Part shown: positions 1 to 64,000 of the stretch, piece after piece
Layout of the letters: each line of letters begins with the position of its first letter
Numbering within the stretch: the first letter of the stretch is position 1
DNA from: a virus
IMG/VR virus record: IMGVR_UViG_3300025009_000099
Coordinates: 1 to 64,000 of that record
Length of the DNA: 64,000 bases
Reading direction: 5' to 3' (one strand)
Translations under genes and position numbers: made by a program
Notes under the pieces: generated by a model
Told to the model about the DNA's origin: nothing
What the model saw: the letters and a program-made list of their open reading frames with translations, nothing else
Database searches by the model: none

Positions 1-375
1 TGCAGCAGTAATAGAGTTGGCATCACTATCTTCTTGAACTTCAAAAATAACCTGAGGATCATCAACTACCAGACAATACATTGCAGTAGCCGCTGGCCTA
101 TATGCACGAAGCGGAGTATCAGCCTGAATCATCACATAAGGATTATCACCAAAACCAATTACAACACCTCTTACTGCAGCACCAGCAGTAGCTTGGGCGA
201 CCGTAGGATACTTGCCAGTAGCATCTGCAGATCCAGCACTTTTAACTGCATCACCCTTAAAAACTGCTGTATTATCCGTAGACGGAATGTAATAAACATT
301 TGCCTGACCATTCCAAGGAGATCCGTTCAAATGTTTGACCGGCTTAAAGCCGAAAGGAGTATCAAGATTTGCCAT
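1..375 (-). CDS. head shell or decoration protein, N-terminal part (cut by window edge)
   Basis: The frame is open for 125 codons from an ATG preceded by GAGGT and runs off the left edge, so the C-terminus is missing. The product begins MANLDTPFGFKPV and is rich in small and beta-forming residues. It lies last in a TerS, TerL, portal, scaffold-like run, which suggests a head shell or decoration protein. I do not recognise the family firmly. A capsid-like C-terminus at the right edge reads in the same direction, but joining the two edges directly gives a stop after one codon, so these are not halves of one gene as cut. Confidence 0.7.
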   Translation of the reverse strand, partial: MANLDTPFGFKPVKHLNGSPWNGQANVYYIPSTDNTAVFKGDAVKSAGSADATGKYPTVAQATAGAAVRGVVIGFGDNPYVMIQADTPLRAYRPAATAMYCLVVDDPQVIFEVQEDSDANSITAA

Positions 376-403
376 ATTTTTTACCTCAACAAAAATTTAA
401 ATT

Positions 404-817
404 TTACGAAATAGTCACACTTCCAGACAAGCCATCTCTACCCTCGCCACGAGAGTTCCGCTTAATTTGGTTTTCTACCTCACTAATCTTGGCTTGTGAT
501 TCGGCTCGGTCTGCCTCATAAATCTCTTCTGGAATCTCCATTAGAACAGCCCTTTGATTATTACCCACACTAGGATTAGTGGCACTACCGATGTTGGTCG
601 GTCTGCCAATCTTTGAATCCCCAACAGGTGAACCATCATCAACAGTGTTCCATCCAGCGTCCTTGAACATCTGAAGGCGATCTCCAGTATCATTAACAAA
701 CCGGCGCACGAAACCGGACTTCTTCGGTGCAGTCAAGATATTCCTTGAACCTAAAGGTATTCTCTTACGCGGTTGCTCGCTTTTAACACTCTCTATTTTA
801 TTTGCCTGATCTGTCAT
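404..817 (-). CDS. unknown head-module protein, 137 aa
   Basis: The ATG follows AGAGGAT at good spacing, 15 bases after the scaffold-like gene. The product is hydrophilic. Its N-terminus is basic (residues about 15-40), the middle is rich in Gly, Asn and Ser, and residues about 95-125 form a charged helix. I do not recognise it. The position between the scaffold-like gene and the head protein suggests an accessory role in head assembly. Confidence 0.7.
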   Translation of the reverse strand: MTDQANKIESVKSEQPRKRIPLGSRNILTAPKKSGFVRRFVNDTGDRLQMFKDAGWNTVDDGSPVGDSKIGRPTNIGSATNPSVGNNQRAVLMEIPEEIYEADRAESQAKISEVENQIKRNSRGEGRDGLSGSVTIS

Positions 818-832
818 AACATAATCCTCTTA

Positions 833-1780
833 TTATTCTTGCATACTTGCAATATCTTTAATGTATTGTTCTTCGGTCATAATGCCACCGCGAACAAATT
901 GATTCATGATACTAATTTGATCAGGCGTAAGATCAGCCTTACTAAAAGAAGTCGAAGCCCCTTTATTGTTTGATCCTTTATCAACTGGAGAGACAGGCCC
1001 AATTGGTTTAGTTGCAACATTGGAAGATGTTCCAGATTTGGAAGGTGTAAACTTTTCTGGAAAAACTTCCTGAACTTTCTGCCTCACTAAGGCATAAATC
1101 CTAGAAAGTGGTGCGCCAACATAATTCTGCGCCACATTATCAGCAAACTGTGCCATCTCGTTATCTTCCAAGTACCACTGGTTATCCTGAATCCATTCAT
1201 CATATACAGGATTTTCAACAGTACCAGACTTGGACGTATCATTAATTTTGGGTGCAGCTATATCTTTCTTCTTTTCCTCAATTTGTGCATCTAACTCTTC
1301 AACCTTATCAACATCAGCAAGCTCAATTGCAGACTTACGTTCCTTCTTAAGTGCGTCTATCTCAGCAGTCAGTCTCTTAACATCAGCCTGATAAACCCGT
1401 TCATTATGTTCTTTAAGTGCATTAATAGATGACTGAACAGTGCTAAGATTCTCCTTTAAGTCTTTGTTATGCTTACTCATTGCCTTCTGAATGTCTTTCG
1501 ACCTCAGAATGTATGTGACTGCATCAACTGCATCTTCACCTACATGATCAGCACGCCAACCAAGTTGTGAAGCAAGTTCTTCTACAGAAGGAGCAATCTT
1601 GGTTTGATCAGAATCAGCATTACCTTCAAGGGTTTTAGTTTGATTGGAAGATTGATCATCACCAGATTTAGCTACCACAACAACAGTACTAGTCTCATTA
1701 CCAGTATCTGCTGTTGCTTCTGTAGAAGAACCATTCGTTTCTGCACTTGCAATAATGTCTTGTACAAATTCTTCTGCCAT
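833..1780 (-). CDS. capsid scaffolding-like protein
   Basis: The 315-residue product is acidic with a low-complexity N-terminus (Ser, Thr, Asp and Glu to about residue 65), a long charged coiled coil at about 103-175, and a short C-terminal helical tail. Size, composition and position (after portal, just before the shell genes) match scaffolding proteins, which organise coat subunits in the procapsid and then leave it. P22 gp8 is of similar length (303 residues). No catalytic motif is visible, so a protease-scaffold fusion is unlikely. The start follows TAGGTG. Confidence 0.7.
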   Translation of the reverse strand: MAEEFVQDIIASAETNGSSTEATADTGNETSTVVVVAKSGDDQSSNQTKTLEGNADSDQTKIAPSVEELASQLGWRADHVGEDAVDAVTYILRSKDIQKAMSKHNKDLKENLSTVQSSINALKEHNERVYQADVKRLTAEIDALKKERKSAIELADVDKVEELDAQIEEKKKDIAAPKINDTSKSGTVENPVYDEWIQDNQWYLEDNEMAQFADNVAQNYVGAPLSRIYALVRQKVQEVFPEKFTPSKSGTSSNVATKPIGPVSPVDKGSNNKGASTSFSKADLTPDQISIMNQFVRGGIMTEEQYIKDIASMQE

Positions 1781-1792
1781 AATAACACCTAT

Positions 1793-2125
1793 TTAAAAGA
1801 GTAACCGAGCTAAAACATCATTATCATTAATCAATACATAAGATTCGTCATCCTTCCCGCTCATAGATACACCGGCATAACGAGAATAACTAATCTTATC
1901 GCCAACCTCTGCCCAGGCAACTCCGTCGTCAAGGTCTTTCCAGGCAGTTGGGCCGATGGCAACTAATGTCCCTATCGTGGCTGCTTGCTGTTCCTTTTCC
2001 AGAGTTGTTTGTGGCAAATAAATTCCGCCTTTAGTCTTTTCTTCAACCTTCTCAGGAAGTACTAACAAGTGTCCGCCAGTCGGAATAATACCGGATTGAT
2101 TAATATCCATAATGTTTGTGCTCAT
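1793..2125 (-). CDS. GroES-like co-chaperonin (Cpn10 family)
   Basis: The 110-residue product matches Cpn10 along its length: an opening strand IIPTGGHLLVLPEKVEEKT, a mobile-loop-like segment KTKGGIYLP, a segment GTLVAIGP, the GDKISYSRYAG strand and a closing block ESYVLINDNDVLARL. Co-chaperonins cap GroEL and release the folded client. T4 gp31 is a phage example needed for capsid protein folding. Placement one gene before the scaffold-like gene suggests the client is the phage coat protein, which is inference. The ATG follows AAGGG. The insertion around residues 75-80 is longer than in bacterial GroES. Confidence 0.88.
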   Translation of the reverse strand: MSTNIMDINQSGIIPTGGHLLVLPEKVEEKTKGGIYLPQTTLEKEQQAATIGTLVAIGPTAWKDLDDGVAWAEVGDKISYSRYAGVSMSGKDDESYVLINDNDVLARLLF

Positions 2126-2157
2126 AATTATTACCCTTTTAAATAATTGTTATTCTT

Positions 2158-2412
2158 TTAATAACCACTTATCTCATCAACATCATTCTCTACAGCATCA
2201 CCTTCAAAGGAAATATTAAGAAGCTGATCCAGACCGTTTATTTGGCCAACTGCTCTGTTAGTAAATCCATGTGTTGCCTGTGCATCAGGACCTATGCTAT
2301 TTCCATTGGCAAGCTGATCAACTATTGACTGCCTAGTCTTTTTAATCTCAGCAAAAAGCTCTTTCGTTACTGGATGATTTTTCCACTCTTGGAATTGTTC
2401 ACTGGTTAGCAT
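2158..2412 (-). CDS. unknown head-module protein, 84 aa
   Basis: A small acidic protein starting MLTSEQFQEWKNHPVTKEL after an AAGGAC ribosome site. The first half is predicted helical and the C-terminus is acidic. I cannot name the family. It sits between the 73-residue coiled protein and the GroES-like gene in the leftward head operon. Confidence 0.7.
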   Translation of the reverse strand: MLTSEQFQEWKNHPVTKELFAEIKKTRQSIVDQLANGNSIGPDAQATHGFTNRAVGQINGLDQLLNISFEGDAVENDVDEISGY

Positions 2413-2422
2413 CGTAATGTCC

Positions 2423-2644
2423 TTATAAACTTACAGATTGTTCAGGGATAATAATATATCTTATTCTTGTTAATAGTATAAAATTATATCTAAGCATTAT
2501 CTGTAATTGTTCATAAAGATGTTCATATTCCATATTAGATATTTTAATTAAATTATCTTTATCTGTAAGGAATGTAGTTAACTTAACAATCTTATCACTA
2601 AGTTCTTTCTGCTCAACTAAAACTCTCTCTTGATATTCTTCCAT
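2423..2644 (-). CDS. small helical protein, crAss001_48-like
   Basis: The ATG at 2644 is preferred over an upstream TTG because the codons between them form the AGGAGA ribosome site. The 73-residue product (MEEYQERVLVEQKELSDKI...) is an alpha-helical hairpin with heptad-like spacing. The pattern MxxYQxRVxxEKxELxxKIxKLxxF resembles the small phage family named after crAss001_48. I make that match from memory and it is not certain. Its function is unknown. Confidence 0.65.
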   Translation of the reverse strand: MEEYQERVLVEQKELSDKIVKLTTFLTDKDNLIKISNMEYEHLYEQLQIMLRYNFILLTRIRYIIIPEQSVSL

Positions 2645-2655
2645 CTGAGTTCTCC

Positions 2656-2823
2656 TCAATTCTGATTTACTTTCTCCAATTCTTTCTTTCTTTTATTTGC
2701 AGCAGTTGTTACATTTCCTGCATAAAAGACATTTTTGTCTGAAGCATCATCCTTGTTTTTACCTAAACCAAGTGCACGTAAAAAAGAAAACGTACCTTTC
2801 TTCTTTTTATCTAATTCATCCAT
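2656..2823 (-). CDS. small basic protein, 55 aa
   Basis: A short frame with an ATG after AAGGAGA at ideal spacing. It fills the gap between the portal gene and the 73-residue gene, and its stop overlaps the next gene's ribosome site. The product is very basic at both ends (MDELDKKKKG... and ...AANKRKKELEKVN). No family recognised. The ribosome site and tight packing are the main support. Confidence 0.65.
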   Translation of the reverse strand: MDELDKKKKGTFSFLRALGLGKNKDDASDKNVFYAGNVTTAANKRKKELEKVNQN

Positions 2824-2832
2824 ATTGTCTCC

Positions 2833-5043
2833 TTAACTATATTCACGTTCAACCGTGCTTTCTTTTAATCCACCAGGTGCTTTGCCTAAACTTTGCTGAG
2901 TTCTTCCAAGCTCTAACTGCCCAGAGATTTGTTTATCTTTAAGAGCTAAATCTATTGCATCATTGTCCATGTCTGCAATTGTCTTCTCTTGCTCGAGTTG
3001 CTCTTTTGGAATACTTACGATTATTTGCTGAGTTTCTGCATTCAACTTAGCAACCTTTGCACTCAGCTCTGCAATCTCAGCCTGGAGTTTTTGCATTGCT
3101 AGTTGTTCAGTCGGATCAGGTTGATCTTCTGCAGGAAAGAATCTCTCAACATCTTCGATATCAAGGGCAAGTAAATACTGTCGCAAGATTTCTTGATCAT
3201 TCAATCCTTGACCTCGCAGCTCTAGCATGGCTTTCGCCTTGAGAAGCCTCTGCATCATTGTGGTGCTGTTCGGGTCACTAACCGGCACAACATCAAAGTC
3301 TGCACTAGAAAAGTCAGCCTGAACAATTGCCTGCTGATCATCCAGGACAGCACTATACGTCATCTGATCAAGATAAAGAGCATTCAGTCTCCGTAACTTT
3401 ATGAACTCTTTATATTGGCTACGATACAGCCGTTTGTGGATTGCACTATAGACTTGCAGACCTTGTTCAATAAGTGCAAGCACAGACTCAGCCGGAACAT
3501 TCGCGCCTGGAGAGTTACCCGCCAAGATTTCGGTCATGCCGGCTAGTTCTTTACCACTCTCGATTAGCAATCCGAGCAACTGGAAGAGAACATTACTTGG
3601 CTCACGCACTGGCATGGGGAAGATGTTCTTGCGAAGATCATCGCCTGTAGCATCAACTGGTTTCCATTCTCCAGATTTGACCTGAATGGATTTGCCCCTG
3701 CCAAGTTTAAGACCTCTTCCTAGGAAACCGCTTTGGCGATTCGATAACGTTCCAGCATCCAGCAACTGATTAATTACTGTGTTTATGGCTGAGTTGCTGC
3801 TCATCAAAAGTGAGCCAAACCCCATGCCATAGAATCCACCATCAATCGCAGGCATGAAAATGAATCGAGTAAAATACTGTTCTGGGATGATTTTAACAAT
3901 TGGTCCGTTCGGATCAACTACGCCAGCTTCATCAGACTTGCGAATAATTCCATCCGTGGCAAACCGAGGTGAGATGCGAACTAACTTCTGAGATTGCTCG
4001 TGAACAGTGACAACGTATGGCTCTTGATATCCATCCCCGTCCAGGTCGTACCACCGATGTTGTTCAAGAAACAAATGTGGAGTATCTTCATCTACATCGG
4101 CAGTCTTATCACTGGTAGCTTGTCCAAGTTCTGCTACATCAAACTTGATAAAAATCCCAGAGTTGATGCGTTCAACAATTTCGTTGTGGTACAAATAGAT
4201 TCTATGTGTAACTCGTGGAGCCCGTTCCAGTGATTCGGCAAAGTAATTTACAACCAAATCATCAGCGAAGACTATCTGAGATACAGACTTCCGTTCAATT
4301 GCATCAAAATAACTCTTTTTGAATACACAACCAATTGCAGGCAACGTAAAGAGTAATTGGTCAACACCTTCTTCCCAATCTTCCATTAGTGACAGAAGCT
4401 GGAAAGACATAAACTGAGAAATTCGTTGAGCTTTATCAAACTTAACGTTGTCTGGATCAGTTCCTATTACCTTACCTTTTACGACTTCATTACCTTTGAT
4501 AAGTTCAGGATACGCTCTAGCAGCAAACTGAATGCAGGCATTAATGATTAATGGATACTTAACATTGGCAACGACTTCGCCAGCATAAACCTTTTTCTTT
4601 ACAAGAAGCTTCGCCAGGTCGATGATCTGTACATTGAGAGCTTCCCACTCAGTGCGGCTAGCAAGATCTAGCTTATAACCCTCCAGGACCTTAGTGGTTA
4701 TATCTGCTAAGATTTCCTTATTTTGTTTGTCTGCCAAGTTGGTGATAAGGACAACTGCTTCAGCTCGAAGAGCTTCTTTTTCAACAAGTGCAGTAATAGT
4801 TGGATCTGCCTGAACGGGAGATATAATATCTTCGATGGGTTCTTCAGTTGCCCAAAAAGGAACTTGGCCACTTAGACTTGCTTGTTCGTCATCAGGAAGA
4901 TTAGTTCCTGTATTCAAGGTTGAATTGGTTCGTGTAGGCAGCTTCGCTGCTTGGCCAGCTATAATAGCATTCGCCATCGGAGTCGCTGGATTGCCAGGAT
5001 CAACAAGTTCCTCTACAGAAAATTCAAAACCATTATTAGCCAT
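2833..5043 (-). CDS. portal protein
   Basis: The 736-residue product fits a podovirus portal, the 12-mer through which DNA is packaged and ejected; P22 portal is 725 residues. The block around residues 205-235 (EEGVDQLLFTLPAIGCVFKK) followed by DDLVVNYFAESLERAPRVTH is characteristic of this portal group. The C-terminal 100 residues are Gln-rich and helical, as in a barrel. It lies downstream of TerS and TerL, as usual. The start follows AGGAA and overlaps the preceding small gene by 8 nt. A short palindromic repeat at 4931-4954 is embedded in frame and encodes part of the N-terminal arm (QAAKLPTRT). Confidence 0.9.
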   Translation of the reverse strand: MANNGFEFSVEELVDPGNPATPMANAIIAGQAAKLPTRTNSTLNTGTNLPDDEQASLSGQVPFWATEEPIEDIISPVQADPTITALVEKEALRAEAVVLITNLADKQNKEILADITTKVLEGYKLDLASRTEWEALNVQIIDLAKLLVKKKVYAGEVVANVKYPLIINACIQFAARAYPELIKGNEVVKGKVIGTDPDNVKFDKAQRISQFMSFQLLSLMEDWEEGVDQLLFTLPAIGCVFKKSYFDAIERKSVSQIVFADDLVVNYFAESLERAPRVTHRIYLYHNEIVERINSGIFIKFDVAELGQATSDKTADVDEDTPHLFLEQHRWYDLDGDGYQEPYVVTVHEQSQKLVRISPRFATDGIIRKSDEAGVVDPNGPIVKIIPEQYFTRFIFMPAIDGGFYGMGFGSLLMSSNSAINTVINQLLDAGTLSNRQSGFLGRGLKLGRGKSIQVKSGEWKPVDATGDDLRKNIFPMPVREPSNVLFQLLGLLIESGKELAGMTEILAGNSPGANVPAESVLALIEQGLQVYSAIHKRLYRSQYKEFIKLRRLNALYLDQMTYSAVLDDQQAIVQADFSSADFDVVPVSDPNSTTMMQRLLKAKAMLELRGQGLNDQEILRQYLLALDIEDVERFFPAEDQPDPTEQLAMQKLQAEIAELSAKVAKLNAETQQIIVSIPKEQLEQEKTIADMDNDAIDLALKDKQISGQLELGRTQQSLGKAPGGLKESTVEREYS
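4931..4954. repeat. short palindromic element, copy inside portal gene
   Basis: The stem is GCAGC-TTC-GCTGC at 4938-4950, within CGTGTAGGC..CTTCG..GCTTG. It shares this frame with the intergenic copy at 5235-5258. The stem positions that differ do so in compensating pairs (AG/CT here, GA/TC there, AA/TT in the third copy). It is translated in the portal N-terminal arm. Confidence 0.6.
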
Positions 5044-5200
5044 TATTAATTTCCTGAGATCTAATTTGTTTTCCTAATCTGTGAACTACCTGTACTGCCC
5101 ATGGACGCAAAAGTTCTGGATATCCGATAGTCCGTAAGATGTACATTTTATACATAAAACGGAAAAAGCGTTTAGAACAATATCTTTCATCTAGTTCCAT
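5036..5200 (-). CDS. unknown small basic protein, 54 aa
   Basis: I chose the ATG at 5200, which has a GGATA upstream, over a TTG at 5260 that lies in the palindromic element and has no ribosome site. The product is rich in Arg, Tyr and Phe and ends ...GKQIRSQEINNG, overlapping the portal start by 8 nt, so the two are probably coupled. No family recognised. Confidence 0.55.
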   Translation of the reverse strand: MELDERYCSKRFFRFMYKMYILRTIGYPELLRPWAVQVVHRLGKQIRSQEINNG

Positions 5201-5234
5201 TTTAGTATCCGACAGATTAAGTAAAGTGATTATA

Positions 5235-5258
5235 CGTGTAGGCGACTTCGTCGCTTGC
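5235..5258. repeat. short palindromic element, intergenic copy
   Basis: The stem is GCGAC-TTC-GTCGC at 5242-5254, in the 75-nt gap upstream of the 54-residue gene. It is the partner of the copy at 4931-4954 and shares flanking CGTGTA beyond the stem. No T-run follows on either strand, so a terminator is unlikely. Confidence 0.6.
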
Positions 5259-5275
5259 AAGAGCTACTTAAATTA

Positions 5276-5608
5276 TTAATATCCTGTAGGTGCAATATAA
5301 TCTACTATATCTTTTGCAGAAAATGTAATCTCTTGTTTACCAATAGAACGAGAACCAAAACTATAATGAAAAAGAACTCTTTTAACTTTATTAGAAAAGT
5401 TTTCTATTCTACGAATACGAATAGAAAAATAAAATATACCAACTCTGAATCCTTTATAAATAGTACAGTTGTCAAAATCAAAATAATCACTACTATAAAA
5501 CAAATAGAAAGGAATACAAAACTTAAAACTAATAAGAGTCATTTCATTTGATAACAAATTTAAACCATAATATAAAGGTTCGCCTTCGTTTATTTTATGA
5601 ATAAACAT
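5276..5608 (-). CDS. unknown protein, 110 aa, between TerL and portal
   Basis: The ATG lies 2 nt after the TerL stop. The product is rich in Phe, Ile and Tyr and has no clear membrane helix. Its codons are more A+T-rich than those of TerL and portal on either side, so it may be a late insertion into the packaging module. No family recognised. Confidence 0.6.
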   Translation of the reverse strand: MFIHKINEGEPLYYGLNLLSNEMTLISFKFCIPFYLFYSSDYFDFDNCTIYKGFRVGIFYFSIRIRRIENFSNKVKRVLFHYSFGSRSIGKQEITFSAKDIVDYIAPTGY

Positions 5609-5610
5609 AA

Positions 5611-7080
5611 TTAGTATCCTGTAACTAGACTTGCTTCCTGGTGATTGTAAAGTTCACTTTCTTCCCACGCCTGAAACTCCCAATAAGGCTTAGCGATTGC
5701 TCGCTTGAGTCCAGACATAATCAAGTAACGAGTGCAGTCCATAAGGTGATCGCGATCTTTAACGATTTGGCCGTTCTCATCCCGGCGATAAAGCCTAAAC
5801 TCGCTAAACCAATTAACCAGCGAACCAAACACTTTCAGGCGATTAGTGCTAAGCATTTGCCACACAGCATACAAGCCGGCTTCAACTGATTTGTTAGCAT
5901 TCTCAAGGTCAAGTCCTAACCCAAAGTATTGTTCAAAAAGTTGCTTTCCGTCATCTTGCGAACGGCCATGTGCAGCTGAATCAACTACGCCTGGAATCCA
6001 TACACCACGAGCTCTGATAGCATCCGCATGAATCAGTGGCAACTGTTGGCCTTGGTAATATTCGGAATACAAGTAAGTTATGTTGCTGGTAGGATCTGTG
6101 GCTGCCCAAACAGTTGCAGTCTTCTTCCAGCCTACATCCAACGCATAGCAGCGGAGCCAATGATCGGGAATAGCAAAATCTTCTACGGTAATATTAGATT
6201 CGAGGATAGGATAAATTGCACCAGAACCTAACTGCGGAACGCCTTTAGACCTGGCGTCTCGTTGATGAGGCGGAAGGGCTGCCCATAACTTGTCTTTCTG
6301 TTCTTTAGTTAAGTGTGGCGCATCATCCCATGTTGCCTGGATTAGAAACTTGCTACCTTCTTGATTATCTTCTATTTTTCCGTTTGGCATGAACTGAAGA
6401 ACAGTATCAGTTAGGCCTTCAAGAGGAGTAAAGGTCAGCATAATCAGACCATTCGTCGTCATGGTCCTGGTAATACATTCAGTATAGATGGGCAATGGAC
6501 ATTCTTCGTCCAGCCAGATCAGATCCTGCTCTGTGCCTTCAAAAGACTTTCGACCTTCTGCATAAGATTTGATCTTAATCCGAGATATGCCACCAGAGAT
6601 ATGCTTGACCAAAATCATATCTATAGCATTTGCAACTCCGCCGGCTTTCGGGCTAGTTTTGATTATATACTTTTCTGGTATCAAACCAGTCCCATATTCT
6701 TCAGGATTGCCAATAAGTTTATACTGAACGATATCTCTGGCAGTTGTACTGGTCGTTCCACAGGCCCAGATTGAAACTGGTTTGGTGAAACGCTTTCCAG
6801 TCCACCAACCTGGATAGCGACCTGTTGCATGTAGGGTTGTTTCGTATGCACCAATCCCTTCGGACTTTCCTATGCGGTTTGCAGCCATGATGCAACGCTC
6901 AGAAAAATCTGCGCCGGCTGCAAAGAACTGCATGTGCTTAGGATAATTATCTCGACTCAGTGGACCGTCATCTGGATAATACTGGGTAATCTTATTTTGC
7001 TTGATCCGAATGTTCTTGGCTTGCAATAGTTTTAAATATTGCTCTTTGCGGTCTCTATCAAGGTGGGAAAGATCCATCAT
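5611..7080 (-). CDS. terL: terminase large subunit
   Basis: The packaging ATPase-nuclease that pumps DNA through the portal and cuts concatemers. Visible motifs are a Walker A-like AANRIGKSE (residues 66-74), Walker B LIWLDEE (187-193), a coupling motif TFTPLEG (216-222), and RNase H-like nuclease acids at D315 (ALDVGW), D367 (VVDSAAHG) and D448 (HLMDCTRY). The length of 489 is normal. The start overlaps the TerS stop as TAATG; the second codon is also ATG, so the true start may be one codon later. The motif set is complete, so the enzyme is probably active. Confidence 0.95.
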   Translation of the reverse strand: MMDLSHLDRDRKEQYLKLLQAKNIRIKQNKITQYYPDDGPLSRDNYPKHMQFFAAGADFSERCIMAANRIGKSEGIGAYETTLHATGRYPGWWTGKRFTKPVSIWACGTTSTTARDIVQYKLIGNPEEYGTGLIPEKYIIKTSPKAGGVANAIDMILVKHISGGISRIKIKSYAEGRKSFEGTEQDLIWLDEECPLPIYTECITRTMTTNGLIMLTFTPLEGLTDTVLQFMPNGKIEDNQEGSKFLIQATWDDAPHLTKEQKDKLWAALPPHQRDARSKGVPQLGSGAIYPILESNITVEDFAIPDHWLRCYALDVGWKKTATVWAATDPTSNITYLYSEYYQGQQLPLIHADAIRARGVWIPGVVDSAAHGRSQDDGKQLFEQYFGLGLDLENANKSVEAGLYAVWQMLSTNRLKVFGSLVNWFSEFRLYRRDENGQIVKDRDHLMDCTRYLIMSGLKRAIAKPYWEFQAWEESELYNHQEASLVTGY

Positions 7081-7766
7081 TATGACCTTTTAATATTGTG
7101 AAAGGGATCAAATGATAGGTCTTCTAAAATTGAGGTATCTTCCATCAGAAGGGGCTCTTCAAAATCTTCGTCAGGAATAAAGAGTCCAGCTTGTTCTTCA
7201 GTACAGAATAAATCTTCCAGAGATAAATCATCCTCGTTAGCAGGCATCGTGACAACAGCATGATCTGAAGCAAGAGGAATAGTTGCAAAGGAGAGGTTGT
7301 GTTGTAAGGACTTTTTAATCTCTGGAAGATTTTTACCACCTGTGCGATTGATAGCTTCTTCTATGGCTGCTATCTCAGCATCGAGCTCTTCATCAGTTTT
7401 GGTTTGCAGCGTCATGTCAATGTTCAACCGATCGGGAGCCTTATACCCATTGCGGTCTAGAACATCTTTGGCTGCATTAAATTGTACGGATGCTGGAACA
7501 GCTTTGCGAGAACTAGAGTTGAGAAGGTGCTCAAAGGTTGCAAGCGCCTCCTTGTTGAGGCTGACAAGTTTCTTTCTTACGTCCAAAGTTGCTTCGTGCG
7601 CCCTGTCTTGAAGGCCATTCAAGTAGGCTTGCCCAAGAGGTGAGCGGAGGATTGTAGATACGGAAGATTGTGCCATACCAAGACGCTCAGCAATTTCCTG
7701 ATTCTTATATCCATTAAAGGCCATCTGGATAATGTTGCGATGCTGAGATTTTAATTCTTTCAACAT
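7080..7766 (-). CDS. terS: terminase small subunit
   Basis: The 228-residue product has a helix-turn-helix near residues 16-40 (GYKNQEIAERLGMAQSSVST), a central helical region, and a long acidic C-terminal tail. This fits TerS, which recognises the packaging site and loads DNA onto TerL. It is the first gene of the leftward late run and overlaps terL by one base. The ribosome site is weak. Another DNA-binding protein is possible, but the terL linkage makes TerS by far the likeliest. Confidence 0.88.
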   Translation of the reverse strand: MLKELKSQHRNIIQMAFNGYKNQEIAERLGMAQSSVSTILRSPLGQAYLNGLQDRAHEATLDVRKKLVSLNKEALATFEHLLNSSSRKAVPASVQFNAAKDVLDRNGYKAPDRLNIDMTLQTKTDEELDAEIAAIEEAINRTGGKNLPEIKKSLQHNLSFATIPLASDHAVVTMPANEDDLSLEDLFCTEEQAGLFIPDEDFEEPLLMEDTSILEDLSFDPFHNIKRS

Positions 7767-8026
7767 GGTTGGCAGCTTTACAGGTGAAGTGGGTTAAATA
7801 GAGATTGTAAACCTTTTAAAATTGTCCTATTATAGGAGAACATATTATGGTGAAAAGGTCAATGTTAAAATGCATAAGGACTTAATTTTCCTGCTTTTTC
7901 CTTAATGCCGGCAATCATATGCTGACCTCTCTAATATATAATGCCTGCCAAGTTTATGCTAGCTACAATTTGGCTAATAGTGATAAGTTGAATAGTTGGC
8001 TAATTATAATTGTTCCCGGACTGATT

Positions 8027-8040
8027 GTTCATAAGTGAAC
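8027..8040. promoter_or_regulatory. operator-like palindrome GTTCA-TAAG-TGAAC
   Basis: A perfect 5-bp inverted repeat with a 4-base spacer. Its exact reverse complement occurs at 63869-63882, and the same half-sites occur at 12621 and 22660. All four are intergenic. It is likely a binding site for a phage or host dimeric regulator. Confidence 0.55.
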
Positions 8041-8321
8041 ACTGTATGTAGATATCCCAATTGCCGGCAATGACTATTTGTTTGTCTCCGCAAATTATAT
8101 GAGAAAGCCTAATCCACTACAGGAGGATCGAGGCATCCACTCACAGGCAGGTTACACGCAAGAAAGATTGTTCCCGCGACATACGTCGCAATCACACAAG
8201 AGATGTACCAGGCAAGCAGGTAATCCTGGAAAACTGTGGAACAATTCAACATGAATAATATCTTAACATGATGGTCCTGGCAGACTGGCGAGCAATTAGG
8301 AATGATGATGCAGAATAACTC

Positions 8322-8350
8322 TTGACAGCCTGGACATGGCGAGCTATTAT
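8322..8350 (+). promoter_or_regulatory. sigma-70-type early promoter
   Basis: A perfect -35 TTGACA (8322-8327), a 17-base spacer and a -10 TATTAT (8345-8350). It points at the first early genes. A related sequence lies about 50 bases upstream (TGGCGAGC-ATTA is shared), which suggests a partly decayed tandem copy. Confidence 0.65.
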
Positions 8351-8401
8351 AAGTGTGAAAGGACAGGCAAGATGGAAAGAAAGAATGGTGGAAAATAAAA
8401 C

Positions 8402-8430
8402 TTGACAAGCAAAGAAACTGAATATACATT
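8402..8430 (+). promoter_or_regulatory. second early promoter candidate
   Basis: A perfect -35 TTGACA, a 17-base spacer and a weak -10 TACATT (4 of 6). It lies in tandem with the promoter 80 bases upstream and just before the 66-residue gene. Confidence 0.4.
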
Positions 8431-8508
8431 GAAGATTACAAGAGACAGATAGTTGCTTACCTGAATAACCTGGAATTGCTCGAAACAACCTTAACTCTGG
8501 AGAAGACC

Positions 8509-8709
8509 ATGATAACATTCATTCCACAAAGAAAACTGGGTATTAACTCTAATGATTGCAATATGTACTCAAATGGTATCTTAATTGGCTATTGCTCATT
8601 TGAACAAATTGAACGGGCCAGGAAAAGGGATTTTACTCTATGTAAGCCTATAGCATCCTGGAAGTCTACTTTCTCAATTAAATTGATGAAAGAATTTGGA
8701 TTAAAATAA
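8509..8709 (+). CDS. unknown early protein, 66 aa
   Basis: The first gene downstream of the tandem early promoters. I chose the ATG at 8509, with CTGGAGAAG upstream, over an in-frame TTG. The product (MITFIPQRKLGINSN...) contains a basic ERARKRD patch and a C-terminal KLMKEFGLK. No family recognised. The promoter-proximal position is typical of small host-takeover proteins, but that is inference. Confidence 0.6.
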   Translation: MITFIPQRKLGINSNDCNMYSNGILIGYCSFEQIERARKRDFTLCKPIASWKSTFSIKLMKEFGLK

Positions 8710-8711
8710 AC

Positions 8712-8740
8712 TTGACATACCTTTCCACAGGTGATAAACA
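8712..8740 (+). promoter_or_regulatory. early promoter upstream of the 135-residue gene
   Basis: TTGACA (8712-8717), a 17-base spacer and an extended -10, TGA-TAAACA. It starts 2 bases after the stop of the 66-residue gene and is followed by a strong AAAGGAG ribosome site at the next gene. This fits separate high-level expression. Confidence 0.5.
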
Positions 8741-8805
8741 GTAATTGACAGGCTGGAAATGGTTCTAGCCACTCGCAAGTAAACCCATCATAAAGGAGTT
8801 TTATC

Positions 8806-9213
8806 ATGGCTCAATCAATCTTTGTAACATTGGATACCCTGAAGACGGAAACAAGTGTACCTGCAATTGGTTCGATGGTAAGCCACACTTTGCCTCGGTC
8901 AATCTTTCCAACCAGTGAACAGTTTAGTGATGAAGAGAAGTTGGTTGCCTGGGCAAAGGAAAGCGGATGCCTGCATGCATGTTTGCAAAAAGGTGTACAG
9001 GCTAAACTGATAGATGCCAGGGCCACCTTTAAGGCTACCAAGAAAGGCGCAGAATGGTCGGCTGGGCTTGGTCAAGAAAACGTGGACAAAATGAAGTGGG
9101 AAGCTGCCGAACGTCCGGCAAGCGCAAAGAGTGACGAACAGAAAGCGATTGAAGCTATGTCCAAACTTAGCCCGGAAGCCCTTGCGGCAATTATCGCAGG
9201 GATGGGCAAATAA
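8806..9213 (+). CDS. unknown early protein with shared C-terminal tail, 135 aa
   Basis: It has its own promoter and a near-perfect ribosome site (AAAGGAG), so it is probably abundant. The product opens with a short beta-like segment, has a central helical part with two Cys (LHACLQ) and ends DEQKAIEAMSKLSPEALAAI. That C-terminal helix pair recurs in the proteins at 13199, 18824 and 25646, although the rest of these proteins is unrelated. No family recognised. A structural or ssDNA-associated role is a guess from abundance and tail only. Confidence 0.7.
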   Translation: MAQSIFVTLDTLKTETSVPAIGSMVSHTLPRSIFPTSEQFSDEEKLVAWAKESGCLHACLQKGVQAKLIDARATFKATKKGAEWSAGLGQENVDKMKWEAAERPASAKSDEQKAIEAMSKLSPEALAAIIAGMGK

Positions 9214-9279
9214 CGATTACGCAACCATCTAACTTCGGGCATAGTCCATGCGATTGTGTCCGAGCCTGGAGACTTAGCC

Positions 9280-9405
9280 ATGAAATATTCAAAACGCTTC
9301 ATAAGTTTCTTTAATCGCAAATCCGCGCCATACCTGCCTGAGTGGGTTATTGAAGCATGGTATGTGCAATTTAATGATGTTGACTTCCATCTGGTGACAG
9401 TATGA
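9280..9405 (+). CDS. small protein, 41 aa
   Basis: The ATG follows CTGGAGAC, and the frame ends in an ATGA overlap with the next gene. The product (MKYSKRFISFFNRKSAPYLP...) has a basic aromatic N-terminus. Translational coupling to the next gene is the main reason to believe it. No family recognised. Confidence 0.5.
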   Translation: MKYSKRFISFFNRKSAPYLPEWVIEAWYVQFNDVDFHLVTV

Positions 9406-9617
9406 AAATAGCTAAGCTCTCAAAAGACGTAACTTACGGAATTACGTTTGCCAAAGCAATTAAACTAACCTCAGATCGTGAGGAAATGAAAGTTGTGCGG
9501 TGCATCCTTTGTAATGACTGCCATAACGTTGGCAGAGTGCTTAAATATCTTGGCTTAATGCCTGAACGTTACAACAAGGCTATTCAGACAGGCATCTGCA
9601 TTGAGCTATCACGATAA
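9402..9617 (+). CDS. unknown early protein with CILCNDC motif, 71 aa
   Basis: It starts in an ATGA overlap with the 41-residue gene. A CxxCxxC segment (CILCNDC) near residue 36 could bind metal. It is the last gene before the terminator at 9650, so 8806-9617 probably forms a short transcription unit. No family recognised. Confidence 0.6.
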   Translation: MKIAKLSKDVTYGITFAKAIKLTSDREEMKVVRCILCNDCHNVGRVLKYLGLMPERYNKAIQTGICIELSR

Positions 9618-9649
9618 TAAAAAAGCCTAACAACCTTGATTTAACCTTA

Positions 9650-9684
9650 GCCCGATTAGGTTCATGTGACCTTTTCGGGCTTTT
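9650..9684 (+). terminator. rho-independent terminator
   Basis: GCCCG pairs with CGGGC, an inner AGGT/ACCT pair extends the hairpin, and TTTT follows. It closes the first early transcription unit and isolates the phased repeat region downstream. Confidence 0.75.
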
Positions 9685-10043
9685 CTTATTGCTAATGCCT
9701 AACAAACTGTAAATTGCCTAACAGACTGGATTGCATGAATGATGATTAGATGATGATTGTATGGGCGTTCGATGGTGAACAGGAATATAGTGTGTACAAA
9801 CGTGACCAAAGGTGCCCAAAGGTGTTCAGGTGGTGTCAAAGGTGGGCACATGGGCACATATAAATGGCACCAAACGGGCACTAAACGTACACACCTGTCA
9901 CCAATAGGCACCGGCTGGACACACATAATTGGCACCGGCTGGCACCACATTAACATCAACTGGCACCACATGGGTACAGGTAGGCTAGAAAAAGGTAATC
10001 ATTTCAAAGAGTTACAATCCTGTGTGTCCAAAAGTGTCCAATA

Positions 10044-10162
10044 GTGTCCAACCGTACACCTCCCCCCCGTGTCGTGAGTGGGGAGGGGTGTCTGTTTTAG
10101 TATTTAATTTTTTTATTAAATACTTAAATAGAATGGTCGGGGGGAGGTGTACACACGGACAC
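10044..10162. repeat. nested palindrome with A+T-rich core
   Basis: The outer arms GTACACCTCCCCCC (10054-10067) and GGGGGGAGGTGTAC (10139-10152) are perfect 14-bp inverted repeats, extended by GTGTCC at 10044 and GGACAC at 10157. The inner arms AGTATTTAAT (10099-10108) and ATTAAATACT (10115-10124) are perfect, with a T6 loop. G+C-rich arms around an A+T-rich core between two repeat blocks resemble a replication origin with an unwinding element. Confidence 0.65.
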
Positions 10163-10293
10163 TTTTGACGCCAACCGTACACAGCCCTCAAATTCCCCAA
10201 CAATATCAACCACTTACACAAGCAACCTGTCACCAAAAGGCACCAAACCATTACCACCCGGCACCAAAAATGACACCAACCGACACCAAACCC

Positions 10294-10323
10294 TTGACAA
10301 ACGGCACCAAACCATGTTACAAT
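10294..10323 (+). promoter_or_regulatory. strong promoter of the RHH gene
   Basis: TTGACA (10294-10299), an 18-base spacer and an extended -10 TGT-TACAAT (10318-10323). It lies inside the right-hand GCAC block, with units on both sides and between the boxes, so a protein bound to the array should control it. Confidence 0.7.
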
Positions 10324-10392
10324 GGCACCAAACAGCACCACCTGTCACCACGGCACACTACCTCAATCAACCTCAATCAACGGAGTCTCACT

Positions 10393-10965
10393 ATGTCAAG
10401 CCCTCACATGTCCTTTCGCCTAAACCATTACCAACTCGCCAAAGCATTAAGAATCTTAGTAACTCTTGAACCAGACCAACCAATAGCATCATTATCCCAG
10501 GCAGCCAAGCTAATAATCATCGACTGGATATCAAAGCACTCCATCCATACATCGTTAGAGTGTGCTCAAGCAGACATAAAAGCCATTGAGACAATCATTG
10601 CTCTGCCTGTAAATCAAATAGACCCATACACAACCATTCAAAATATTATGGCTCAAGCAAAAGCACAATCTCAACCATTGTATGACCAACAAGCATTTCA
10701 GATAAAAGAACAGGCAAAAAAATCAGCTCAGCAGAGACAAAGAGAAATTGAAGATGCAAGACTCTTTGAACAAATCAAACGTGAATCACGAGAAGAACAA
10801 GAAGCAAAAAATAAAGAGCTTGAGACACAAATAGAGTTATCTTTGCATACAGGCCAAAGACTTCCCAAGCCATCGGAATTTCATGATCCGAATAACACCG
10901 AATCAGAAATATCAACTATAACTGATTTCAGCCCGCCAAAAGATTGGATAGACAGCGAGGAATAG
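10393..10965 (+). CDS. ribbon-helix-helix protein with charged helical C-terminus
   Basis: I chose the ATG at 10393, which follows CGGAGTC and comes after the promoter; the frame is open further upstream but only through the repeats. Residues 1-50 fit an RHH fold: strand MSFRLN, helix QLAKALRILVTL, and a second helix from SLSQAAKLIIIDW. The rest of the 190 residues is polar and helical, with an Arg/Glu/Gln-rich coiled coil at about 95-155 and an acidic end. It is clearly paralogous to the protein at 14091 (shared MSSP, FRL, QLA, LEP, SLSQ). Placement directly behind the phased array suggests it binds the array and represses its own promoter, or acts as origin or partition protein. No ParA or ParM partner is visible in the window. 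Confidence 0.7.
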   Translation: MSSPHMSFRLNHYQLAKALRILVTLEPDQPIASLSQAAKLIIIDWISKHSIHTSLECAQADIKAIETIIALPVNQIDPYTTIQNIMAQAKAQSQPLYDQQAFQIKEQAKKSAQQRQREIEDARLFEQIKRESREEQEAKNKELETQIELSLHTGQRLPKPSEFHDPNNTESEISTITDFSPPKDWIDSEE

Positions 10966-10979
10966 CCACAACTAATTAG

Positions 10980-11023
10980 CGGGCATAACGTGGTGGAATT
11001 ACACAGTTTTTACGTTATGCCCG
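10980..11023. promoter_or_regulatory. 12-bp inverted repeat in a 341-base non-coding region
   Basis: CGGGCATAACGT (10980-10991) and ACGTTATGCCCG (11012-11023) pair perfectly over a 20-base loop, just after the RHH gene. No T-run follows, so it may be an attenuator, operator or weak terminator. The remaining gap to 11306 is unusually rich in C, with many CCACC and CGCCACG repeats and AGCAC/GGCAC units near 11184-11196, and holds no believable gene. Confidence 0.5.
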
Positions 11024-11222
11024 TATAGCCACCACAACGGCCACCACGCCACGTTTCCCGCCGTCCATGCAACCGTACCCACACGCCACGTCCGGCCTAC
11101 CACGGCGATCCTACGCCCTTCCTGGCCCTATTTCGCCCTGCCACCATACTATATACACACCACCAACCGACTACCACACCGTAGCACAACGGCACAATCG
11201 TAAACCGCCTACGTGTTTTTTG

Positions 11223-11251
11223 TTGACAACCCCACTTGTCTACGGTACAAT
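11223..11251 (+). promoter_or_regulatory. strong sigma-70-type promoter
   Basis: A perfect -35 TTGACA, a 17-base spacer and -10 TACAAT. GCAC units lie 25-40 bases upstream. It should drive the gene at 11307 and the run of small genes behind it. Confidence 0.75.
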
Positions 11252-11306
11252 AACACAAGATACAGCCATACCATTTATCCAGTTAAAATCACTTAGGAGA
11301 ATTATC

Positions 11307-11519
11307 ATGGTAAATCTTGACATTAGAATTAACATCATAGGCCAAAACAAGGATAACATCATTGTTGAGTTTAGCGTTCCAGATGAGTGGTCAAACATTC
11401 AAGAGATTGCAAAAACTGCAACAATGCAAGACTTTATAGAGTTATACGAATGCATAACACCAGACATAGTAAAAGACTTTTCTGATATTGTTGTTATGAA
11501 AAACTCCTTTAATCAATAA
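11307..11519 (+). CDS. unknown protein, 70 aa
   Basis: The ATG follows TAGGAGA and lies 56 bases after the -10 box, which rules out the longer upstream frame. The product alternates strand-like segments (LDIRINIIGQ, NIIVEFSVP) with helices. No family recognised. It is the first gene of the unit that also encodes the small RHH protein at 11545. Confidence 0.65.
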   Translation: MVNLDIRINIIGQNKDNIIVEFSVPDEWSNIQEIAKTATMQDFIELYECITPDIVKDFSDIVVMKNSFNQ

Positions 11520-11544
11520 ATTAAAATCTTTCCTTAGAGCTAAT

Positions 11545-11832
11545 ATGACTGTTCAAAAAGTTACTTTATCAATAGATGCAGAAACATACCAGAGATTTCA
11601 AATAATCAAAAAGTCAAAAGGCTTGTCAATTTCTGCCTGGGTAACTTCGCTAATGCAAAAAGAGATTGAAGAATACCAGAAAGGACGAATAGTTAAACTT
11701 GCTTCAGGTATTGAAATTGCTGAAGCAATGTATTCAGCTGGAATGAGACTTGATATTATTAAAGAAAAACTTCTTCCTGTTTATGGAAATGACATAATTG
11801 AAGAAATTATGAAACAAATAAAATTGGTATGA
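11545..11832 (+). CDS. small ribbon-helix-helix protein, 95 aa
   Basis: The N-terminus has the RHH pattern: strand KVTLSID, helix ETYQRFQIIKKSKG, then helix SISAWVTSLMQKEIEEY. Such proteins usually repress by binding operators as dimers, often as antitoxins or copy-control proteins. The C-terminal half is a separate helical domain. No toxin-like partner lies next to it. It differs from the RHH family at 10393 and 14091. Confidence 0.65.
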   Translation: MTVQKVTLSIDAETYQRFQIIKKSKGLSISAWVTSLMQKEIEEYQKGRIVKLASGIEIAEAMYSAGMRLDIIKEKLLPVYGNDIIEEIMKQIKLV

Positions 11833-11903
11833 TCAAATCCAGGCAATAGATATCAACTGAATTACAACCCTTAAATGAATTACAACCATCACCAGGAGCT
11901 ACC

Positions 11904-12080
11904 ATGAGACTAACTCAAGCAAACTATTATCTTGTAATTCGCCAACTTAGAGATACCATCAGCCGAGGAACAATCGTCGCAGGATATAAAACCAAAGAAC
12001 AGGCAGACCAGGACAAAATTGACTATCTAAAACGACTTCCTAATCACAATGTCTGGGTTATATCCAGAGAAGATTATTAA
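11904..12080 (+). CDS. unknown protein, 58 aa
   Basis: The ATG follows CAGGAGCT. The product is soluble, mixed alpha/beta and ends NVWVISREDY. No family recognised. The stop lies 10 bases before the next start. Confidence 0.6.
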   Translation: MRLTQANYYLVIRQLRDTISRGTIVAGYKTKEQADQDKIDYLKRLPNHNVWVISREDY

Positions 12081-12090
12081 GGTTACAAAT

Positions 12091-12378
12091 ATGAACACAA
12101 CATTCTATTATGCTCTTATCCCAAGTGAGCTATTCCACCTGCAAGAGCAATGCACAATCTGGCTGCCTGAAACCCAGCCACTTGACCAAGCAATCTGGAA
12201 GCCCAACCAGATCATAGCAACCTGCGATCTTAGCTACTTATTTCAAATTGCTGAAAAGATCAAGATCGGAGCCATCTCACCAGGTGAAGTTATTTGGATT
12301 GAAGTAAAGAATCAAACAGCGACAGCTTACACATTTAGCAACGATGGCAAGATTGCAAACTTTTTCAGAATTGTATAA
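12091..12378 (+). CDS. unknown protein, 95 aa
   Basis: I chose the ATG at 12091, behind AAGG, over an upstream in-frame ATG that lies inside the previous gene. The product (MNTTFYYALIPSELF...) looks beta-rich and contains IKIGAISPGEVIWIEVKN, compatible with a small beta-barrel. No family recognised. Confidence 0.55.
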   Translation: MNTTFYYALIPSELFHLQEQCTIWLPETQPLDQAIWKPNQIIATCDLSYLFQIAEKIKIGAISPGEVIWIEVKNQTATAYTFSNDGKIANFFRIV

Positions 12379-12383
12379 CCAAA

Positions 12384-12404
12384 CCAAGCAACGAAGTTGC
12401 CCGC
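12384..12404. repeat. short palindromic element, third copy
   Basis: The stem is GCAAC-GAA-GTTGC (12388-12400). Read on the other strand it gives GGCAACTTCGTTGCTTGG, matching the two copies near the portal gene, with AA/TT in the variable pair positions. CCGCTTTT follows, so this copy could also work as a weak terminator after the gene that ends at 12378. Confidence 0.5.
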
Positions 12405-12437
12405 TTTTAACCACCATCCATAAGGAAAAGATTAATT

Positions 12438-12578
12438 ATGAGAAAAAAGAATGGTTCAGTACAACAAATATGGACTCGAGTGGGTAGCCGAAGTACATCG
12501 AACCTGGAAATAATTGGCTGCCTAATCACCAGGTCAAAGCCATCAAATTATAAAGGTTTTGACCTGGTTATGAGTTAG
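12438..12578 (+). CDS. doubtful small frame overlapping a hairpin, 46 aa
   Basis: An ATG frame with AAGGA about 11 bases upstream. Its product has little protein-like character, and a 20-codon frame at 12452 (MVQYNKYGLEWVAEV...) looks more natural but is very short. The 3' half holds a perfect 11-bp inverted repeat (12528-12538 with 12558-12568, ACCAGGTCAAA), so the stretch may be a decayed gene or a regulatory RNA element. Confidence 0.25.
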   Translation: MRKKNGSVQQIWTRVGSRSTSNLEIIGCLITRSKPSNYKGFDLVMS

Positions 12579-12620
12579 TCAATTTAATATCTTTAATATT
12601 GCCAAACGATTAGTTTCGCT

Positions 12621-12634
12621 GTTCATCCGTGAAC
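12621..12634. promoter_or_regulatory. operator-like palindrome GTTCA-TCCG-TGAAC
   Basis: It has the same half-sites and spacing as the sites at 8027, 22660 and 63869, with a different spacer sequence. It lies 42 bases before the next start codon, in an intergenic gap. Confidence 0.5.
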
Positions 12635-12675
12635 GGCCATTACAAAAACAACCACTGGGAGGACATATTACAATC

Positions 12676-12864
12676 ATGAAGAAGAAAACAATTCGTTTCT
12701 ACAACAGCTTTGGTACCTATATGGGATGGAAGTATCTTGCCAATGTGACATACTTTGAACTTATTAACTGGCTCAAAGCTGGCAACACATTAAGATTCCA
12801 GAAGCAAACACTTACTAAGGACTCCACCAGTAATGAAATCTTCAAACTTTTGCGGAGGTCATAA
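12676..12864 (+). CDS. unknown basic protein, 62 aa
   Basis: The product starts MKKKTIRFYNSFGTYMGWKY and ends FKLLRRS. The GGGAGG upstream is about 14 bases from the ATG, longer than usual. The stop overlaps the next start as TAATG. No family recognised. Confidence 0.6.
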   Translation: MKKKTIRFYNSFGTYMGWKYLANVTYFELINWLKAGNTLRFQKQTLTKDSTSNEIFKLLRRS

Positions 12865-13187
12865 TGACAATGACATCAGAAGAGATTATGTCTTTCCAAG
12901 GCCACGAGTTTACCTATTTCTTTGAAGATGAAGATACAATGCCAGCCTATATTAAGAAAATAGATTTAAAGAAAAATCAAATGTCTTGCTGGAGCTTTTC
13001 ACTAGTTACAGATAATGGAACTGCATTTCTACCATCAAATGAAAATGAAGAAACTGAAGGGGCTTGTTGCTTATGTTTTGAAGATAGTTTAGCTAAAATT
13101 ATTGAAATTATTACAGAAATAAAAACTACTGGAAAACGTTTATATAAACAAAGAGGTCTTGGATCTTTTGCAGGCTGTCCATTCTAA
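12864..13187 (+). CDS. unknown acidic protein, 107 aa
   Basis: It starts inside the previous stop (TAATG), so it is translationally coupled. The product is acidic, with a CCLC triplet near residue 70 and a Cys near the C-terminus. The codons are A+T-rich. No family recognised. Confidence 0.6.
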   Translation: MTMTSEEIMSFQGHEFTYFFEDEDTMPAYIKKIDLKKNQMSCWSFSLVTDNGTAFLPSNENEETEGACCLCFEDSLAKIIEIITEIKTTGKRLYKQRGLGSFAGCPF

Positions 13188-13198
13188 GGAGCTTAGCC

Positions 13199-13648
13199 AT
13201 GAAAAAACTCTGTCCAGTTTGCAACACCCTCAATGAAGCAATCGGCTTCAATCTAAGCGAAAAAGAAATCCATAACATTAGTAAGATTGGTTTGTCTGAA
13301 CATCTTTGCAAGACTTGCTATCAGAAAGAACTTTCCGCCAGGTTAGATGCTACCAAAGCTACACTTATCCCACTTAATAAAGAAAAATCAACTCTTCAGG
13401 TTGCATACCATAGGGCATATGACGCCTGGAAAAACGAAGCCAGCTTGTACCAAGCAATAGATTATAATCTCAGCCTAATAAAGCATGTAGTCAAGCAGAA
13501 GGAAGCCACCATAACTAAGAAGGCTCCCAAAGAAGTTGATCCAATCAACGCTGAGCTTTTCTGCAAACAGTTTCTTGCCACCCTGAGTAAAGAACAACAA
13601 GCAGCGATAATTCAAACCTTTAAAGCAACTCAAACTATTGGTATTTAA
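13199..13648 (+). CDS. zinc-finger protein with shared C-terminal tail, 149 aa
   Basis: A strong AAGGAGC site precedes the ATG. CPVC near the N-terminus and CKTC about 35 residues later form a likely zinc site. The middle is a charged helix, and the end (LFCKQFLATLSKEQQAAI...) matches the tail of the proteins at 8806, 18824 and 25646. The fold suggests a nucleic-acid or protein adaptor. No family recognised. Confidence 0.65.
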   Translation: MKKLCPVCNTLNEAIGFNLSEKEIHNISKIGLSEHLCKTCYQKELSARLDATKATLIPLNKEKSTLQVAYHRAYDAWKNEASLYQAIDYNLSLIKHVVKQKEATITKKAPKEVDPINAELFCKQFLATLSKEQQAAIIQTFKATQTIGI

Positions 13649-13650
13649 TC

Positions 13651-14091
13651 ATGATTAAAGAATTTCAAGGTAATTATCGTTGGCTATCTAACTTTGCTCC
13701 AGTAGATATAGTAATAAGAGATAAAGCTTATCCATCAGTTGAACATGCCTACATGGCTATGAAAGCTCCAGATAATGCTGACTGGCAAAGTTTTTGTAGT
13801 AATAAAAGTAATTCTGCAGGAAAAGTTAAAAAAGCATCTAAATTTATTCAGCTTCGACCTGATTGGGATGATAATTGTAGACTTACTTTAATGAAGCTTT
13901 TGTTAAAATTAAAGTTTTCACAAAAGCCTTTTCGATCAAAACTCATATCTACAGGAAACCAAAACATTCAAGAAGGCAATTATTGGAATGACAAATTCTT
14001 CGGAATATGCCTAAAAACAGGTGAAGGAGAAAATCATTTAGGCCGCTTAATTATGAACATTCGAGATCAAATTAATAATGGAGTATTATAA
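13651..14091 (+). CDS. NADAR-family protein (YbiA-like)
   Basis: The 146-residue product follows the NADAR (DUF1768) pattern: GNYRWLSNFAPV at the start, YPSVEHAYMAMKA, a central IQLRPDWDD, and an end block EGNYWNDKFFGIC with NHLGRLIMNIR. NADAR proteins act on ADP-ribose-linked N-glycosides, and family members remove ADP-ribose from guanine in DNA, reversing DarT-type toxins. In a phage it may counter such a host defence or recycle nucleotides; that is inference. The stop overlaps the next RHH gene (TAATG), so the two are made together. The codons are A+T-rich. Confidence 0.85.
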   Translation: MIKEFQGNYRWLSNFAPVDIVIRDKAYPSVEHAYMAMKAPDNADWQSFCSNKSNSAGKVKKASKFIQLRPDWDDNCRLTLMKLLLKLKFSQKPFRSKLISTGNQNIQEGNYWNDKFFGICLKTGEGENHLGRLIMNIRDQINNGVL

Positions 14092-14372
14092 TGTCAAGTC
14101 CAATCATTACATTTCGCCTCACCACAGATCAGCTGGCTCGCGGACTTCAGATTGTTCGCAGCCTGGAGCCGAACTTTCAGCTTACGAGTCTTAGCCAATT
14201 AGTTAAGATAGTTTATACTGATTACCTGGCAAAAATGACCCTTGGCCAAACAGATAAAGTTGACCAAGACATTATGCAAGAAATTCAGATCTTTATCAGC
14301 AATCCCAGAAAGAAAGAAATCAACTTGGCATCCTTAGCAGATGAGGAAAAAGTCACTCATCAAGAGGTATAA
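14091..14372 (+). CDS. ribbon-helix-helix paralogue, 93 aa
   Basis: Strand IITFRLT, helix DQLARGLQIVRSLEP and helix SLSQLVKIVYTDYLAK give an RHH fold. It aligns over about 50 residues with the protein at 10393 but lacks its long C-terminal coiled coil. It is coupled to the NADAR gene by TAATG. A likely DNA-binding dimer, perhaps sharing target repeats with its longer paralogue. Confidence 0.7.
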   Translation: MSSPIITFRLTTDQLARGLQIVRSLEPNFQLTSLSQLVKIVYTDYLAKMTLGQTDKVDQDIMQEIQIFISNPRKKEINLASLADEEKVTHQEV

Positions 14373-14373
14373 T

Positions 14374-14682
14374 ATGAAAAGAATACACGTAAACAACATT
14401 GTTATTTGTAAAACATATTATGCAGTATGTGTTGGTTCAATATCAGCAATACAGTTTGAAGAGATAATGATCCCTAAAGCCACAGTACATAATTTCAGTA
14501 CAGATTTCACTTATGACTGGTACTTGTCTGATATTGGTATTGAATATGAAAATGAATCATATATAAACAATCTTAATCGAGTATTTGAAACGGAAGAAGA
14601 AGCTAGGAATTGGATAAGTACTGAAGAGTATAAACGAGATTTAGATCAGCATTGGAATATATGTTATTTTGGTAAATACTAA
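14374..14682 (+). CDS. unknown protein, 102 aa
   Basis: I chose the ATG at 14374 with AGAGGTAT upstream; an in-frame ATG at 14341 lies inside the RHH gene. The product is acidic, rich in Tyr and Trp, and has a helix rich in Glu (EEEARNWISTEEYKR). No family recognised. Confidence 0.6.
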   Translation: MKRIHVNNIVICKTYYAVCVGSISAIQFEEIMIPKATVHNFSTDFTYDWYLSDIGIEYENESYINNLNRVFETEEEARNWISTEEYKRDLDQHWNICYFGKY

Positions 14683-14709
14683 CAATCAATCAATTAAAGG
14701 AATTCACCC

Positions 14710-14970
14710 ATGAGTAAAGCTCGCGTAGTTTCAACCCGCATGACCATTGAAGACCTCGCCAAAGCGCGTGACGGCCTACTTGCTAAAGGCATCGAAGCAT
14801 CTGACTTAACAACAACAAGTCAGCTTATCAAACTTACCTTCTACTACGGCATCATTTATCTCTGCCAAGATCCTAAAACTCCACCCAGCCAGGCATCCAC
14901 AGAATTTATAGGGCAAAAGTTCAGCCAAACAAAAGCAACCAGGGGACTGACCTTAACTGATCTGGAGTAG
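14710..14970 (+). CDS. divergent ribbon-helix-helix protein, 86 aa
   Basis: The ATG follows AAAGGAA. Strand VVSTRMT, helix EDLAKARDGLL and helix TTTSQLIKLTFYYGII resemble the RHH proteins at 10393 and 14091, at lower identity. The C-terminus is polar and probably disordered. A third member of a small DNA-binding family in this phage. Confidence 0.6.
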   Translation: MSKARVVSTRMTIEDLAKARDGLLAKGIEASDLTTTSQLIKLTFYYGIIYLCQDPKTPPSQASTEFIGQKFSQTKATRGLTLTDLE

Positions 14971-14992
14971 TTCAATATTAAAAGGAGCCACA

Positions 14993-15136
14993 ATGTTTCA
15001 CTCATATATTTATAAAGCAATTGGTAGTTGGATATGTAAAACACTTAATTTTCTTCTATTAATTGGCCTCATATCTTTGTGTGGATTTTGTATCTACTTA
15101 GGCTATAAATTTATTAAGTTTCTAATTAGTATTTAA
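14993..15136 (+). CDS. small single-pass membrane protein, 47 aa
   Basis: A strong AAAGGAG site precedes the ATG. A hydrophobic stretch at about residues 18-36 (LLLIGLISLCGFCIYLG) spans the membrane once, with Lys on both sides. Function unknown. Small early membrane proteins in phages often alter host physiology or exclude other phages, but nothing here proves it. Confidence 0.6.
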   Translation: MFHSYIYKAIGSWICKTLNFLLLIGLISLCGFCIYLGYKFIKFLISI

Positions 15137-15149
15137 CAGAGCTAATGCC

Positions 15150-15377
15150 ATGAAAAACCTTCCATTCTACAAAACCCCAAACGATTTTAAATGTCCAGCC
15201 TGCAATCAGTCCTGTCGCATAATTGCCTTAGACGATTCATTTGGTTATTCTGGTACTCATTGCACAGCCGGACAAGCAGGCATTCACTATCCATCTGATT
15301 ATGGCTCGCCTGTGACTGATTGCTGCGAGGCAGACGTACCAGATGCTGAACTTGACGAACCAGATTATGACTATTAA
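15150..15377 (+). CDS. zinc-ribbon-like protein with acidic tail, 75 aa
   Basis: CPACNQSC near residue 15 and a later HC...CC (ending near residue 59) could hold zinc, and the last 15 residues are almost all Asp, Glu, Tyr and Pro. It is directly upstream of the helicase gene, so it may be a helicase accessory; that is inference. Confidence 0.55.
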   Translation: MKNLPFYKTPNDFKCPACNQSCRIIALDDSFGYSGTHCTAGQAGIHYPSDYGSPVTDCCEADVPDAELDEPDYDY

Positions 15378-15392
15378 TAAGAGGTGAAAGTC

Positions 15393-16895
15393 ATGGTAAT
15401 GAAATACAAAGGTAAAACTCTTACCACCGAACAAGAGTCGCACGTAAGCACCATTCTTGACGGTAACAATTATGCAATCCAAGCACCTCCAGGTTCTGGC
15501 AAGACCTTTTTGTTGCTTGCAATGGCTCGCAAGATGTCAGGATATGGCTTATCCATCTCATTCAACAAACTTCTCGCCCAAGAAGCAGCTACCAAGTTTT
15601 CAAGCAGCATAATGTGCAAAACCGGCCATGCATTAGCCTATGGCACAATTGGCTACAAATACAAGAAGAAGCTCAGCAAATTGACAGGCAAACAACTGGC
15701 TGATACTTTCGACATTGGTGAATGGCAGCTATATAACAGTCCAGCCAACAAAGGATACTTAATCCTAAATACAATTCGCAAATACTGCTATTCTAGTGAC
15801 GAAGTTATTCAGTACAAACATTTGCCTAGACTAACAATCTTGCAGGATGCAGACCTGAATATTATGCGTGAAGATTTAGTTCATTATGCTAATCTGGTGT
15901 TTAATGAAATGGCCGATGTTAACAAGCCTATGCCAATCACCCATGATGTTTATCTCAAAATATGGGCACTCACAAACCCAATAATTAATAAAGACTTTAT
16001 CTTCTTTGACGAATACCAGGATAGCAACCCAGTCATTGCGCAAGTTATCAAGAATCAAAGTTGTCAAAAGATCTTCGTTGGCGACTGTTTTCAGCAAATC
16101 TACAGTTGGAGAGGCGCCGTTAATGCACTCCAGGATGACAATCTGGCAAAGCTATACATTACTAGAAGTTTCCGTTTTGGAGAGAATATCGCAAGTATGG
16201 CAAACACCATAATTACTGGTTACTATCCATATCAGTTCGAATATGTGCCATTTCATGGTAACGATGATGTTACATCTTCAATCCATTATGAGCCACTTCC
16301 AGCTGTAGATGCCATTCTATGCCGGACAAACAAAGGCATCATTGCAGAAACCATAGAAGCTCTGGGCAAAAATCTTTCCGTCCACATCCTTGGAGGGACG
16401 CAACAACTTACATACCTTATCAACTCTATAATTCAGCTCAAGCTCCAGGGGTATTCAAATCATCCAGACCTCTTCCTATTTAAGAACTTCGCAGATTTAA
16501 AGGAATATGCAGATTCTCCAATGGGCGGAGATATTAAACCCATCCTCAAATTGATCGAACTCTATGGCAGGGAACGCTTACTAAGTATACTTGAATCAAC
16601 TGTGGAAGACCCAAACGAAGCCGATGTAACCATAACTACCGCACATAAAGCAAAAGGTTTAGAATGGCCTAGAGTGAGGCTGGCCAATGATTTCAAGGTT
16701 CCCAGTGATAACGGGAATCCAACAACTGAAGAAACCAACATCTTGTATGTAGCTGCCAGTCGAGCACTTCACCAACTCGATGTGAGCAAATGCGAAGCTT
16801 GCTGGCCTCATACATTTGACAAAGCCCGTAAGGTTGCCTATGAACAATGGCAAGTAGATCAAATGATTGAACAAGAAACAGGAGATTTACAATGA
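15393..16895 (+). CDS. superfamily 1 (UvrD/Rep-like) DNA helicase
   Basis: The ATG at 15393 is preferred over a GTG at 15384 because the GTG lies in the GAGG ribosome site. In the 500-residue product: Walker A APPGSGKT (31-38), motif II DEYQDS (206-211), motif III GDCFQQIYSWRGA (230-242), motif V TTAHKAKGLEW (415-425) and motif VI LYVAASRA (451-458). All SF1A motifs are present, so it should be an active 3'-5' helicase. It is shorter than UvrD and lacks large 1B/2B insertions. It probably unwinds phage DNA for replication or recombination. Confidence 0.92.
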   Translation: MVMKYKGKTLTTEQESHVSTILDGNNYAIQAPPGSGKTFLLLAMARKMSGYGLSISFNKLLAQEAATKFSSSIMCKTGHALAYGTIGYKYKKKLSKLTGKQLADTFDIGEWQLYNSPANKGYLILNTIRKYCYSSDEVIQYKHLPRLTILQDADLNIMREDLVHYANLVFNEMADVNKPMPITHDVYLKIWALTNPIINKDFIFFDEYQDSNPVIAQVIKNQSCQKIFVGDCFQQIYSWRGAVNALQDDNLAKLYITRSFRFGENIASMANTIITGYYPYQFEYVPFHGNDDVTSSIHYEPLPAVDAILCRTNKGIIAETIEALGKNLSVHILGGTQQLTYLINSIIQLKLQGYSNHPDLFLFKNFADLKEYADSPMGGDIKPILKLIELYGRERLLSILESTVEDPNEADVTITTAHKAKGLEWPRVRLANDFKVPSDNGNPTTEETNILYVAASRALHQLDVSKCEACWPHTFDKARKVAYEQWQVDQMIEQETGDLQ

Positions 16896-17086
16896 CAGAA
16901 AATAAAATTATTATAGACGAATGGACAATTACATACAATCCTAAACCTATTCCTGATCGTAGATTTGATTATGATGTTGTGCATAAAGACTATGATGAAG
17001 ATAATAATTTATTTTTCTATGCAGCTTCAATAGAAGAAGCAAAACAAGGAATTACAGCTCGCTTATTGGAGGATCTTAACCAATGA
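16892..17086 (+). CDS. unknown acidic protein, 64 aa
   Basis: It starts in an ATGA overlap with the helicase stop and ends in another ATGA overlap, so it is tightly coupled on both sides. The product is acidic and Tyr-rich, with an AASIEEAKQGITARLLEDL helix at the end. No family recognised. Confidence 0.6.
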   Translation: MTENKIIIDEWTITYNPKPIPDRRFDYDVVHKDYDEDNNLFFYAASIEEAKQGITARLLEDLNQ

Positions 17087-17250
17087 ACAAGCGACAACTC
17101 AAGAAAATAATCACCCTATATCGAGAAGGCTTATCTTGTGAAATCTGCATAGCTGTTATGCTTGACTTAATGAAAGATAAAAGCACTATTGAGATAGCAA
17201 TGGCAATTCATACCTTCTACGAATCAATATTTGATCTTAAGGAGAGATAA
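17083..17250 (+). CDS. small helical protein, 55 aa
   Basis: An ATGA overlap with the previous gene and GGAGGATC upstream. The product (MNKRQLKKIITLYREGLSCEI...) is helical throughout, and its last codons form the ribosome site of the next gene. No family recognised. Confidence 0.6.
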   Translation: MNKRQLKKIITLYREGLSCEICIAVMLDLMKDKSTIEIAMAIHTFYESIFDLKER

Positions 17251-17251
17251 C

Positions 17252-17491
17252 ATGCCAGTATTAACTAAAAAAGTTCATAAAGAAATGATGATTGAATTAA
17301 TTAATCGATATGACAATCTTAAAGAAAAATTCAGCTCAAGATCATTAATTTCTGCTAGAGAAGGCGTAAAAGGGTATGGTTCTTGGCAAGTGCCAGATAA
17401 TCACTGTGCAACTCTTGGATCTTCTCTAGAGCTCTCAATAGCTGTGGAGGATTTTAAGACAATCTTAGCTGAAATTAAGAAACTTAAGTAA
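17252..17491 (+). CDS. unknown protein, 79 aa
   Basis: I chose the ATG at 17252, behind AAGGAGAG; the frame opens upstream at a poor start. The product has N-terminal and C-terminal helices around a Gly/Ser-rich middle (EGVKGYGSWQVPDN). No family recognised. Confidence 0.6.
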   Translation: MPVLTKKVHKEMMIELINRYDNLKEKFSSRSLISAREGVKGYGSWQVPDNHCATLGSSLELSIAVEDFKTILAEIKKLK

Positions 17492-17673
17492 TGGAGCCAA
17501 TTGTGATCAAGCGCAAATTCTTGCCAGAACTTCTCGGAATGAACCTTTACCAGACTGGTCGCAACGAATCTTTTTATGCTTGGAATCATAAACATGCCAT
17601 CAACAAAAGGCCAAACGAACTTATTTATTTTGTTACAGATGTTGGGAAAAGAATATTAATTATTAACAAATAA
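17491..17673 (+). CDS. unknown protein, 60 aa
   Basis: A TAATG overlap with the previous gene. A GTG at 17503, spaced from a GGAG, is an alternative start giving 56 residues. The product is basic and aromatic, ending VTDVGKRILIINK. No family recognised. Confidence 0.5.
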   Translation: MEPIVIKRKFLPELLGMNLYQTGRNESFYAWNHKHAINKRPNELIYFVTDVGKRILIINK

Positions 17674-17686
17674 CCTGGAAACAATT

Positions 17687-17953
17687 ATGCCCATTAATAA
17701 TACAATAATATTTACTGTCGGTCTAATAATTGGTATAGGAGGAACATCTTTTGCTGGCTATTCTGCTTTAGTTGAACAAGCTAATATGATAACCCATCTT
17801 AAGGAGAAAGTAAACCTCGTGCCTGTCGTAACTGTTGACGCCTTAGGCATTTGTAAAGTAACCCAAGGAGGAAAATCCTACATGCTGATTGATGTCACCA
17901 ATGAAACAAAAGCACTTGATGTAATTGAACAAAATATTAATAAGGAGAAATAA
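17687..17953 (+). CDS. membrane-anchored protein, 88 aa
   Basis: The N-terminal hydrophobic stretch (FTVGLIIGIGGTSFAGYSAL) acts as a membrane anchor or uncleaved signal, followed by a soluble domain with one Cys and an acidic end. The stop overlaps the next ATG (TAATG). No family recognised. Periplasmic orientation is plausible but not shown. Confidence 0.55.
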   Translation: MPINNTIIFTVGLIIGIGGTSFAGYSALVEQANMITHLKEKVNLVPVVTVDALGICKVTQGGKSYMLIDVTNETKALDVIEQNINKEK

Positions 17954-18063
17954 TGTGCGAAAGATTACTCGAACATTTCATACTTTTCTTACTCACCTGC
18001 ACAAAATCTTTCATTTTCCTACACATAAAAGTAAAAGCTCTTACGAGCAGGATAGGAAAATAA
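17953..18063 (+). CDS. very small hydrophobic protein, 36 aa
   Basis: TAATG overlap and an AAGGAG site support translation. The product has a hydrophobic stretch (FILFLLTCTKSFIFL) and a basic C-terminus. A 12-codon frame then overlaps its stop and the next start. It could be a membrane peptide or a translational relay. No family recognised. Confidence 0.4.
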   Translation: MCERLLEHFILFLLTCTKSFIFLHIKVKALTSRIGK

Positions 18064-18097
18064 TGCGAATAGCTAGATTACATATTTGGAGGGTAAA

Positions 18098-18256
18098 ATG
18101 AATACTATAAAAAATACTTTGATCTTTCTTGCATCTTTTATAGTAGTAGGCTTATTTGTGGTTCTTATTGATCAATTGTATCCAACACCTCCGATTGATC
18201 AAGCAACTTTTCAATCTTATTCTTGTAGTAATGGTATTACATGTGTGAATAAATAA
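18098..18256 (+). CDS. small membrane or exported protein, 52 aa
   Basis: A strong TTTGGAGGG site precedes the ATG. The N-terminal helix (LIFLASFIVVGLFVVLID) is followed by a short polar tail with two Cys (SCSNGITC) that could pair in the periplasm. Third membrane-type gene in a row after 17687 and 17953. Function unknown. Confidence 0.55.
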   Translation: MNTIKNTLIFLASFIVVGLFVVLIDQLYPTPPIDQATFQSYSCSNGITCVNK

Positions 18257-18258
18257 CT

Positions 18259-18447
18259 ATGAATATTCCTATCAAATCTATACGTGCAGCTAGAGATGCT
18301 CTTGAACTACAGTATATAATATCTTCAAGCGAAGAAAGTCTAAAAAGTTGGAGCTTACCTTTCAGAAAGATACAAGAAAAGATTAATAAGACAAACAAGC
18401 AGTATCTCTCTGAACTAGATAAATGGTTAACGGAGGTAGAAAAATGA
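18259..18447 (+). CDS. unknown helical protein, 62 aa
   Basis: It starts 3 nt after the previous stop without its own clear ribosome site, suggesting re-initiation. The product is helical and charged, ending YLSELDKWLTEVEK, and its stop overlaps the next start (ATGA). No family recognised. Confidence 0.5.
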   Translation: MNIPIKSIRAARDALELQYIISSSEESLKSWSLPFRKIQEKINKTNKQYLSELDKWLTEVEK

Positions 18448-18659
18448 ACGTATATTTGCTACATAGACTTGATTCTGTTGGCTATGATGAATATGAAGCC
18501 AAAGTAATTGTTGCCAGGACTGATTATGAAGCTCGCTTATTGGCGAATGTTAAAACTGCTGATGAAGGTCCAATCTGGACAGATCCTACCAAAGTTGTTT
18601 GTGCAAACTTGGATTTGCATGTTGCTCGGGTAGTTCTTGAGTCATTTAAGGCAGGGTGA
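18444..18659 (+). CDS. unknown protein, 71 aa
   Basis: I chose the ATG at 18444 behind CGGAGGT. The product (MNVYLLHRLDSVGYDEYEAK...) contains IVARTDYEARLLANVKTADE, an alpha/beta pattern common in small phage proteins with no assigned role. It ends just before a promoter. Confidence 0.6.
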   Translation: MNVYLLHRLDSVGYDEYEAKVIVARTDYEARLLANVKTADEGPIWTDPTKVVCANLDLHVARVVLESFKAG

Positions 18660-18687
18660 AAAAGGCACAAAAAGGTGAAAAAATTTG

Positions 18688-18716
18688 TTGACAGGGACGA
18701 TCCTTTATGTTATTGT
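18688..18716 (+). promoter_or_regulatory. early/middle promoter with flanking GCAC units
   Basis: TTGACA (18688-18693), a 17-base spacer and TATTGT. AAGGCACAAAA lies upstream at about 18662 and AAAGCACCAAGG downstream at about 18744, like the units of the 9.8-10.4 kb array. The leader also holds GGGC-ATGTC-GCCC, a small hairpin before the gene at 18824. Confidence 0.6.
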
Positions 18717-18823
18717 ACCCGAACAATACCGGATTTTACCGGAAAGCACCAAGGGCCGTAAAAAGCCGTTTTCAAGTCGGGCATGTCGCCCATTCTACAA
18801 ACCCCCTAATTAGGAGATTCAAA

Positions 18824-19186
18824 ATGTCCATGATCAAAGTAGTAAGTAATCAGGTAGAGCGTGATATCACTGTAACCGAGCCTGTAGTTCTCAACCTTGG
18901 GACGATTGAAGAGCTGGTACAGTCACTCGGTGAAGATCTGGCAGTAAACATGATCAAGAACCAGCTCAAGGTTTCTTTCAGGGCTGTTGTTCGTCGCAAG
19001 CTGGAAGAGAAGGACGACAATGGTGAATTCAGCAACTCTGATGATACCATTCTTGCCGAGGATTTCAGCGACTGGAAACCGACTCTTCGCATTACTAAGA
19101 CTCCTGAGGAGAAAGCTCTGGAGGCACTTGGCAACCTTCCGCCTGAAGTTCGTGATGCAGTTCTGGCCCAGTTCAACAATCGGTAA
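18824..19186 (+). CDS. unknown protein with shared C-terminal tail, 120 aa
   Basis: I chose the ATG at 18824 behind TTAGGAG; an upstream in-frame ATG overlaps the -10 box. The body is mixed: a beta-like N-terminus (VTEPVVLNLG), a central basic part (KVSFRAVVRRKLEEKDD) and an acidic linker. The end (EEKALEALGNLPPEVRDAV...) matches the tail of the 8806, 13199 and 25646 proteins. Its own promoter suggests high expression. No family recognised. Confidence 0.7.
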   Translation: MSMIKVVSNQVERDITVTEPVVLNLGTIEELVQSLGEDLAVNMIKNQLKVSFRAVVRRKLEEKDDNGEFSNSDDTILAEDFSDWKPTLRITKTPEEKALEALGNLPPEVRDAVLAQFNNR

Positions 19187-19322
19187 GCCTAATCTAGTTA
19201 ATTAACCTCTTAATGCCGGAAACGCATTGGATAGCAAGTCCATGCGCACCATTCGACCTGAATTGACAGGTATCGCCAGCATGACGATGTTGGAATCGGC
19301 TTCTTAATTATGAGGAGTTATT

Positions 19323-19517
19323 ATGATAACTGGAAAAAAATTAAAAGAGCTTGTTATGTATATTCCTGATGATGCAAAAATTTATGCTTATGAAGGTGAA
19401 GATACAGGCTTTGGTATTCGTATGAAGGATGGTTCTTATGCCTGGATACGCGCTCATGATAATGATATTGAAGATGATCAAACAGAATTTAAATTAAATA
19501 TTTCAGAAACTATATAA
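19323..19517 (+). CDS. unknown acidic protein, 64 aa
   Basis: GAGGAG precedes the ATG. The product starts with a short helix (TGKKLKELVMYIPDDAKIY) typical of a small phage family of unknown role, then is acidic to the end. It follows a 136-base gap that contains ACCTG-AATTGA-CAGGT. Confidence 0.6.
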   Translation: MITGKKLKELVMYIPDDAKIYAYEGEDTGFGIRMKDGSYAWIRAHDNDIEDDQTEFKLNISETI

Positions 19518-19570
19518 AATATTACCTCAGCTAGTTTCTTTTCATTAGGTTCAACGAGAGGATTTCTCAA

Positions 19571-20542
19571 ATGAATTTTTACGAAAAAATAGACTACAGT
19601 GCATTATCAACCTATCTCACGTGTCCACGCAGGTTCTTATTCCAATATGTAATGAACCTCAAGCCAGCCGGACAATCCATTCATCTTGTATTTGGAAGCT
19701 GCTGGCATTACGGCCTAGAAGCCACGTACAATATCTTAATTAAGGATTCTTCACCATCTGTTCTTGATGCAACTGAAACTTCCATCAAAGCATTCCACAA
19801 GCTTTGGAAGCTCGATGGCGAACCATTTTGGAAAAATGAAGATGCAATCTTTCCCAAGTCTCCCGGCCATGCAGCCAATATGTACAAGGGTTATTGGGAT
19901 CGCTTTCTCGTAAGTGATGTAAAAAATCGTTCAATCTTGGCTGTTGAAGCACCATTTTCCATCGACCTTTCTGTAAAGGGCTTGAAGCTGCCCAATTATA
20001 TTGGCCGCATTGATTTAATATTTTCCAGCGGTGAGAATGGAATCGATATTCTCGACCACAAAACAGCGAAAGCTATCTACTCTACAACACCCCAAACTTT
20101 TGAAATGTCATTCCAGTCAGACGGTTATCTAACCGCTGGCAGAATTTTTTATGATAAAATTCCAACCATTACTTATCGAGTTGCTCTTTGCCAAAAAAGC
20201 AAGATTGACTTTGTCCCAATTACAATCAACAAACGCTCAGCGGCGATTGAACACTTCTTGTCTGATCTTTGTCATTATGCAGATGAGATTCAGCAAAACT
20301 TAAACATACTTGAAGAAGATATGATTAACTGCCGAGAACGCTCGGATGTGTTGAAATCATTCCACAGAAATCCAGGCTATGCTTGTACGACATTTAGCTC
20401 AGTTTGTCCTTATTATGATCTTTGCAGACTCCGAAACAATCCGTTGCACTGGATGGAAAAAGCGCCTCAAGGATTTATTCACTCAGAATGGGACCCGGAG
20501 TTGCATGAGGCAAGAACAAAGCAGAGATTGAGTGAGGTATAA
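19571..20542 (+). CDS. PD-(D/E)XK nuclease, Cas4/RecB-like with Fe-S cysteines
   Basis: In the 323-residue product: an early Cys18 in TYLTCPRRF, H46 in GSCWHYGLE, E126 (VEAPF), D148 in GRIDLI, the D162-H-K164 catalytic pair in ILDHKTAK, the QSDGY motif (182-186) and three C-terminal Cys (272, 279, 285) that with C18 fit a 4Fe-4S cluster. This is the Cas4/AddB-type exonuclease plan used in end resection. Together with the Sak4-like ATPase and ssDNA-binding protein downstream it fits a phage recombination module. Confidence 0.88.
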   Translation: MNFYEKIDYSALSTYLTCPRRFLFQYVMNLKPAGQSIHLVFGSCWHYGLEATYNILIKDSSPSVLDATETSIKAFHKLWKLDGEPFWKNEDAIFPKSPGHAANMYKGYWDRFLVSDVKNRSILAVEAPFSIDLSVKGLKLPNYIGRIDLIFSSGENGIDILDHKTAKAIYSTTPQTFEMSFQSDGYLTAGRIFYDKIPTITYRVALCQKSKIDFVPITINKRSAAIEHFLSDLCHYADEIQQNLNILEEDMINCRERSDVLKSFHRNPGYACTTFSSVCPYYDLCRLRNNPLHWMEKAPQGFIHSEWDPELHEARTKQRLSEV

Positions 20543-20544
20543 TT

Positions 20545-20787
20545 ATGGGAACTGAATATAAACTTTACAAAGACAATCAGTTTGGTGAATTAACTATTGA
20601 TGAAATGTCAAATAGATTAACATTAAACTTTATTGGAGAAGATGAATATACTCATCCATCTAATGATATGACACCACAAGAAATGGCAAAAGTTTTTCTT
20701 AAGGGGTTAACAGTCTGTTCCTATTGGATGGATATAGATGAATTAAAAAAGATGATTTCAGATCATGTTAAAAAGGAGTTTTATTAA
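20545..20787 (+). CDS. unknown acidic protein, 80 aa
   Basis: The start lies 2 nt after the nuclease stop, with GAGGT upstream. The product is acidic and helical in its second half and ends in DHVKKEFY, its last codons forming the next gene's AAAAGGAG site. No family recognised. Confidence 0.6.
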   Translation: MGTEYKLYKDNQFGELTIDEMSNRLTLNFIGEDEYTHPSNDMTPQEMAKVFLKGLTVCSYWMDIDELKKMISDHVKKEFY

Positions 20788-20788
20788 T

Positions 20789-21052
20789 ATGAGCTATTAT
20801 TCAGATGATCCTGCAATGGTAAGAGTTGACTTCTGGAAACCTTCAGGTAAATGGTACACTACTGAAGCAGTAAAATGGACTGCTGGATGGCAAAGAGAAT
20901 CATGCTTAATTCATGATGGATTTGCAAAATCTCTTCGAGAGCATTTTAAAGCTAATCCAGATAGATTATCTGATATGGATGCAACTTGTCTGGAACCATA
21001 CCATGAACTTTCTCATCCAATACAACTTAAAGCAGGTAGTTGGAATAAATAG
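20789..21052 (+). CDS. unknown protein, 87 aa
   Basis: I chose the ATG at 20789 behind AAAAGGAG; an upstream in-frame ATG lies within the previous gene. The product is rich in Trp and Ser (VDFWKPSGKWYTTEAVKW) and probably beta-rich. No family recognised. Confidence 0.6.
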   Translation: MSYYSDDPAMVRVDFWKPSGKWYTTEAVKWTAGWQRESCLIHDGFAKSLREHFKANPDRLSDMDATCLEPYHELSHPIQLKAGSWNK

Positions 21053-21086
21053 TAGTTAAGATTAAAATCATTTAAAGGAGTTTTAA

Positions 21087-21893
21087 ATGAACCCACAAGT
21101 AGCTACACCACCAAATTTCAACAAAACAAAACTAACTGAAAAGCAACGAATCTTTAACCTCAAATTCTTGCTAACCGGAAATTCAGGTTCTGGCAAAACC
21201 CACTTCACGGCAACCTACACCAAGGGACCGCTGCATTATTACATGTTCGACAAAGGAGGCGAAAAGACAATAGAGAAAATTGCATCCAAAAGAACAGACA
21301 TAACAATTGATAACTTCTCAGCTGACTCTTTGTTATTCTCTGATTTTTGGCGAACCTTCCAGGAAGATGAAAAAAATGGTTTATTTCAATGGCTGAAGGA
21401 ACAGTCAGGCATGTTAGTCCTTGACTCTCTGACAAATGCTAACAAGAAAGCAATCCATGAAATTGAAAAGAAGTCTGGGATTACTCCAAGTGGCATAGGT
21501 AAAAAGATAGACATGAAGATGGGCATGGCACCTGCTCATTGGGGCCAACTGCTGAACTGGATGAGCACTTTGGTAAGCTCACTCCAGGAGTTACCTTGTG
21601 CAGTTGCAGTCACAGTCCATTTGCACACGCTCATGAATTCTAACCAGGAAGTAGTAGCAAGATATCCTGCAGTCAACGGACAGTTCAGGCAGTTACTAGC
21701 AGCAGATTTTGATGAAGCCTACTTGCTGACGACGCAAGGAACTAAGAGGCAAATATTTTTTACTGAAAAGATTGCATTTGAAGCAAAATCACGAGTATTT
21801 GATATGCCAAAGGTTGAAGGCATCACCATGGATCAGCTTGCCACAGCATATCTGACAGGCAAAACAGTCATTCCACAATCTATTTCAGCTTAA
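21087..21893 (+). CDS. RecA-like recombination ATPase (Sak4/AAA_24-like)
   Basis: The 268-residue product has Walker A GNSGSGKTH (31-39) and Walker B GMLVLDSL (108-115), a central helical region and later strands AVAVTVHLH and EAYLLTT. This matches phage Sak4-type, RecA-core ATPases that promote single-strand annealing with a phage ssDNA-binding protein. The next large gene is such a protein, supporting the assignment. The AAAGGAG site predicts good expression. Confidence 0.85.
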   Translation: MNPQVATPPNFNKTKLTEKQRIFNLKFLLTGNSGSGKTHFTATYTKGPLHYYMFDKGGEKTIEKIASKRTDITIDNFSADSLLFSDFWRTFQEDEKNGLFQWLKEQSGMLVLDSLTNANKKAIHEIEKKSGITPSGIGKKIDMKMGMAPAHWGQLLNWMSTLVSSLQELPCAVAVTVHLHTLMNSNQEVVARYPAVNGQFRQLLAADFDEAYLLTTQGTKRQIFFTEKIAFEAKSRVFDMPKVEGITMDQLATAYLTGKTVIPQSISA

Positions 21894-21910
21894 TTAAAGG
21901 AGTTTTAATT

Positions 21911-22108
21911 ATGAAAATTGGACTTAAAGCAAAAGCCTATGAAGGCGTTGTCTGTATTGAGATTGATGACTCATGTGAAGATAAAAATCAATTCATAACT
22001 GGACTTTTTAGTTGTCTTTCAGCAGTTTCAGAAGACGAAGTTGATTTTGTCATCACTGTAGGTAAGAAAAAGATCAACATAACTAAAGGAGAAAACGAAA
22101 CAGAATAA
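21911..22108 (+). CDS. unknown protein, 65 aa
   Basis: AAAGGAG precedes the ATG. The product is small and alternates strands and acidic loops (MKIGLKAKAYEGVVCIEIDD). It sits between the ATPase and the ssDNA-binding gene. No family recognised. Confidence 0.6.
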   Translation: MKIGLKAKAYEGVVCIEIDDSCEDKNQFITGLFSCLSAVSEDEVDFVITVGKKKINITKGENETE

Positions 22109-22206
22109 AACTAAACAAAAACAATCAACTCAAACCAAACCTTTGATCGAAGAATCGTTCTTTGGTCATGCATCACACGCTAAACCTATTTAAAGGAGTA
22201 TTAACT

Positions 22207-22629
22207 ATGTCTATGATTCCTAATCTGTCCGAAATTCCTGACAAAGCTCCTGTTGAAGCTGGCGAATATGACTTGACCATCTCTAAGGTCAAAGAGACCA
22301 AGTCTCAGCGTACAGGCAGGTATGGTTGTCAGCTCATTATTAATGTTGATGGAGAAGATAACGCCTCAACTATTTTTCACACTCTCTGGTATGGTAATTA
22401 CAAAGATTATCAGGGCGATGATGAGGAAAAGAATAACTTGATGTGGCGGATGGTTAAAGATTTCCTTCGCGCACTTGGGCTTGATCCCGACCAGGAAACT
22501 GACGAATCTGATCTGGTTGGCCTGAACTTTACGGCTGAACTCAGTTTTAATGATGGTATGAGTACAGACGATGATGGCAATCCGATCAAGGTTGGTCAGC
22601 CCAGGAATGAAATTGCAAGAGTAGTTTAA
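22207..22629 (+). CDS. ssDNA-binding-like protein (DUF669-like)
   Basis: I chose the ATG at 22207 with AAAGGAG upstream. The 140-residue product has the DUF669 plan: N-terminal IPDKAPVEAGEYDLTISKV, a strand GCQLIINVDG, YQGDDEEKNNLMWRMVKDF, and an acidic end. DUF669 proteins lie next to Sak4-type ATPases and are thought to be OB-fold ssDNA-binding partners, as here. No SSB-type acidic tip is seen. Confidence 0.75.
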   Translation: MSMIPNLSEIPDKAPVEAGEYDLTISKVKETKSQRTGRYGCQLIINVDGEDNASTIFHTLWYGNYKDYQGDDEEKNNLMWRMVKDFLRALGLDPDQETDESDLVGLNFTAELSFNDGMSTDDDGNPIKVGQPRNEIARVV

Positions 22630-22653
22630 CCAATAACTCTAAATAATTAAAAC

Positions 22654-22779
22654 TTTGACGTTCAATTATGAACAACCATTTATTATGGTTACTAAGTAAT
22701 TGAACGTCAAACATTCTTGCTTTATTTATCTTTACTAAGAATTAATCTGCTAAAATATTAATGTTTAGCAAAGATAAAT
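22654..22779. promoter_or_regulatory. two consecutive large inverted repeats
   Basis: The first has perfect 15-bp arms TTTGACGTTCAATTA (22654-22668) and TAATTGAACGTCAAA (22697-22711), enclosing AACCAT/ATGGTT (22674-22690). It contains the operator GTTCA-ATTA-TGAAC at 22660-22673. The second has arms of 15 with one mismatch (22724-22738 and 22765-22779, ATTTATCTTTACTAA) and an alternative inner TGCTAAA/TTTAGCA pair. No T-run follows. This fits a regulatory leader or a protein-bound site upstream of the gene at 22802. Confidence 0.55.
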
Positions 22780-22801
22780 ATTTTTACAAAGGAGATTAGT
22801 T

Positions 22802-23056
22802 ATGGGAATGTTTGATACAGTTAATTTTTATTGTCCAGTTTGTGGAGCCTCTATTGATGTTCAATCTAAAGCTGATGACTGTATGCTGAAAGAATATGAC
22901 AGATCAGAAGTTCCTATTAGAATAGCTGCTGATATTCTTGGAGAAGAATTTACTTGCGGAGATTGTAAAACTAAATTAGAGGTTTCTAGTCCTATTGGAA
23001 AATATGTTCAAATGTATTTAAACATACTGTCTATAGGTAATTCAAATGAATCATGA
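22802..23056 (+). CDS. zinc-ribbon protein, 84 aa
   Basis: AAAGGAG precedes the ATG. CPVC near residue 11 and CGDC near residue 57 form a four-Cys zinc site. The product starts MGMFDTVNFYCPVCG, typical of a widespread small phage zinc-ribbon group of unknown role. It overlaps the ligase start by 11 nt. Confidence 0.65.
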   Translation: MGMFDTVNFYCPVCGASIDVQSKADDCMLKEYDRSEVPIRIAADILGEEFTCGDCKTKLEVSSPIGKYVQMYLNILSIGNSNES

Positions 23057-24794
23057 ACAACTCATAAAAGAAATCTCCCAAGCAAATATGGCTTATGCAT
23101 CTGGCATACCATTCATGACAGACAGCGAATACGATTTGCTTTGGCAACAACTTTATGCAATCGATCCACATAATAATATCCTTTACCATACCGCACAAGG
23201 CAGAACTGCACTGACGGGCAAAACCTGGCACAAGCATCCAATCTATGGAACGAACAAAGCATTTAACATGCTCGACCTCAAGCCATTCCTTACAAGGTTT
23301 GGATCATATGTATTACGGATCGAACCAAAATATGATGGCTGTGCAGCAGTTATAACACTCACAGATACTGGAATTAATATAACTCTTGAGGGTGACGGAA
23401 GATGTGGACGAGATATAACTCACTTAATGCCATACATTACGTTTCCTTTCCAGCTTAGGCATTTTCAAGCAGTTGAAATACTTATCCCCCTGAACGAGTG
23501 GAACCCAGATTACGGAGCAAACCCAAGAAATGTAGTTGCTGGCTGGTTAGACCGCAAATATGATAAGCCCTCTGCCCTGATGACAGCCATACCCCATAAT
23601 CATGGCAACCTATTTGAAGAATATACCTACTCCGGTAGCTTAGAAGCTATGGGAGATTTTCTACTTGAGACCTACAACAAATGGTCAAAGATCTATCCGA
23701 TGGATGGCTTGATGATCAAGGTAGCGGATGAAAAAGTTAGGCTTGTTGCAGGTAATAATGGACAGACCAATAACTGGTCAATCGCCTGGAAGCCACCAAT
23801 ACAAGTTAAAGAAACAAAAGTTGTTAATATCGAATGGAATATTAGCAGACTCGGTCGGGCAATACCAACAGTTATCTATGAGCCAATTGAACTTTGTGGT
23901 ACTACTAATAATCGCGTAACAGGCAATAATGCAAAATGGATTGATGAACGTTGGATTATGCCAGGATCAGTCATTTCTGTAGGCAAAGCAGGCGAGATAA
24001 TTCCAAAGATTTTATCTGTTAAGAATGTTGAAGATTATAAAAACTTGCTTCCCATTCACTGTCCAAAGTGTAGCGAAATTCTTCAATGGGAAGGAGTACA
24101 TCTTGTCTGTAATGGAAACAGTTGTATAGCTAAACTGATTGTCTCCATTGCATATTTCTACTCTCAGAAAGGTATAAAAATCGACGGAGTTGGCGAAGGC
24201 ATTATAGAAAAACTACTTCAGAGTGAAAAATGTTATTCAGTATTATCAACTAAGCCCTGGGCACTTCTTGATCCACTTAGCTACGATCTTGTACCAGACA
24301 TAATAAATACAATTGGAGTAACAATTTATAGCAATATCGCTGAACAAGTATTTTCAATGAATAATCAATGCACAATGGCCCATTTTGTAGCAGGATTAGG
24401 ACTTCCAGGCTTGGCATACAAGTCATCTTTGAGGCTTTGCCAATATTTAAGAACTGGCCAGATTAATATTCACATAACTGATAATGCTAAACGCAGCTTT
24501 GTTGAAGCAGCTACTATTTATACTGAAGCAATTAAGGAAATGAAAAACTTCTCTTTTGCCCCATTACCTAGTGAAGCGAAAGCAATTTATTGCATTACCG
24601 GATCGCTAAGCCAGTCACGAGAGACTATGATAGAAATTTTGAATACTTATGGATATGAATTTTCATCTGGAGTAACGAGAGAAACAAACTACTTAGTCGT
24701 CGGTACTGAACCTGGCAGAACCAAGATAGAAAAGGCAACTCGTTACAACATCCCTCAGATAACTGAGGAACAACTTTTTAACCTTTTACGGTGA
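23046..24794 (+). CDS. ligA: NAD-dependent DNA ligase
   Basis: The 582-residue product carries a short domain Ia (YASGIPFMTDSEYDLLW), the adenylation motif EPKYDG with Lys95, the downstream nucleotidyltransferase block (GDGRCGRDIT), an OB fold (WKPP..., AGEIIPKIL), a four-Cys zinc finger (CPKC ... CNGNSC), a helix-hairpin-helix region, and a C-terminal BRCT domain (AIYCITGSL, NYLVVG). It seals nicks during replication and repair using NAD+. The motif set is complete, but at 582 residues it is shorter than bacterial LigA (about 670). It overlaps the preceding gene by 11 nt. Confidence 0.93.
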   Translation: MNHEQLIKEISQANMAYASGIPFMTDSEYDLLWQQLYAIDPHNNILYHTAQGRTALTGKTWHKHPIYGTNKAFNMLDLKPFLTRFGSYVLRIEPKYDGCAAVITLTDTGINITLEGDGRCGRDITHLMPYITFPFQLRHFQAVEILIPLNEWNPDYGANPRNVVAGWLDRKYDKPSALMTAIPHNHGNLFEEYTYSGSLEAMGDFLLETYNKWSKIYPMDGLMIKVADEKVRLVAGNNGQTNNWSIAWKPPIQVKETKVVNIEWNISRLGRAIPTVIYEPIELCGTTNNRVTGNNAKWIDERWIMPGSVISVGKAGEIIPKILSVKNVEDYKNLLPIHCPKCSEILQWEGVHLVCNGNSCIAKLIVSIAYFYSQKGIKIDGVGEGIIEKLLQSEKCYSVLSTKPWALLDPLSYDLVPDIINTIGVTIYSNIAEQVFSMNNQCTMAHFVAGLGLPGLAYKSSLRLCQYLRTGQINIHITDNAKRSFVEAATIYTEAIKEMKNFSFAPLPSEAKAIYCITGSLSQSRETMIEILNTYGYEFSSGVTRETNYLVVGTEPGRTKIEKATRYNIPQITEEQLFNLLR

Positions 24795-24799
24795 ACAAA

Positions 24800-25009
24800 A
24801 TGCTCAAAGAAGAATGTAAAGTAACTGCACGAATAGATAAAGACTTGTATGATCAAGTCCAGGAACACTTTCACCATGGCCAGCAGACAAAACTGTTCAG
24901 GCAAATATTCCTTTCGCTGAAAAGCATTATTAATGGTGGAAAGCTGAATGAGGTTCTTGATTATATGTATAAAGGTAAAGCATTAACTCTGCCCGGCATA
25001 GAGGAATAA
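24800..25009 (+). CDS. small RHH-like DNA-binding protein, 69 aa
   Basis: I prefer the ATG at 24800, with CGGTGA upstream, to a GTG at 24791. The product has KVTARIDKDLYDQVQEHF (strand then helix) and KLFRQIFLSLKSII (second helix), compatible with an RHH fold, and a short tail LTLPGIEE. Likely an operator-binding dimer. The match is from pattern only. Confidence 0.55.
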   Translation: MLKEECKVTARIDKDLYDQVQEHFHHGQQTKLFRQIFLSLKSIINGGKLNEVLDYMYKGKALTLPGIEE

Positions 25010-25011
25010 CC

Positions 25012-25338
25012 ATGACCTTTAACGAATACCAAAGTCTGGCAAATTCAACTGACATTTATCCACCAGACAAAGCTCTTGATTGCCACATTCTTGGGCTTGC
25101 CAATGAAGCTGGTGAAGTAGCAGGTAAGCTTAAAAAGATTTATCGTGACAAAGATGGACTTATTTCACCAACTGATGTACTTGAAATATCTAAAGAGCTT
25201 GGAGATGTTTTGTGGTATCTATCTTGTACAGCCTATGATCTTGAAATAACACTTGAAGATATAGCAATAATGAATATTAACAAACTTGCTGATCGTAAAG
25301 AACGTAACAAGCTAGGTGGTTCTGGAGATCATAGATAA
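25012..25338 (+). CDS. MazG-like nucleotide pyrophosphohydrolase
   Basis: The 108-residue product has the MazG metal-binding plan: NEAGEVAGKLKKIYRD and EISKELGDVLWYLS (ExxE...ExxD). These enzymes hydrolyse NTPs or dNTPs to monophosphates. Phage versions may adjust nucleotide pools or dampen ppGpp-linked stress. It lies in the replication block near ligase and polymerase. It is a single-domain, phage-sized form. Confidence 0.85.
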   Translation: MTFNEYQSLANSTDIYPPDKALDCHILGLANEAGEVAGKLKKIYRDKDGLISPTDVLEISKELGDVLWYLSCTAYDLEITLEDIAIMNINKLADRKERNKLGGSGDHR

Positions 25339-25348
25339 GGAGATAATT

Positions 25349-25633
25349 ATGAATCAGGAATTAAGATCAAAATATGCTGAATATATTGCTGATGCAATTA
25401 GATATATTCAAAAAGAATCTAAATTAACTTTACCAGAAGGTACTATTTTAATTACTAAATCATATACTGGATTATATGACATTAATGACCTTATAGGTAT
25501 AAAAGTATTTGTTTGTGATATTCCTAGTGCATATGATTTTTATATTGCTTTTCCTTCTGAAAATGAAAAACACTATAAAATGCAGAAATATTTTCAAGAA
25601 TATTTAGATTTATATCCTTTTGATCTTGATTAA
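25349..25633 (+). CDS. unknown protein, 94 aa
   Basis: I chose the ATG at 25349 behind AAGGAGAT. The product is acidic and aromatic, with strands such as TILITKSYTG and VFVCDI. It is very A+T-rich in codon use. No family recognised. Confidence 0.6.
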   Translation: MNQELRSKYAEYIADAIRYIQKESKLTLPEGTILITKSYTGLYDINDLIGIKVFVCDIPSAYDFYIAFPSENEKHYKMQKYFQEYLDLYPFDLD

Positions 25634-25645
25634 ATGGAGCAAATT

Positions 25646-25936
25646 ATGCCACTAATGGATCGTATTTACTGCCGGTCATTCTTAGAAATGTCTTATCCAG
25701 AGCAGGCCAGACTGATTGAACGCGTTCGGACTATGCGAACATCTGCGCTGAACGCAGCACTTGTTAAGTCTCAAAAGATCACAAAGTCTGCAATGAAGAA
25801 CATTTCTAAGAACTCTGGAACAAAGCGCGGCAAGAAGATGCTGGCTGATCCTACTAAGAACGCAACAGACTTGCTTGGTAAACTTTCAGCAGAGCAAATA
25901 GAGTTAATCAAAAGGCAGTTTCAAAATTTAAACTAG
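25646..25936 (+). CDS. basic protein with shared C-terminal tail, 96 aa
   Basis: I chose the ATG at 25646 because an ATG 12 bases upstream overlaps the GGAG ribosome site. The middle is strikingly basic (KSQKITKSAMKNISKN..., KRGKKM), suitable for nucleic-acid binding. The end, DLLGKLSAEQIELIKRQF, matches the tail of the proteins at 8806, 13199 and 18824. No family recognised. Confidence 0.6.
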   Translation: MPLMDRIYCRSFLEMSYPEQARLIERVRTMRTSALNAALVKSQKITKSAMKNISKNSGTKRGKKMLADPTKNATDLLGKLSAEQIELIKRQFQNLN

Positions 25937-25944
25937 GTTTAATT

Positions 25945-26151
25945 ATGGGAGAGCTTATAAGCAATCAAGATATTGATGATTCATTTATGTTTAATTCTAT
26001 TTATATTCAAACATTTGATATTTATGATTTGATAGATAGAATTATTACAATAAAATCATTTAAAGATGGTGATATTGAATTAATCTTTGCCATAGATATA
26101 GAAACAAAAGAATTATTTCTCTTGAAAGAGATAAAACATATAAGGAATTAA
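25945..26151 (+). CDS. unknown acidic protein, 68 aa
   Basis: Rich in Ile, Asp and Phe; alternating strands (IYIQTFDIYDLIDRIITIKS). A weak TAGGT site precedes the ATG. No family recognised. Confidence 0.55.
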   Translation: MGELISNQDIDDSFMFNSIYIQTFDIYDLIDRIITIKSFKDGDIELIFAIDIETKELFLLKEIKHIRN

Positions 26152-26154
26152 AAA

Positions 26155-27585
26155 ATGCAACTCTTCCAAATAGAAGAAAGAAACATTTCAGACATCATAA
26201 TCAAAGATCGCGCCCGTACAGCAGTAGGCGACATCTCCAGCTTAGCTGATTCAATCTCGATGGTCGGCCAGCTTCATGCAATCCTAATCGACTCGAATAA
26301 CGTCTTAATCGATGGCCTTCATCGCATCGAAGCCTTTAAGAAACTTGGCAGGGAAACAATCGAAGTAAGGGTCTTCGATGGCATTACTGAAGACGATCAC
26401 TTTTTGATCGAACTCCTCAGTAACATGGACCGAAAGGAGTTTCTGTGGCATGAAGAAATAGACCTCAAGTATAAGCTTCACAACTATTGGGTAGAAGCAG
26501 CAGGCAAGGAAAGCAAATCTTGGGGCTATCGTGAAACAGCCAAGCGGCTCAAGTGCAGTCTCGGTGGCTTATCTACTGACCTAGCTTTCGCAGAAGCTCT
26601 CAAAGTCTTCCCGATTCTCAAAGAACAGTCTACTAAAGGCCGAGCTAAGGAAGCTTACAAAGCTCTTGGTGAACAAGCTAAGGCACTTCAACGAATGGGA
26701 AGTTTCACAGATGCTGAAAAAGGGCGTTTAGTTGCTCTGCAAAATGGAACCATGACGGCACCGATAAAGAACACGGTAACTCAGAATGTATTTGAGAAAA
26801 CCAAACAAGCCAAAGAAAGACTTGCAGAATTTGACGAGGATGATGAAGAGCTTAACGATGAACAAGAATCAACCAGCTCTAACATCCAAGTAATTTATGT
26901 AGCCGAAAACTACAAAACCTTCCTAGATAAGATTCCAAGCAACTCTGTGGGGATGGTAGAACTCGATCCTCCTTATGCAATTGATTTCAACGATAACTAT
27001 GGTAAAACGAATAAGATCGAATGTAAAGCCCAAGACTGGGATGAAAAAGAGCTTTATGACTTCTACTTTAATTATCTTCCGTTAGTCTATGAGAAGATGC
27101 TTGACTGTAGTTGGGCTTTAGTCTGGACAGGCAAAGAACATTTTATACAGATCAATAACATTGCAAGAGAAATAGGATTTGGAACTCAAGAACCAGGAAG
27201 CTGGAATAAAAAAGGTGGAAGTACAAATAAACCAAAAACAAGAATGGTGAGTAGTTGGGAAATGTTTTTACTTCTTTCTAAAGGAAATGCACAATTTAAT
27301 ACACCAAGTTTTGATTCATCAGTAATTTTATCAACTGTTCCTTCAAGTCAACGCATTCATCAGTGGGAAAAGCCGATTGAGCTTTATGATCATTTCTTAA
27401 AAGCATTAGGTAAACCTGGAACGTTATTTATGAGTCTCTTCGCAGGATCTGGTAATTGCTTGATTAGTGCAGCCAAAGAAAAAATGATGCCAGTTGGTTG
27501 TGATAAGAGCCAGAAGTATATTCCAGAATTTTACCAGAGACTTGAAAATTATTTGGGAATAACTGCTGAAGTGGAAGGACTTTAA
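26155..27585 (+). CDS. ParB-nuclease-like / DNA methyltransferase fusion
   Basis: The 476-residue product starts with a ParB/Srx domain (residues 1-90: SLADSISMVGQLHAIL, DGLHRIEAFKKLG), then a helix-turn-helix-like region (about 120-150), an acidic linker (225-245) and a methyltransferase with DPPY (271-274) ahead of FAGSGN (429-434). That motif order is the beta class, making N6-methyladenine or N4-methylcytosine. It probably methylates phage DNA, to protect it from restriction or mark origins; target unknown. ParB-methyltransferase fusions are known in phages. No restriction gene adjoins it. Confidence 0.88.
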   Translation: MQLFQIEERNISDIIIKDRARTAVGDISSLADSISMVGQLHAILIDSNNVLIDGLHRIEAFKKLGRETIEVRVFDGITEDDHFLIELLSNMDRKEFLWHEEIDLKYKLHNYWVEAAGKESKSWGYRETAKRLKCSLGGLSTDLAFAEALKVFPILKEQSTKGRAKEAYKALGEQAKALQRMGSFTDAEKGRLVALQNGTMTAPIKNTVTQNVFEKTKQAKERLAEFDEDDEELNDEQESTSSNIQVIYVAENYKTFLDKIPSNSVGMVELDPPYAIDFNDNYGKTNKIECKAQDWDEKELYDFYFNYLPLVYEKMLDCSWALVWTGKEHFIQINNIAREIGFGTQEPGSWNKKGGSTNKPKTRMVSSWEMFLLLSKGNAQFNTPSFDSSVILSTVPSSQRIHQWEKPIELYDHFLKALGKPGTLFMSLFAGSGNCLISAAKEKMMPVGCDKSQKYIPEFYQRLENYLGITAEVEGL

Positions 27586-27720
27586 ATGTTAATTGTATCT
27601 AAGAGATATCATAGACTTTGGAGAAAAGGACGGAGTAAACTTGAATGGACAGAACAAGTTTATAATTACTTACTAGAATTAAAAAGTTTTTGGAGAAGTC
27701 AAGGTATTAATAGATATTGA
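27586..27720 (+). CDS. small basic aromatic protein, 44 aa
   Basis: It starts right after the methyltransferase stop, with AAGGA upstream. Rich in Arg, Lys, Trp and Tyr (HRLWRKGRSKLEW). No family recognised. It could bind nucleic acid. Confidence 0.5.
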   Translation: MLIVSKRYHRLWRKGRSKLEWTEQVYNYLLELKSFWRSQGINRY

Positions 27721-27732
27721 TGGATAAATATT

Positions 27733-28002
27733 ATGACAAAATATAAAGTAGGCCAACTATCAGAACAGAAAGCCCCCATTACGCCTGGTTCTAACTGTTG
27801 CCTACATAAAAACATCGTGCCACTCGAAATAGGTTTTGCCTCCAAGAGCTGGCCGAACGGCTATAAAAATGAGCCAAACTATAACTTTGCTATCAACATC
27901 ATCAGTGCAAATGTTATACGAGTTCGTTCTTATCTTTGCTTAGACTGTAAGCAGGAAATAAAGGCTCCGAATCCAGGAGCATTGACAAAGGATCGGATAT
28001 GA
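27733..28002 (+). CDS. unknown Cys-containing protein, 89 aa
   Basis: CCLH near residue 22 and CLDC near residue 74 could bind metal. The C-terminal part looks like a zinc-ribbon half (YLCLDCKQEIK). It overlaps the next gene by ATGA. No family recognised. Confidence 0.55.
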   Translation: MTKYKVGQLSEQKAPITPGSNCCLHKNIVPLEIGFASKSWPNGYKNEPNYNFAINIISANVIRVRSYLCLDCKQEIKAPNPGALTKDRI

Positions 28003-28385
28003 AAAATCAAAATATTTTACCATTAGTTCTTTTAGATGATGATGGAATACGTCCAGCTGGCAAACCAGATGAATGTTTATATTGTAAGCAAAAAGTAGGG
28101 GAGGAGCATAAATATGATTGTGTTATTTTACAAAGAAAAGTAAAAGTTAGATATTCGTATGTCATTGAAATTGAAGTTCCTTGGTCTTGGACAGAAGATC
28201 AAATATCCTTTCATAGAAATGGAAGTTCTTGGTGTTGTGATAATTCATTAGATGAATTGGAAGAATTAAGAACTCAATTAAATGCAGAAAATAATTGCTT
28301 ATGTTCTGTTTTTAATTGTGATGTTATAGAAATTCCAGATATGAAACCTTTTCGTAAAAATAATAAAGAAGAAATAGTTCCTTAA
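27999..28385 (+). CDS. unknown Cys-rich phage protein, 128 aa
   Basis: CLYC (near 26), a following HKYDC, and later CC and CLC motifs. The middle block VEIPWSWT-type with ISFHRNGSSWCCDN recurs in phage proteins of unknown function. ATGA overlap with the previous gene. It probably binds zinc. The assignment stops there. Confidence 0.6.
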   Translation: MKNQNILPLVLLDDDGIRPAGKPDECLYCKQKVGEEHKYDCVILQRKVKVRYSYVIEIEVPWSWTEDQISFHRNGSSWCCDNSLDELEELRTQLNAENNCLCSVFNCDVIEIPDMKPFRKNNKEEIVP

Positions 28386-28414
28386 ATATAATAGAATAGG
28401 ATATAGGTTATGAT

Positions 28415-28648
28415 ATGAATTTATTTAAAAAGTTTTTTAAATCAAAATCTACTTCTGAAGAAAAATCAAAACCTAATCCTGGAGAATCGTGGGAATTATT
28501 TGATAAATCTCTGTGGCCAAAACACTCTATATCAATAACAATTTTAGATGTTAAAGATGATTGGGTAAGATATGATATGTCACCTTTGTTTATGGACCAA
28601 AGAATGGAATTAAAAAGTTTTTTACGTATTTATAAAAAAGTAAAATAA
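28415..28648 (+). CDS. unknown protein, 77 aa
   Basis: The N-terminus is basic (NLFKKFFKSKSTSEEKSKP), then a beta-like SISITILDVKDDWVRYDM. An AGGATATAGG-type site precedes the ATG. No family recognised. Confidence 0.55.
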   Translation: MNLFKKFFKSKSTSEEKSKPNPGESWELFDKSLWPKHSISITILDVKDDWVRYDMSPLFMDQRMELKSFLRIYKKVK

Positions 28649-28665
28649 TAAATAGGATATAAGCA

Positions 28666-31188
28666 ATGATAATTCCTAGCATATCAACTACAGCAACTCC
28701 GCAGAAAGAAGGTTCTTTCGATTGCTTGGCTGTAGAGTGCGCTCCAACTGATAACATACTCACGGCTGAGATCGCTATGATTGGCGAAGCTCCAGGTGAG
28801 ATTGAAGTCCTGAAGAACGAACCATTCGTAGGTCCCACAGGATCTCAGCTTAATCGCATTTGTGCAGCAGTCAGACTTGCCAGGTATAAAATCTATCTCA
28901 CCAATGCTTGCAAAGCTAAGTTTCCAAAAAACAATACTGCTGTCTTATGGACTGACAAGGGCTATCGTCATCCAGACTGGAGCAAATTGCAAGCAGCACT
29001 AATTGATGAGCTTGCCCAATTCCCCGGCAAAGTTATAATGTTGCTTGGTGCAACTCCGATGAGGCTATTGCTGGATGAACCTAAGTTTGATTCTATCACA
29101 AAATATCGCGGTTCATTCTACCATGCAGAAGACTTTCCTCATTTGAAAGACAAACTGGCAGGCAAGATAATCGGTTTGTCTTATCATCCATCTTTCACCC
29201 TCCCATATGGACAGCCAATCCACTTCTATACAATGATCGCAGACTTTACGAAAGCCCTGAAGATTATTGAAGATCCAGAATTGCTCGTTGATAATGTGGA
29301 AATAAAAATCAAGCCTAGCTTTGAAGAAATCATGCAGTTCTATGCATTGATTAAGACAAAGCAATATGTAGCATTTGACATTGAAGCTACGCCAGAATTT
29401 ATTACCTGCTACTCTTTGGCAATCTACCACGATAATAAGATCCTCTCCATGTCTGTTCCTCTAATGAACAACCAGGGCAATTATTGGGCAACAGCAGAAG
29501 AGATAAAAATCTGGACTGGCTTAGCTGAAATCTTGAACGATGACGCTATCGGCAAGATTTGTCAAAATGGAATGTTCGATATCATGTTTACTTTCCGTAC
29601 CATGATGATTAAAACAGATAACTTTTATTTTGATACAATGCTTGCCCAGCACATATGCTATACAGAACTTCCAAAGGGGCTTGATTACCTAACTTCGACA
29701 TACACATACTTTCCATACTATAAGGACGAAGGAAAGCAATCTCACCTTAAGGCGATCAAGAACTGGCCACAATACTGGACTTATAATGCCAAAGACTCAG
29801 CATACTTATTGCCAATAACTGAAAAGCTCTTAGAAGAATTAGGTGAATTTGATTCTATGGATGCTATGGATTATACCATGAACCTCCATAAGCCTTTAAT
29901 AGAAATGGAGTTCAATGGTATCTTGACTGATCAGAAAGGCATTAGTAAAAGAAAAAAAGCACTTGAAAGAATACTTAGACTTCTTCAATATAAATTAAAT
30001 AAATTAACTGGTAAAGAACTTAATCAAGGTTCATCGAAGCAAATGATAGCTTATTTCTACGGCATTTGCATGATTAAACCATACGTGAATCGCAAAACTG
30101 GAGCTATCTCTTGTGATGCTGTAGCCATGCATAGGATAGCAAAGAAAGGGATTAAAGGTTCTGCAGAAGCTAGAATTATTATTAAAATGCGAGGATATCA
30201 AAAACTTTTATCTACTTATTTTAATGTTACTGTAGATGAAGATGATAAACTTAGATGTAATCATAAAATAACTGGCACAGTTTCAGGACGTATTTCTACT
30301 GAAAAAACTTATCAAGGTTCAGGAACAAATCTGCAAAACCAGCCTTATATGTTTAAGTATTATCTTATTGCTGATGAAGATTGGATTATGTGTGAATGTG
30401 ATCTTGCAAAGGCTGAAGCTCATGTAGTTGCCTACCTAACTCAAGATGCTAACATGATCCAGTCATTTGAATCGGGAATAGATGTGCATAGTTTTAATGC
30501 TAGCAAGATTTTTGGAATTCCGATTGAAGACGTTATTCATGAGGCTAAAACTAAGAAAGCAGATCAGAAATCAACCATGAGATATATGGGAAAGAAGGTA
30601 GTTCATGCAAGCAATTACAGCATGGGTGCGCAGACTTTCTCAGACAATCTTGCTAAGGAAGAAATTTTTAAAAGTCAATCAGATTGTAAACGCTTACTTG
30701 ATAATTATTCTGACCGATTTCCTGGCCTCAAACGCTGGCACAGATCAATCGAAGAAGAAGTACAGAAGAATCGAGTTCTATACAACTTGTTTGGCCGACC
30801 TCGCAGATTCTTGGGTGAAATGAATGCAGCACTATTCAGAAATGCTTATAGCTACAAACCTCAATCAACAGTAGCTGAGTTGTTAAATCGTGGAATGAAT
30901 AAAGTAGTAAATGATCCCAGGCTTGGCAAAGATGGATTTGACATTCGCTGCATGACAACTGTTCATGACTCGTTTGTATTTAGGTTTCACAAAAGCCAGA
31001 TTCCAAATCTGCCTCAGATTCTTCTTATCATTAAAGATCATCTAACACATACGTTTACTTACAAAGGAAAGAGCTTTACCATTGGCTTGGATGCTAAGAT
31101 TGGCACTCAATGGGCTGGTAATACGGCTGAAATTAGTAAGTTCACTCAGGAAGAATGTGATAAAGCTATTGAAAAGATAGGATTCTAA
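28666..31188 (+). CDS. uracil-DNA glycosylase-like / DNA polymerase I fusion
   Basis: The 840-residue product has three parts. Residues 1-200 resemble family 4 UDG (GEAPG at 40-44, FVGPTGSQLN, and HPS at 174-176), though the usual Fe-S Cys set is not clear (C20, C25, C82). Residues 230-400 are a DEDDy 3'-5' exonuclease with D238/E240, N301-D305 and YxxxD at 373-377, so proofreading should work. Residues 410-840 are a family A polymerase: motif A at D579, motif B around K643-Y651, and motif C VHD at 766-768 followed by Ser where most have Glu. SPO1-type phage polymerases carry a similar UDG-like N-terminus. This is the replicative polymerase. Confidence 0.92.
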   Translation: MIIPSISTTATPQKEGSFDCLAVECAPTDNILTAEIAMIGEAPGEIEVLKNEPFVGPTGSQLNRICAAVRLARYKIYLTNACKAKFPKNNTAVLWTDKGYRHPDWSKLQAALIDELAQFPGKVIMLLGATPMRLLLDEPKFDSITKYRGSFYHAEDFPHLKDKLAGKIIGLSYHPSFTLPYGQPIHFYTMIADFTKALKIIEDPELLVDNVEIKIKPSFEEIMQFYALIKTKQYVAFDIEATPEFITCYSLAIYHDNKILSMSVPLMNNQGNYWATAEEIKIWTGLAEILNDDAIGKICQNGMFDIMFTFRTMMIKTDNFYFDTMLAQHICYTELPKGLDYLTSTYTYFPYYKDEGKQSHLKAIKNWPQYWTYNAKDSAYLLPITEKLLEELGEFDSMDAMDYTMNLHKPLIEMEFNGILTDQKGISKRKKALERILRLLQYKLNKLTGKELNQGSSKQMIAYFYGICMIKPYVNRKTGAISCDAVAMHRIAKKGIKGSAEARIIIKMRGYQKLLSTYFNVTVDEDDKLRCNHKITGTVSGRISTEKTYQGSGTNLQNQPYMFKYYLIADEDWIMCECDLAKAEAHVVAYLTQDANMIQSFESGIDVHSFNASKIFGIPIEDVIHEAKTKKADQKSTMRYMGKKVVHASNYSMGAQTFSDNLAKEEIFKSQSDCKRLLDNYSDRFPGLKRWHRSIEEEVQKNRVLYNLFGRPRRFLGEMNAALFRNAYSYKPQSTVAELLNRGMNKVVNDPRLGKDGFDIRCMTTVHDSFVFRFHKSQIPNLPQILLIIKDHLTHTFTYKGKSFTIGLDAKIGTQWAGNTAEISKFTQEECDKAIEKIGF

Positions 31189-31189
31189 T

Positions 31190-31432
31190 ATGAATACTTC
31201 TTATCAAGATAAATGGAACCGATTAAATAATCCAAAAACTATTGAGGACTATGGATTATCATTAACTGAAAAAGAGTTAAGAACTTTTCCAGAAGGAAGA
31301 ATAATATTATTTGATATAAAAGTTAATCTGCGTAAAGAAAAACAACTAAATAATAAACTAAATAAACTAAAATTAAACATGCAACAAACAATAGAAAATC
31401 TTATTATACAAGTCTTAAATTCAAATAAATAA
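31190..31432 (+). CDS. unknown coiled protein, 80 aa
   Basis: It starts just after the polymerase stop. The C-terminal half is a Lys/Leu/Asn-rich helix with heptad spacing (LRKEKQLNNKLNKLKLNM). No family recognised. Confidence 0.55.
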   Translation: MNTSYQDKWNRLNNPKTIEDYGLSLTEKELRTFPEGRIILFDIKVNLRKEKQLNNKLNKLKLNMQQTIENLIIQVLNSNK

Positions 31433-31443
31433 GGAGTTTAATT

Positions 31444-31680
31444 ATGGAAAATAAAAACATTAATTCAGATAAAGAAACTAATTTATATGGAATTTTAATT
31501 GTCCACATGGCTAGATGTTTTGATGCTGAACGTATGAAAGAAAACAATATAGTTTTTGTAGATCATTGGGCAAAAGATGAAAATATTTGGTATATAATTT
31601 CACACCCTTCAGAAGAAGCGAGACAATATACATTGAGTATGCTTGAGGATAGAAAGGCAGCAAAAATAAAAAATCTTTAA
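31444..31680 (+). CDS. unknown protein, 78 aa
   Basis: AAGGAGT precedes the ATG. Mixed alpha/beta, ending in a basic helix (LSMLEDRKAAKIKNL). A+T-rich codons. No family recognised. Confidence 0.6.
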   Translation: MENKNINSDKETNLYGILIVHMARCFDAERMKENNIVFVDHWAKDENIWYIISHPSEEARQYTLSMLEDRKAAKIKNL

Positions 31681-31753
31681 TTTAAATATTAAGAGATAAT
31701 AAAATGGGAAAGCCCATTCAACAATCGTATGTTGCTATTCAAGGAACCTTTTC

Positions 31754-33025
31754 ATGTCGAGGCAATTAGATAATTGGTTATCACACTACATGAAGTACAC
31801 ACAGCGAACAGAGCCACCAGAACTTTACCATCTTTGGAGCGGACTAACTGCAATAGCTTCTGCCTTACGAAGAAAGTGCTATTGTAACTGGGGAGCACTT
31901 CGTGGTTATGTTTATCCAAACTTATTCGTATCTCTTGTCGGTCCACCTGGAGGACGGAAAGGCACAGCCATGAAAATTGCAAAGAGCTTTGTACAGAAAC
32001 TAGACGTTAATATCGGTGCAGATTCGTTAGGCTCTACCCAGGCGTTGTATAGAGAACTCATGGACAGCGAAGATACTTATGTCGACCATGCTGGATTAAC
32101 TCGCAAACATAAGAGCGTATCAATCTGGTCAGAAGAATTTCAAGTCTTTCTGAACGACAGAGATCAAATGTTATTAGCCTCCCTGACTGACCTATTCGAT
32201 TGTGCAGATACTTGGAAGTATAAAACCCTAGCAAGAAAGACTGAAGACATATCTAATTGCTGGCTAACGCTCTTTGGTTGCATCACTCCTAGTCTTTTGC
32301 AATCTAAGCTAAGTCAAGACGCAGTTGGTGGTGGCCTGATCTCTCGAATCATTTTCGTAGTTGGTCAAGGCCCCAAGCAAAGAAGAGCCTTACAGTTCTT
32401 GACTGAAGAGGAGGAAGATACACAAAAGAATTTAGAAAACGACCTTCAGGAAATTGCCAACCTATCCGGGCAGTTCACCCTAAGTAAGGATTTTCTCAAA
32501 ACTTATGTGCGTTGGTATGAACAAGACTATGACGAGTCTGGAGTGCCAAGCGAGCGATTCTTAGGCTATAATCATAGGCGGCCACTTCATTTGAATAAGG
32601 TCTGTATGTTGGTTTGTGCTGCCGAGTCTGATGACATGATCATTACGGCTGAACATTTCGAGCAAGCCTTGGCAATAATGCAAGCAACAGAACTTGAAAT
32701 GCCAAACGCTTTTTATGGACTTGGTTTATCCAGTCAAGCTAACATCTATGCCAAGATACTTTCATTCATTGATAGTCACGAATCTTTTGAATGGACAGAA
32801 CTGGTTAGGAACTTCCACCTGGATGTAGACAACATCCCTCAGCTACGTGGCTATGTTGAAATGGCTGAGCAATCTGGAATACTCAAAGCAGAGAATTCTG
32901 CTACAACTTGTATGTATACCACAATTCGTAAGAAACAAAAGCTTCGAGACCCAACATATCTTGACAGAACAATATTTAGGTTGATGGATAGAAATGTTAT
33001 TAAAAATCAAATGGAGAAGAACTAA
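31754..33025 (+). CDS. DUF3987-like replication ATPase (primase-helicase type)
   Basis: The 423-residue product has a Walker A-like GPPGGRKGT (63-71), a Walker B-like VSIWSEEF (about 122-129), and the C-terminal helical part usual in DUF3987. DUF3987 proteins are RepA/helicase-like ATPases of phages and plasmids. This is the best replicative helicase or loader candidate here; no DnaB-type helicase or separate primase is seen. AAGGAAC precedes the ATG, and the stop meets the exonuclease start. Confidence 0.78.
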   Translation: MSRQLDNWLSHYMKYTQRTEPPELYHLWSGLTAIASALRRKCYCNWGALRGYVYPNLFVSLVGPPGGRKGTAMKIAKSFVQKLDVNIGADSLGSTQALYRELMDSEDTYVDHAGLTRKHKSVSIWSEEFQVFLNDRDQMLLASLTDLFDCADTWKYKTLARKTEDISNCWLTLFGCITPSLLQSKLSQDAVGGGLISRIIFVVGQGPKQRRALQFLTEEEEDTQKNLENDLQEIANLSGQFTLSKDFLKTYVRWYEQDYDESGVPSERFLGYNHRRPLHLNKVCMLVCAAESDDMIITAEHFEQALAIMQATELEMPNAFYGLGLSSQANIYAKILSFIDSHESFEWTELVRNFHLDVDNIPQLRGYVEMAEQSGILKAENSATTCMYTTIRKKQKLRDPTYLDRTIFRLMDRNVIKNQMEKN

Positions 33026-33649
33026 ATGACACCAGCTACAAAAGTACTATTCTTTGACACAGAAACTTCAGATTTTATCAAAAAAGCTCTTTCTGCCAAC
33101 GATCCCGAGCAGGCCTGGACAGTACAGATCGGTGCAATACTAACTTATGGTCAAAAAGATCTTCTTCAAATGAGTGTGATTATCCAATCCGATGGAAGAA
33201 AAATGAATTATTATGCTCAAGAGGTTCATGGTATTTCAACAGAGCAAGCAGATGCTGATGGAATTCCTGAGTTTATAATTGCTGAGCAGTTTGGACTAAT
33301 GCTTCGACAGGCTGATCTTATAGTATGTCATAATAAAGATTTTGATTGGAATTACGTTTACCAGATGATGGAACGCAACTTAGATACTTTATCAGATTTT
33401 GCAAGATCTGCATTCTATCTTGATACTCCTAGTTATTGCACTATGAAAGATAAAGCAGTCGTCAATATGTGTGGTCTAAAGAACAAGGCTGGCAAACCAA
33501 AATGGCCAAAGCTAACCGAGTTGCATGAGCACTTATTTGGTGAATGTTTCGATGGCGCTCATGACGCATATGCAGATATCAGCGCAACTAAGAGATGCTT
33601 TTTTGAGTTGGTGAATAGAGGAATCGTTATACCGAACCTAGAGGGTTAA
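33026..33649 (+). CDS. DEDDh 3'-5' exonuclease (DnaQ/ExoI-like)
   Basis: In the 207-residue product: D11/E13 in FFDTETSDF, HNKDFD at 102-107, and HDAYAD at 179-184 give the full DEDDh set. It may trim 3' ends, proofread or degrade host DNA. The polymerase already carries its own exonuclease, so a separate processing role is likelier. It directly follows the DUF3987-like gene. Confidence 0.85.
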   Translation: MTPATKVLFFDTETSDFIKKALSANDPEQAWTVQIGAILTYGQKDLLQMSVIIQSDGRKMNYYAQEVHGISTEQADADGIPEFIIAEQFGLMLRQADLIVCHNKDFDWNYVYQMMERNLDTLSDFARSAFYLDTPSYCTMKDKAVVNMCGLKNKAGKPKWPKLTELHEHLFGECFDGAHDAYADISATKRCFFELVNRGIVIPNLEG

Positions 33650-33650
33650 T

Positions 33651-33986
33651 ATGAAATGTAATAATTGCAATGATACTGGGGAAATAAAATATTATTATGA
33701 TGCAGGTGATCATTTTGGTGCAGGTACTTCTCCATTTAGTGAATGGATTTATGAACCCTGTCCTGATTGTACTAAGAATAATAAAATTATCAAAACTAAG
33801 GAAAAAAACGTTTGCATGAATAAGATGGTAATGTTATCTTACCTTAGAAACCCTTATGGTATTGATGAACTTGAATTACGTACAGCAAGATTGCAAGCTG
33901 CTACTGAACTTGAAAGACTTTATAAGATTGAAAAAGGCTTGAAAGACCTTATAGCAAAAAGAGAAAAACATAATAATGGAGTTTAA
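33651..33986 (+). CDS. zinc-finger protein with coiled C-terminus, 111 aa
   Basis: CNNCNDTGEI at the N-terminus and CPDC about 30 residues later resemble half of a DnaJ-type zinc finger. The rest is helical and basic (RTARLQAATELERLYKIEKGL). No family recognised beyond the zinc site. Confidence 0.6.
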   Translation: MKCNNCNDTGEIKYYYDAGDHFGAGTSPFSEWIYEPCPDCTKNNKIIKTKEKNVCMNKMVMLSYLRNPYGIDELELRTARLQAATELERLYKIEKGLKDLIAKREKHNNGV

Positions 33987-33988
33987 CT

Positions 33989-34321
33989 ATGCAAATTGAT
34001 CCTTGCCCATCAGAAGAAGATTATGATTCTGGGCCTTCATTACGTGCAGCTGAATGGCAAAGCTTTGCTACTAGAGTATTCAATCATATTGAAATCTACA
34101 CAGTGCCACAATATGGTGATAAAGGCCACGATCAATGCTCAGAGTTTAGCGAATCTGACTTTATCACCCAGATGAAAAAGTACCTAAATCGTTATGGAAA
34201 GAACTCTCGGGAAGGCCAACAGAGGCTTGACCTACTAAAGATTGCACATTATGCAGGGATGCTTTATACAAAGCTAGCTGAAGAAACCCAAGAGATTGAT
34301 AAAATAATCATGCATGAATAA
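33989..34321 (+). CDS. unknown conserved-type phage protein, 110 aa
   Basis: Contains IEIYTVPQYGDKGHDQ and a basic helical block KYLNRYGKNSREGQQRLDL followed by LKIAHYAGMLY, a pattern I associate with a small phage family of unknown function. A GGAGTT site precedes the ATG. Confidence 0.6.
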   Translation: MQIDPCPSEEDYDSGPSLRAAEWQSFATRVFNHIEIYTVPQYGDKGHDQCSEFSESDFITQMKKYLNRYGKNSREGQQRLDLLKIAHYAGMLYTKLAEETQEIDKIIMHE

Positions 34322-34329
34322 GGATATTT

Positions 34330-34527
34330 ATGGAAATCCAAAAATTCATAATCACTATTCAGTGGGGAAAAGGTATGCATTATGTTGCATCTACTTGTGA
34401 TACTGAAAAACGAGCAGCAGAGTTAGTTGCTTTTCATACTGGAAGATGTGATAAATTAAAACTTAAAACCAGACGCGGAGCTAAAGCAACTGTTCGATCC
34501 TGGCAATTAGTAACAGAGTCTAAGTGA
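34330..34527 (+). CDS. unknown basic protein, 65 aa
   Basis: AAGGATA precedes the ATG. The product is basic, with a C-terminal KLKLKTRRGAKATVRSW. Its stop overlaps the GTG start of the next gene. It may bind nucleic acid. Confidence 0.55.
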   Translation: MEIQKFIITIQWGKGMHYVASTCDTEKRAAELVAFHTGRCDKLKLKTRRGAKATVRSWQLVTESK

Positions 34528-34760
34528 ATAAATTTATGAAGAAACTAACTGAACTAGATCTACAAAATGCTTTAGATGAATGCGAATTATTACAGTTCAA
34601 ATCTCATGGAGATTGGCTGGCTGGCATGGCTAAGAGATTAAATGCAACTCTTGGACTTACAACGGAGAAGAAAATTGTCAAAAGTTTTCCTGTGCGGGCA
34701 AAACAAACTGTGATTAAAACTGGCAATTCTGTTGAACCAGAAGTTCCATGCAAAACCTGA
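34524..34760 (+). CDS. unknown protein, 78 aa
   Basis: The GTG start overlaps the previous stop (GTGA) and has GAG six bases upstream; the ATG at 34536 is an alternative without a ribosome site. The N-terminus is helical (LTELDLQNALDECELLQF). No family recognised. Confidence 0.5.
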   Translation: MNKFMKKLTELDLQNALDECELLQFKSHGDWLAGMAKRLNATLGLTTEKKIVKSFPVRAKQTVIKTGNSVEPEVPCKT

Positions 34761-34790
34761 AGTGATTAACTACACCTGGAGGGTGTAACA

Positions 34791-34985
34791 ATGCCAATGA
34801 CGTTCAAATCTAAAGTGTTGCAAAAACTCCAAACTTATTTACTTTCTCGGGAAGCAGAACCAGTTAGAGATGCAGCCAATGTAATAATTCCTAATGGAGT
34901 TACAGCAGCAGCAACCATACAGGCAATTAAAGATTGTATTAAAATAGTGGAGGCTTGTAATAATGAGATTAATTATAACGATTGA
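34791..34985 (+). CDS. unknown small helical protein, 64 aa
   Basis: A strong CTGGAGGGTG site. Two helices separated by VIIPNGVTAAA. It overlaps the next gene by 23 nt in another frame. No family recognised. Confidence 0.55.
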   Translation: MPMTFKSKVLQKLQTYLLSREAEPVRDAANVIIPNGVTAAATIQAIKDCIKIVEACNNEINYND

Positions 34986-35238
34986 ATCAAATGATAAAGG
35001 CTTAAACTGTTCTGCAACGGTTGATGGAATGGATGCTTTTAATCATGTAGAAGCCAACACTTTTGCTGTAGGTGCTTTAGAAATAGCAAAAGCATCTTTA
35101 CTTGCTCGTCGATGGGGTGTGGAGATTGGCATGCCTTTAGTTGATCCGCCTGAAGATGTACTGAAAGAAGAAATTGATCCCAGAGAAGATTTGCATAATG
35201 ATTTGATAGCAGCATTAGCTCATGAGGATGGAGAATGA
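34963..35238 (+). CDS. unknown acidic protein, 91 aa
   Basis: TGGAGG precedes the ATG. N-terminal strands (MRLIITIES), a helix AVGALEIAKASLLARR, then a long acidic end (PREDLHNDLIAALAHEDGE). The stop lies 5 nt before the ThyX start. No family recognised. Confidence 0.55.
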   Translation: MRLIITIESNDKGLNCSATVDGMDAFNHVEANTFAVGALEIAKASLLARRWGVEIGMPLVDPPEDVLKEEIDPREDLHNDLIAALAHEDGE

Positions 35239-35242
35239 GAAT

Positions 35243-36100
35243 ATGAAAATAATCAAACCAAGCATTCAATTTTATGGGGCAGTCCCAACTGAATACAATG
35301 CCGCTCTTAAGTTCATCGAGATGGCAGGCAGAACATGCTATAAGTCAGAAGACAAGATAACTGAAGATAGTGCAGAAGGATTCGTTCGGAAGTTGATCAA
35401 GGCTGGTCATCTGGCTATGGTTGAGCACTCGAATTTTGTGGTGCGAACAACATTTGCAAGACTTCATTTAGACATAAAAAAGGTTATTGGTAAGTATCTT
35501 AACTCCAAAGAAGTTAATGGCAATTTATTTGTAGGTGGAAATCTCACTGCTTGGGAACAAACTTGGTCTTACTATGATAGTGTATTTAAACCTTTCACGA
35601 AAGTCTATGGAGACTTATTTGGTTTTGGAAAAGAGGCAATGAGAGAGTATCCAGATGATTGGACCATCTGCCTTCATGACAAAATTCCCAAAGAACTCCA
35701 CCGCTACGCAGCAAAATTCATCTGTGATCGCGGGGTCAGTCATGAGTTGGTACGTCACAGACCATGCAGCTTTGCACAGGAATCAACCAGGTATGTGAAT
35801 TATGCTGGCAAGGATATGGAGTTTATTGAACCGGATGGTTATGAGAGCTGGAGCATCCCTAACAAAAATAACTTTAAAGAGTCCTGTGAACAGACACAAT
35901 TCCATTATAATACAATGATTCACGACGGACTCAAGCCCCAACAAGCCCGAGCCGTCCTGCCCAATGCCCTGAAGACCGAGATAGTAGTTACGGCAGATGC
36001 AGCAGAATGGTCGCATATCAGAAAACTGCGAACAGCTAAGTCAGCTCATCCCGATATGCAACGAGTAATGAATATGATGCCTTGGGAAGAGTTCTTATAA
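35243..36100 (+). CDS. thyX: flavin-dependent thymidylate synthase ThyX
   Basis: I chose the ATG at 35243, which has GGAG inside the previous gene upstream; earlier in-frame ATGs are less well placed. The 285-residue product has the ThyX signature RHRPCSFAQESTRY (171-184), fitting RHRxxSxxxxSxR, plus the N-terminal block GRTCYKSEDK and C-terminal EWSHIRKLRT. ThyX makes dTMP from dUMP with FAD, NADPH and methylene-folate. Last gene of the rightward run, ending at a two-way terminator. Confidence 0.93.
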   Translation: MKIIKPSIQFYGAVPTEYNAALKFIEMAGRTCYKSEDKITEDSAEGFVRKLIKAGHLAMVEHSNFVVRTTFARLHLDIKKVIGKYLNSKEVNGNLFVGGNLTAWEQTWSYYDSVFKPFTKVYGDLFGFGKEAMREYPDDWTICLHDKIPKELHRYAAKFICDRGVSHELVRHRPCSFAQESTRYVNYAGKDMEFIEPDGYESWSIPNKNNFKESCEQTQFHYNTMIHDGLKPQQARAVLPNALKTEIVVTADAAEWSHIRKLRTAKSAHPDMQRVMNMMPWEEFL

Positions 36101-36107
36101 AACAAAA

Positions 36108-36148
36108 GCCAGAACCTACGATAACTTGTAAGTTCTGGCAATCTTTTT
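36108..36148. terminator. two-way terminator between converging early and late genes
   Basis: GCCAGAAC (36108-36115) pairs with GTTCTGGC (36132-36139). A T5 run follows rightward, and TTTTGTTTT follows on the other strand. It ends thyX and the giant late gene, whose stop overlaps it. Confidence 0.8.
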
Positions 36149-39100
36149 ATTGCACCGTACCTGTAACCTCAAAATATCTTTTCAATATCATCTCCCGTTG
36201 CTGTTGCAACTGTCCAAGCCTTTCCCGAACATTTGTTGTCTGATCAATCTTTTTCAACTTATTAATTACTGCCTGGTTCCGATTGAGGGCAGATTGAAAA
36301 TTTTCATGCAATTTCATTTGCTTGAATCCATCCAGGTTTGAATTCAAGAAAGTTCGCTTGTCTTCCGAGTTTTCAAGCTGCTTCTTGAAGATGTCTACTT
36401 CCTTGCTGACCTTACCAAACTCTTGTTCATTGCTACTCTTCTTATAGTCTTCTCCACGACCGTAGTGCCAATAATAGAGCTTACCACCAATTGGGATTGA
36501 TTCAACAATTCTGGCATGATCAAAATCAATTGTATCTCCCGTAATGTAAGATCCATACAATTGGTTAAGATCCTTACTGATGGAGTTTACAAACCTGAAG
36601 GGAGGCAAGATCTGTCCGATTAATCCAGATCCTAAACCTTCCCTAGTAGTTTGCATCCTTACATACTTTGATGCTCCGCCCATGGTTAAGAAGTTTTCAA
36701 TCACGTGATCTTCAAACTTAGTTTCTTTACCCAACATCCAGTCTTTAAGTTCATCCGCGCCTGCATTAGCAAGTGTAAGCAAACTTACCAGCTTTATCAT
36801 GTTACCAATTCCTTCAATAACCTGATCCCGTTCGCCAGTCTTAATTTTGTGCCAGGCTTCATTTCTGAAAACATCAAACTGCTTTAGTGTATATGTCTTG
36901 AGCATATAAAACACTCGACCATTTCCACTCTTGAGATATTGCTCTGACATTTCAGAAAGCGCTACAGGTTGAAAATCCAACAACCGATGATAAAGTAACA
37001 TCTTTACATTGTCTGTTGGATTATTTGCAAGCAAATCATTTATTACACTTTCCGACTGTGTTCCAAAAATAGGCTTGATTTGCTTTAACAGTTCTGTTCT
37101 TCCCGCTTCTGTGCTGGCCATAGCTTTGTAGGTGCTAAACGCATTGTTAATCAATGTTTCCTTGCCGATAGAGTCAATTCTTTCAAGCCCAACTTTTTTG
37201 AATACCCAACTTACTGCATTCCCCAACGTAGTTCCGTCTGCAAACTCCTGAGCAATCCTTTCAATCCCGAGATCTTCCTTAGTTATTTCAGACTTCTTAG
37301 TTATGGCTTTACCAACATTCTTAATTGTATCAGCCAGGCCACGTGGTGTCCATACCTTGCCTACATACATCGCCCAAGCAAGATCTCCAATCTGAGTCAG
37401 CGCTGATATTGGCGATCCCATCACGTCGATGTATGACATATTTTTATAGGCATTAACTATTCCTGTAGCTCCATGTTCGTGGAACCTAGCATCAAGAATA
37501 TCTCTAACTACTTTTTCATCATCTGCTTGGATTCGACCAGACATTCGTAGGTCATTAATATATGTTCCAATATTCTCAGTGTAATCTCTTTGCAGTTTGT
37601 ACTTATCCAATTCTTGCTCAATCCTAATTAGGTCGCCAGAAACATCTTCTATGCGTGCAGCATTATTAGCTTTTTCATAATCTGTGAGCATTACCTGCTT
37701 TCGTTTCTTCTCAGCCTTTAGGGTTGCTATTCTTTCTGGAACCTTACCAAAGAAACGTCTTGCTTCTATTTTCTTAGTCATACTATAGATGTATTGCATC
37801 AATGCTGCATCACTATCCATGTAGAACTTATTCAATTCTGGTGGAACAGTTTCATATTGCCTGGCTTGAATATTGCCTGGGCCACCAATACCTAGGTTCC
37901 TGCCAAGTATTGTGTTGCTCGCAATATCTGCTGCCTGTTCAGGATACTCAATTTCAAACTTTTCAACTGTCATACCCAGTTTGTCTGCATAAACTTTGAT
38001 TGCATCAGTAATAACTGGTCGTTGAGAAATTCCTTTAGTTGCCTGTAAGAAGCCTTCTTGATCCTTAATTATGCGAGGCCAGTATTCTTCAATAAAACCT
38101 ACATCATAACCAACATCAATTGCATCCTGCCTAATCTGATCCAAGACTGTTCGTAACTTTTCTTGATCAGCAGTCATGTTATATTTTGCTGCAATCTCTT
38201 TTATCTTCCCTTCGTCTGAGTTTCTCCTAGCTGCATCCCAAACAAATTTGTCTTGCGGACTCATTTGCTTAGTCTTTTCCAGCAATGGGTGAGCAATTCT
38301 TAAGGCAGTTACAATCTTTTGTGCCGTCCGAAAATCGAGGTTTCTAATCTCTGCACGAAGCATCGGATCTACATTTTTTAACCTGGTTGATATAGACCCC
38401 AATCCCTTGTCAATGAGTTGCTTAATTTCATGTCCGCGCATACGAAGCGTCTGTCCGATTGTACGAACCAAACTATTTCGTTCGCTGTACATTTGGTGAT
38501 AAACATCATCGCTAATCTTCTGAACTGGGGCTTCACGAACCTCGAACATTGGCATACCTTCACGAAGTGCCTCAGCTTGACGCTCATAAATCTTTCCACT
38601 TTCTACTTCACGAGCCAACCCTGAGACTGTTTGCTTACCAAAGCTGAACAATTGCTGAAAGAAGTCTATTACTCGCTGAATCACTTTACCAAACGCAGTG
38701 TTTCTGTATTCAGCTCTGTTGACCATGATTTGAGCAAACATGTTCGCACGATTCTCAACCATTCGTTGCTTAGGGTCTTTATGAGTACTAAGAGCAAAAT
38801 CAAGCTTGCCTGCCTTTCTCAGTTTATTAAACTCCTTATTCAACGCGCTGTCATCTGCTTCTGTAATCAAACCCAAGTTGTCAAGAACATGCTTGTTTTC
38901 ATGCCAAAGAGTCTTATTGTCTGCAAAGTTTTCATCAAGAAGAATTTCATTCTCTACTGTGATGCCAAGGATCTTGCCTGTCTTTGACATCTGGCCCGTT
39001 TCAATTGCTAACTTAACAAGGCCTTGACCAGCACCTTGAATGCTATTAATTGTTAAGCCTTGGCCATTTTTGAACTGTACAGATACTGAACCATTTTCAT

Positions 39101-41651
39101 GTTGAGTGACTGTTTGATTTGGAAAAGTCTTTTTAATGTCTTCAAGATTTACTTTACCTAATGCTTCTTGATTTTCAGTTGCTTGAAACTGTGGAGCACC
39201 TGCTACTTGTTGTTCATTAGTGAACCCACTCTGCAAACCTCCGGGCAAGTTTCTAGGAACCTCAGTTTGAACTGCCTGTCTATTTACTGATGGAACATCA
39301 CCAAGACTTTCAGCAATTTGACGAAACCTTACCTGACGTTTATTTTGTTCAGCTAAAGACGGAACAACATTTTGTTTTGCTTCACTTTGTATCTTAGCAT
39401 CCTGCTGAACATCTTTTTCAATTTCAGTAAGTTGAGTCTCAAAGAACTTCTTCCTCATAAATGCTTCCGTTCCAGGAGTCATTTTTTCATTGCGAAGATT
39501 AAGTTCTTTTTTAACCTCTTGCCAATAACCCTCTAGAATAGATTTTTCTCTTTCAGTAAATTTCTGTGTTAAAAATACTTCAGCAGATTCCTGAGCATTC
39601 TTAACACCAGGCTGAAGAAACATTTGATTATAAAGTTTCTGCCTGACTGCTGGATCACTCTCTTGAGTAATCGAAGACATTACCTTTTGAAGTTCTTGCT
39701 TTCGTTGGTTAGCAATAGCATCTTCACCTTGAGCAGCAAAGACTTCTGCAGAAGCAGCAGCGTCTTTAACTCCAGGCTGCATGAACATCTTTTCATACAG
39801 TGTTTGCCTAGCTTGAGGATCAGGCTCAATAACTATTTCCTCAAGAACACTGTTCAAGCGTTCCTGATCTTTAGCTCTTACAATTTGATCAAACTGACTA
39901 GTGTCTGCATTAGCAATAGTTTCTGCAGATTCACTTGCATCTCTTTCAAAAGTCTGAAACAAGCCATCATAAACTTTCTGCAACTCTTGTTTCTTTTGCT
40001 GACTCTGAGTGTTTGCAATCTGAGTTGAAAGCCTATCCAGGATGTCTTGCTGCTCAGTAGATTTTTCACCAAAGACTTGTGCTGATTCATTTGCGTCTTT
40101 ATTAACTCCACCGAGCCAAAGGCTATTGTAGAAGTTTTCCTTTTCCTGGCGAATCTCATCAGCTTTCTTCGGATCACTGAATTCAGAAGTCTGATTAGTT
40201 TTTTGCTGAAGCTGCCTGTCAAGAAGAGTATTTTTCTCCTTCTTCAGATTAAAAATCCTGTCAGCAATTGATGCCTTCTTTGTAGGATCAGTTTCATCTT
40301 TATATTGTTTAAGAGCTATCTCTTCTCTCTTATTAATTGTATCAAGATCTTCGTTGATTTTCTGAGCATCAGCAATTCTCTTCTCAGCTAACTTATTTTC
40401 AATCTCTTTTGCTTGCTTCTCTTCAGGAGAAAGTGCTTCATATTCTTTCTTAACCAGTTCTTCTTTCTTCTGTCTTCCAGAATTAATCCGATCCAGAAGA
40501 CTCTGATTATTTTTATTATCCTCAACAATCTTTCTAATCACTTCAGCCGGAGCAACATTTTCTTTTCTTGCTTTTGCTTCAAGTTTATCAAGATCCTTAA
40601 TGAGTTCTTGGTTTGAATTAATGTCAGTGGTTAACTTTTGAATGATTTGTCCAAGTTCGTCTTCTTTCAGATTGAGAATATTTGCTGCTCGCCTGTCAAG
40701 CTCTAACTCTTGTTCAGTCTTTTCAGCTGGCTTATCTACTCCTGGAAGTAAGTTTGCTCCAGCACCCATTACTCCACCAAGAATAATAGCTTGTGCAGCT
40801 CCCTCAGGAACTCCTTCCAGCAAAGGCTTATCAAGAGCTGCATTAGTAAATATTGTTTCTTGAACAGTTTGTGGTAATTCCTCAAAGACACCTTCAGTTA
40901 TACCACCCCCAATAATAGATTTCACAACACCTTTAAATCCTTCTTTCTTAGCAGGATTTAACCCAGAAATTACCATCGTATCTATATCAGCAAAACCAAG
41001 TTTCTTGGCTAGTGATCCACCGACTATGCCAAAAGCTGTGGTACCCAATCCTGATACTACTGCAAGTGCCGATTGTTCAGCAGTCAAAAGATCATCAGGT
41101 GTGGCATTTCTTATTTGCTCTGCAGTTTGTCCAGCAGATATTGCACCTTCACCCACAGCACCAGCACCAATAGCAGATCCAGTTTTACCCAAAGTAGTTA
41201 CAGCCTTCGGTACTAATCTGCTACTAAGCGCCATCGCACCACGACCTAATACACCACCAGTAGCAACAGATGGCAATGTCTCAACAATACCATGAGCAAT
41301 AGTGCTTGGATTTTCCAGCATTGCTTGTGCTGTATCAACAAAGCCTTTTGCAGCATCAACCTTTTTATTTGCTTCTTGTTGTGCAAGAGAATATTCTTCA
41401 GAAAGATCTGCCTGCCATTCTTCTGGCTTTATACCAATATGCTCAAGGCCACGACCAACTCTACCACCAGTTGGAATATCGGCAAGCCCTACAATTCCTT
41501 GACCTGCACCAATAACACCTTTAGCAAGAGATATACCAGTATCTTTTAATGTAGAGCCTAAAGTACGTTCAGGAACAGGCGTATCAAAAGAATCAAACTG
41601 AGCATAAGGATCTTCTGAATCATCAAACTGATCGTAAGGATTTATATCCAT
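36147..41651 (-). CDS. giant ejection/polyvalent virion protein, 1834 aa
   Basis: The product has an N-terminal Gly/Ala-rich region (about 40-300) with membrane-prone segments, a long charged coiled coil (about 310-750) holding four imperfect repeats of about 60 residues at 506-700 (LYxxMFxQPGVKxAxESAEVF), a zincin-like HENKH at 917-921 with E966 in VENRANMFA as possible third ligand, and a long helical C-terminal half ending near a YYWHYGRGEDY segment typical of polyvalent ejection proteins. Such proteins are packed in the head and injected ahead of DNA to cross the envelope. Last gene of the late run; the start follows AAGGAAC. The protease activity is unproven. Confidence 0.8.
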   Translation of the reverse strand: MDINPYDQFDDSEDPYAQFDSFDTPVPERTLGSTLKDTGISLAKGVIGAGQGIVGLADIPTGGRVGRGLEHIGIKPEEWQADLSEEYSLAQQEANKKVDAAKGFVDTAQAMLENPSTIAHGIVETLPSVATGGVLGRGAMALSSRLVPKAVTTLGKTGSAIGAGAVGEGAISAGQTAEQIRNATPDDLLTAEQSALAVVSGLGTTAFGIVGGSLAKKLGFADIDTMVISGLNPAKKEGFKGVVKSIIGGGITEGVFEELPQTVQETIFTNAALDKPLLEGVPEGAAQAIILGGVMGAGANLLPGVDKPAEKTEQELELDRRAANILNLKEDELGQIIQKLTTDINSNQELIKDLDKLEAKARKENVAPAEVIRKIVEDNKNNQSLLDRINSGRQKKEELVKKEYEALSPEEKQAKEIENKLAEKRIADAQKINEDLDTINKREEIALKQYKDETDPTKKASIADRIFNLKKEKNTLLDRQLQQKTNQTSEFSDPKKADEIRQEKENFYNSLWLGGVNKDANESAQVFGEKSTEQQDILDRLSTQIANTQSQQKKQELQKVYDGLFQTFERDASESAETIANADTSQFDQIVRAKDQERLNSVLEEIVIEPDPQARQTLYEKMFMQPGVKDAAASAEVFAAQGEDAIANQRKQELQKVMSSITQESDPAVRQKLYNQMFLQPGVKNAQESAEVFLTQKFTEREKSILEGYWQEVKKELNLRNEKMTPGTEAFMRKKFFETQLTEIEKDVQQDAKIQSEAKQNVVPSLAEQNKRQVRFRQIAESLGDVPSVNRQAVQTEVPRNLPGGLQSGFTNEQQVAGAPQFQATENQEALGKVNLEDIKKTFPNQTVTQHENGSVSVQFKNGQGLTINSIQGAGQGLVKLAIETGQMSKTGKILGITVENEILLDENFADNKTLWHENKHVLDNLGLITEADDSALNKEFNKLRKAGKLDFALSTHKDPKQRMVENRANMFAQIMVNRAEYRNTAFGKVIQRVIDFFQQLFSFGKQTVSGLAREVESGKIYERQAEALREGMPMFEVREAPVQKISDDVYHQMYSERNSLVRTIGQTLRMRGHEIKQLIDKGLGSISTRLKNVDPMLRAEIRNLDFRTAQKIVTALRIAHPLLEKTKQMSPQDKFVWDAARRNSDEGKIKEIAAKYNMTADQEKLRTVLDQIRQDAIDVGYDVGFIEEYWPRIIKDQEGFLQATKGISQRPVITDAIKVYADKLGMTVEKFEIEYPEQAADIASNTILGRNLGIGGPGNIQARQYETVPPELNKFYMDSDAALMQYIYSMTKKIEARRFFGKVPERIATLKAEKKRKQVMLTDYEKANNAARIEDVSGDLIRIEQELDKYKLQRDYTENIGTYINDLRMSGRIQADDEKVVRDILDARFHEHGATGIVNAYKNMSYIDVMGSPISALTQIGDLAWAMYVGKVWTPRGLADTIKNVGKAITKKSEITKEDLGIERIAQEFADGTTLGNAVSWVFKKVGLERIDSIGKETLINNAFSTYKAMASTEAGRTELLKQIKPIFGTQSESVINDLLANNPTDNVKMLLYHRLLDFQPVALSEMSEQYLKSGNGRVFYMLKTYTLKQFDVFRNEAWHKIKTGERDQVIEGIGNMIKLVSLLTLANAGADELKDWMLGKETKFEDHVIENFLTMGGASKYVRMQTTREGLGSGLIGQILPPFRFVNSISKDLNQLYGSYITGDTIDFDHARIVESIPIGGKLYYWHYGRGEDYKKSSNEQEFGKVSKEVDIFKKQLENSEDKRTFLNSNLDGFKQMKLHENFQSALNRNQAVINKLKKIDQTTNVRERLGQLQQQREMILKRYFEVTGTVQ

Positions 41652-41687
41652 ATTTAGTGTTCCTTATAACTATATTAATAATATAAA

Positions 41688-42740
41688 TTATTTACCTTCT
41701 GCCCAAGATGGTAAATATTTATATCTTGCTTTAAACTTAGCTGCTGTTTGAGGATTCTTTCGTAAGTAATCAAGAGCAGGATGATTTTTTGGAAGTTCCA
41801 TTGGTTGGCCAAGTTGTTCTGGTGTTCCATCAACATAGCCAGTCTCGTCAGCATTTGGCATTAGAAGTCTTTGTCTCTTAGTATTTCCAGTAGGATCAAT
41901 AGGATCGGATTCCTCAATTAGCATAGGTTTTAATTTAGCTTCCTTAACTGAAGGATTCTGTAATACCTGACCTTGAATATCACGTAACTTATTTTCTGCA
42001 ATAACACCTTGTGCATCAATCCTATTCTTCTCTGCATCAAGAGAAAGTTGATCCTTTGCAATCTGGTTACGATCTAAAGTAGAAAGAAAATTTGCACGAT
42101 TCATATCTCGATCTGCTTCAGCATTCATTATTTGTGCATCAGCTCGAGCCTGCCTACTTTGCAGACCTCTTACAAACATTCCACCAATACTATCATCTAC
42201 AGGCTGCTCTGTATTTAATGGATTTACTCCGAAGAATCTACCACGAGGTGTATCTCTTCTTACTGCTTGCTGAGCAAAATAATCATCCCAAGTTGGTTGC
42301 TGCCTACCTGACTGATTTATACTTCTTAAGTTAATATTACCTTTATCTCCTTTATCTTCTTTATACGAAAGAGTATTTCCACCAATATCATAAGTAGTTG
42401 TATCTCCATCAGTTGCTACAGTCATTTTACCTAAGTCTGCATCTCTCTGAGCATTAGGAATTTCCTTAAGTTTAGGTAAATTTGAACTTACTGGAGGTTG
42501 ATATAATGAAGGTGTTTTTGGTTCACTTAAAGAAGTTGCTTGAATTATTGGCTTTTGAATATTTTGTGGATTACTTCCACCATAAAATGCTTCATTATTT
42601 GGGTCTCCTGGAATAATTGGGGCTTGTATCTTTTTTAAAGGCTTAGGAACATTAAAATTTTTATCCGTAAATGATTCATCCATAGTAGGAGGCAGACGTA
42701 ATCTTTTCTTTTTTTCTTCTTCAATTTGATTCAAAGCCAT
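41688..42740 (-). CDS. probable internal virion/ejection protein, 350 aa
   Basis: Hydrophilic, with a low-complexity Pro/Gln-rich first half (to about 110), an Arg/Gln/Asp-rich helix around 190-250 (ARADAQIMNAEADRDMNRAN), and a C-terminal helical end. No enzyme motif. It sits between two other structural genes next to the giant, as P22 gp7/gp20/gp16 do, suggesting an ejection protein; that is inference from order. Confidence 0.6.
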   Translation of the reverse strand: MALNQIEEEKKKRLRLPPTMDESFTDKNFNVPKPLKKIQAPIIPGDPNNEAFYGGSNPQNIQKPIIQATSLSEPKTPSLYQPPVSSNLPKLKEIPNAQRDADLGKMTVATDGDTTTYDIGGNTLSYKEDKGDKGNINLRSINQSGRQQPTWDDYFAQQAVRRDTPRGRFFGVNPLNTEQPVDDSIGGMFVRGLQSRQARADAQIMNAEADRDMNRANFLSTLDRNQIAKDQLSLDAEKNRIDAQGVIAENKLRDIQGQVLQNPSVKEAKLKPMLIEESDPIDPTGNTKRQRLLMPNADETGYVDGTPEQLGQPMELPKNHPALDYLRKNPQTAAKFKARYKYLPSWAEGK

Positions 42741-42763
42741 TTTAGCCTCGCAGATTAATTTTA

Positions 42764-43732
42764 TTATTCAAACGCACTAACAGATTGAGATACAATACTG
42801 TTCAAAGACATCAATGCCGCTTGTGCAGTCTTAGCAAAAACATCTGCTGCAGCAGCAAGTGCCTGAACATCAACTTGACTATTCTGAGTAGCATTATCTC
42901 TTCTATGCTTATAAACATCAACCCCTGCACCAAGTTCAGCAAGTTTTGACTGCAAAATCATTTGATCCCTATTCTGCCTTGCTCTGTACCAATCTGCAGC
43001 AGCACTCATCATCTTAGCTTTAATATCAGTATTTAATGCTGCAATTCTTGCTGCTGAATCTGGAGCTACTGCCAGCGCACGAATATAATCTATTGCTGCC
43101 TGCATTGCTGCCAGTCTAGATTCAATAGCTTTACCAATGGCAAACTTAATAGTTTCGATGGCTATCTCAATTTGTTTTACAGCAACAGTCGTTGTCGCGA
43201 TTCCGATCCTGCCTGCCTGTTCAAATGCTGCTTGGTTAAGATCATAAATCATTGGTCCCTGGATAAGTGAAAATCCTCTTGCAGCATATCCAGCAGTTAT
43301 TCCATTAGAAACTCTCTGCCCATCTCTAATAATTCTATCTCTTTCACGCTGAATTATTTGATCCTCAAGTGCTGCCGGAATTCCTGTTCCACCATTAGTA
43401 ATTGTATTTACTAACCAATTTGTCGCTTCATCAAAAGCATCACTTGCCAGGGGATAATAAGTAGCAAAAAAGTTTGCTAATTGATTAGATAACAAGGCAA
43501 TCAATGCATCACGTTCTGCTTCATAATTATATTTTGAATCATCTACTGTAGGTATTTCTGGCTCGATTGCTTCAACAGTAAACCCTGTAGCAGTTGTGGG
43601 TGGAGTAAGATAAAATCCTGCGTTACTTCTAATAAGATCTTCCGCAGCATCTTGAGCAGACTCAGTTGAATTATTTGCAGTAGCAATGGCATTTTCAATA
43701 ATTTGATTTACAATCTCTGCCGTAGTAGCCAT
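42764..43732 (-). CDS. probable helical virion protein, 322 aa
   Basis: Ala-rich and almost wholly helical with few charges at the N-terminus; blocks such as GYAARGFSLIQGPMIYDLN and IEIAIETIKFAIGKAI. It starts inside the stop of the preceding tail gene (TAATG), with AGGAGAC upstream. A likely internal or tail-lumen protein, but no family is certain. Confidence 0.6.
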   Translation of the reverse strand: MATTAEIVNQIIENAIATANNSTESAQDAAEDLIRSNAGFYLTPPTTATGFTVEAIEPEIPTVDDSKYNYEAERDALIALLSNQLANFFATYYPLASDAFDEATNWLVNTITNGGTGIPAALEDQIIQRERDRIIRDGQRVSNGITAGYAARGFSLIQGPMIYDLNQAAFEQAGRIGIATTTVAVKQIEIAIETIKFAIGKAIESRLAAMQAAIDYIRALAVAPDSAARIAALNTDIKAKMMSAAADWYRARQNRDQMILQSKLAELGAGVDVYKHRRDNATQNSQVDVQALAAAADVFAKTAQAALMSLNSIVSQSVSAFE

Positions 43733-45585
43733 TAAAGTCTCCTATTTAATTGCATAATTTCAAACATAATATTTTCAAGATCAAAATTATAACCATTATT
43801 TGTAATTATAAAATTCCAATAATATCCAGAAAGAATACTTCCCATATTAACACGATGCCTTGTAGTAACACTACTCGAATCTTTCATCAAAAATGTACGA
43901 GTTTGTCCATCAGTCTCAACAGTTAATGAAAGTTTTCCACTTGAGTTTAGGCCTAAATAAGCAGAAGTAACTCTCTTCTTATAAAATGATCCTAAATCAG
44001 AACGTCCAAAATCAACTAAAGCATCTATTAAATCTCCATTATCAGTAGTTCCAGTTAATTCATAAATACCATCCATTGCAACACCATAATTTTTGCCTTC
44101 ATACGTATAGAAAGAATTATAACCATAATTATCATATTGACTTGTTGCTTCAGTATCTATGTTAACAACCCAAACTCTAGCAGTCTTATCAAGAATTGCG
44201 GTTGTTCCTTGCCCCGCAATAGTAGTATTGATTGCAACTATATCTTCAGATAATACTGCAGTAAATGTACCAACAACAGTATACGAATCTGAAACAGTAA
44301 GTTGCTCAAGAATATTAGCAATTGCTATTCTTGTTGCAGTAATAGTATCTACAATTGTCCCAGTATTATTTATAAAAATAATATGCTCAACAACTGTCTT
44401 TGATGCATCTAGAACATAAATTTCTTCTAGTAGATATTTCGTCCCAACTGGCGGACCTTCAAACATCATGCCCCATCTTGACGAGAAGATCACACTCAGT
44501 TCACCGTACTCCGCTTCCTCAAACATCCTGCCGATGAGTGATGGAAAGTCGGCGTTGACTTCTCCTCTGCCGATTGTTGTCGTAGTCATCGAGCAAACGA
44601 GTGCTGGTAACATTGCGAAGATAAATTCAGGTGTCGCCGGGACGAAAGCAAGCTCCTCAAGATACGCGGTGAGAGCCGGGAAGGTCGCATCAATTGCCCC
44701 GTAGCCATCGACCGTCTCAAACATCTGACAGCCGAACGCCGGGAAATTTGCCCTGATATAATCCGATGAACTCTTGGCGTACAGTGTGCCGGCGCCAGAG
44801 CAGATCGCCGTTGTCTGCTGGTATGTGAGCGACCCGGTTCCCTCAAGAAATGCCTTGCAAGTCCCTGCTTGGAGTAACCCTGTGCCGCCCAGTGTTGCAG
44901 TGCCAGTAGAGATAACTTCTCCGTCCTCGAATGATGCATCAGTTATCTGGTCGCCGCTGGAGTAGAGCCGACCATAGGCGTACAGGTCGATGAACTCGGG
45001 GACTGGGGTAGGCGTTGTACTGTGGTAAACTACAGTTTCAGTTCCTGTAATCACTGCGTAAACAATCGAGTTATCCACCTGCCGGTAGATCCTGAACTCT
45101 GAATCAAAACTCGGTATACTTTGCAGGCTGGCCTTGAATACCCCGTTCTCGTAAACATGCACTCCTGTAATATCTATCGCCAGGCCATGTGTGAACTGAG
45201 ATATTGACTGTCCGTCCATTCCCGCTGGACCGATCATCATACAGGCCCCTGAGATATCGCCTACTGTGAAGCGCAAGTATGAATGAAAAGGGTTTATGCT
45301 CCTTGCTGTAGTATCCCAGGCACTGCTCATCAGTTTAGCAATCTCCATCACTGGAGCTTCTATAATAGGATTCGTGACTACTGGGTCTTGAGTGGGGGTG
45401 GTGGTGACAACGGTTACAGTTGTTGTGGTAGTTGGAGATGTCCCGGTTACACCAATAGGGATATAGACAGGGGTGCCGTCTGAAGATATTATCCAAGGGT
45501 TGGAGAAGTCAGCCCCGCCGCCACCATACCCGCCACCGAGAACAAGGTCGGTTACTGATCCATCACCAGTATATGTCAGGCTCAT
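43732..45585 (-). CDS. tail protein, possibly chimeric, 617 aa
   Basis: A Gly/Thr-rich N-terminus is followed by a Thr-rich stretch (TTTTTVTVVTTTPTQD). The middle is beta-rich and the C-terminal third (about 470-617, YGYNSFYTYEGKNYGV...) is a distinct domain. Base composition changes near 44460: the first roughly 375 residues are encoded in G+C-rich DNA and the rest in A+T-rich DNA, suggesting recombination within the gene. It overlaps both neighbours by ATGA and TAATG. Probable tail spike or fibre base component; no enzyme motif seen. Confidence 0.6.
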   Translation of the reverse strand: MSLTYTGDGSVTDLVLGGGYGGGGADFSNPWIISSDGTPVYIPIGVTGTSPTTTTTVTVVTTTPTQDPVVTNPIIEAPVMEIAKLMSSAWDTTARSINPFHSYLRFTVGDISGACMMIGPAGMDGQSISQFTHGLAIDITGVHVYENGVFKASLQSIPSFDSEFRIYRQVDNSIVYAVITGTETVVYHSTTPTPVPEFIDLYAYGRLYSSGDQITDASFEDGEVISTGTATLGGTGLLQAGTCKAFLEGTGSLTYQQTTAICSGAGTLYAKSSSDYIRANFPAFGCQMFETVDGYGAIDATFPALTAYLEELAFVPATPEFIFAMLPALVCSMTTTTIGRGEVNADFPSLIGRMFEEAEYGELSVIFSSRWGMMFEGPPVGTKYLLEEIYVLDASKTVVEHIIFINNTGTIVDTITATRIAIANILEQLTVSDSYTVVGTFTAVLSEDIVAINTTIAGQGTTAILDKTARVWVVNIDTEATSQYDNYGYNSFYTYEGKNYGVAMDGIYELTGTTDNGDLIDALVDFGRSDLGSFYKKRVTSAYLGLNSSGKLSLTVETDGQTRTFLMKDSSSVTTRHRVNMGSILSGYYWNFIITNNGYNFDLENIMFEIMQLNRRL

Positions 45586-45998
45586 ATCAGTACCTCCTGA
45601 GTCGGGTAGTTGGTCGAGTCATATCCGACGAAAACGTAGAATCCAATGCCGCTTACCCCGTACCACGAAGCGACGTAATTATCCCCCGGCCACACATAAA
45701 GAGGTTTCCCCCAGTCCTGATAGAGTTTCTGAGTAAACAGGGTGGTCTTCATTGGTTCTTCTGCCCAGCCGAACAACGCCTCTTTCAAGAATGCAACTTC
45801 TGAGGCAGTCGCAACCCTGATATCAATGGCAAGGGTGGTGGTAGATTCAGTAGGATACGTTTGAATGACTGGCAAAGCACCCCCCACATATTCTCCAGTC
45901 GGATACTCAACCACTGACACCGATCCTTGTGAGGATAGAGTGCTGCCAGTACCAGCCGGGACAACTATGTATCGCCAATCTTTTGAAAGTATAGTCAT
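45582..45998 (-). CDS. unknown tail protein, 138 aa
   Basis: ATGA overlaps on both sides tie it to the tail genes. Beta-rich, aromatic (WRYIVVPAG, GFYVFVGYDS). No family recognised. Confidence 0.6.
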   Translation of the reverse strand: MTILSKDWRYIVVPAGTGSTLSSQGSVSVVEYPTGEYVGGALPVIQTYPTESTTTLAIDIRVATASEVAFLKEALFGWAEEPMKTTLFTQKLYQDWGKPLYVWPGDNYVASWYGVSGIGFYVFVGYDSTNYPTQEVLI

Positions 45999-47812
45999 GG
46001 CATTCCTATTGCGTATTTATCGTAAGGGCCGACAGGACTCTGCGGGACTATCGGCGGACACTGGTAGGCGGCGAGGGCGTTACACCTTGGGTCATCACCG
46101 TAGAGCCCAATGGCAAAGTTATCAGCATCTCCGACCGGGAATGGCAGTTCTCCCATTACTCGCCAGGGTTCTGTGCTTGCATCTTCTTCGTCAGTTGCTG
46201 CAGTCCAGTTCAGTGAGGCGAAAGCGTATTTCTCCACCTCTGTCGGAACTCCATCAATAATTTCCTCAATCGTATGCTTGACCACACCTAGCAGAAATAT
46301 TCGTTCAGGCGTAACTATACAAGGACGCACATTGATAAGTTCTACTCCTTCAGAACATTCAGGCAAGATGGTCCAGCCAGTGAATGGGGATCCATAATGT
46401 ACAGCTCTAACGCCAATCTTAACCTTGTTGCTAATACATAAATAAAGATGCGTATCTTCGAATAGTCCTGCATAAGTAATATCTGGTCTTACGCCCTCTT
46501 CTTCAGATACAGAAGTAGGAACAAGAACAGTTGCTATATACAGTCCATCAGGAGTAAACTTAACCGCACCATACTTTCTGGTCCAAGTATAAATAATTCC
46601 TGCATGATCGTGGAACATTACTGAATCGTAGGGCACTGTGAAATTGACATTCGGATATGCACCAGCAACCTGCTCAAACATTCTCTTAGCGTTGAACCAG
46701 TCACCTGAAACTGTCACAATAGCGAGGTCAACAAGCAAAGGCATGAACTGATTTGAATTTACCAAATGCACATTCCCTCCGACTGTCATCGAATAGAACA
46801 GCCTCCACTTCTCTTCATCTGGATTATCGTCATAATATACTGATGCTTCGCAAACTTCCGACCCAGACGAAAACACATGACAAGAAGCGTTGACGGCATG
46901 GAAAAACGTACCTTCAAAAGCATAAGACCCAAGCGGTTCGCATGATCCGTCATTCACCGAGTTGCTGAGAATATTCCGCAGTGCTTCGGGCATGGAGTCG
47001 TTCAGTATCTCGCTGAAGTGGATAGTGTCTTGCATCCCAAAGTCAACGTCGATGCTGTAGCCTACGGCCTTTCTCAAAGGATCACCAACAAAGTCATAAA
47101 TCCATGCACTGTGAAAGGTGGTATATCTATCATCCCCGGTCTTCTGGTAGATCCGCCAGGGGGTATAAGCATCCGCATATTCAATATGCTTGGCAACGCA
47201 GTCTATCCGGCTTGCCTGGCTCCCGTTTGAAATATAGAACGAAGCGGTTTTTTCAAAGACCTGCCTCCACCAGTCGAATGTCCCATCATCAGCAAGGTCG
47301 TACTTCATCGAGTCGGAGACAATGATGTTGAAAGTTTCCCCGTGAAAAGGAAGCAGGACGGGAGAACAAGAATAATCAGTGACAAGGACTGTTCCTGAGT
47401 AGGTGGTATCTCCGTTGAGCAGTCCGAAGTAAGACTGGTTCACCGCAGGCAGGAACTTAACAGGATAATACCCTGTTTCTATCGGAATCTGCCCATCGAA
47501 GAACGTAGTAAACTCCCCGGCAATTCCCAAGTCCTTGAACATCACATACAAGTCTTGGGCTGGATTGAATCCGCCTGCCCAATAATCTGCTACTGCAATC
47601 TTAATTCCATATTGTGTCGAGCAGGCTACAACCGCGCCCATTGGAGCTGTCACTTTGCCGCCGTTTAGGTCTTTACTGAGTTGCCATACCTTAAATCTGA
47701 ACCCATCCCATACCGGACAAGCAGAAGGAATATCCATCTCCTTAATCTGTGCGAGCTTCTTCTTAGCAAACCATCTGCGTTTCAGGCTGCGGTCGCCGTC
47801 GAAGGTAATCAT
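45995..47812 (-). CDS. unknown large tail protein, 605 aa
   Basis: Beta-rich, with many Trp, Tyr and Cys; residues about 100-300 contain several aromatic strands, and the end (DDPRCNALAAYQCPPIVPQSPVG) is Pro- and Cys-rich. Linked to both neighbours by ATGA overlaps. Probably a tail spike or baseplate-like protein. No family recognised. Confidence 0.55.
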   Translation of the reverse strand: MITFDGDRSLKRRWFAKKKLAQIKEMDIPSACPVWDGFRFKVWQLSKDLNGGKVTAPMGAVVACSTQYGIKIAVADYWAGGFNPAQDLYVMFKDLGIAGEFTTFFDGQIPIETGYYPVKFLPAVNQSYFGLLNGDTTYSGTVLVTDYSCSPVLLPFHGETFNIIVSDSMKYDLADDGTFDWWRQVFEKTASFYISNGSQASRIDCVAKHIEYADAYTPWRIYQKTGDDRYTTFHSAWIYDFVGDPLRKAVGYSIDVDFGMQDTIHFSEILNDSMPEALRNILSNSVNDGSCEPLGSYAFEGTFFHAVNASCHVFSSGSEVCEASVYYDDNPDEEKWRLFYSMTVGGNVHLVNSNQFMPLLVDLAIVTVSGDWFNAKRMFEQVAGAYPNVNFTVPYDSVMFHDHAGIIYTWTRKYGAVKFTPDGLYIATVLVPTSVSEEEGVRPDITYAGLFEDTHLYLCISNKVKIGVRAVHYGSPFTGWTILPECSEGVELINVRPCIVTPERIFLLGVVKHTIEEIIDGVPTEVEKYAFASLNWTAATDEEDASTEPWRVMGELPFPVGDADNFAIGLYGDDPRCNALAAYQCPPIVPQSPVGPYDKYAIGMP

Positions 47813-48747
47813 TCAGCAATCTCAGTCTGTCCAGAAAAGTTCGTCCAAAATACTGGTGGAGCAAGGTCATAATCTTGCCACGTTCCATCGGGAGATGTGG
47901 CCGTATAAACAGTTCTGGAAATAGCCAAGAATATCTCACCATTCCAAAATATTTCAGACCATGATGTAGATATTGGCAGCGTCGTAAGCGTCCAATTTAT
48001 TCCATCAGATGATGTGGCGGACGAATTTGAGTTATACGCGATAATGCAAAAAACAGTCCCATTCCACGCGATGGATGCCCATGACCCAGATGAAGGAGTT
48101 GGAAGAACAACCTCTGTCCACGCAACACCATCAGTAGAGATTATACATTTATGCTGGTAACCAGATTTAAGATAGTTTGAGAGAGCACAAAAGATTGTAC
48201 CATTCCAAACTATCTTTTTGTATGTCAGTCCAGAAGGAGCAGCAGTATAACTCCAGGTTGTTCCGTTAGAAGATGTCGCTATCCTATTAGCTCCAACCGC
48301 ACAGAATATACTTCCATTCCAAGTAGCCCCATACAAAGACATTGATGCAGGAAGACTGTGCTGAGTCCATGTTATTCCATCTACCGACCGAAGCATGGTA
48401 GACACTGCAACTGTATCACCACCTATTGCATAAAAAACCCCATCTACCGAGAGAACAACGGAACAGTTTATATCGACAGGGAACGCCCTTTGGGTCCATG
48501 CTTCTCCATCTGGCGAGGTCATAACCATTGTTGCTTTACTACCTGAACAAAAGACTGATCCATTCCAGGCTGTAGATGTAAAACTAGAGGTCCCGGGCAG
48601 TGTTACATTTGCCCATTGCGCACCATCTGATGATATTGAAAAAATGTTACTAAAGTCGAAACTAGAAGCAAGACAGAAAACATTTCCATTCCATGCTATA
48701 GAATCCCAACTTGCTGCAAAATTGGAACTAGATAAAGAAATGATCAT
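47809..48747 (-). CDS. seven-bladed beta-propeller tail protein
   Basis: The 312-residue product has seven repeats of about 42 residues, each with SxDGxxWTxxxLP and WNGxxFC-type strands (WNGNVFC, WNGSVFC, WNGSIFC, WNGTIFC, WNGTVFC, WNGEIFL; the third is VDGVFYA). This is a BNR/sialidase-like propeller, common in receptor-binding phage proteins. No sialidase catalytic set is obvious, so binding rather than cleavage is likelier. Start follows GGAGTAAAGG; ATGA overlap with the next gene. Confidence 0.75.
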   Translation of the reverse strand: MIISLSSSNFAASWDSIAWNGNVFCLASSFDFSNIFSISSDGAQWANVTLPGTSSFTSTAWNGSVFCSGSKATMVMTSPDGEAWTQRAFPVDINCSVVLSVDGVFYAIGGDTVAVSTMLRSVDGITWTQHSLPASMSLYGATWNGSIFCAVGANRIATSSNGTTWSYTAAPSGLTYKKIVWNGTIFCALSNYLKSGYQHKCIISTDGVAWTEVVLPTPSSGSWASIAWNGTVFCIIAYNSNSSATSSDGINWTLTTLPISTSWSEIFWNGEIFLAISRTVYTATSPDGTWQDYDLAPPVFWTNFSGQTEIAE

Positions 48748-48750
48748 CCT

Positions 48751-49215
48751 TTACTCCGCAGGAACTCCAAAGAAAGCAGCGTCAATCCGCTGGGTGTCGC
48801 CGAGGGTCTTGAGTGCGGTGGAGATAATCATCTCCTTGCCGACAGTCCCGACAGTCAACTGAAGGCGTTTCTCTGTGGTAGCAACCCCGCCGGCGTCAGC
48901 CGCGTCAACAATCCGCGCGAATGACGGATATCCGGTAGCCACATAGTCACCCTGCCATACCTCTGCGGATGCCTTAGCGATAACTCCACTTGAAGAAGTC
49001 GTGGCAAGATTAACCCCTGTCCCTGCCCCATTGAGAGACACGGTACAGAGCAATGTTGCCGACCCGATAGAAGCTCCTGCTGTTGCAGGAACAAATGTCA
49101 ATGCTTCTGCAAGAGAAACAGTAGATCCATAGATCTTGATGACTTTACCATTAATCAATGCTTCAGTATCCCCAGTAACATTAAAATGATCCTGTGCTGC
49201 CGTTGATAATTTCAT
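48751..49215 (-). CDS. unknown tail protein, 154 aa
   Basis: TTGAGGTC precedes the ATG. Ala/Gly/Thr-rich with beta strands and a central Gly-Ala-Thr run. Codons are G+C-rich. No family recognised. Confidence 0.6.
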   Translation of the reverse strand: MKLSTAAQDHFNVTGDTEALINGKVIKIYGSTVSLAEALTFVPATAGASIGSATLLCTVSLNGAGTGVNLATTSSSGVIAKASAEVWQGDYVATGYPSFARIVDAADAGGVATTEKRLQLTVGTVGKEMIISTALKTLGDTQRIDAAFFGVPAE

Positions 49216-49222
49216 TATGACC

Positions 49223-49621
49223 TCAATTGACTGCGGCGATTACCTCGCCAATGTTAAGGGAGTGGACCTGTGTAGCGACAAGGGGTCTGTTGGGAAGAAG
49301 GGGACCGGCCATGTAAAAAGTACCGACTGTTGCCGCGCTCCATATCCCTATGTGTGTAACTGTGTACCCTGCTGAACCTGCTGCAACTGTCCAAGAGGCC
49401 GCCAAATCGGACAGGCACATTCCCGTCCCTACAACTGGATCGTCAAAAGTAATAGCCTTCCGTATATAATCTGCATCAGTACCGACTACAACCTCATTAG
49501 CTCCTGTCTCTCCTGGATCATCTGTATGTAAAGAGACAAACCATGCCGTTGGTCTGGTAACTGCCGTAGTAGTAAACATAAAGGTAACAATCAAATCTTC
49601 TGCTGCATTTGAAAAGCTCAT
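49223..49621 (-). CDS. phage tail fibre-like protein, 132 aa
   Basis: MSFSNAAEDLIVTFMF and SLHTDDPGETGANEVVV give the pattern of a small, widespread phage tail-associated family (tail fibre or baseplate). Beta-rich, no enzyme motif. The assignment is by pattern. Confidence 0.6.
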   Translation of the reverse strand: MSFSNAAEDLIVTFMFTTTAVTRPTAWFVSLHTDDPGETGANEVVVGTDADYIRKAITFDDPVVGTGMCLSDLAASWTVAAGSAGYTVTHIGIWSAATVGTFYMAGPLLPNRPLVATQVHSLNIGEVIAAVN

Positions 49622-49624
49622 ATA

Positions 49625-50122
49625 TCACCCCACCAGTGCGAAGCCAACAGGGACACGTAAGGCTCCACCGTTAGAATTGATTATTTCAGGAGACGGAAAC
49701 AGAACTCCTGAACAGAACACTCCAGTAGTTCCATCCCATGTTGGAGACGAAGAAATAAAAGCTCCTCTGACTGTTACTCCAGCAGCAAATTCAAAAATGT
49801 TTGGATCGGCAAGCGTAGTCAATGTCGCGTTGGCAACAGCTGGAAACGTAATGGCTTGTCGTGCTGTACCTGTATAAGACTTGACCTCACCGCAAGCAGC
49901 TATCATCTCAACCATTGTATCTGTAGCAATCGGTTGGTAGTTATTGCCATACAAGCCTAGATACCAGGTTGCATATTGCGATCCTCCAGTAAACGCTGCT
50001 GCGAGCATGTAATTCAGCTCCACAGTTGGCATTATATTATGAACTTGCTGCACCGACAAAACATCTCCGTCAGGTCCAAGGCGTTCAATGGTATAAACAA
50101 ACCCTATTTTTTGTATCTCCAT
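49625..50122 (-). CDS. unknown tail protein, 165 aa
   Basis: I chose the ATG at 50122, behind CGGAGAGC, rather than upstream codons that lie inside the preceding gene. A block YATWYLGLYGNNY and an end ALRVPVGFALVG suggest the same structural class as the 132-residue protein. TAATG overlap with the previous gene. Confidence 0.6.
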   Translation of the reverse strand: MEIQKIGFVYTIERLGPDGDVLSVQQVHNIMPTVELNYMLAAAFTGGSQYATWYLGLYGNNYQPIATDTMVEMIAACGEVKSYTGTARQAITFPAVANATLTTLADPNIFEFAAGVTVRGAFISSSPTWDGTTGVFCSGVLFPSPEIINSNGGALRVPVGFALVG

Positions 50123-51351
50123 TATGCTCTCCGAATTTGTTCTGCAGTTATCCAACTACTTGCTGCCATAGATGACATTGATGAATCTTTAAGACTTGCT
50201 ATTGCTTGTTTTATTCCATTTTCTTCCCTAATCAGCATAGCTCCTTTATCACTATAATCTGGTGCTACTTGATTCTCTTGCATGTTTTTTATTTCTCCTC
50301 CATTTCCTGCCATTATTAAACCTCGCGTTGAAAACCAATATACATTTCCGTTTGCATGTTTTTGACCTGTACCAAGAGCAGCACCATATTCAAGTTTGGT
50401 TAATTGCCGAAAATTCTCAGGCCCACTACCAGCAAAGAAATAAGTCTTATCAGCAACAATCCAAACACCATCATCTACTGGCTCAACAACAGTTATGTCA
50501 TTGCTGAATTGAAAAACACTATTACTTAATTGTGAAACAAGATCAGTTGAATATGCTTCAGTTACATAAAGCAAATTATCTTTTGCAATCAAAAGTCTAC
50601 CATTATGTTCTCGAATAATTTGTCCAGCAGGTGGTTTTGTCATGAATAATGTTTCAAGAACCTTTTCACCATCATAAGCTAGTGTTACTGAATAACTCAG
50701 CGTTCCAATCGCAACATCTCCACACTGATAAAAGACTTGACCATTCGCTGTAGTCATGTACAATCGTATTCCAATAACCTGACTATCACTAGAAGATGGA
50801 AGACTAGTGAAAACAATACTACTATTTTCTGTCACTGAAACTGAAACAATGTCACTTGCTCCAGATTCATTACCAAGTGCATCATAAAAAGTCAGGCAAC
50901 ATAAATAAACTCCTGCACCAAATATTCCAGTAGAAGAATAAACTACTGGAGCAGGTGGATTACTCATGCCCCAATTCTGTGCAGTACCATTTAAAATCTT
51001 TTTTCCTCTCAAACCATCACTAAAAAACAACTCATTGTTATGTTCATAATGAGCAAAAGTATCACCAAGTATTCCACCTGAAATATCAGTTGTTGTCCAA
51101 TCAGTATTAACTTTTTTAAGTACCGTTCCATCAACTACAAACTGACCTTGTGAACAAGAAAAACCATATTTCATATTAAGACCACTACATTTCTTTGTGC
51201 TTCCATTCCGCAGTTTGATTTTACCTGCATTAGTAAAATCAACACTTACAGCATTTCTAACTCTTGCGTTTGAATCGTCTGAATTAACTGGCAAGGAATA
51301 ATCTTCCGCACGATTATTCATGCCCTTAAAAGGCCCAAGTGCAAGTTTCAT
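50122..51351 (-). CDS. P22 gp10-like head-tail hub protein (tentative)
   Basis: The 409-residue product begins MKLALGPFKGMNNRAED, is beta-rich throughout (LYMTTANGQVFYQCGD, WIVADKTYFFAGSG), and ends in a short helix. Length and position just after the adaptor gene fit a DNA stabilisation or tail hub protein such as P22 gp10. Strong AAGGAGA site. The family match is not certain. Confidence 0.6.
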   Translation of the reverse strand: MKLALGPFKGMNNRAEDYSLPVNSDDSNARVRNAVSVDFTNAGKIKLRNGSTKKCSGLNMKYGFSCSQGQFVVDGTVLKKVNTDWTTTDISGGILGDTFAHYEHNNELFFSDGLRGKKILNGTAQNWGMSNPPAPVVYSSTGIFGAGVYLCCLTFYDALGNESGASDIVSVSVTENSSIVFTSLPSSSDSQVIGIRLYMTTANGQVFYQCGDVAIGTLSYSVTLAYDGEKVLETLFMTKPPAGQIIREHNGRLLIAKDNLLYVTEAYSTDLVSQLSNSVFQFSNDITVVEPVDDGVWIVADKTYFFAGSGPENFRQLTKLEYGAALGTGQKHANGNVYWFSTRGLIMAGNGGEIKNMQENQVAPDYSDKGAMLIREENGIKQAIASLKDSSMSSMAASSWITAEQIRRA

Positions 51352-51362
51352 TTTTATCTCCT

Positions 51363-52031
51363 TTACCTGAGCATTAATCCACGAGTATATGACGGAATCA
51401 TTAGTTCCAATGTTCTCATAGCTTCAAGGAAAAATCTTTTATATTTAAGCATATTTTTCATTTCATCATCTTTATCATCTTCAAGTCTTTCGTATGCTTT
51501 CCACACACCAAAATTAACTAGGAGCGCTTCTTGCAAATGCTCTGGAATTCCATCTGGAGTATCAGCATCATTAACCATATTAACTGGCTTTCTATAATAA
51601 TGTAATGTTACCGCTGCACTAGATGTAGGAATTCCTTGATAATATAACTTTCTTCCATGTTCAATTATTTCAGAAATCTTACCAGACTTATTTAATAACG
51701 GATAAGTTTCTGCAAACTCAATAAATGAATGTGCTATATTAATCTCACTTCCAGTAGATGAAACTGCTAATTGCAAATCTCTATGAAAATTAGTAGGCAT
51801 CGCTACATAAGCAGCTATAGTTGAAGTATTTACAGTACCTATAGTAAACAATTCTGGCAATGGTGAAGTAAGTGAATTTGGTAATGGATTCTCAATTCCA
51901 TCTAGCAACGAAGGCAATCCACCAGCAATTTCATAAACTCCCCTATTAATAAAGCCCCCTAAATAATCAAATATTGCAGGATTATCAACAAGAATATTTA
52001 CTTTATCTATTAGTGATGAAAAAGTAGCCAT
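51363..52031 (-). CDS. tail adaptor/connector protein (gp4- or gp11-like)
   Basis: 222 residues with a helical N-terminus, a beta middle and a conserved-type helical end (DGIPEHLQEALLVNFGVWKAY ... KYKRFFLEAMRTLE), as in adaptor proteins that bind under the portal. AAGGAAA precedes the ATG. Confidence 0.65.
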   Translation of the reverse strand: MATFSSLIDKVNILVDNPAIFDYLGGFINRGVYEIAGGLPSLLDGIENPLPNSLTSPLPELFTIGTVNTSTIAAYVAMPTNFHRDLQLAVSSTGSEINIAHSFIEFAETYPLLNKSGKISEIIEHGRKLYYQGIPTSSAAVTLHYYRKPVNMVNDADTPDGIPEHLQEALLVNFGVWKAYERLEDDKDDEMKNMLKYKRFFLEAMRTLELMIPSYTRGLMLR

Positions 52032-52039
52032 AATTTTCC

Positions 52040-52279
52040 TTATAAATCATCTGGCGTTATTGGTGTAGTTATAAAATTTTCTTCAGGTTCAGGTCTATGC
52101 ACTGGAACACTTTGTTTCTCACCTAACGGTTTCGGATCAGTATAATGTGGATGCTTCTCTTCCCAACAAGTATCAGCACAAACAAACAACTTATCCCAAG
52201 TCATTCTGCATTCAGATGCATAACGCTGGAATCCACATTGATCACAAATTACTAAATAATCACCAGGTTTATATGACAT
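52040..52279 (-). CDS. zinc-ribbon protein of a widespread phage family, 79 aa
   Basis: CDQCGF and an ASECRMTWDKLFVCADTCWE block carry the conserved Cys (two pairs). The family is common near tail or lysis genes, role unknown. TAATG overlap with the lysozyme-like gene. Confidence 0.7.
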   Translation of the reverse strand: MSYKPGDYLVICDQCGFQRYASECRMTWDKLFVCADTCWEEKHPHYTDPKPLGEKQSVPVHRPEPEENFITTPITPDDL

Positions 52280-52752
52280 TATTCAAAAATCTCCCATGCT
52301 TGTCTATAAAAATTATTCCAAGTTTGCCTATGTGGTCTGCCAGGTCTCCAGGCTTCGATGTATTGTGCCCAAGATTTCTCATAGTCATCTTTTTGAGGCA
52401 GAGTGTCTGGTAATGTCCATAACAATAAACGAGCAAATGCAGTAGCTAAAGCATCATTATGTTCGATAGCCAAGTAACTTGTAGAAACACTCCTATCGTA
52501 TTGAAGCCTATCAAGAACTCCTTTGATAATCATGCCAGTTTGATAATGCTGCAAAACTCCAGCTACTCCACCCATTTTCTCAAACTGATAAAAACCTCTT
52601 GCTGGACCACCAACTTGCCGACGATAAATAAATCTAGATTCCTGTAAGCCTATTGTTAATAACATAGCTATTGCAGCAGGAGAAGTCATTTGCTTTGGAA
52701 GTAAAGCTAATCCAGGATAAATTACAACTTGTAAAATATCAGAAATTTTCAT
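52279..52752 (-). CDS. lytic transglycosylase/lysozyme-like enzyme
   Basis: 157 residues: a helical start, the catalytic-type Glu38 in IGLQESRF, and GPARGFYQFE (49-58), the common pattern of goose-lysozyme/SLT-like folds. It lies beside the connector genes, so it may be virion-borne and help DNA entry, or act as endolysin. The start has only a weak ribosome site. Confidence 0.65.
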   Translation of the reverse strand: MKISDILQVVIYPGLALLPKQMTSPAAIAMLLTIGLQESRFIYRRQVGGPARGFYQFEKMGGVAGVLQHYQTGMIIKGVLDRLQYDRSVSTSYLAIEHNDALATAFARLLLWTLPDTLPQKDDYEKSWAQYIEAWRPGRPHRQTWNNFYRQAWEIFE

Positions 52753-52766
52753 TTAATTATCTTTAC

Positions 52767-53495
52767 TCATATATGTATCCCTAACACTTTCTTGGCAAAC
52801 ACACATTCTCCATTCTTAAGTACCTCAGCAAAGTCATCAAGATTCATAATCCAATAACCTTTCCGCCTAAGATTCCAATTCGGCCAAGAGTTAGGTCCGC
52901 CAATCAAACGCTGATGCAAATTAACAAATGTAGCTGCTGTGCAATGTCCCCCAACTACGCCACCAGTCGGAACACTCAATCCATCCTCTCGTGGCTCCAT
53001 CATTCCATCTGTCCACGCCAGTCCAAGAACTGCACTACCATAATAAGCAATACCTCGGATAACTTCATCAACTGTTTTAGCCCTGCAATATGATTCAATC
53101 AATCCCTCTTTCTTGGCGGTCTGCATAGTAGCAGCGAGAGACGTTCCATAGCTAATAGGATTCGATCCAGGTCGTTCAGATCCAGGCCATTGATCATTGT
53201 CCTGTACTCTGAAATAAAACTGCAAAGCCCACTCATCTCCAAGCGAACAAATGTTCGGTTCATGCTCAAGGAAAGCAGCAAACCCAAAACCAGCACAAGC
53301 ACTCCACTTGCGTTGATTAAGTCCAGGATCACTAAACTTCTTAACTCGATACTTGCTAATTAGCTCTCGTTCACTAAGGTCTATACCACCATCTGGTGCA
53401 GCCATAGAAAGAAGGTTCGGTGCAGTTGGATCTGGCTGAAAAATAAGACCACATCGTGTGTCTCTAGTTTCTGTTTTGCCATCTTTAAGTATCAT
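52767..53495 (-). CDS. papain-like (C1A) cysteine peptidase
   Basis: In the 242-residue product: Q61 and C67 with the correct six-residue spacing (QRKWSACAGFGFA), H184 in GGHCTAA and N202 in NSWPNWNLRRKGYW. This is the full papain active-site set. No signal peptide is seen. It overlaps the next gene by ATGA and sits in the lysis/connector cluster, so it may act on virion or host envelope proteins; the role is inference. Confidence 0.8.
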   Translation of the reverse strand: MILKDGKTETRDTRCGLIFQPDPTAPNLLSMAAPDGGIDLSERELISKYRVKKFSDPGLNQRKWSACAGFGFAAFLEHEPNICSLGDEWALQFYFRVQDNDQWPGSERPGSNPISYGTSLAATMQTAKKEGLIESYCRAKTVDEVIRGIAYYGSAVLGLAWTDGMMEPREDGLSVPTGGVVGGHCTAATFVNLHQRLIGGPNSWPNWNLRRKGYWIMNLDDFAEVLKNGECVFAKKVLGIHI

Positions 53496-53986
53496 AATTG
53501 TACCTTGCGAATTTCATTAATGAGTAGTGCCAAGTTACTTTCCTGGGCATCCTTCAAGTCGGATATTGATTTTTCCAAATTACCAAATCTCACTTTACTG
53601 GCAATGTCGCGCTCAGTGGAGAGTTCATGACAATTCTGCTGCATACCCAGACAAGCAGGTCTGGTAATAAACCGAGGCTCACCATCAGCGAGTTTGAAGA
53701 GATCAAGAACATCTTTAATTGCCGCCCTGAGTTCAGCGATGTCGCTAGCATGTGCTCCCATTTCCGAATTCAGCTGCGAGATCGACGCTCGTGCTACGTT
53801 GAGATCATCGAGCTTCTGAGTAAGTTCTGAGATTTTTTTATCTTGCTCATCCACTCGCTCCTTATTCCTGGCTATCGACTCCTTTTCTCTTTGAATTTTA
53901 CTTCCCAAGCTAATTAATGAAAGTCCCCACCCTACCAAAATTCCGACTACAGCGGCAAGAGCCAAGAAACCGCTCGTCTCAACCAT
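53492..53986 (-). CDS. membrane-anchored coiled-coil protein (spanin- or holin-like)
   Basis: 164 residues: an N-terminal membrane helix (GFLALAAVVGILVGWGLSLI) then a long coiled coil (about 30-90) and a second helix (about 125-160) around two Cys. This fits an inner-membrane spanin-type protein or another lysis factor. Overlaps both neighbours. Unproven. Confidence 0.55.
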   Translation of the reverse strand: MVETSGFLALAAVVGILVGWGLSLISLGSKIQREKESIARNKERVDEQDKKISELTQKLDDLNVARASISQLNSEMGAHASDIAELRAAIKDVLDLFKLADGEPRFITRPACLGMQQNCHELSTERDIASKVRFGNLEKSISDLKDAQESNLALLINEIRKVQL

Positions 53987-54524
53987 CTAAATCTCCCTTA
54001 TCGTAAAGTGCGTCCTCGCTGTTCATGTGTCTTTCATCAGGTCGTTCATAATACTTTTTTCGAGCCTCGATCAGTCGCCCCAGTCGGTGCTGTACAACTG
54101 GGTTCCACAGCGGATCAATATCCTCGGAACGATTCGTGGAGAACCACGAGAAAAATACCACTCCAATAGTACTGACCGCAGTCAGATACAAACCACTCAC
54201 TGTCAGCATAAGTTTTATCTTCGGCCAGACGTCCAAGTCAGCGGCATGGATGAGTGAGACACAGTTCAGAAAAAACCTTCCATTAGCTCCTAAGAAAGCA
54301 GACAAGTTCTTGGTCGAGCAGGCCCACTCAACGTCATGACAAAGGCCGGCCGGATTGAGATAAACTTTCCCAAAACGGTCAGGAACTATCTTATCTCCCC
54401 AGCCACTGCCAGCGCCGAGGAATGTTGGCCACGCTTCTGGTGGCAGATCGTGCGGCCAGATAGGTTCCAGGAAATCCGGAACAGTAAGTTTCGCTCCCCA
54501 GCAAGGTATCTCGACAAAGTTCAT
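53979..54524 (-). CDS. membrane protein with PLA2-like His-Asp motif, 181 aa
   Basis: I chose the ATG at 54524 behind GAAGGTG. LCHDVEWA (62-69) within NPAGLCHDVEWACS resembles the calcium-binding/catalytic CxxHD region of phospholipase A2-like and DUF1353-like proteins. Residues about 104-128 form one or two membrane helices, followed by a basic tail. Possibly a membrane-active lysis factor. The PLA2 link rests on one motif. Confidence 0.5.
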   Translation of the reverse strand: MNFVEIPCWGAKLTVPDFLEPIWPHDLPPEAWPTFLGAGSGWGDKIVPDRFGKVYLNPAGLCHDVEWACSTKNLSAFLGANGRFFLNCVSLIHAADLDVWPKIKLMLTVSGLYLTAVSTIGVVFFSWFSTNRSEDIDPLWNPVVQHRLGRLIEARKKYYERPDERHMNSEDALYDKGDLDG

Positions 54525-54706
54525 TTTGTACACACCTTCACTCCGGTTGGGAGTTTTTTGAACCACTCGCACGTGTCGCCAGCTCGGCCGTTGTAATCGA
54601 AAGAAAAGCATGGATTACTCATATCACAGTATCGATCTTTAACTCCATGAATTCCTTTTTCATCCTTATCCATCATATGTAAACTTATTTCTGCAATCAC
54701 CCTCAT
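54521..54706 (-). CDS. unknown Cys-containing protein, 61 aa
   Basis: A strong GGAGGGAGAG site; ATGA overlap with the next gene. Four Cys (RYC, NPC, DTC, KVC) suggest a metal site or disulfides. Basic at the end (KKLPTGVKVCTK). No family recognised. Confidence 0.6.
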   Translation of the reverse strand: MRVIAEISLHMMDKDEKGIHGVKDRYCDMSNPCFSFDYNGRAGDTCEWFKKLPTGVKVCTK

Positions 54707-54734
54707 CTCTCCCTCCAGGAAGTAAAGATAAACC

Positions 54735-54818
54735 TCAGTCGCAATCTTCGTTTGAATAATTACATATTGGACATCTTGGACCGGTGTATCTGTGCCCGCA
54801 GTGTGTGCAGGTCACCAT
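54735..54818 (-). CDS. zinc-ribbon microprotein, 27 aa
   Basis: A very short frame whose start overlaps the preceding stop. CxxC-x8-CxxC spans CTHCGHRYTGPRCPIC, a near-ideal zinc ribbon, in a 27-residue product. The preceding gene also starts with a CPKC zinc half. The coupling and motif make translation plausible. Confidence 0.45.
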   Translation of the reverse strand: MVTCTHCGHRYTGPRCPICNYSNEDCD

Positions 54819-55495
54819 TGCATCGTCACGGTTTTGCTGGTATCTTTGTAAGGAGCATGCAAATAAATACCCCCATGACTGGTTCCGGTGTCGTTATCGC
54901 CTTCGCCGTTCGGTCCTATGCCCGGCTTATAGACAAATCCATACATGGCCGCCTTGGAGTTTCGGCTGCAGTTTTCTTGATCCCGGCAGTTCTTCAATGG
55001 GTTTTTAATGATGAAAGTCTTGCCACTTGAGAAGGTAAACTTGATCGGTCCCGCCCCCAAATCTTTCCCGCTCTTTGGAATCCTCCATGCTTGCCGCCCG
55101 CCGTTGCGAACACCGTAACTGGTATAGGTCGCGCTGTGGGTGTAGCCCTCGGAAGGTTTATCCGGTGTGCCAGGTGTAGTGGCCCCAGAAATAAACGAGT
55201 AGTTGGCGCCGCTGGCCATCTTAATAACCATCTTCAATGGTCGGACATATTGAGGGCCAGACTTTGACATGAGAAACACCGGGCAACCCTTATATGATTT
55301 CCCCTTCCGTGCCACCTCATTATTGACTGTGACGGCCACAACATCAGTATCTTTCAAAGTCCTGAAAAGGATACATGCCGCGCCGTTGCCCTGATCTGAA
55401 TCATTTTCCCAGCTTACTGTATAAGGAAAAGGTTTCAGGCCTGCGGGAGGTGGTGTGTCGGTCCATGTATGTTTGCATTTCGGACAGGTTGGCAT
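54812..55495 (-). CDS. unknown protein with N-terminal zinc ribbon half, 227 aa
   Basis: I chose the ATG at 55495 behind GGAGAG. The N-terminus (MPTCPKCKHTWTDTPPPAG) carries a CxxC; the rest is beta-rich with many Gly and Lys (KSYKGCPVFLMSKSG, FTFSSGKTFIIKN) and three further Cys. No family recognised. It precedes the lysis/peptidase genes in transcription order. Confidence 0.55.
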   Translation of the reverse strand: MPTCPKCKHTWTDTPPPAGLKPFPYTVSWENDSDQGNGAACILFRTLKDTDVVAVTVNNEVARKGKSYKGCPVFLMSKSGPQYVRPLKMVIKMASGANYSFISGATTPGTPDKPSEGYTHSATYTSYGVRNGGRQAWRIPKSGKDLGAGPIKFTFSSGKTFIIKNPLKNCRDQENCSRNSKAAMYGFVYKPGIGPNGEGDNDTGTSHGGIYLHAPYKDTSKTVTMQW

Positions 55496-55496
55496 C

Positions 55497-55826
55497 TTAG
55501 CTCTCCTCGAAATCACCCTGGCCGTCAGTCAGAGTATTCTCATCAGGCCCTTCTGGTTCAGCCACCTCCTCATCCGGTACATCAGGTATCTTCCTGGCAG
55601 CTTCATCGGCTAACCCAGGAAGGATGTTGAACGCGTCTCCCAAGACCTCCACAGCCTCAGCCATATCCTCTTTTTTAGTCACTATGACGGAGATGTTGAT
55701 CACATTACCACCAGGAACACTTGCCTCGGGCTTTCCTCCGCTTGTTCCGGTTTGGCTGATCTTGATCGGTGCCGCGCACCCTGTTAAAAAACCTAATGCA
55801 ATAATCGCTATCAATGCTTTTTTCAT
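55497..55826 (-). CDS. lipoprotein (outer-membrane spanin-like?), 109 aa
   Basis: A classic lipoprotein signal: MKKALIAIIALGFLTGC with the lipobox LTGC, then a small soluble domain with an acidic, Pro-rich C-terminus. It should be lipidated and sent to the periplasmic face. It could be an outer-membrane spanin or an exclusion protein. Start chosen at 55826, behind GGGGAAA. Confidence 0.65.
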   Translation of the reverse strand: MKKALIAIIALGFLTGCAAPIKISQTGTSGGKPEASVPGGNVINISVIVTKKEDMAEAVEVLGDAFNILPGLADEAARKIPDVPDEEVAEPEGPDENTLTDGQGDFEES

Positions 55827-55839
55827 ATCATTTCCCCTA

Positions 55840-57678
55840 TTACTGCATATTTCCCAGCGGCACCGTGCCGCGAGATTGCGGTCCAATTACAGCACATTCC
55901 CCAACCTGGCAGGCCCCGTCGCACCAATACAACCCCGACACTGCCTCACAAGTTTCTTGTGTCAAACATAAATCAGGATGACCAAAATCACATACTGGGT
56001 CAGGTGTGCTTCCTGGATTGGCGTATGCCAAAGTTATGGTGGGGTCAAACGTTTCTGTCAGCAATGTCTGGCTGGTATTGTTATTGTCGTGTAGCCGGTA
56101 GCTGTAGCGATACTCCTCGGTCACGATTGCACCGAAATAAACATCCGTTATTCCACTGCTTGCCGGGAGGAAAGAATAAGAGTCTGCTGCCGCACCGCCT
56201 TGATAGATACTGCCGACTACCCTGGCCTGGGAGTTGTTGCCGGTCGTGTTATAGGTGTTGGCGTATGTCCGGTAATCTACATCCGAGCCGCTCTTTATAA
56301 ACGTGTTGCCACTGAATAATGGGTAGCCATTACACCGGCTATAACTGTCACCCAATACCAGATTATACCCGCTGGATGTGACGGTATTGTTGAGCACAAA
56401 TAGAGAATCAGAACTATTCGCAGAACATGTTATCCCGATTGTATCAGATCCATCGCCAGTTACGGAAATGGTATTGTTCGAGAACGTGGCGACCATGCCC
56501 TGAACATACGCCCCAATAAACAGTCCTTTTCCGCCGCCATCTATGTATGCGGTTGCCCCTGTTGGAGAGTATGTGCCAGTGTATCTGTTGTCGGTAACAA
56601 CGGTGATTTGATTATTATAAGCTACAGTGTCATAGGCATTCCAGGTTTGCCGTATCCCTGTCGCTGAATTGCCTGGATAAGTGGCACTCGGATCGTTCAG
56701 GTATTGGCTTCCGTATTCAACCCCTAGTGCTGTAATTTGCATATCCATGATATTTTCATAGATTACCACGTCATGATTGCCAGTTCCCCCTCCGGTCCCA
56801 ACCCCAATAGGGTGTTCGCCTCGCCCAATTATGGTGTTATCGTGTATGGAGATATTCGATCCCTCATATTGCCCCACGCCAGACGAATTTGTGGCAATTG
56901 ACCGGATAGTGATATGGTTGCCATACACCTCGGCGTTATTGCCAGTAACAATCCCTCGATGTCTGGTGTTGACAATAGTGTTATTTCGGTATACCGACCC
57001 GGTAGCGCTTGATGCGCTTTTTGCTCCTGTCAGAGCCTCAGACCCCTGCATCCGATTCTTGAGGGTGCCAAACTCGTAGGTATCCTCTATTGTATTCTGC
57101 TCATACAATCCATAACTCCCTGAGCAAATAATTCCACCAACATCCCTACCCCCATATTTTACATATAGGTTCGCAACGTGAATATTATCTGCTGATCTAG
57201 TGCCTGCGAGGTCTGTGCTGTAAGTCCCGATAGGGTTATTCCCCCTGCCGTATTCATTGCCCTCAGACATGGCTGTGCCTTGGATAATTGACCCGTTACG
57301 AATTGAAATATGATGTTTATTCCATGCCCCGAAGGTCACTCCTTCGCCTGGATTGACGTTGTTATACGTGATTGAGTAGCCATTTAGGTCGATGACCACG
57401 TAATTTGCGGACACAGATATCGCTGTTGAATCCGCGGTGATATTTCCTTGCAGAATATATCGAGTGTTCGCCTGGTTCGCCTGGTATGGGGTTGAGTAGT
57501 TCCCCCCATCTACATTGACAGTGTATATGACATCGGCAGCAAACGGGACCTCCTGGAGCGTGCAACTCCCCCAGTTCACAGTCGAAGGATCGCAAGTAGA
57601 GCCATCCCCTCCTAGGCCAAAGGCTGAAGAGTACAATGTTAGAAGGAGCAATGTAGTAAATAATTGTATTTTTCTCAT
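55840..57678 (-). CDS. secreted right-handed beta-helix protein, 612 aa
   Basis: I chose the ATG at 57678 because it gives a good Sec signal peptide (RKIQLFTTLLLLTLYSSAFG). The mature part has many NNTI/NNTV turns with repeating N-x-I/V strands, a pectate-lyase-like beta-helix (about 60-520), then a Cys-rich end (CDFGHPDLCLTQETC). Beta-helices form tail spikes and polysaccharide lyases. A cleavable signal on such a protein is unusual; the product may be exported to the host surface. Confidence 0.7.
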   Translation of the reverse strand: MRKIQLFTTLLLLTLYSSAFGLGGDGSTCDPSTVNWGSCTLQEVPFAADVIYTVNVDGGNYSTPYQANQANTRYILQGNITADSTAISVSANYVVIDLNGYSITYNNVNPGEGVTFGAWNKHHISIRNGSIIQGTAMSEGNEYGRGNNPIGTYSTDLAGTRSADNIHVANLYVKYGGRDVGGIICSGSYGLYEQNTIEDTYEFGTLKNRMQGSEALTGAKSASSATGSVYRNNTIVNTRHRGIVTGNNAEVYGNHITIRSIATNSSGVGQYEGSNISIHDNTIIGRGEHPIGVGTGGGTGNHDVVIYENIMDMQITALGVEYGSQYLNDPSATYPGNSATGIRQTWNAYDTVAYNNQITVVTDNRYTGTYSPTGATAYIDGGGKGLFIGAYVQGMVATFSNNTISVTGDGSDTIGITCSANSSDSLFVLNNTVTSSGYNLVLGDSYSRCNGYPLFSGNTFIKSGSDVDYRTYANTYNTTGNNSQARVVGSIYQGGAAADSYSFLPASSGITDVYFGAIVTEEYRYSYRLHDNNNTSQTLLTETFDPTITLAYANPGSTPDPVCDFGHPDLCLTQETCEAVSGLYWCDGACQVGECAVIGPQSRGTVPLGNMQ

Positions 57679-57683
57679 TTTTA

Positions 57684-58445
57684 TCACCACGGCTTTGCCG
57701 CCTGCCAACCATTCAGTATTGCAAATTTGGTCACCTGCACATAGTCACCGGCAGTCATCGAAAACTCTCCCCGAGGGCCAACAGAGACCGATGTCAACGA
57801 GGGTCCGTCGGTCGCTGATAATTCGTCATAATCATCATCCCACGTCCCGTCAGAGTTCACGGAGTGGTCCCGGTTCGGTCTATCCCACGTGTAGGCAATA
57901 TCAATCCATGTCCCGGCTGTTATGGCAACATCCCCATATGCTGACATAGATGCTGCGCCAATCCGATGATATCCGACGATGTTTCTCGTACTATTTACGG
58001 CTATTTTCAGATAATTTGTCGCGTCATAATTGGCCGCGAAAAGGATAGTGTTGCCTAGTGGAGTAGCGTTTACATACACCCTCACCCAAACCGTCTGTAC
58101 TCCATTGATATCAAGAGGCACCCCGCCACTATTCGGCCATGTGATGTACTCGTTTACTGCGTCTCCCTTGATGCCGATATCGGGAGATCCCTCACCATAA
58201 TCGGTTCCAATGTCGAGCGCCCCCACTACCGTGCCATCTACTTCAGTCCCGCTACCATTGCAGCCATAATCAGTGCCTGATGTGTGACTACCGTCCCACG
58301 CAAAAAGATAGGTGCCGGACATGCAGGATGCGCCGCCGCCTCCTTGCCCCTTCGCCATTCCTATGACACTCATGATCTGCTGACTGCCGGCAAATGACAG
58401 CCCCGGAATCAGCAATAAAATCAATACCAGTATGAGTTTTTTCAT
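57684..58445 (-). CDS. secreted LamG/concanavalin-like protein, 253 aa
   Basis: A Sec signal peptide (KKLILVLILLLIPGLSFAG) then a beta-sandwich-like domain (EYITWPNSGG, VWVRVYVNATPLGNTILF, GTWIDIAYTWD), as in LamG/concanavalin modules. The start follows AGGAAAC, one base after the upstream stop. Likely carbohydrate binding at the cell surface or on virions. No enzyme motif. Confidence 0.65.
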   Translation of the reverse strand: MKKLILVLILLLIPGLSFAGSQQIMSVIGMAKGQGGGGASCMSGTYLFAWDGSHTSGTDYGCNGSGTEVDGTVVGALDIGTDYGEGSPDIGIKGDAVNEYITWPNSGGVPLDINGVQTVWVRVYVNATPLGNTILFAANYDATNYLKIAVNSTRNIVGYHRIGAASMSAYGDVAITAGTWIDIAYTWDRPNRDHSVNSDGTWDDDYDELSATDGPSLTSVSVGPRGEFSMTAGDYVQVTKFAILNGWQAAKPW

Positions 58446-58446
58446 A

Positions 58447-59271
58447 TCAGTTTCCTGTGTCCGTCCAATGCGTTCCGAGTACCGTCCCAGACCAGCAATA
58501 ATACCCATCCGCCGAGTAGTATTGGCAGGTGATCGTGTCTCCTGCCGCACTGGTATTGGTTGCCTTATCTCCATCGTCCAGCGTAACCCCATCCAAAATC
58601 ATTTTATCGGCTGCATTTACGTCCAGGCTGACGACGATATTTCCGATGGTGACAACCGTAAAATTCATTCCCGACAAGACGGCAGGGGCTGTAATGGTTG
58701 AAGTTGCAGTTACATATACTGTGCCACCGTAAGCCTCATCCGGTGAGTCGGTACCGATGGTATAACTTGTTGCTGTGCTCGTTGTCGCTGTTTTATGGAC
58801 CCCCAAAACGTGGAACTCAATATCTCCCTCAACGAGTTTGACCGCCCCTGCCTCATTATAAATCTCTTCAATTCCGCCACCTTGTGGGGAAATGGCTGTA
58901 TTGTTTGGCAGATCGGATGTCCTGTACCCATCAGCCGCCAAGGTAGCGAGTTTGGTCACGCTGAGGGTATCGGTGGTCTTGTTATAGGTCAGCCCGGCAT
59001 CGCCGCCGAAAACTCCGCCGTCATTAAACTGGACATAAGTATCCGATCCTCCTGGTGTGCCACTGCCGAATGCAGAGAATAGAACATTCTTCGTCTGCCA
59101 CTGAGGTGCCGATTCCGAGTCTACGATAAGAACCTTGTCACCAGCAACAGGTGTAGTCTTCGTAGCATAACTGGACTGTGGAGCTTTGAGAGGCATATCC
59201 GTCATTTTATTTTGATTTCCAGCACAAGCTGTCAAGGACAACAACAAACTTATCACTAAGAGTTTTCTCAT
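58447..59271 (-). CDS. tail-fibre-like protein with lipoprotein signal, 274 aa
   Basis: It begins MRKLLVISLLLSLTAC, a lipoprotein signal with lipobox LTAC. The rest matches phage tail fibre domains, including the common TYVQFNDGGVFGGDAGLTYN and TDTLSV motif. Fibre proteins are not normally lipidated, so this gene is odd. It may be a surface-displayed decoy or a host-derived hybrid. Start preceded by GGTGGTGG. Confidence 0.65.
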   Translation of the reverse strand: MRKLLVISLLLSLTACAGNQNKMTDMPLKAPQSSYATKTTPVAGDKVLIVDSESAPQWQTKNVLFSAFGSGTPGGSDTYVQFNDGGVFGGDAGLTYNKTTDTLSVTKLATLAADGYRTSDLPNNTAISPQGGGIEEIYNEAGAVKLVEGDIEFHVLGVHKTATTSTATSYTIGTDSPDEAYGGTVYVTATSTITAPAVLSGMNFTVVTIGNIVVSLDVNAADKMILDGVTLDDGDKATNTSAAGDTITCQYYSADGYYCWSGTVLGTHWTDTGN

Positions 59272-59322
59272 TCCACCACCAATTTTCTAATTGTTGTTTT
59301 ATTACAAAATGTAATATAGAAA

Positions 59323-59652
59323 TTAAGTTGTAGGACAAATATCTAAAAAAGAAATAGTAATCTTATTCCAAGGTATTCCTAAAGGCCAACCAGCATCATA
59401 TAAAATAACATAAAAAGTATAAATTCCAGGATCTATATCAAGAGTGCCTAAATTAAGTCGAAGAATTCCACTACCAATACTCCAATCAAACATTGATGCT
59501 TGAGCAGGAACTGCTGAAGATATTGTAAGCCCACAACCTTCACGAACTAAGTCTACCTGAGTTATATTGGTCAAATCTATAAAACCATTAGGCCCCATTA
59601 TAACAATATCCTTAGGATCGTTTCTATCAAGATATACAGTTATAGCTATCAT
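59323..59652 (-). CDS. unknown tail protein, 109 aa
   Basis: ATGA overlap with the 963-residue gene. Beta-rich (ITVYLDRNDPKDIVIM, GIYTFYVILYDAGW), A+T-rich codons, ending CPTT. No family recognised. Confidence 0.6.
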   Translation of the reverse strand: MIAITVYLDRNDPKDIVIMGPNGFIDLTNITQVDLVREGCGLTISSAVPAQASMFDWSIGSGILRLNLGTLDIDPGIYTFYVILYDAGWPLGIPWNKITISFLDICPTT

Positions 59653-62540
59653 AAGAGTTCCAAAATCCTAATAGGTGTTACATCCATAATTTCTCTATGA
59701 GAATCAATTGCATCAATAAGACGTACAGAAGATGAATCCACTAAGTATCTTTGATTTACAGCTGGAATTAGACTTGCAGAGCCGTTATATGCAACATAAC
59801 CACTGGTAGTATATGAGCCATCTCCTGCCATTAATGCTCTGATAAGTATGGAAAAAGCTTCAACACCAGCAGAAGTATAATTTCCTGAATCTGCACTAAA
59901 ATCAGTAAATGTTCCAACAACTAATGAACCATCAACTCCAGTAATTCCTACAGCCTTATAAGCAGCTTCAACAGCTCTAGCTACAATTACAGAAGCAGGT
60001 ATTCCAGTTATTGCTATAGAGCCATTATCACTATGTAAAGATCTAGTTATTGTTAAAGTTGTATTTTCACCACTAGTTACTACTTCTCCAGCTTCAGCAA
60101 TTAATGATAAACCTGAGGCTAAAGTTGCAATCTGTCCTGAAATACTGAAACTTTCAGAACCAGCAAAAACAGACAGATCAACTCCAATCAATTCTCCTGA
60201 TATAAATATGATACCAGGATTAGCATATACAATTTTCTCAGCAGTAATTAGATCAAAATCAACTGCATAGCCTTCAATTATATAGCTTTCTGATAAAGCT
60301 TCTATAACATGAGATGTTACAATTGTAACAGCATAACCACTAAGTATAACTGTTCCGTATGCTGCATCAAGTACTCGTCCAACATTAGTTGAAGCAATAT
60401 ATCCTACTAGACTAGTAGCAGCTGGACCTAATATAAGCACTCTAGTTGCAGCTATATTAGAAATACTTCCTGATGTAGATAATGTTCCGCTATTTAATAG
60501 AACTGTTCTTGTAGTAGTTATAGCAGAAGTAGACCCTGAAACTTGTACTACTCCAGAATCTATAGGAAAACTTCTAGATAAAGTCTCAGTTACACTTACA
60601 CCACTGGTAGTAATCTCTCCAGCCGTAGTAGTAAGAATCTTATCTATAGTCAGAGATGCATCCTGACCAGAAACACTTAATGTACCGGAAGATAATTCCC
60701 AAGATCTACTAAAGACTATATCTAAGCCATTTATTACTGTATTATCTGAATTGGCTTGAAGAATTTGTTCTGCAGCAGTTAAGTCAAACTCAGTTACATA
60801 GCCTGTAATGTCATATGGACCATATAAAGCTGCTATAACATAAGTTGTCCTAGCGGTGGCTTCTTGCCCAGTAATGACTACTGTTTCAGAAACTGCGTTA
60901 AGATCATTTACCTGCCTGCTTAAAGTGGCATTAACTCCAGAAAAACTATATGCAGTAGACTCTGTATAGAGTGTCCGATCTACTACTGTAGTAGCAGTCC
61001 TTCCTGAAATCTGTGTTGAACCTACATCAGCAGTAGATGTAAAAGTCTTAACAAAATCTACTGATAATCCAGTAATTGCAACAATTCCTGGTAAGGCTAC
61101 AATCTGCCTTACAATTACACTTGTACTATCTGTACCAGTAATATCTATTGATCCAGGTAATGCATATACAAGAGCATCTGTGAATATTAAATTCCCTAAA
61201 GAATCTAATATTGGATCTCCTAAATCATCCCGAAGAATATTATCAAACTGAGAAAAGCCTGTAACTAGAATTTCACCAGGGTAAGAAATTTGTCCAGCAA
61301 ATATAGAAAATTCTGCATATATTCCTGTAAATGTAATTACACCAGTATCAAATTCTCCTTTACGAACACTAGTAATTGTTGCTGCAGATCCAGAAAGATT
61401 ATTTGCTCCAGGAGCAGTTGATAGATTTCTCTCTGCAAAAATACTTGCAGGAAAATCTCCAATTAAGAGCTCTCCAGATTCTAAATTAAATCCTGATACT
61501 ACTTCAAACGATACTTCTAATCCTGTAATTACTACACTAAATACCATTACAGGTAATATGTACGGACCATCTGTTAGTATCCAATCTCCATCACTATCCA
61601 GAATAGCATTGCCATCTGAATCATACAGAACACTATCAGTAATTACTGAAGATACATATGTTAATTCAGCACTTATTCCTACAACAAGAATCTCACCAGG
61701 ATCAGCAGAGATTTCTTTAAATCTCTCAAACTCTACAGCAAGTCCAGTTATTTCTATAGAACCTAAAGCAGCAACTAAATCATATGGCCCACCAGTAAGG
61801 ATTTGATCACCAGTACTATCAGTAATATCCTCCCCTGTAGAATCAGTAAGAACATTATCTCCAGCTTCTGCAACTCCTAATTCGAATGAAACATCAACTC
61901 CAGTTACAACATAACTCTCAGTCCCTACTGAGATGTTACTATCTTTGCTAAGTATCGGATCAACACCAGTAAGTGCCATTGCACCTGGATTACCAGTAAC
62001 ATTAGCTAATCTAATTACCGAACCTAATGCACCTGAAATAACTTGAGCCACAGGCTCAGCATTCATTGCCGGAGATTCGTAATATACTACTAAATAAACA
62101 TGATCTACTGAACGAGCATAACTACCAACATTAGACGGCTTGAGCAGAACTCCAAAGGTCGAAGCATTGACTTCAGAAGCAGTAAGAGTGTTACCAAGAA
62201 GATCTGCTTCTCCGCCAACAGTGAATGTCTGATCAGTATTTGCTACAGTTGCAGAGAATGCTGATGCCGTGCCGACGCCTGCTGAACCATCCTTGGTGAG
62301 TTGAACAGTCAGCTCTCGACGAGCAGTGTTATTTCCTGATCCTTGATACTCAGTAACAATCTCAATACCTAATATTGTACTACTAACAGGAATTGAGAAT
62401 CCGAATCCAGTCGCTGCCATAATGGCAGTAGTCAGCGATGCTGTAGCTCTCAGATCATTAGAGCTATAAACATTGGAGACATTGCTCCAGCCAGTGACTA
62501 TGCTGGCTGAAGCGGTAGGATTACGGGTCGAGGATGCCAT
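59649..62540 (-). CDS. repeat-rich tail fibre/spike protein, 963 aa
   Basis: After an N-terminal beta domain (about 1-160), the rest is a tandem array of roughly 25-40-residue units with the core GxxxITG..A.....R.L.A and variants, more than 15 copies. Two copies carry a DSDGNAILDSDGD-type insert. Such arrays occur in long phage fibres. No enzyme motif. It is coupled to the next gene by ATGA. Confidence 0.7.
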   Translation of the reverse strand: MASSTRNPTASASIVTGWSNVSNVYSSNDLRATASLTTAIMAATGFGFSIPVSSTILGIEIVTEYQGSGNNTARRELTVQLTKDGSAGVGTASAFSATVANTDQTFTVGGEADLLGNTLTASEVNASTFGVLLKPSNVGSYARSVDHVYLVVYYESPAMNAEPVAQVISGALGSVIRLANVTGNPGAMALTGVDPILSKDSNISVGTESYVVTGVDVSFELGVAEAGDNVLTDSTGEDITDSTGDQILTGGPYDLVAALGSIEITGLAVEFERFKEISADPGEILVVGISAELTYVSSVITDSVLYDSDGNAILDSDGDWILTDGPYILPVMVFSVVITGLEVSFEVVSGFNLESGELLIGDFPASIFAERNLSTAPGANNLSGSAATITSVRKGEFDTGVITFTGIYAEFSIFAGQISYPGEILVTGFSQFDNILRDDLGDPILDSLGNLIFTDALVYALPGSIDITGTDSTSVIVRQIVALPGIVAITGLSVDFVKTFTSTADVGSTQISGRTATTVVDRTLYTESTAYSFSGVNATLSRQVNDLNAVSETVVITGQEATARTTYVIAALYGPYDITGYVTEFDLTAAEQILQANSDNTVINGLDIVFSRSWELSSGTLSVSGQDASLTIDKILTTTAGEITTSGVSVTETLSRSFPIDSGVVQVSGSTSAITTTRTVLLNSGTLSTSGSISNIAATRVLILGPAATSLVGYIASTNVGRVLDAAYGTVILSGYAVTIVTSHVIEALSESYIIEGYAVDFDLITAEKIVYANPGIIFISGELIGVDLSVFAGSESFSISGQIATLASGLSLIAEAGEVVTSGENTTLTITRSLHSDNGSIAITGIPASVIVARAVEAAYKAVGITGVDGSLVVGTFTDFSADSGNYTSAGVEAFSILIRALMAGDGSYTTSGYVAYNGSASLIPAVNQRYLVDSSSVRLIDAIDSHREIMDVTPIRILELL

Positions 62541-62541
62541 A

Positions 62542-62973
62542 TTAGGCGATGGTCATGATCGTGCCAGGAGAGGCATTATTAAACTTGACCGTGAAGGTTT
62601 CAGTATCAGCTAATGTAATAGACGATCCATAATCCCACCAAGAAATAAGTGCATCAGCTGGAGAGGTTGCAGTATCATTATACAGGATCGCATACCTGAA
62701 CGGGCCTATACCACCAGATGTAGCAGTAAAGACAACCTGCGTTCCAGAGATGGTCATCGTACCGCTAGCTTCAGACGTAGTAATCGTCGTAGCTGTAGGA
62801 GTATAACCATTTGCCGCTGCAGGAGCAGCATGATTAGTTACCGCATCAAAAGATACTTGAGTGTTGACTGGAGCGACGTTAGTCAAGGCAATCTTGAAAA
62901 CATGTGCTGAAAAATCATGCTTCCCCTTTGCCAACTGCTCTGCAAAATCCTGAAATTTATTATACGTTGCCAT
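62542..62973 (-). CDS. phage tail protein, 143 aa
   Basis: MATYNKFQDFAEQLAKGKH and later SWWDYGSSITLADTETFTVKF are typical of a common small phage structural family. AGGTGAG precedes the ATG. The exact role is unknown. Confidence 0.65.
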   Translation of the reverse strand: MATYNKFQDFAEQLAKGKHDFSAHVFKIALTNVAPVNTQVSFDAVTNHAAPAAANGYTPTATTITTSEASGTMTISGTQVVFTATSGGIGPFRYAILYNDTATSPADALISWWDYGSSITLADTETFTVKFNNASPGTIMTIA

Positions 62974-62993
62974 ATCTCACCTAAATTGAATTT

Positions 62994-63377
62994 TTAAATT
63001 TTACTTACTTCAAGAATTATTGAATAAGAATCTCCAGCAGTATGGCCTACCGTAGTAAATAACAAATCTCCAGTAACACCACTTCCAGCATTATTTTTAA
63101 TACCACCAAAATCAGAAAAATCCAAAAAGCCTGTTTGATTTGCTGCAATAGCATATGCAAGAACATCTGTTGTAGCATCCCAAAGCATTCGTACTGCCAT
63201 ACCATCAGTAGTAAACCAAATTTTATTAATAGTTACTTTAGTTGGAGCATCTACCAATGTACTAACATCAACTTTTACAACAGCAGACTCACCTGTTCCA
63301 TCAGAAATATTAGTAAACTTTAAAATAGATTTTTTCGCTCCATCGAAAATTGTTTGTGAAGTTATTGCATCAGCCAT
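62994..63377 (-). CDS. unknown structural protein, 127 aa
   Basis: Beta-rich, with a KVDVSTLVDAPTKVTI block and an end GDSYSIILEVSKI. TAGGTGAT precedes the ATG. It lies just after the capsid genes in transcription order, a usual place for neck or decoration proteins. Family not certain. Confidence 0.6.
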   Translation of the reverse strand: MADAITSQTIFDGAKKSILKFTNISDGTGESAVVKVDVSTLVDAPTKVTINKIWFTTDGMAVRMLWDATTDVLAYAIAANQTGFLDFSDFGGIKNNAGSGVTGDLLFTTVGHTAGDSYSIILEVSKI

Positions 63378-63388
63378 AATATCACCTA

Positions 63389-63793
63389 TTAACTAACAGT
63401 ACAAACACTAGATATCAATAAGGAACCATCAGGCTTAATAAAAACAACCCAATAATCATCGGCAACAGCAGTAATAGTCAGTCCCAATAATCCGGCCGCA
63501 GTAGTCGTAAACAAGCTCGGACCTGCACTTCCAAGATTCTTAAGTGCACCATTAGTCAAGACAGCTAAAGTCGTATCAGCTAAATCAATTGTTAGTCCAG
63601 TAGCTACTTCACTTAAGTAAAGCAATCCAGATACCGGAGCCGTAAGAGCATTACCAGAAACATCTTTGAAAGCAAATTGAACTGCACAGGAACCTGATGC
63701 AGGTGTAGCAGTAGTAGTTACTGATGCGAAAGCAGGAAAGATTGCATTACCTTCAAAAGTCGGACCAGTTTTACCAAAAGAATATTTTCCCAT
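63389..63793 (-). CDS. unknown structural protein, 134 aa
   Basis: The first gene after the capsid C-terminus. Gly/Ala/Thr-rich and beta-rich (MGKYSFGKTGPTFEG...). AAAGGGTGG precedes the ATG. Preceded by a 98-base gap with a hairpin and an operator-like site. Family not recognised. Confidence 0.6.
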   Translation of the reverse strand: MGKYSFGKTGPTFEGNAIFPAFASVTTTATPASGSCAVQFAFKDVSGNALTAPVSGLLYLSEVATGLTIDLADTTLAVLTNGALKNLGSAGPSLFTTTAAGLLGLTITAVADDYWVVFIKPDGSLLISSVCTVS

Positions 63794-63816
63794 TTTACCA
63801 CCCTTTCCTTAGAGTA

Positions 63817-63844
63817 GCGTTGGAAGATTGGGGCCTTCCAACGC
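63817..63844. promoter_or_regulatory. strong hairpin after the capsid gene
   Basis: GCGTTGGAAG (63817-63826) and CTTCCAACGC (63835-63844) pair perfectly over 10 bp with an 8-base loop, in the leader of the gene at 63793. No T-run follows on the transcribed (leftward) strand, so RNA processing or stability is likelier than termination. Confidence 0.5.
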
Positions 63845-63868
63845 CAGTATTAAAATTTAGTCTTGACC

Positions 63869-63882
63869 GTTCACTTATGAAC
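63869..63882. promoter_or_regulatory. operator-like palindrome GTTCA-CTTA-TGAAC
   Basis: The exact reverse complement of the site at 8027-8040, in the gap just past the capsid stop. It shares flanking TTGAC and AC[AC]C with the site at 22660. Confidence 0.55.
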
Positions 63883-63891
63883 ACCAAGTTA

Positions 63892-64000
63892 TCATGCAGC
63901 ACCAGGTGATCCAAAAATACCTCGCGGATCAGACCAACCAAACGAACCACGGAAAGTCGCTTTGAACTTTGCATTCTCCGTATCAAAGTCATTCTCAGTT
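63892..64000 (-). CDS. major capsid protein, C-terminal end (cut by window edge)
   Basis: The frame enters from the right edge and encodes 35 residues ending GWSDPRGIFGSPGAA, after FDTENAKFKATFRGSF. That pattern, with aromatic-Gly-Trp near the end, is typical of phage major capsid C-termini. Together with the head genes at the left edge it suggests the missing part between the window ends holds the rest of the capsid gene. The short length limits certainty. Confidence 0.6.
   Translation of the reverse strand, partial: TENDFDTENAKFKATFRGSFGWSDPRGIFGSPGAA

Follow-up and report, generated by a model that had tools for sequence, protein, structure and literature searches.

A periodic repeat array around an AT-rich core, exchanged jointly with an RHH-like protein domain: a candidate replication origin in uncultivated phages

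The window, i.e., the whole stretch of DNA analysed (64 kb from the 64,927-bp record of an uncultivated virus), contains a leftward late operon, which encodes TerL (5611-7080), TerS (7080-7766), portal and further proteins, as well as a rightward early operon that begins at 10393. These operons diverge around 8-10 kb, and nearly all genes point away from the core locus at this divergence. Among the phage genes are a family-A polymerase, a DUF3987 primase-helicase, an SSB and, judged from its ORF sequence, a ligase; PHROGs and Pfam searches of these genes returned no match to a replication initiator, O homologues included. Tyrosine integrase (PF00589) and ParA (PF13614) were each found in 0/11 genomes, the controls scoring 14/14, and a search for ParM (PF06406) gave no match, but its control was silent too. 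Every early ORF longer than 200 aa carries another assignment, so that none is left for ParM or TubZ. Although the genes of the early operon are on the plus strand, plus-strand GC skew (9400-17000) stays negative for its first 7 kb and then turns positive. Farther along (26155-27585), a ParB-like N-terminal domain is fused to an N6/N4 DNA methyltransferase (Pfam PF01555, PHROGs ParB-like).

The initial annotation had described a repeat array at 9798-10393 and proposed a search for a 10-11 bp period, and both the array and its periodicity were borne out. With the core excluded, base autocorrelation reaches z=7.4 at lag 10 and z=4.5 at lag 21, compared to a 99th percentile of 3.4 for the best lag among dinucleotide shuffles; exact 5-letter matches number 37 at lag 10 (1.4 expected), 25 at lag 21, 14 at lag 31 and 13 at lag 43, and all four lags stand far above shuffles. 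This is the strongest repeat region of the 64 kb: a lag score computed over 300-bp segments attains its maximum of 46 here, the median across the window being 1, and nothing else comes close. The five gapless 10-bp units reported at the left edge are present at 9798-9847 (AAACGTGACC AAAGGTGCCC AAAGGTGTTC AGGTGGTGTC AAAGGTGGGC), and the roughly 20 GGCAC/GACAC/GTCAC units correspond to twenty G[GAT]CAC sites in 9845-10356, with 12/17 gaps inside the two blocks measuring 10, 11, 20 or 21 bp. The latter units had been described as direct repeats; the array does not consist of direct repeats throughout, since its innermost units (GTGTCC at 10024, 10034 and 10044, and GTACAC) have inverted orientation on the two sides of the core. 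In total, about thirty short candidate protein-binding units of the 10-bp type lie around the core, on both sides of it. Just left of the array are three GCCTAACAACCTG-like repeats of 13-15 bp (9620-9735) and a rho-independent-like hairpin (9649-9681), each of which occurs in relatives as well.

The palindromic core was likewise confirmed, in the form of two distant arms with 24/29 positions paired that enclose an AT-rich T-run (Table 1). The arms beat every shuffle in most genomes, though their letters differ between genomes (GTACACCTCCCCCC in the window, GTAAACCCCACCC in the relative L099, AAGTCAACTACCCCCCCC in L159), and the core locus is present in one copy per genome. An intrinsic terminator in the core was considered and rejected, in that the near hairpin is not kept in L009 and L014 and the distant arms are. 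On either side of the T-run is a match to the IHF consensus WATCAANNNNTTR (PMC7581858), for which chance would supply about 0.08 perfect matches per 600 bp, although the host may lack IHF. Most array-bearing relatives have the left site at -88 to -110 from the T-run and a perfect match on the right at +84 to +111; both are missing from the three arrayless relatives checked (L050, L051 and L062).

The strong promoter previously noted in the right block is also present (TTGACA-18-TACAAT), and an array unit occupies its spacer in all close relatives. In these genomes the core, the arms and the right IHF-type site are nearly invariant, and the distance from that site to the -35 box is either 74-76 or 85-86 bp, a step of one helical turn. 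Relatives from IMG/VR have a common order of elements, running from array through IHF-type site and inverted arm to the AT-rich T-run core, and then, mirrored, through inverted arm and IHF-type site to an array over the promoter of the tailed RHH gene. A second non-coding stretch (11020-11250), C-rich and with repeated CCAC words, has a strong TTGACA..TACAAT promoter before 11310; a similar stretch stays beside the core in L050 and L051, with GTATAC in the promoter spacer.

Table 1. Features at and near the core locus (positions in the window)
Feature	Position	Strand	Basis
Outer left array, five gapless 10-bp units, consensus AAAGGTGNNC	9798-9847	+	sequence; tandem repeat finder (9797-9824)
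Left block, GGCAC/GACAC/GTCAC units spaced 10-11 or 20-21 bp	9845-9967	+	site positions, lag matches
Left IHF-type site TTTCAAAGAGTTA, 1 mismatch to WATCAANNNNTTR, 103 bp left of T-run centre	10002-10014	+	consensus match
Three inner GTGTCC units, inverted, part of left arm	10024-10053	-	sequence
Left arm of long inverted repeat (GTACACCTCCCCCC)	10039-10067	+	pairing with right arm
AT-rich T-run core (TCTGTTTTAGTATTTAATTTTTTTATTAAATACTTAAATAGA), candidate unwinding element	10091-10132	+	conserved in relatives
Right arm of long inverted repeat	10139-10167	-	pairing with left arm
Right IHF-type site TATCAACCACTTA, perfect consensus, 99 bp right of T-run centre	10204-10216	+	consensus match
Right block, about 10 units, over promoter	10229-10356	+	site positions; relatives
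Sigma-70-type promoter TTGACA-18-TACAAT, GGCACCAA unit in spacer	10294-10323	+	sequence; kept in relatives
Tailed RHH protein, 190 aa	10393-10965	+	ORF; relatives
RHH-like DNA-binding domain, type RHH1	10393-10557	+	helix layout, sequence pattern
Conserved C-terminal tail (SEFHDPNNTESEISTITDFSPPKDWIDSEE)	10858-10962	+	relatives' proteins
Tailless RHH paralogue, type RHH3; homologue tailed in L050/L051	14091-14372	+	sequence, model
More distant RHH-like paralogue	14710-14970	+	sequence

Downstream of the array, the 190-aa gene named in the initial annotation does start at 10393. Its product ends in a tail with acidic residues and the motif TDFSPPKDW (TDFSPPxDW across relatives), and its N-terminus is probably RHH-like, with a strand-helix-helix arrangement in about 45 residues, as judged from its sequence pattern and from the helix layout in a model of the RHH3 paralogue. 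That model (pLDDT 79) has an extended segment at residues 1-11 and helices at 12-25 and 34-49, with block pLDDT mostly 86-94 across residues 11-70, whereas the full-length AlphaFold model of the 190-aa protein (pLDDT 59) is too poor to interpret. Searches of Pfam, PHROGs, PDB sequences and Foldseek returned nothing significant for the protein, the best PDB sequence match being a CopG/Arc/MetJ antitoxin at E=1, and isolate phages, plasmids and GTDB genomes yielded no relatives of the protein or of its tail. Another small RHH-like gene (11545-11832), with weak CcdA/Arc-like matches, is unrelated to the tailed family.

In IMG/VR we found 23 relatives of the RHH protein and 45 of the terminase, all of them metagenomic and many from related samples, such that they are not independent. 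In these genomes the tail is fused to three different RHH-like domains: RHH1, as in the window; RHH2, in L023-L025, L056, L096, L098 and L099; and RHH3, in L050 and L051. RHH1 is replaced by RHH2 in L023-L025, L056 and L135, and the array word, which is either of the CACCA type or of the GTAAAC type, is replaced jointly with the RHH domain on a nearly unchanged backbone. Array word and tailed-RHH type agree in 25/25 genomes. Two of these, L021 and L022, also have a tailless RHH2 gene, which separates the array from the tailed RHH1 gene, yet their array is of the RHH1 type. Two independent swaps fall on well-supported branches, both in agreement with the array word; given the poor resolution of the tree built from neighbouring gene 8806, two is a lower bound on the number of swaps.

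The extent of the exchanged cassette is evident from DNA identities between the window and L025: the flanks are 77-89% identical, with the terminase and flanking genes nearly the same, whereas identity falls to 44-56% in the array, 41-57% in the arms and 49% in the RHH domain, and returns to 86% in both the AT core and the tail. Across swaps of array and RHH domain, the AT core stays 84-86% identical. It is also retained where the site has neither array nor RHH gene, and in L050 and L051, whose tail is on the RHH3 type, core and arms remain without an array. The helical phasing proposed for the array applies to part of this diversity: spacing is strictly 10.5 bp in RHH1-type relatives, but RHH2 arrays are spaced 8-10 bp and weakly phased, so that strict phasing characterises the RHH1 class rather than the whole system. 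Upstream of its tailed gene, L099 has a very dense RHH2-type array (4850-5250) of about 38 GTAAAC/GCAAAC units in one orientation, mostly 8-10 bp apart. The presence of a single tailed RHH protein per genome is a tendency rather than a rule, since IMGVR_UViG_3300020045_011884 (L094/L095), probably a chimeric assembly, has RHH1-tailed and RHH2-tailed genes in opposite orientation.

If the RHH domain reads the array, we would expect the cassette pattern seen against L025, and if the core and the tail act independently of that specificity, we would expect both to be unchanged by a swap. Because the array word tracks the type of the tailed RHH protein, this protein very probably recognises the array, and, given the overlap of the array with the promoter of the gene, it very probably represses its own transcription as well. 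The link between array and RHH protein that the initial annotation suspected is thus supported, and the pattern points to a putative control centre of matched protein and sites that is exchanged between related phages.

Of the functions initially entertained for this locus (origin, partition or DNA-organising site, large operator), we tentatively favour a phage replication origin organised by the RHH protein; the case is circumstantial, and we hold it somewhat less than evenly likely. It is favoured because the design resembles that of lambda ori and its initiator O, in which sites adjoin an AT-rich tract, specificity resides in a domain and the partner-binding part is constant: here array sites, putatively those of an initiator, flank the AT-rich core, and the binding domain and sites covary while the tail, the presumptive partner-binding part, does not change. 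Also in its favour are the single-copy core, its place where the operons diverge, IHF-type sites that accompany arrays only, a set of phage replication genes with no recognised initiator among them, and the searches that found neither integrase nor ParA. The tailed RHH protein would bind the array units as neighbouring dimers on both sides of the core and repress its own promoter, which the right block encloses. Aided by DNA bending at both IHF-type sites, it would fold about 500 bp into a symmetric complex in which the T-run core is presented along with the acidic FSPPxDW tail in many copies. The RHH domain would confer origin specificity on the initiation of phage DNA replication, the strands would open at the AT core, and the tail might recruit a partner that stays constant, for which the phage primase-helicase and a host loader are candidates. 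As a whole, from array complex and IHF bends through tail recruitment to replication start, we consider this model just short of an even bet. That the RHH protein is itself the initiator, its domain setting type specificity on the symmetric array, its constant tail recruiting the replisome and the cassette defining origin compatibility types, is a more doubtful proposition, and we know of no RHH protein established as a replication initiator.

Several observations count against the origin model. The core site is not clearly marked by GC skew; the RHH2 arrays are not strictly phased; the RHH fold is read from a helix layout; and, to judge by the arrayless relatives L050, L051, L062 and L159, the core may do without the array in whatever role it has. 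The locus is a candidate origin in phages that encode a family-A polymerase of their own and in which no initiator could be recognised; were the origin model true, RHH proteins would join the kinds of replication initiator. Since the specificity of this protein-site pair has been swapped naturally at least twice with the rest constant, both recognition and function are directly testable.

The main rival, which we regard as unlikely, is that the locus is a large operator only, at which many RHH dimers bind cooperatively and tightly autoregulate the early promoter, possibly also silencing that of a same-type phage in a co-infection, with the core and IHF-type sites shaping a repression loop. The operator function itself is very probably at least part of the truth. 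In favour of the operator-only reading, the right block encloses the promoter, whose spacer holds a unit in all close relatives; RHH phage repressors such as Arc are autoregulators, and repressor immunity groups show the same co-exchange of binding domain and sites. If regulation were the sole function, however, the left array and core would not be expected 200-500 bp upstream, nor so many more sites than a single promoter needs, nor an AT core that is retained through a change of specificity and even where the site lacks array and RHH gene; moreover, the integrase search uncovered no lysogeny genes.

A packaging or genome-end site, with terminase starting at the core and the RHH complex marking it, is improbable. 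It would accord with the position of the locus 2 kb from TerS, with the genome ends just upstream of the terminase genes in terminase relatives (e.g., Bruynoghevirus), and with lambda cosB, which uses an IHF site; but at 34 terminase loci the contig ends scatter across 0-13.6 kb without clustering at the core, and so give no support to a genome end there, the RHH gene is early rather than late, and TerS has a non-coding gap of its own, 700 bp long, immediately upstream. There is similarly only a slim chance that the locus organises DNA or excludes superinfecting phages, its complex titrating or silencing genomes of the same type within one cell: phages of the RHH1 and the RHH2 type whose late genes are almost the same occur together in metagenomes 3300024999 and 3300025000, as expected if type identity matters in co-infection, but any swapped specificity module would co-occur likewise.

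We give least credence to the idea that a phage maintained as a plasmid uses the locus for partition, in the manner of ParR/parC or of an RHH ParB with its parS. To our knowledge, parC has no counterpart of the IHF-type sites and AT core, and both lysogeny and partition are disfavoured because integrase, ParA and any large unassigned early gene are lacking; the ParR/parC identity raised in the initial annotation is therefore unsupported, ParA being absent where its control worked and no early gene being available for a partition motor. Specificity swaps do define incompatibility groups in such systems too, ParR binds 10-11 bp direct repeats in R1 and pB171 (PMC9426499), and RHH ParB sites overlap the promoters of partition genes (PMC9499535). 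An attP site for phage integration was rejected for want of a tyrosine integrase in the genomes searched.

Among known systems, ParR/parC of R1 and pB171 is similar in its RHH-type protein, 10-11 bp repeats, array around or over the promoter and family-specific recognition, and here both the match of array to RHH protein, as indicated by anatomy and co-exchange, and the promoter overlap recur; unlike it, the present locus has no ParM that we found, belongs to an early phage operon and includes IHF-type sites and an AT-rich core with inverted C/G-run arms. Omega, the RHH ParB of pSM19035, and its parS offer a further parallel, with short repeats that are densely packed and abut one another, a single RHH dimer on each, overlap with a promoter and autoregulation, but pSM19035 has 7-bp heptads, a ParA (delta) and no central AT core. 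The iteron plasmid origins of pSC101 and R6K combine iterons, an AT-rich segment, an IHF site and an autoregulated initiator, all of which have likenesses here, whereas their Rep initiators are winged-helix proteins, their repeats are about 18-22 bp and their layout is not symmetric about a core. Lambda O is split into N- and C-terminal domains, which pair type-specific binding with a constant partner part. In lambda ori, iterons and an AT-rich tract are bound by this phage initiator (PMC7466680). Although the locus described here, known from its sequence, differs from lambdoid O/ori in its RHH-like domain, its approximately thirty 10-bp units on both sides of the core and its built-in IHF-type sites, it resembles that system in having an array of putative initiator sites beside an AT-rich tract, next to or within the gene of the binding protein, and in apparently joining type-specific binding to a constant partner elsewhere.

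Follow-up and report, generated by a model that had tools for sequence, protein, structure and literature searches.

The window, that is, the whole 64,000-nucleotide stretch of viral DNA analysed here, carries on its minus strand four consecutive genes (P1 to P4) whose products look made for export out of the infected cell's cytoplasm, a conclusion well supported by their sequences. Four adjacent late genes with Sec or lipoprotein signals had been proposed in an earlier note, and the open reading frames (ORFs), with exact starts, and the signals were all found. The intergenic gaps across P1–P4 are 1–13 nt, and in three of the four genes the start lies inside the longest ORF, right at the signal peptide. 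The adjoining gene P5 belongs with this four-gene cassette. The features are listed below.

58447–59271, minus strand: P1, fibre-like lipoprotein, 274 aa; type II signal peptide, fibre motif and conserved C-terminal domain
58450–58788, minus strand: C-terminal domain of P1, common to unrelated phages and ending in W-T-D-x-G-N
57684–58445, minus strand: P2, 253 aa; type I signal peptide, short motif SQQIMSVIGMAKGQGGGG, then a variable domain
55840–57678, minus strand: P3, 612 aa; type I signal peptide, NN-x-I type repeats and a Cys-rich segment near the end
55843–55872, minus strand: C-terminal tag of P3, RGTVPLGNMQ
55497–55826, minus strand: P4, small lipoprotein, 109 aa; MKKALIAIIALGFLTGC followed by AA
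54812–55495, minus strand: P5, 227 aa; beta-rich, starting with CPKC, without an export signal in the window

The cassette is located between head-side or repeat genes on one side and lysis-like genes on the other, with a head-closure gene downstream of it, and its earlier placement inside the tail module is thus not strictly correct. No paralogues of P1–P5 were detected in the window at an E-value of 0.1 or better, and on this ground the idea that these proteins are decoys copied from fibres of the phage itself was rejected.

Export Signals

Signal peptides were predicted with a home-made rule that considers the charge of the n-region, the hydrophobic core, and the −3/−1 positions or the lipobox. 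This prediction, recommended in the earlier note as a check, singled out exactly P1–P4, all adjacent, among the 84 ORFs of the window; when only the 64 ORFs of 90 aa or more are considered, four pass, again in a single run. P1 has the type II signal peptide MRKLLVISLLLSLTAC with the lipobox LTAC, followed by AG, and P4 the lipobox LTGC, followed by AA, while the two type I signals (in P2 and P3) are MKKLILVLILLLIPGLSFA, followed by GS, and MRKIQLFTTLLLLTLYSSAFG.

At 74 control loci, 44 of 869 ORFs passed the rule (about 5% positives), and 81 of 244 ORFs passed at 20 cassette loci, a set that left out L152 and the window. Runs of three or more signal-positive ORFs were found at 17 of the 20 cassette loci versus 2 of the 74 control loci, and inspection of those two control runs revealed no convincing signal peptides.

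The Fibre-Like Lipoprotein P1

The VQFNDGG fibre motif, previously noticed in a fibre-like lipoprotein, was located at residues 80–86 of P1 (window positions 59014–59034), where it opens the longer motif VQFNDGG..LTYNKTTDTLSV. P1 matches the tail fiber profile phrog_9942 with an E-value of 1.8e-4 over residues 75–134, and its VQFND..LTYNKTTDTL-type motif is common to other fibre-type ORFs. The VQFND pattern was found in 41 distinct ORFs, the sister copy of P1 included; three of the 41 are signal-positive, one of them being a copy of the P1 gene.

The C-terminal domain of P1, about 110 aa long, has two conserved Cys residues and is 76–81% identical to its counterparts at loci L003, L004, and L005. 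All 22 P1 relatives with the same C-terminal domain have a signal peptide at the start and pass the rule strictly, against the three of 41 among the other VQFND-type fibre ORFs. The lipoprotein type of P1 occurs only in the window; elsewhere the signals differ in both sequence and type, so that a property has been kept rather than one sequence. That one and the same domain bears such dissimilar predicted signals in phages unrelated to each other strongly favours the view that these proteins are exported.

The N-termini of P1 differ even inside the window's own phage group. The N-terminal modules of L092 and L095 are 79% identical, and those of L004 and L086/L099 are 70–72% identical, without a backbone homologue in the compared stretches (the window plus stretches no longer than about 17 kb). 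Both the N-terminal and the C-terminal module of P1 are thus found on backbones that are unrelated to one another, and neither tracks the virion backbone. The structure model of P1 had a pLDDT of 37.8 and was set aside.

P2 and P3

The proteins described earlier as LamG-like and beta-helix correspond to P2 and P3. Neither description is borne out by Pfam in the window itself, where P2 and P3 gave no match, enzymatic or other; both rely on genes at the same positions elsewhere, and the second also on the N-x-[I/V/T/F/M]-type, beta-helix-like repeat of P3. Laminin_G_3 was found at the P2 position in L092 (2.3e-7) and L158 (1.9e-36), and Beta_helix in third-slot relatives (5e-9 and 3e-9). The third slot varies among phages, with beta-helix, heparinase-like, M28 peptidase, and other domains; one relative matches Peptidase_M28 (3.1e-25), and there are weak matches to HepII_C (0.014) and the lyase-like PcRGLX (0.0017). 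Among the P2 and P3 relatives, 40 of 42 pass the signal rule strictly. P3 is 49–56% identical in two segments to the P3-type protein of L155, which is fused behind a P2-type N-terminus. The PDB contained no sequence relative of P2, P3, or the P3 of L005. The end of P3 is Cys-rich; large structural proteins encoded by this genome frequently lack Cys. An exported SNase is encoded downstream in related phages.

P4 and P5

In other phages (L003, L127, and others), a single lipoprotein contains the parts to which P4 and P5 correspond. Most P5 relatives are either lipoproteins or carriers of type I signals; P5s without a signal, in the window's own group, account for 7 of the 30 complete P5s read by eye (L104, L108, L109, and L113 were left out of this reading, and L126 is incomplete). 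The C-terminal domain of P5 also occurs in Desulfobulbaceae genomes, including a lipoprotein of Desulfoprunum benzoelyticum, and in bacterial chromosomal lipoproteins outside prophages; among host-type genomes it was present in 4 of 93 of one family. The structure model of P5 (md90fee9da017, pLDDT 80.9) is beta-rich and not coiled-coil. It gave no confident fold match, the best Foldseek E-values being 4.2e-3 (PDB) and 4.6e-3 (BFVD), and the best VIA match had Z 6.9 over 68 residues.

With its lipobox and its length of 109 aa, P4 has the small-lipoprotein character of an outer-membrane spanin (Rz1-like); it reached only an E-value of 0.11 with spanin profiles and 0.26 with the Cor profile phrog_1119, the latter over residues 21–40, which are the signal region. 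The nearest candidate for an inner-membrane spanin, the ORF at 53492–53986, matches the Rz-like spanin profile phrog_214 (2.5e-5, possibly owing to coiled-coil bias) and is separated from P4 by at least two genes (54812–55495 and 53979–54611).

Recurrence in Other Phages

The cassette was found again in many uncultivated phages whose remaining genes are unrelated, which suggests that a recurring exported set of fibre, lectin, and enzyme genes is a little-known phage route to act on the host from outside. Duplicates of contigs that were in the count (L146, L147, L160–L167, and L104) were excluded from the counted loci, as was L169, whose match coordinates are the same as those of L168. In the close relatives L107 and L111, a signal-less protein of fibre type stands where the window has the cassette, which may therefore occupy a fibre slot. 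Separate non-exported fibre-type genes are present in L003, one of which matches the N-terminal domain of the T7 tail fibre below the threshold.

A search of 50,697 named-phage records revealed no cultured phage with the cassette, neither with the DNA of a 14-kb region nor with the P1 C-terminal domain, P2, P3, two distant P1s, and a P5 as protein queries. A prophage origin was rejected, since the P1 C-terminal domain was detected in 0 of 395 genomes of the G001 phylum, in a search whose control matched 9 of 9 viral records, and neither an integrase (PF00589) nor a resolvase (PF00239) was found in the window's record. Among the titles and abstract openings found in the open-access literature, none describes a cassette of exported fibres for a tailed phage.

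Possible Function of the Cassette

The explanation we prefer, giving it about an even chance, is that the four genes form one late operon of Sec-exported proteins working outside the cytoplasm on polymers of the host surface or matrix. Export is indicated by the signal peptides and lipoboxes, the tight gene spacing, and the conservation of export across phages. P1 and P4 would be lipidated and, having Ala at Cys+2, directed to the outer membrane according to the Lol rule, known from enterobacteria, whereby the Cys+2 residue decides the destination of a lipoprotein; P2 and P3 would reach the periplasm or beyond. The fibre-like P1, the lectin-like P2, and P3, a beta-helix protein that is hydrolase-like in relatives, could bind polymers of the infected cell's surface or matrix and digest them, whereby receptors would be masked or stripped and the matrix loosened before and at lysis. 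This would prevent the loss of progeny on the dying cell and its debris and would keep rival phages off. P4/P5 may represent an outer-membrane adhesin-like lipoprotein made as two chains here and as one chain in other phages. The exported enzymes in the same slot of relatives (M28 and the weak heparinase- and lyase-like matches) favour action on such polymers, and we infer coating, masking, or digestion of the host surface by these proteins. The earlier note had suggested a coat on the host surface (decoy receptors or superinfection exclusion) or assembly outside the cell; the lack of paralogues in the window speaks against simple decoy copies, and the distribution of the P1 modules against outside assembly on the virion. 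Counted against the preferred explanation are the lack of an enzymatic match for P2 and P3 of the window, the signal-less fibre-type protein at this place in L107 and L111, the positive rate of the signal rule in controls, the absence of a signal from P5 in the window's group, and the clear fibre ancestry of P1, fibre-like proteins being usually virion parts.

P1–P3 could instead be receptor-binding virion fibres that are exported, folded with disulfides in the periplasm, and joined to virions during or after lysis, as the fibre-type motifs of P1, the conserved Cys pair of its C-terminal domain, the Cys-rich end of P3, and the ability of the same slot to hold a non-exported fibre in the same phage group would allow; we consider this unlikely, given that neither part of P1 follows the virion backbone and that L003 carries fibre-type genes of its own. 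It appears highly improbable that the proteins are ordinary virion parts in which the N-terminal hydrophobic segment is a docking or packing element and not a working signal: the ancestry of P1 and the position of the genes in the late structural strand agree with this, but P1 and P4 carry lipoboxes, many unrelated kinds of signal occur on one P1 domain and likewise on P2, P3, and most P5 relatives, and exported-type enzymes (M28, SNase) are encoded in the same region of relatives.

P4/P5 might also be lysis machinery, namely an outer-membrane spanin-like lipoprotein, leaving only P1–P3 as the exported fibre cassette. Both genes adjoin lysis-like genes in the window as well as in relatives, P4 is a small lipoprotein, and the two parts form one lipoprotein in other phages; however, the poor match of P4 to spanin profiles, the occurrence of the P5 domain in chromosomal lipoproteins outside prophages, and the beta-rich fold predicted for P5 make this quite improbable. 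A further proposal, rather doubtful, is that fibre, lectin, and depolymerase genes have become a mobile cassette, common to many unrelated uncultivated phages, for a Sec-exported surface or extracellular complex on the infected cell that destroys receptors and clears matrix, with a logic like that of influenza neuraminidase. In such a complex, P1 would be the adaptor, the N-terminal strand of P2 and the C-terminal tag of P3 the docking peptides, and P4/P5 the outer-membrane anchor.

Comparison with Known Systems

Virion tailspike depolymerases and tail fibres use beta-helix, lectin-like, and hydrolase domains as interchangeable modules, and tailed-phage receptor-binding and depolymerase proteins are generally taken as virion parts. 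The same kinds of domains are seen in relatives of P2 and P3, and P1 is of fibre type in sequence. However, virion tailspikes and fibres are made without export signals, which P1–P4 and the 22 P1 relatives carry, and in the stretches compared P1 shows no attachment part that follows the backbone, its N-terminal modules crossing between unrelated ones.

Llp of T5 is a superinfection-exclusion envelope protein. Cor of phi80 and N15, another such protein, inactivates the receptor FhuA (PMC11436027). As is predicted for P4, both are small envelope proteins made by phages, but the cassette is multi-gene and fibre-derived, and the match of P4 to Cor is confined to the signal region. Lom of lambda, compared by description only, is also signal-bearing, is encoded among tail genes, and is placed in the host membrane (PMC12309495); it differs as a single beta-barrel of a temperate phage, without fibre-like, lectin, or enzyme partners. 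Phage lytic enzymes such as Lys44 and the SAR endolysins use the Sec system of the host for export ahead of lysis (PMC6116005), but they cut peptidoglycan, and no such domain was found in the Pfam-scanned P1–P3 proteins. The phage-derived metzincin and lipoprotein pair of Listeria (PMC8235301) likewise combines a secreted protein, here a protease, with a lipoprotein; it belongs to a Gram-positive host and to other families, and no fibre-like or lectin proteins are named in the description used here.

If a conserved, horizontally shared exported cassette of this kind exists, lytic phages would reshape the exterior of infected cells before lysis, and some fibre annotations in viral metagenomes would belong to proteins that never form part of a virion. 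The cassette offers a concrete gene set for testing superinfection exclusion and progeny release.

The C-Terminal Tag of P3

Several third-slot proteins end with the 10-residue tag RGTVPLG[DN]M[RQ]. The amino acids RGTVPLG are fixed while six of the seven codons vary synonymously, so that selection on the peptide is more likely than a mere DNA element. The search pattern for the tag itself fixed GTVPLG[ND]M; other searches also led to L003, L004, and L104 (its cassette being that of L099). An inverted repeat, CCCGCTCG..CGAGCGGG, absent from the window and L099, spans the stop codon in L003, L004, L085, L086, and L092.

Layout of the cassette

The window covers 64,000 of the 64,927 bases of its record, and the cassette genes described here recur, with 99–100% identity, on another contig, IMGVR_UViG_3300025154_000275. 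Matches to terminase, portal (phrog_1216, E 1.8e-21; the SU10-type Pfam match was sub-threshold) and head-closure genes place the window among the tailed phages; no integrase or resolvase was found in the record. The cassette comprises five late genes:

58447-59271, minus strand, P1, fibre-like lipoprotein, 274 aa
57684-58445, minus strand, P2, LamG-like position, 253 aa
55840-57678, minus strand, P3, beta-helix-like protein, 612 aa
55497-55826, minus strand, P4, small lipoprotein, 109 aa
54812-55495, minus strand, P5, starting 1 nt past P4

P1–P4 follow one another on the late (minus) strand, separated by 1 nt (P1/P2), 5 nt (P2/P3) and 13 nt (P3/P4), and their GC content is about 0.48–0.52 versus 0.40 for the window. 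Two higher-GC islands (about 0.44–0.51) lie in the late region: 44000-50000, with predicted structural genes, and 53000-59300, with the cassette. Elsewhere, short repeated motifs based on GGCACC and GTGTCCAA occur in the mostly non-coding stretch 9760-10390, which may be an iteron-bearing origin; the ORF following it resembles those at 14091 and 14710.

Export signals and their conservation

The earlier note had described four adjacent late genes with export signals, and this was borne out: under a simple signal-peptide rule applied to ORFs, precisely P1, P2, P3 and P4 passed among the 84 of the window. P1 and P4 carry lipoboxes (LTAC and LTGC), and P2 and P3 type I signals. In 74 control loci 44 of 869 ORFs passed, with runs of at least three in two loci, both unconvincing when read; the corresponding figures for 20 cassette loci were 81 of 244 ORFs and 17 loci.

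A first search with P1 yielded 78 loci (numbered with the prefix L), chiefly via the fibre motif VQFND; three of them, L003, L004 and L005, had the P1 C-terminal domain and the order P1-P2-P3 in common. A lipoprotein follows in L003 and L005, and the L004 stretch stops after P3. The two P1 C-terminal domain types, used as queries, retrieved 15 and 12 loci. All 22 P1 proteins with the shared C-terminal domain (copies removed, the window's P1 included) have a signal peptide; by comparison, 3 of 41 distinct VQFND-type ORFs passed, one being the sister contig's copy of P1 and two doubtful. Among genes after P1, 40 of 42 passed strictly and 41 under a relaxed rule, the sole failure being the P3 of L003, which reads MIHILLLVLLLFPFDAWAADY. 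Export of the cassette proteins is the reading best supported by these sequences, and is very probable.

A scan of 50,697 phage records turned up no relative, and the parts of the literature consulted yielded no such exported fibre cassette; exported phage proteins as such are already known (Lom, Cor, exported endolysins).

Modular build of P1, P2 and P3

In P1, a fibre-type N-terminal half, which varies, is joined to one of two C-terminal domains; P2 consists of a signal peptide, a short motif, often a Gly-rich stretch, and a variable domain, which is Laminin_G_3 in L092 and L158. The P3 slot also varies: L003 and L153 gave Beta_helix matches, L005 weakly matched the heparinase II C-terminal domain, and L159 gave a weak PcRGLX match. 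L106, which belongs to the window's group, has a signal-bearing protein in this slot that contains an M28 peptidase domain. In L155, a P2-type N-terminus precedes a part 49–56% identical to the window's P3.

P3 of the window ends in the tag RGTVPLGNMQ. A degenerate DNA pattern encoding GTVPLG[ND]M matched 23 stretches; in 12 the match forms the extreme C-terminus of a P3-type protein (8 distinct), and in 11 it falls within unrelated proteins. Six of the seven RGTVPLG codons vary synonymously across the 8 distinct tags. An inverted repeat, CCCGCTCG..CGAGCGGG, spans the stop codon of the tagged gene at the P3 3' ends of L003, L004, L085, L086 and L092, followed in some loci by a T-rich stretch; it is possibly a terminator or a recombination point. 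The P3 proteins of L150 and L005 share another C-terminal peptide, PGPWQQAAFTFGTAPM[EN]F, instead of the tag, and that of L168 ends in QPLGTVLLGQ.

Virion part or exported effector

Backbones were compared using ORFs outside the P1–P3 span, on stretches no longer than about 17 kb, the window excepted; among these ORFs no homologues were found for the pairs L092/L095, L004/L086 and L004/L099, whose P1 N-terminal identities are 79% (117 aa), 70% (203 aa) and 72% (206 aa), respectively. Within the window's group, the P1 N-terminal regions differ. Since similar N-termini thus occur on unrelated backbones and differ within one group, no part of P1 tracks the virion backbone, unlike what is expected of a docking part. 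The main rival explanation is that the exported proteins join virions outside the cell. L107 and L111/L112 have, in the same region, a long signal-less fibre-type protein, with a GDSL lipase domain in L111, so a tie to fibre function is possible. The best inference is a role outside the infected cell, where the proteins would mask or digest surface and matrix polymers; superinfection exclusion, raised in the earlier note, is one possible outcome of such putative masking.

P5, possible hosts and neighbouring genes

A P5 search recovered 35 viral loci. Reading by eye identified a lipobox or type I signal in 23 of 30 complete P5 N-termini; the seven without a signal are all of the window's CPxC type. 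The window's P5 (54812-55495) starts MPTCPKCKHTW and, as in its group, has no export signal; most other phages have, as the aligned protein, either a lipoprotein or one with a type I signal, and the CxxC aligns with Cys residues that come after the signal peptide in those proteins. L003 and L127 are among the phages in which a single protein combines the start of a P4-like lipoprotein with the P5 domain.

The P5 domain was also detected in seven genome_contigs loci, five of them assigned to Desulfobulbaceae by record title or, for Desulfoprunum, by the placement of the genus. Among these, Desulfoprunum benzoelyticum has a P5-domain lipoprotein in a non-phage neighbourhood, and MAG SB20 has probable prophage copies. 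Within the family of genome G001, 4 of 93 genomes carry the domain. These occurrences suggest Desulfobulbaceae-like hosts for some of the carriers at least.

Signal-peptide SNase-type proteins lie downstream of P5 in L099 (PF00565, E 5.7e-17) and, recognised by reading, in L092, L107, L110 and L111/L112; none was seen in the window. The cassette slot of L107 (5922-6643) and L111 (3396-4108) holds signal-bearing small proteins, FnIII-like by eye, and a lipoprotein ending near HELRHC or HELEHC, by eye a possible zincin motif.
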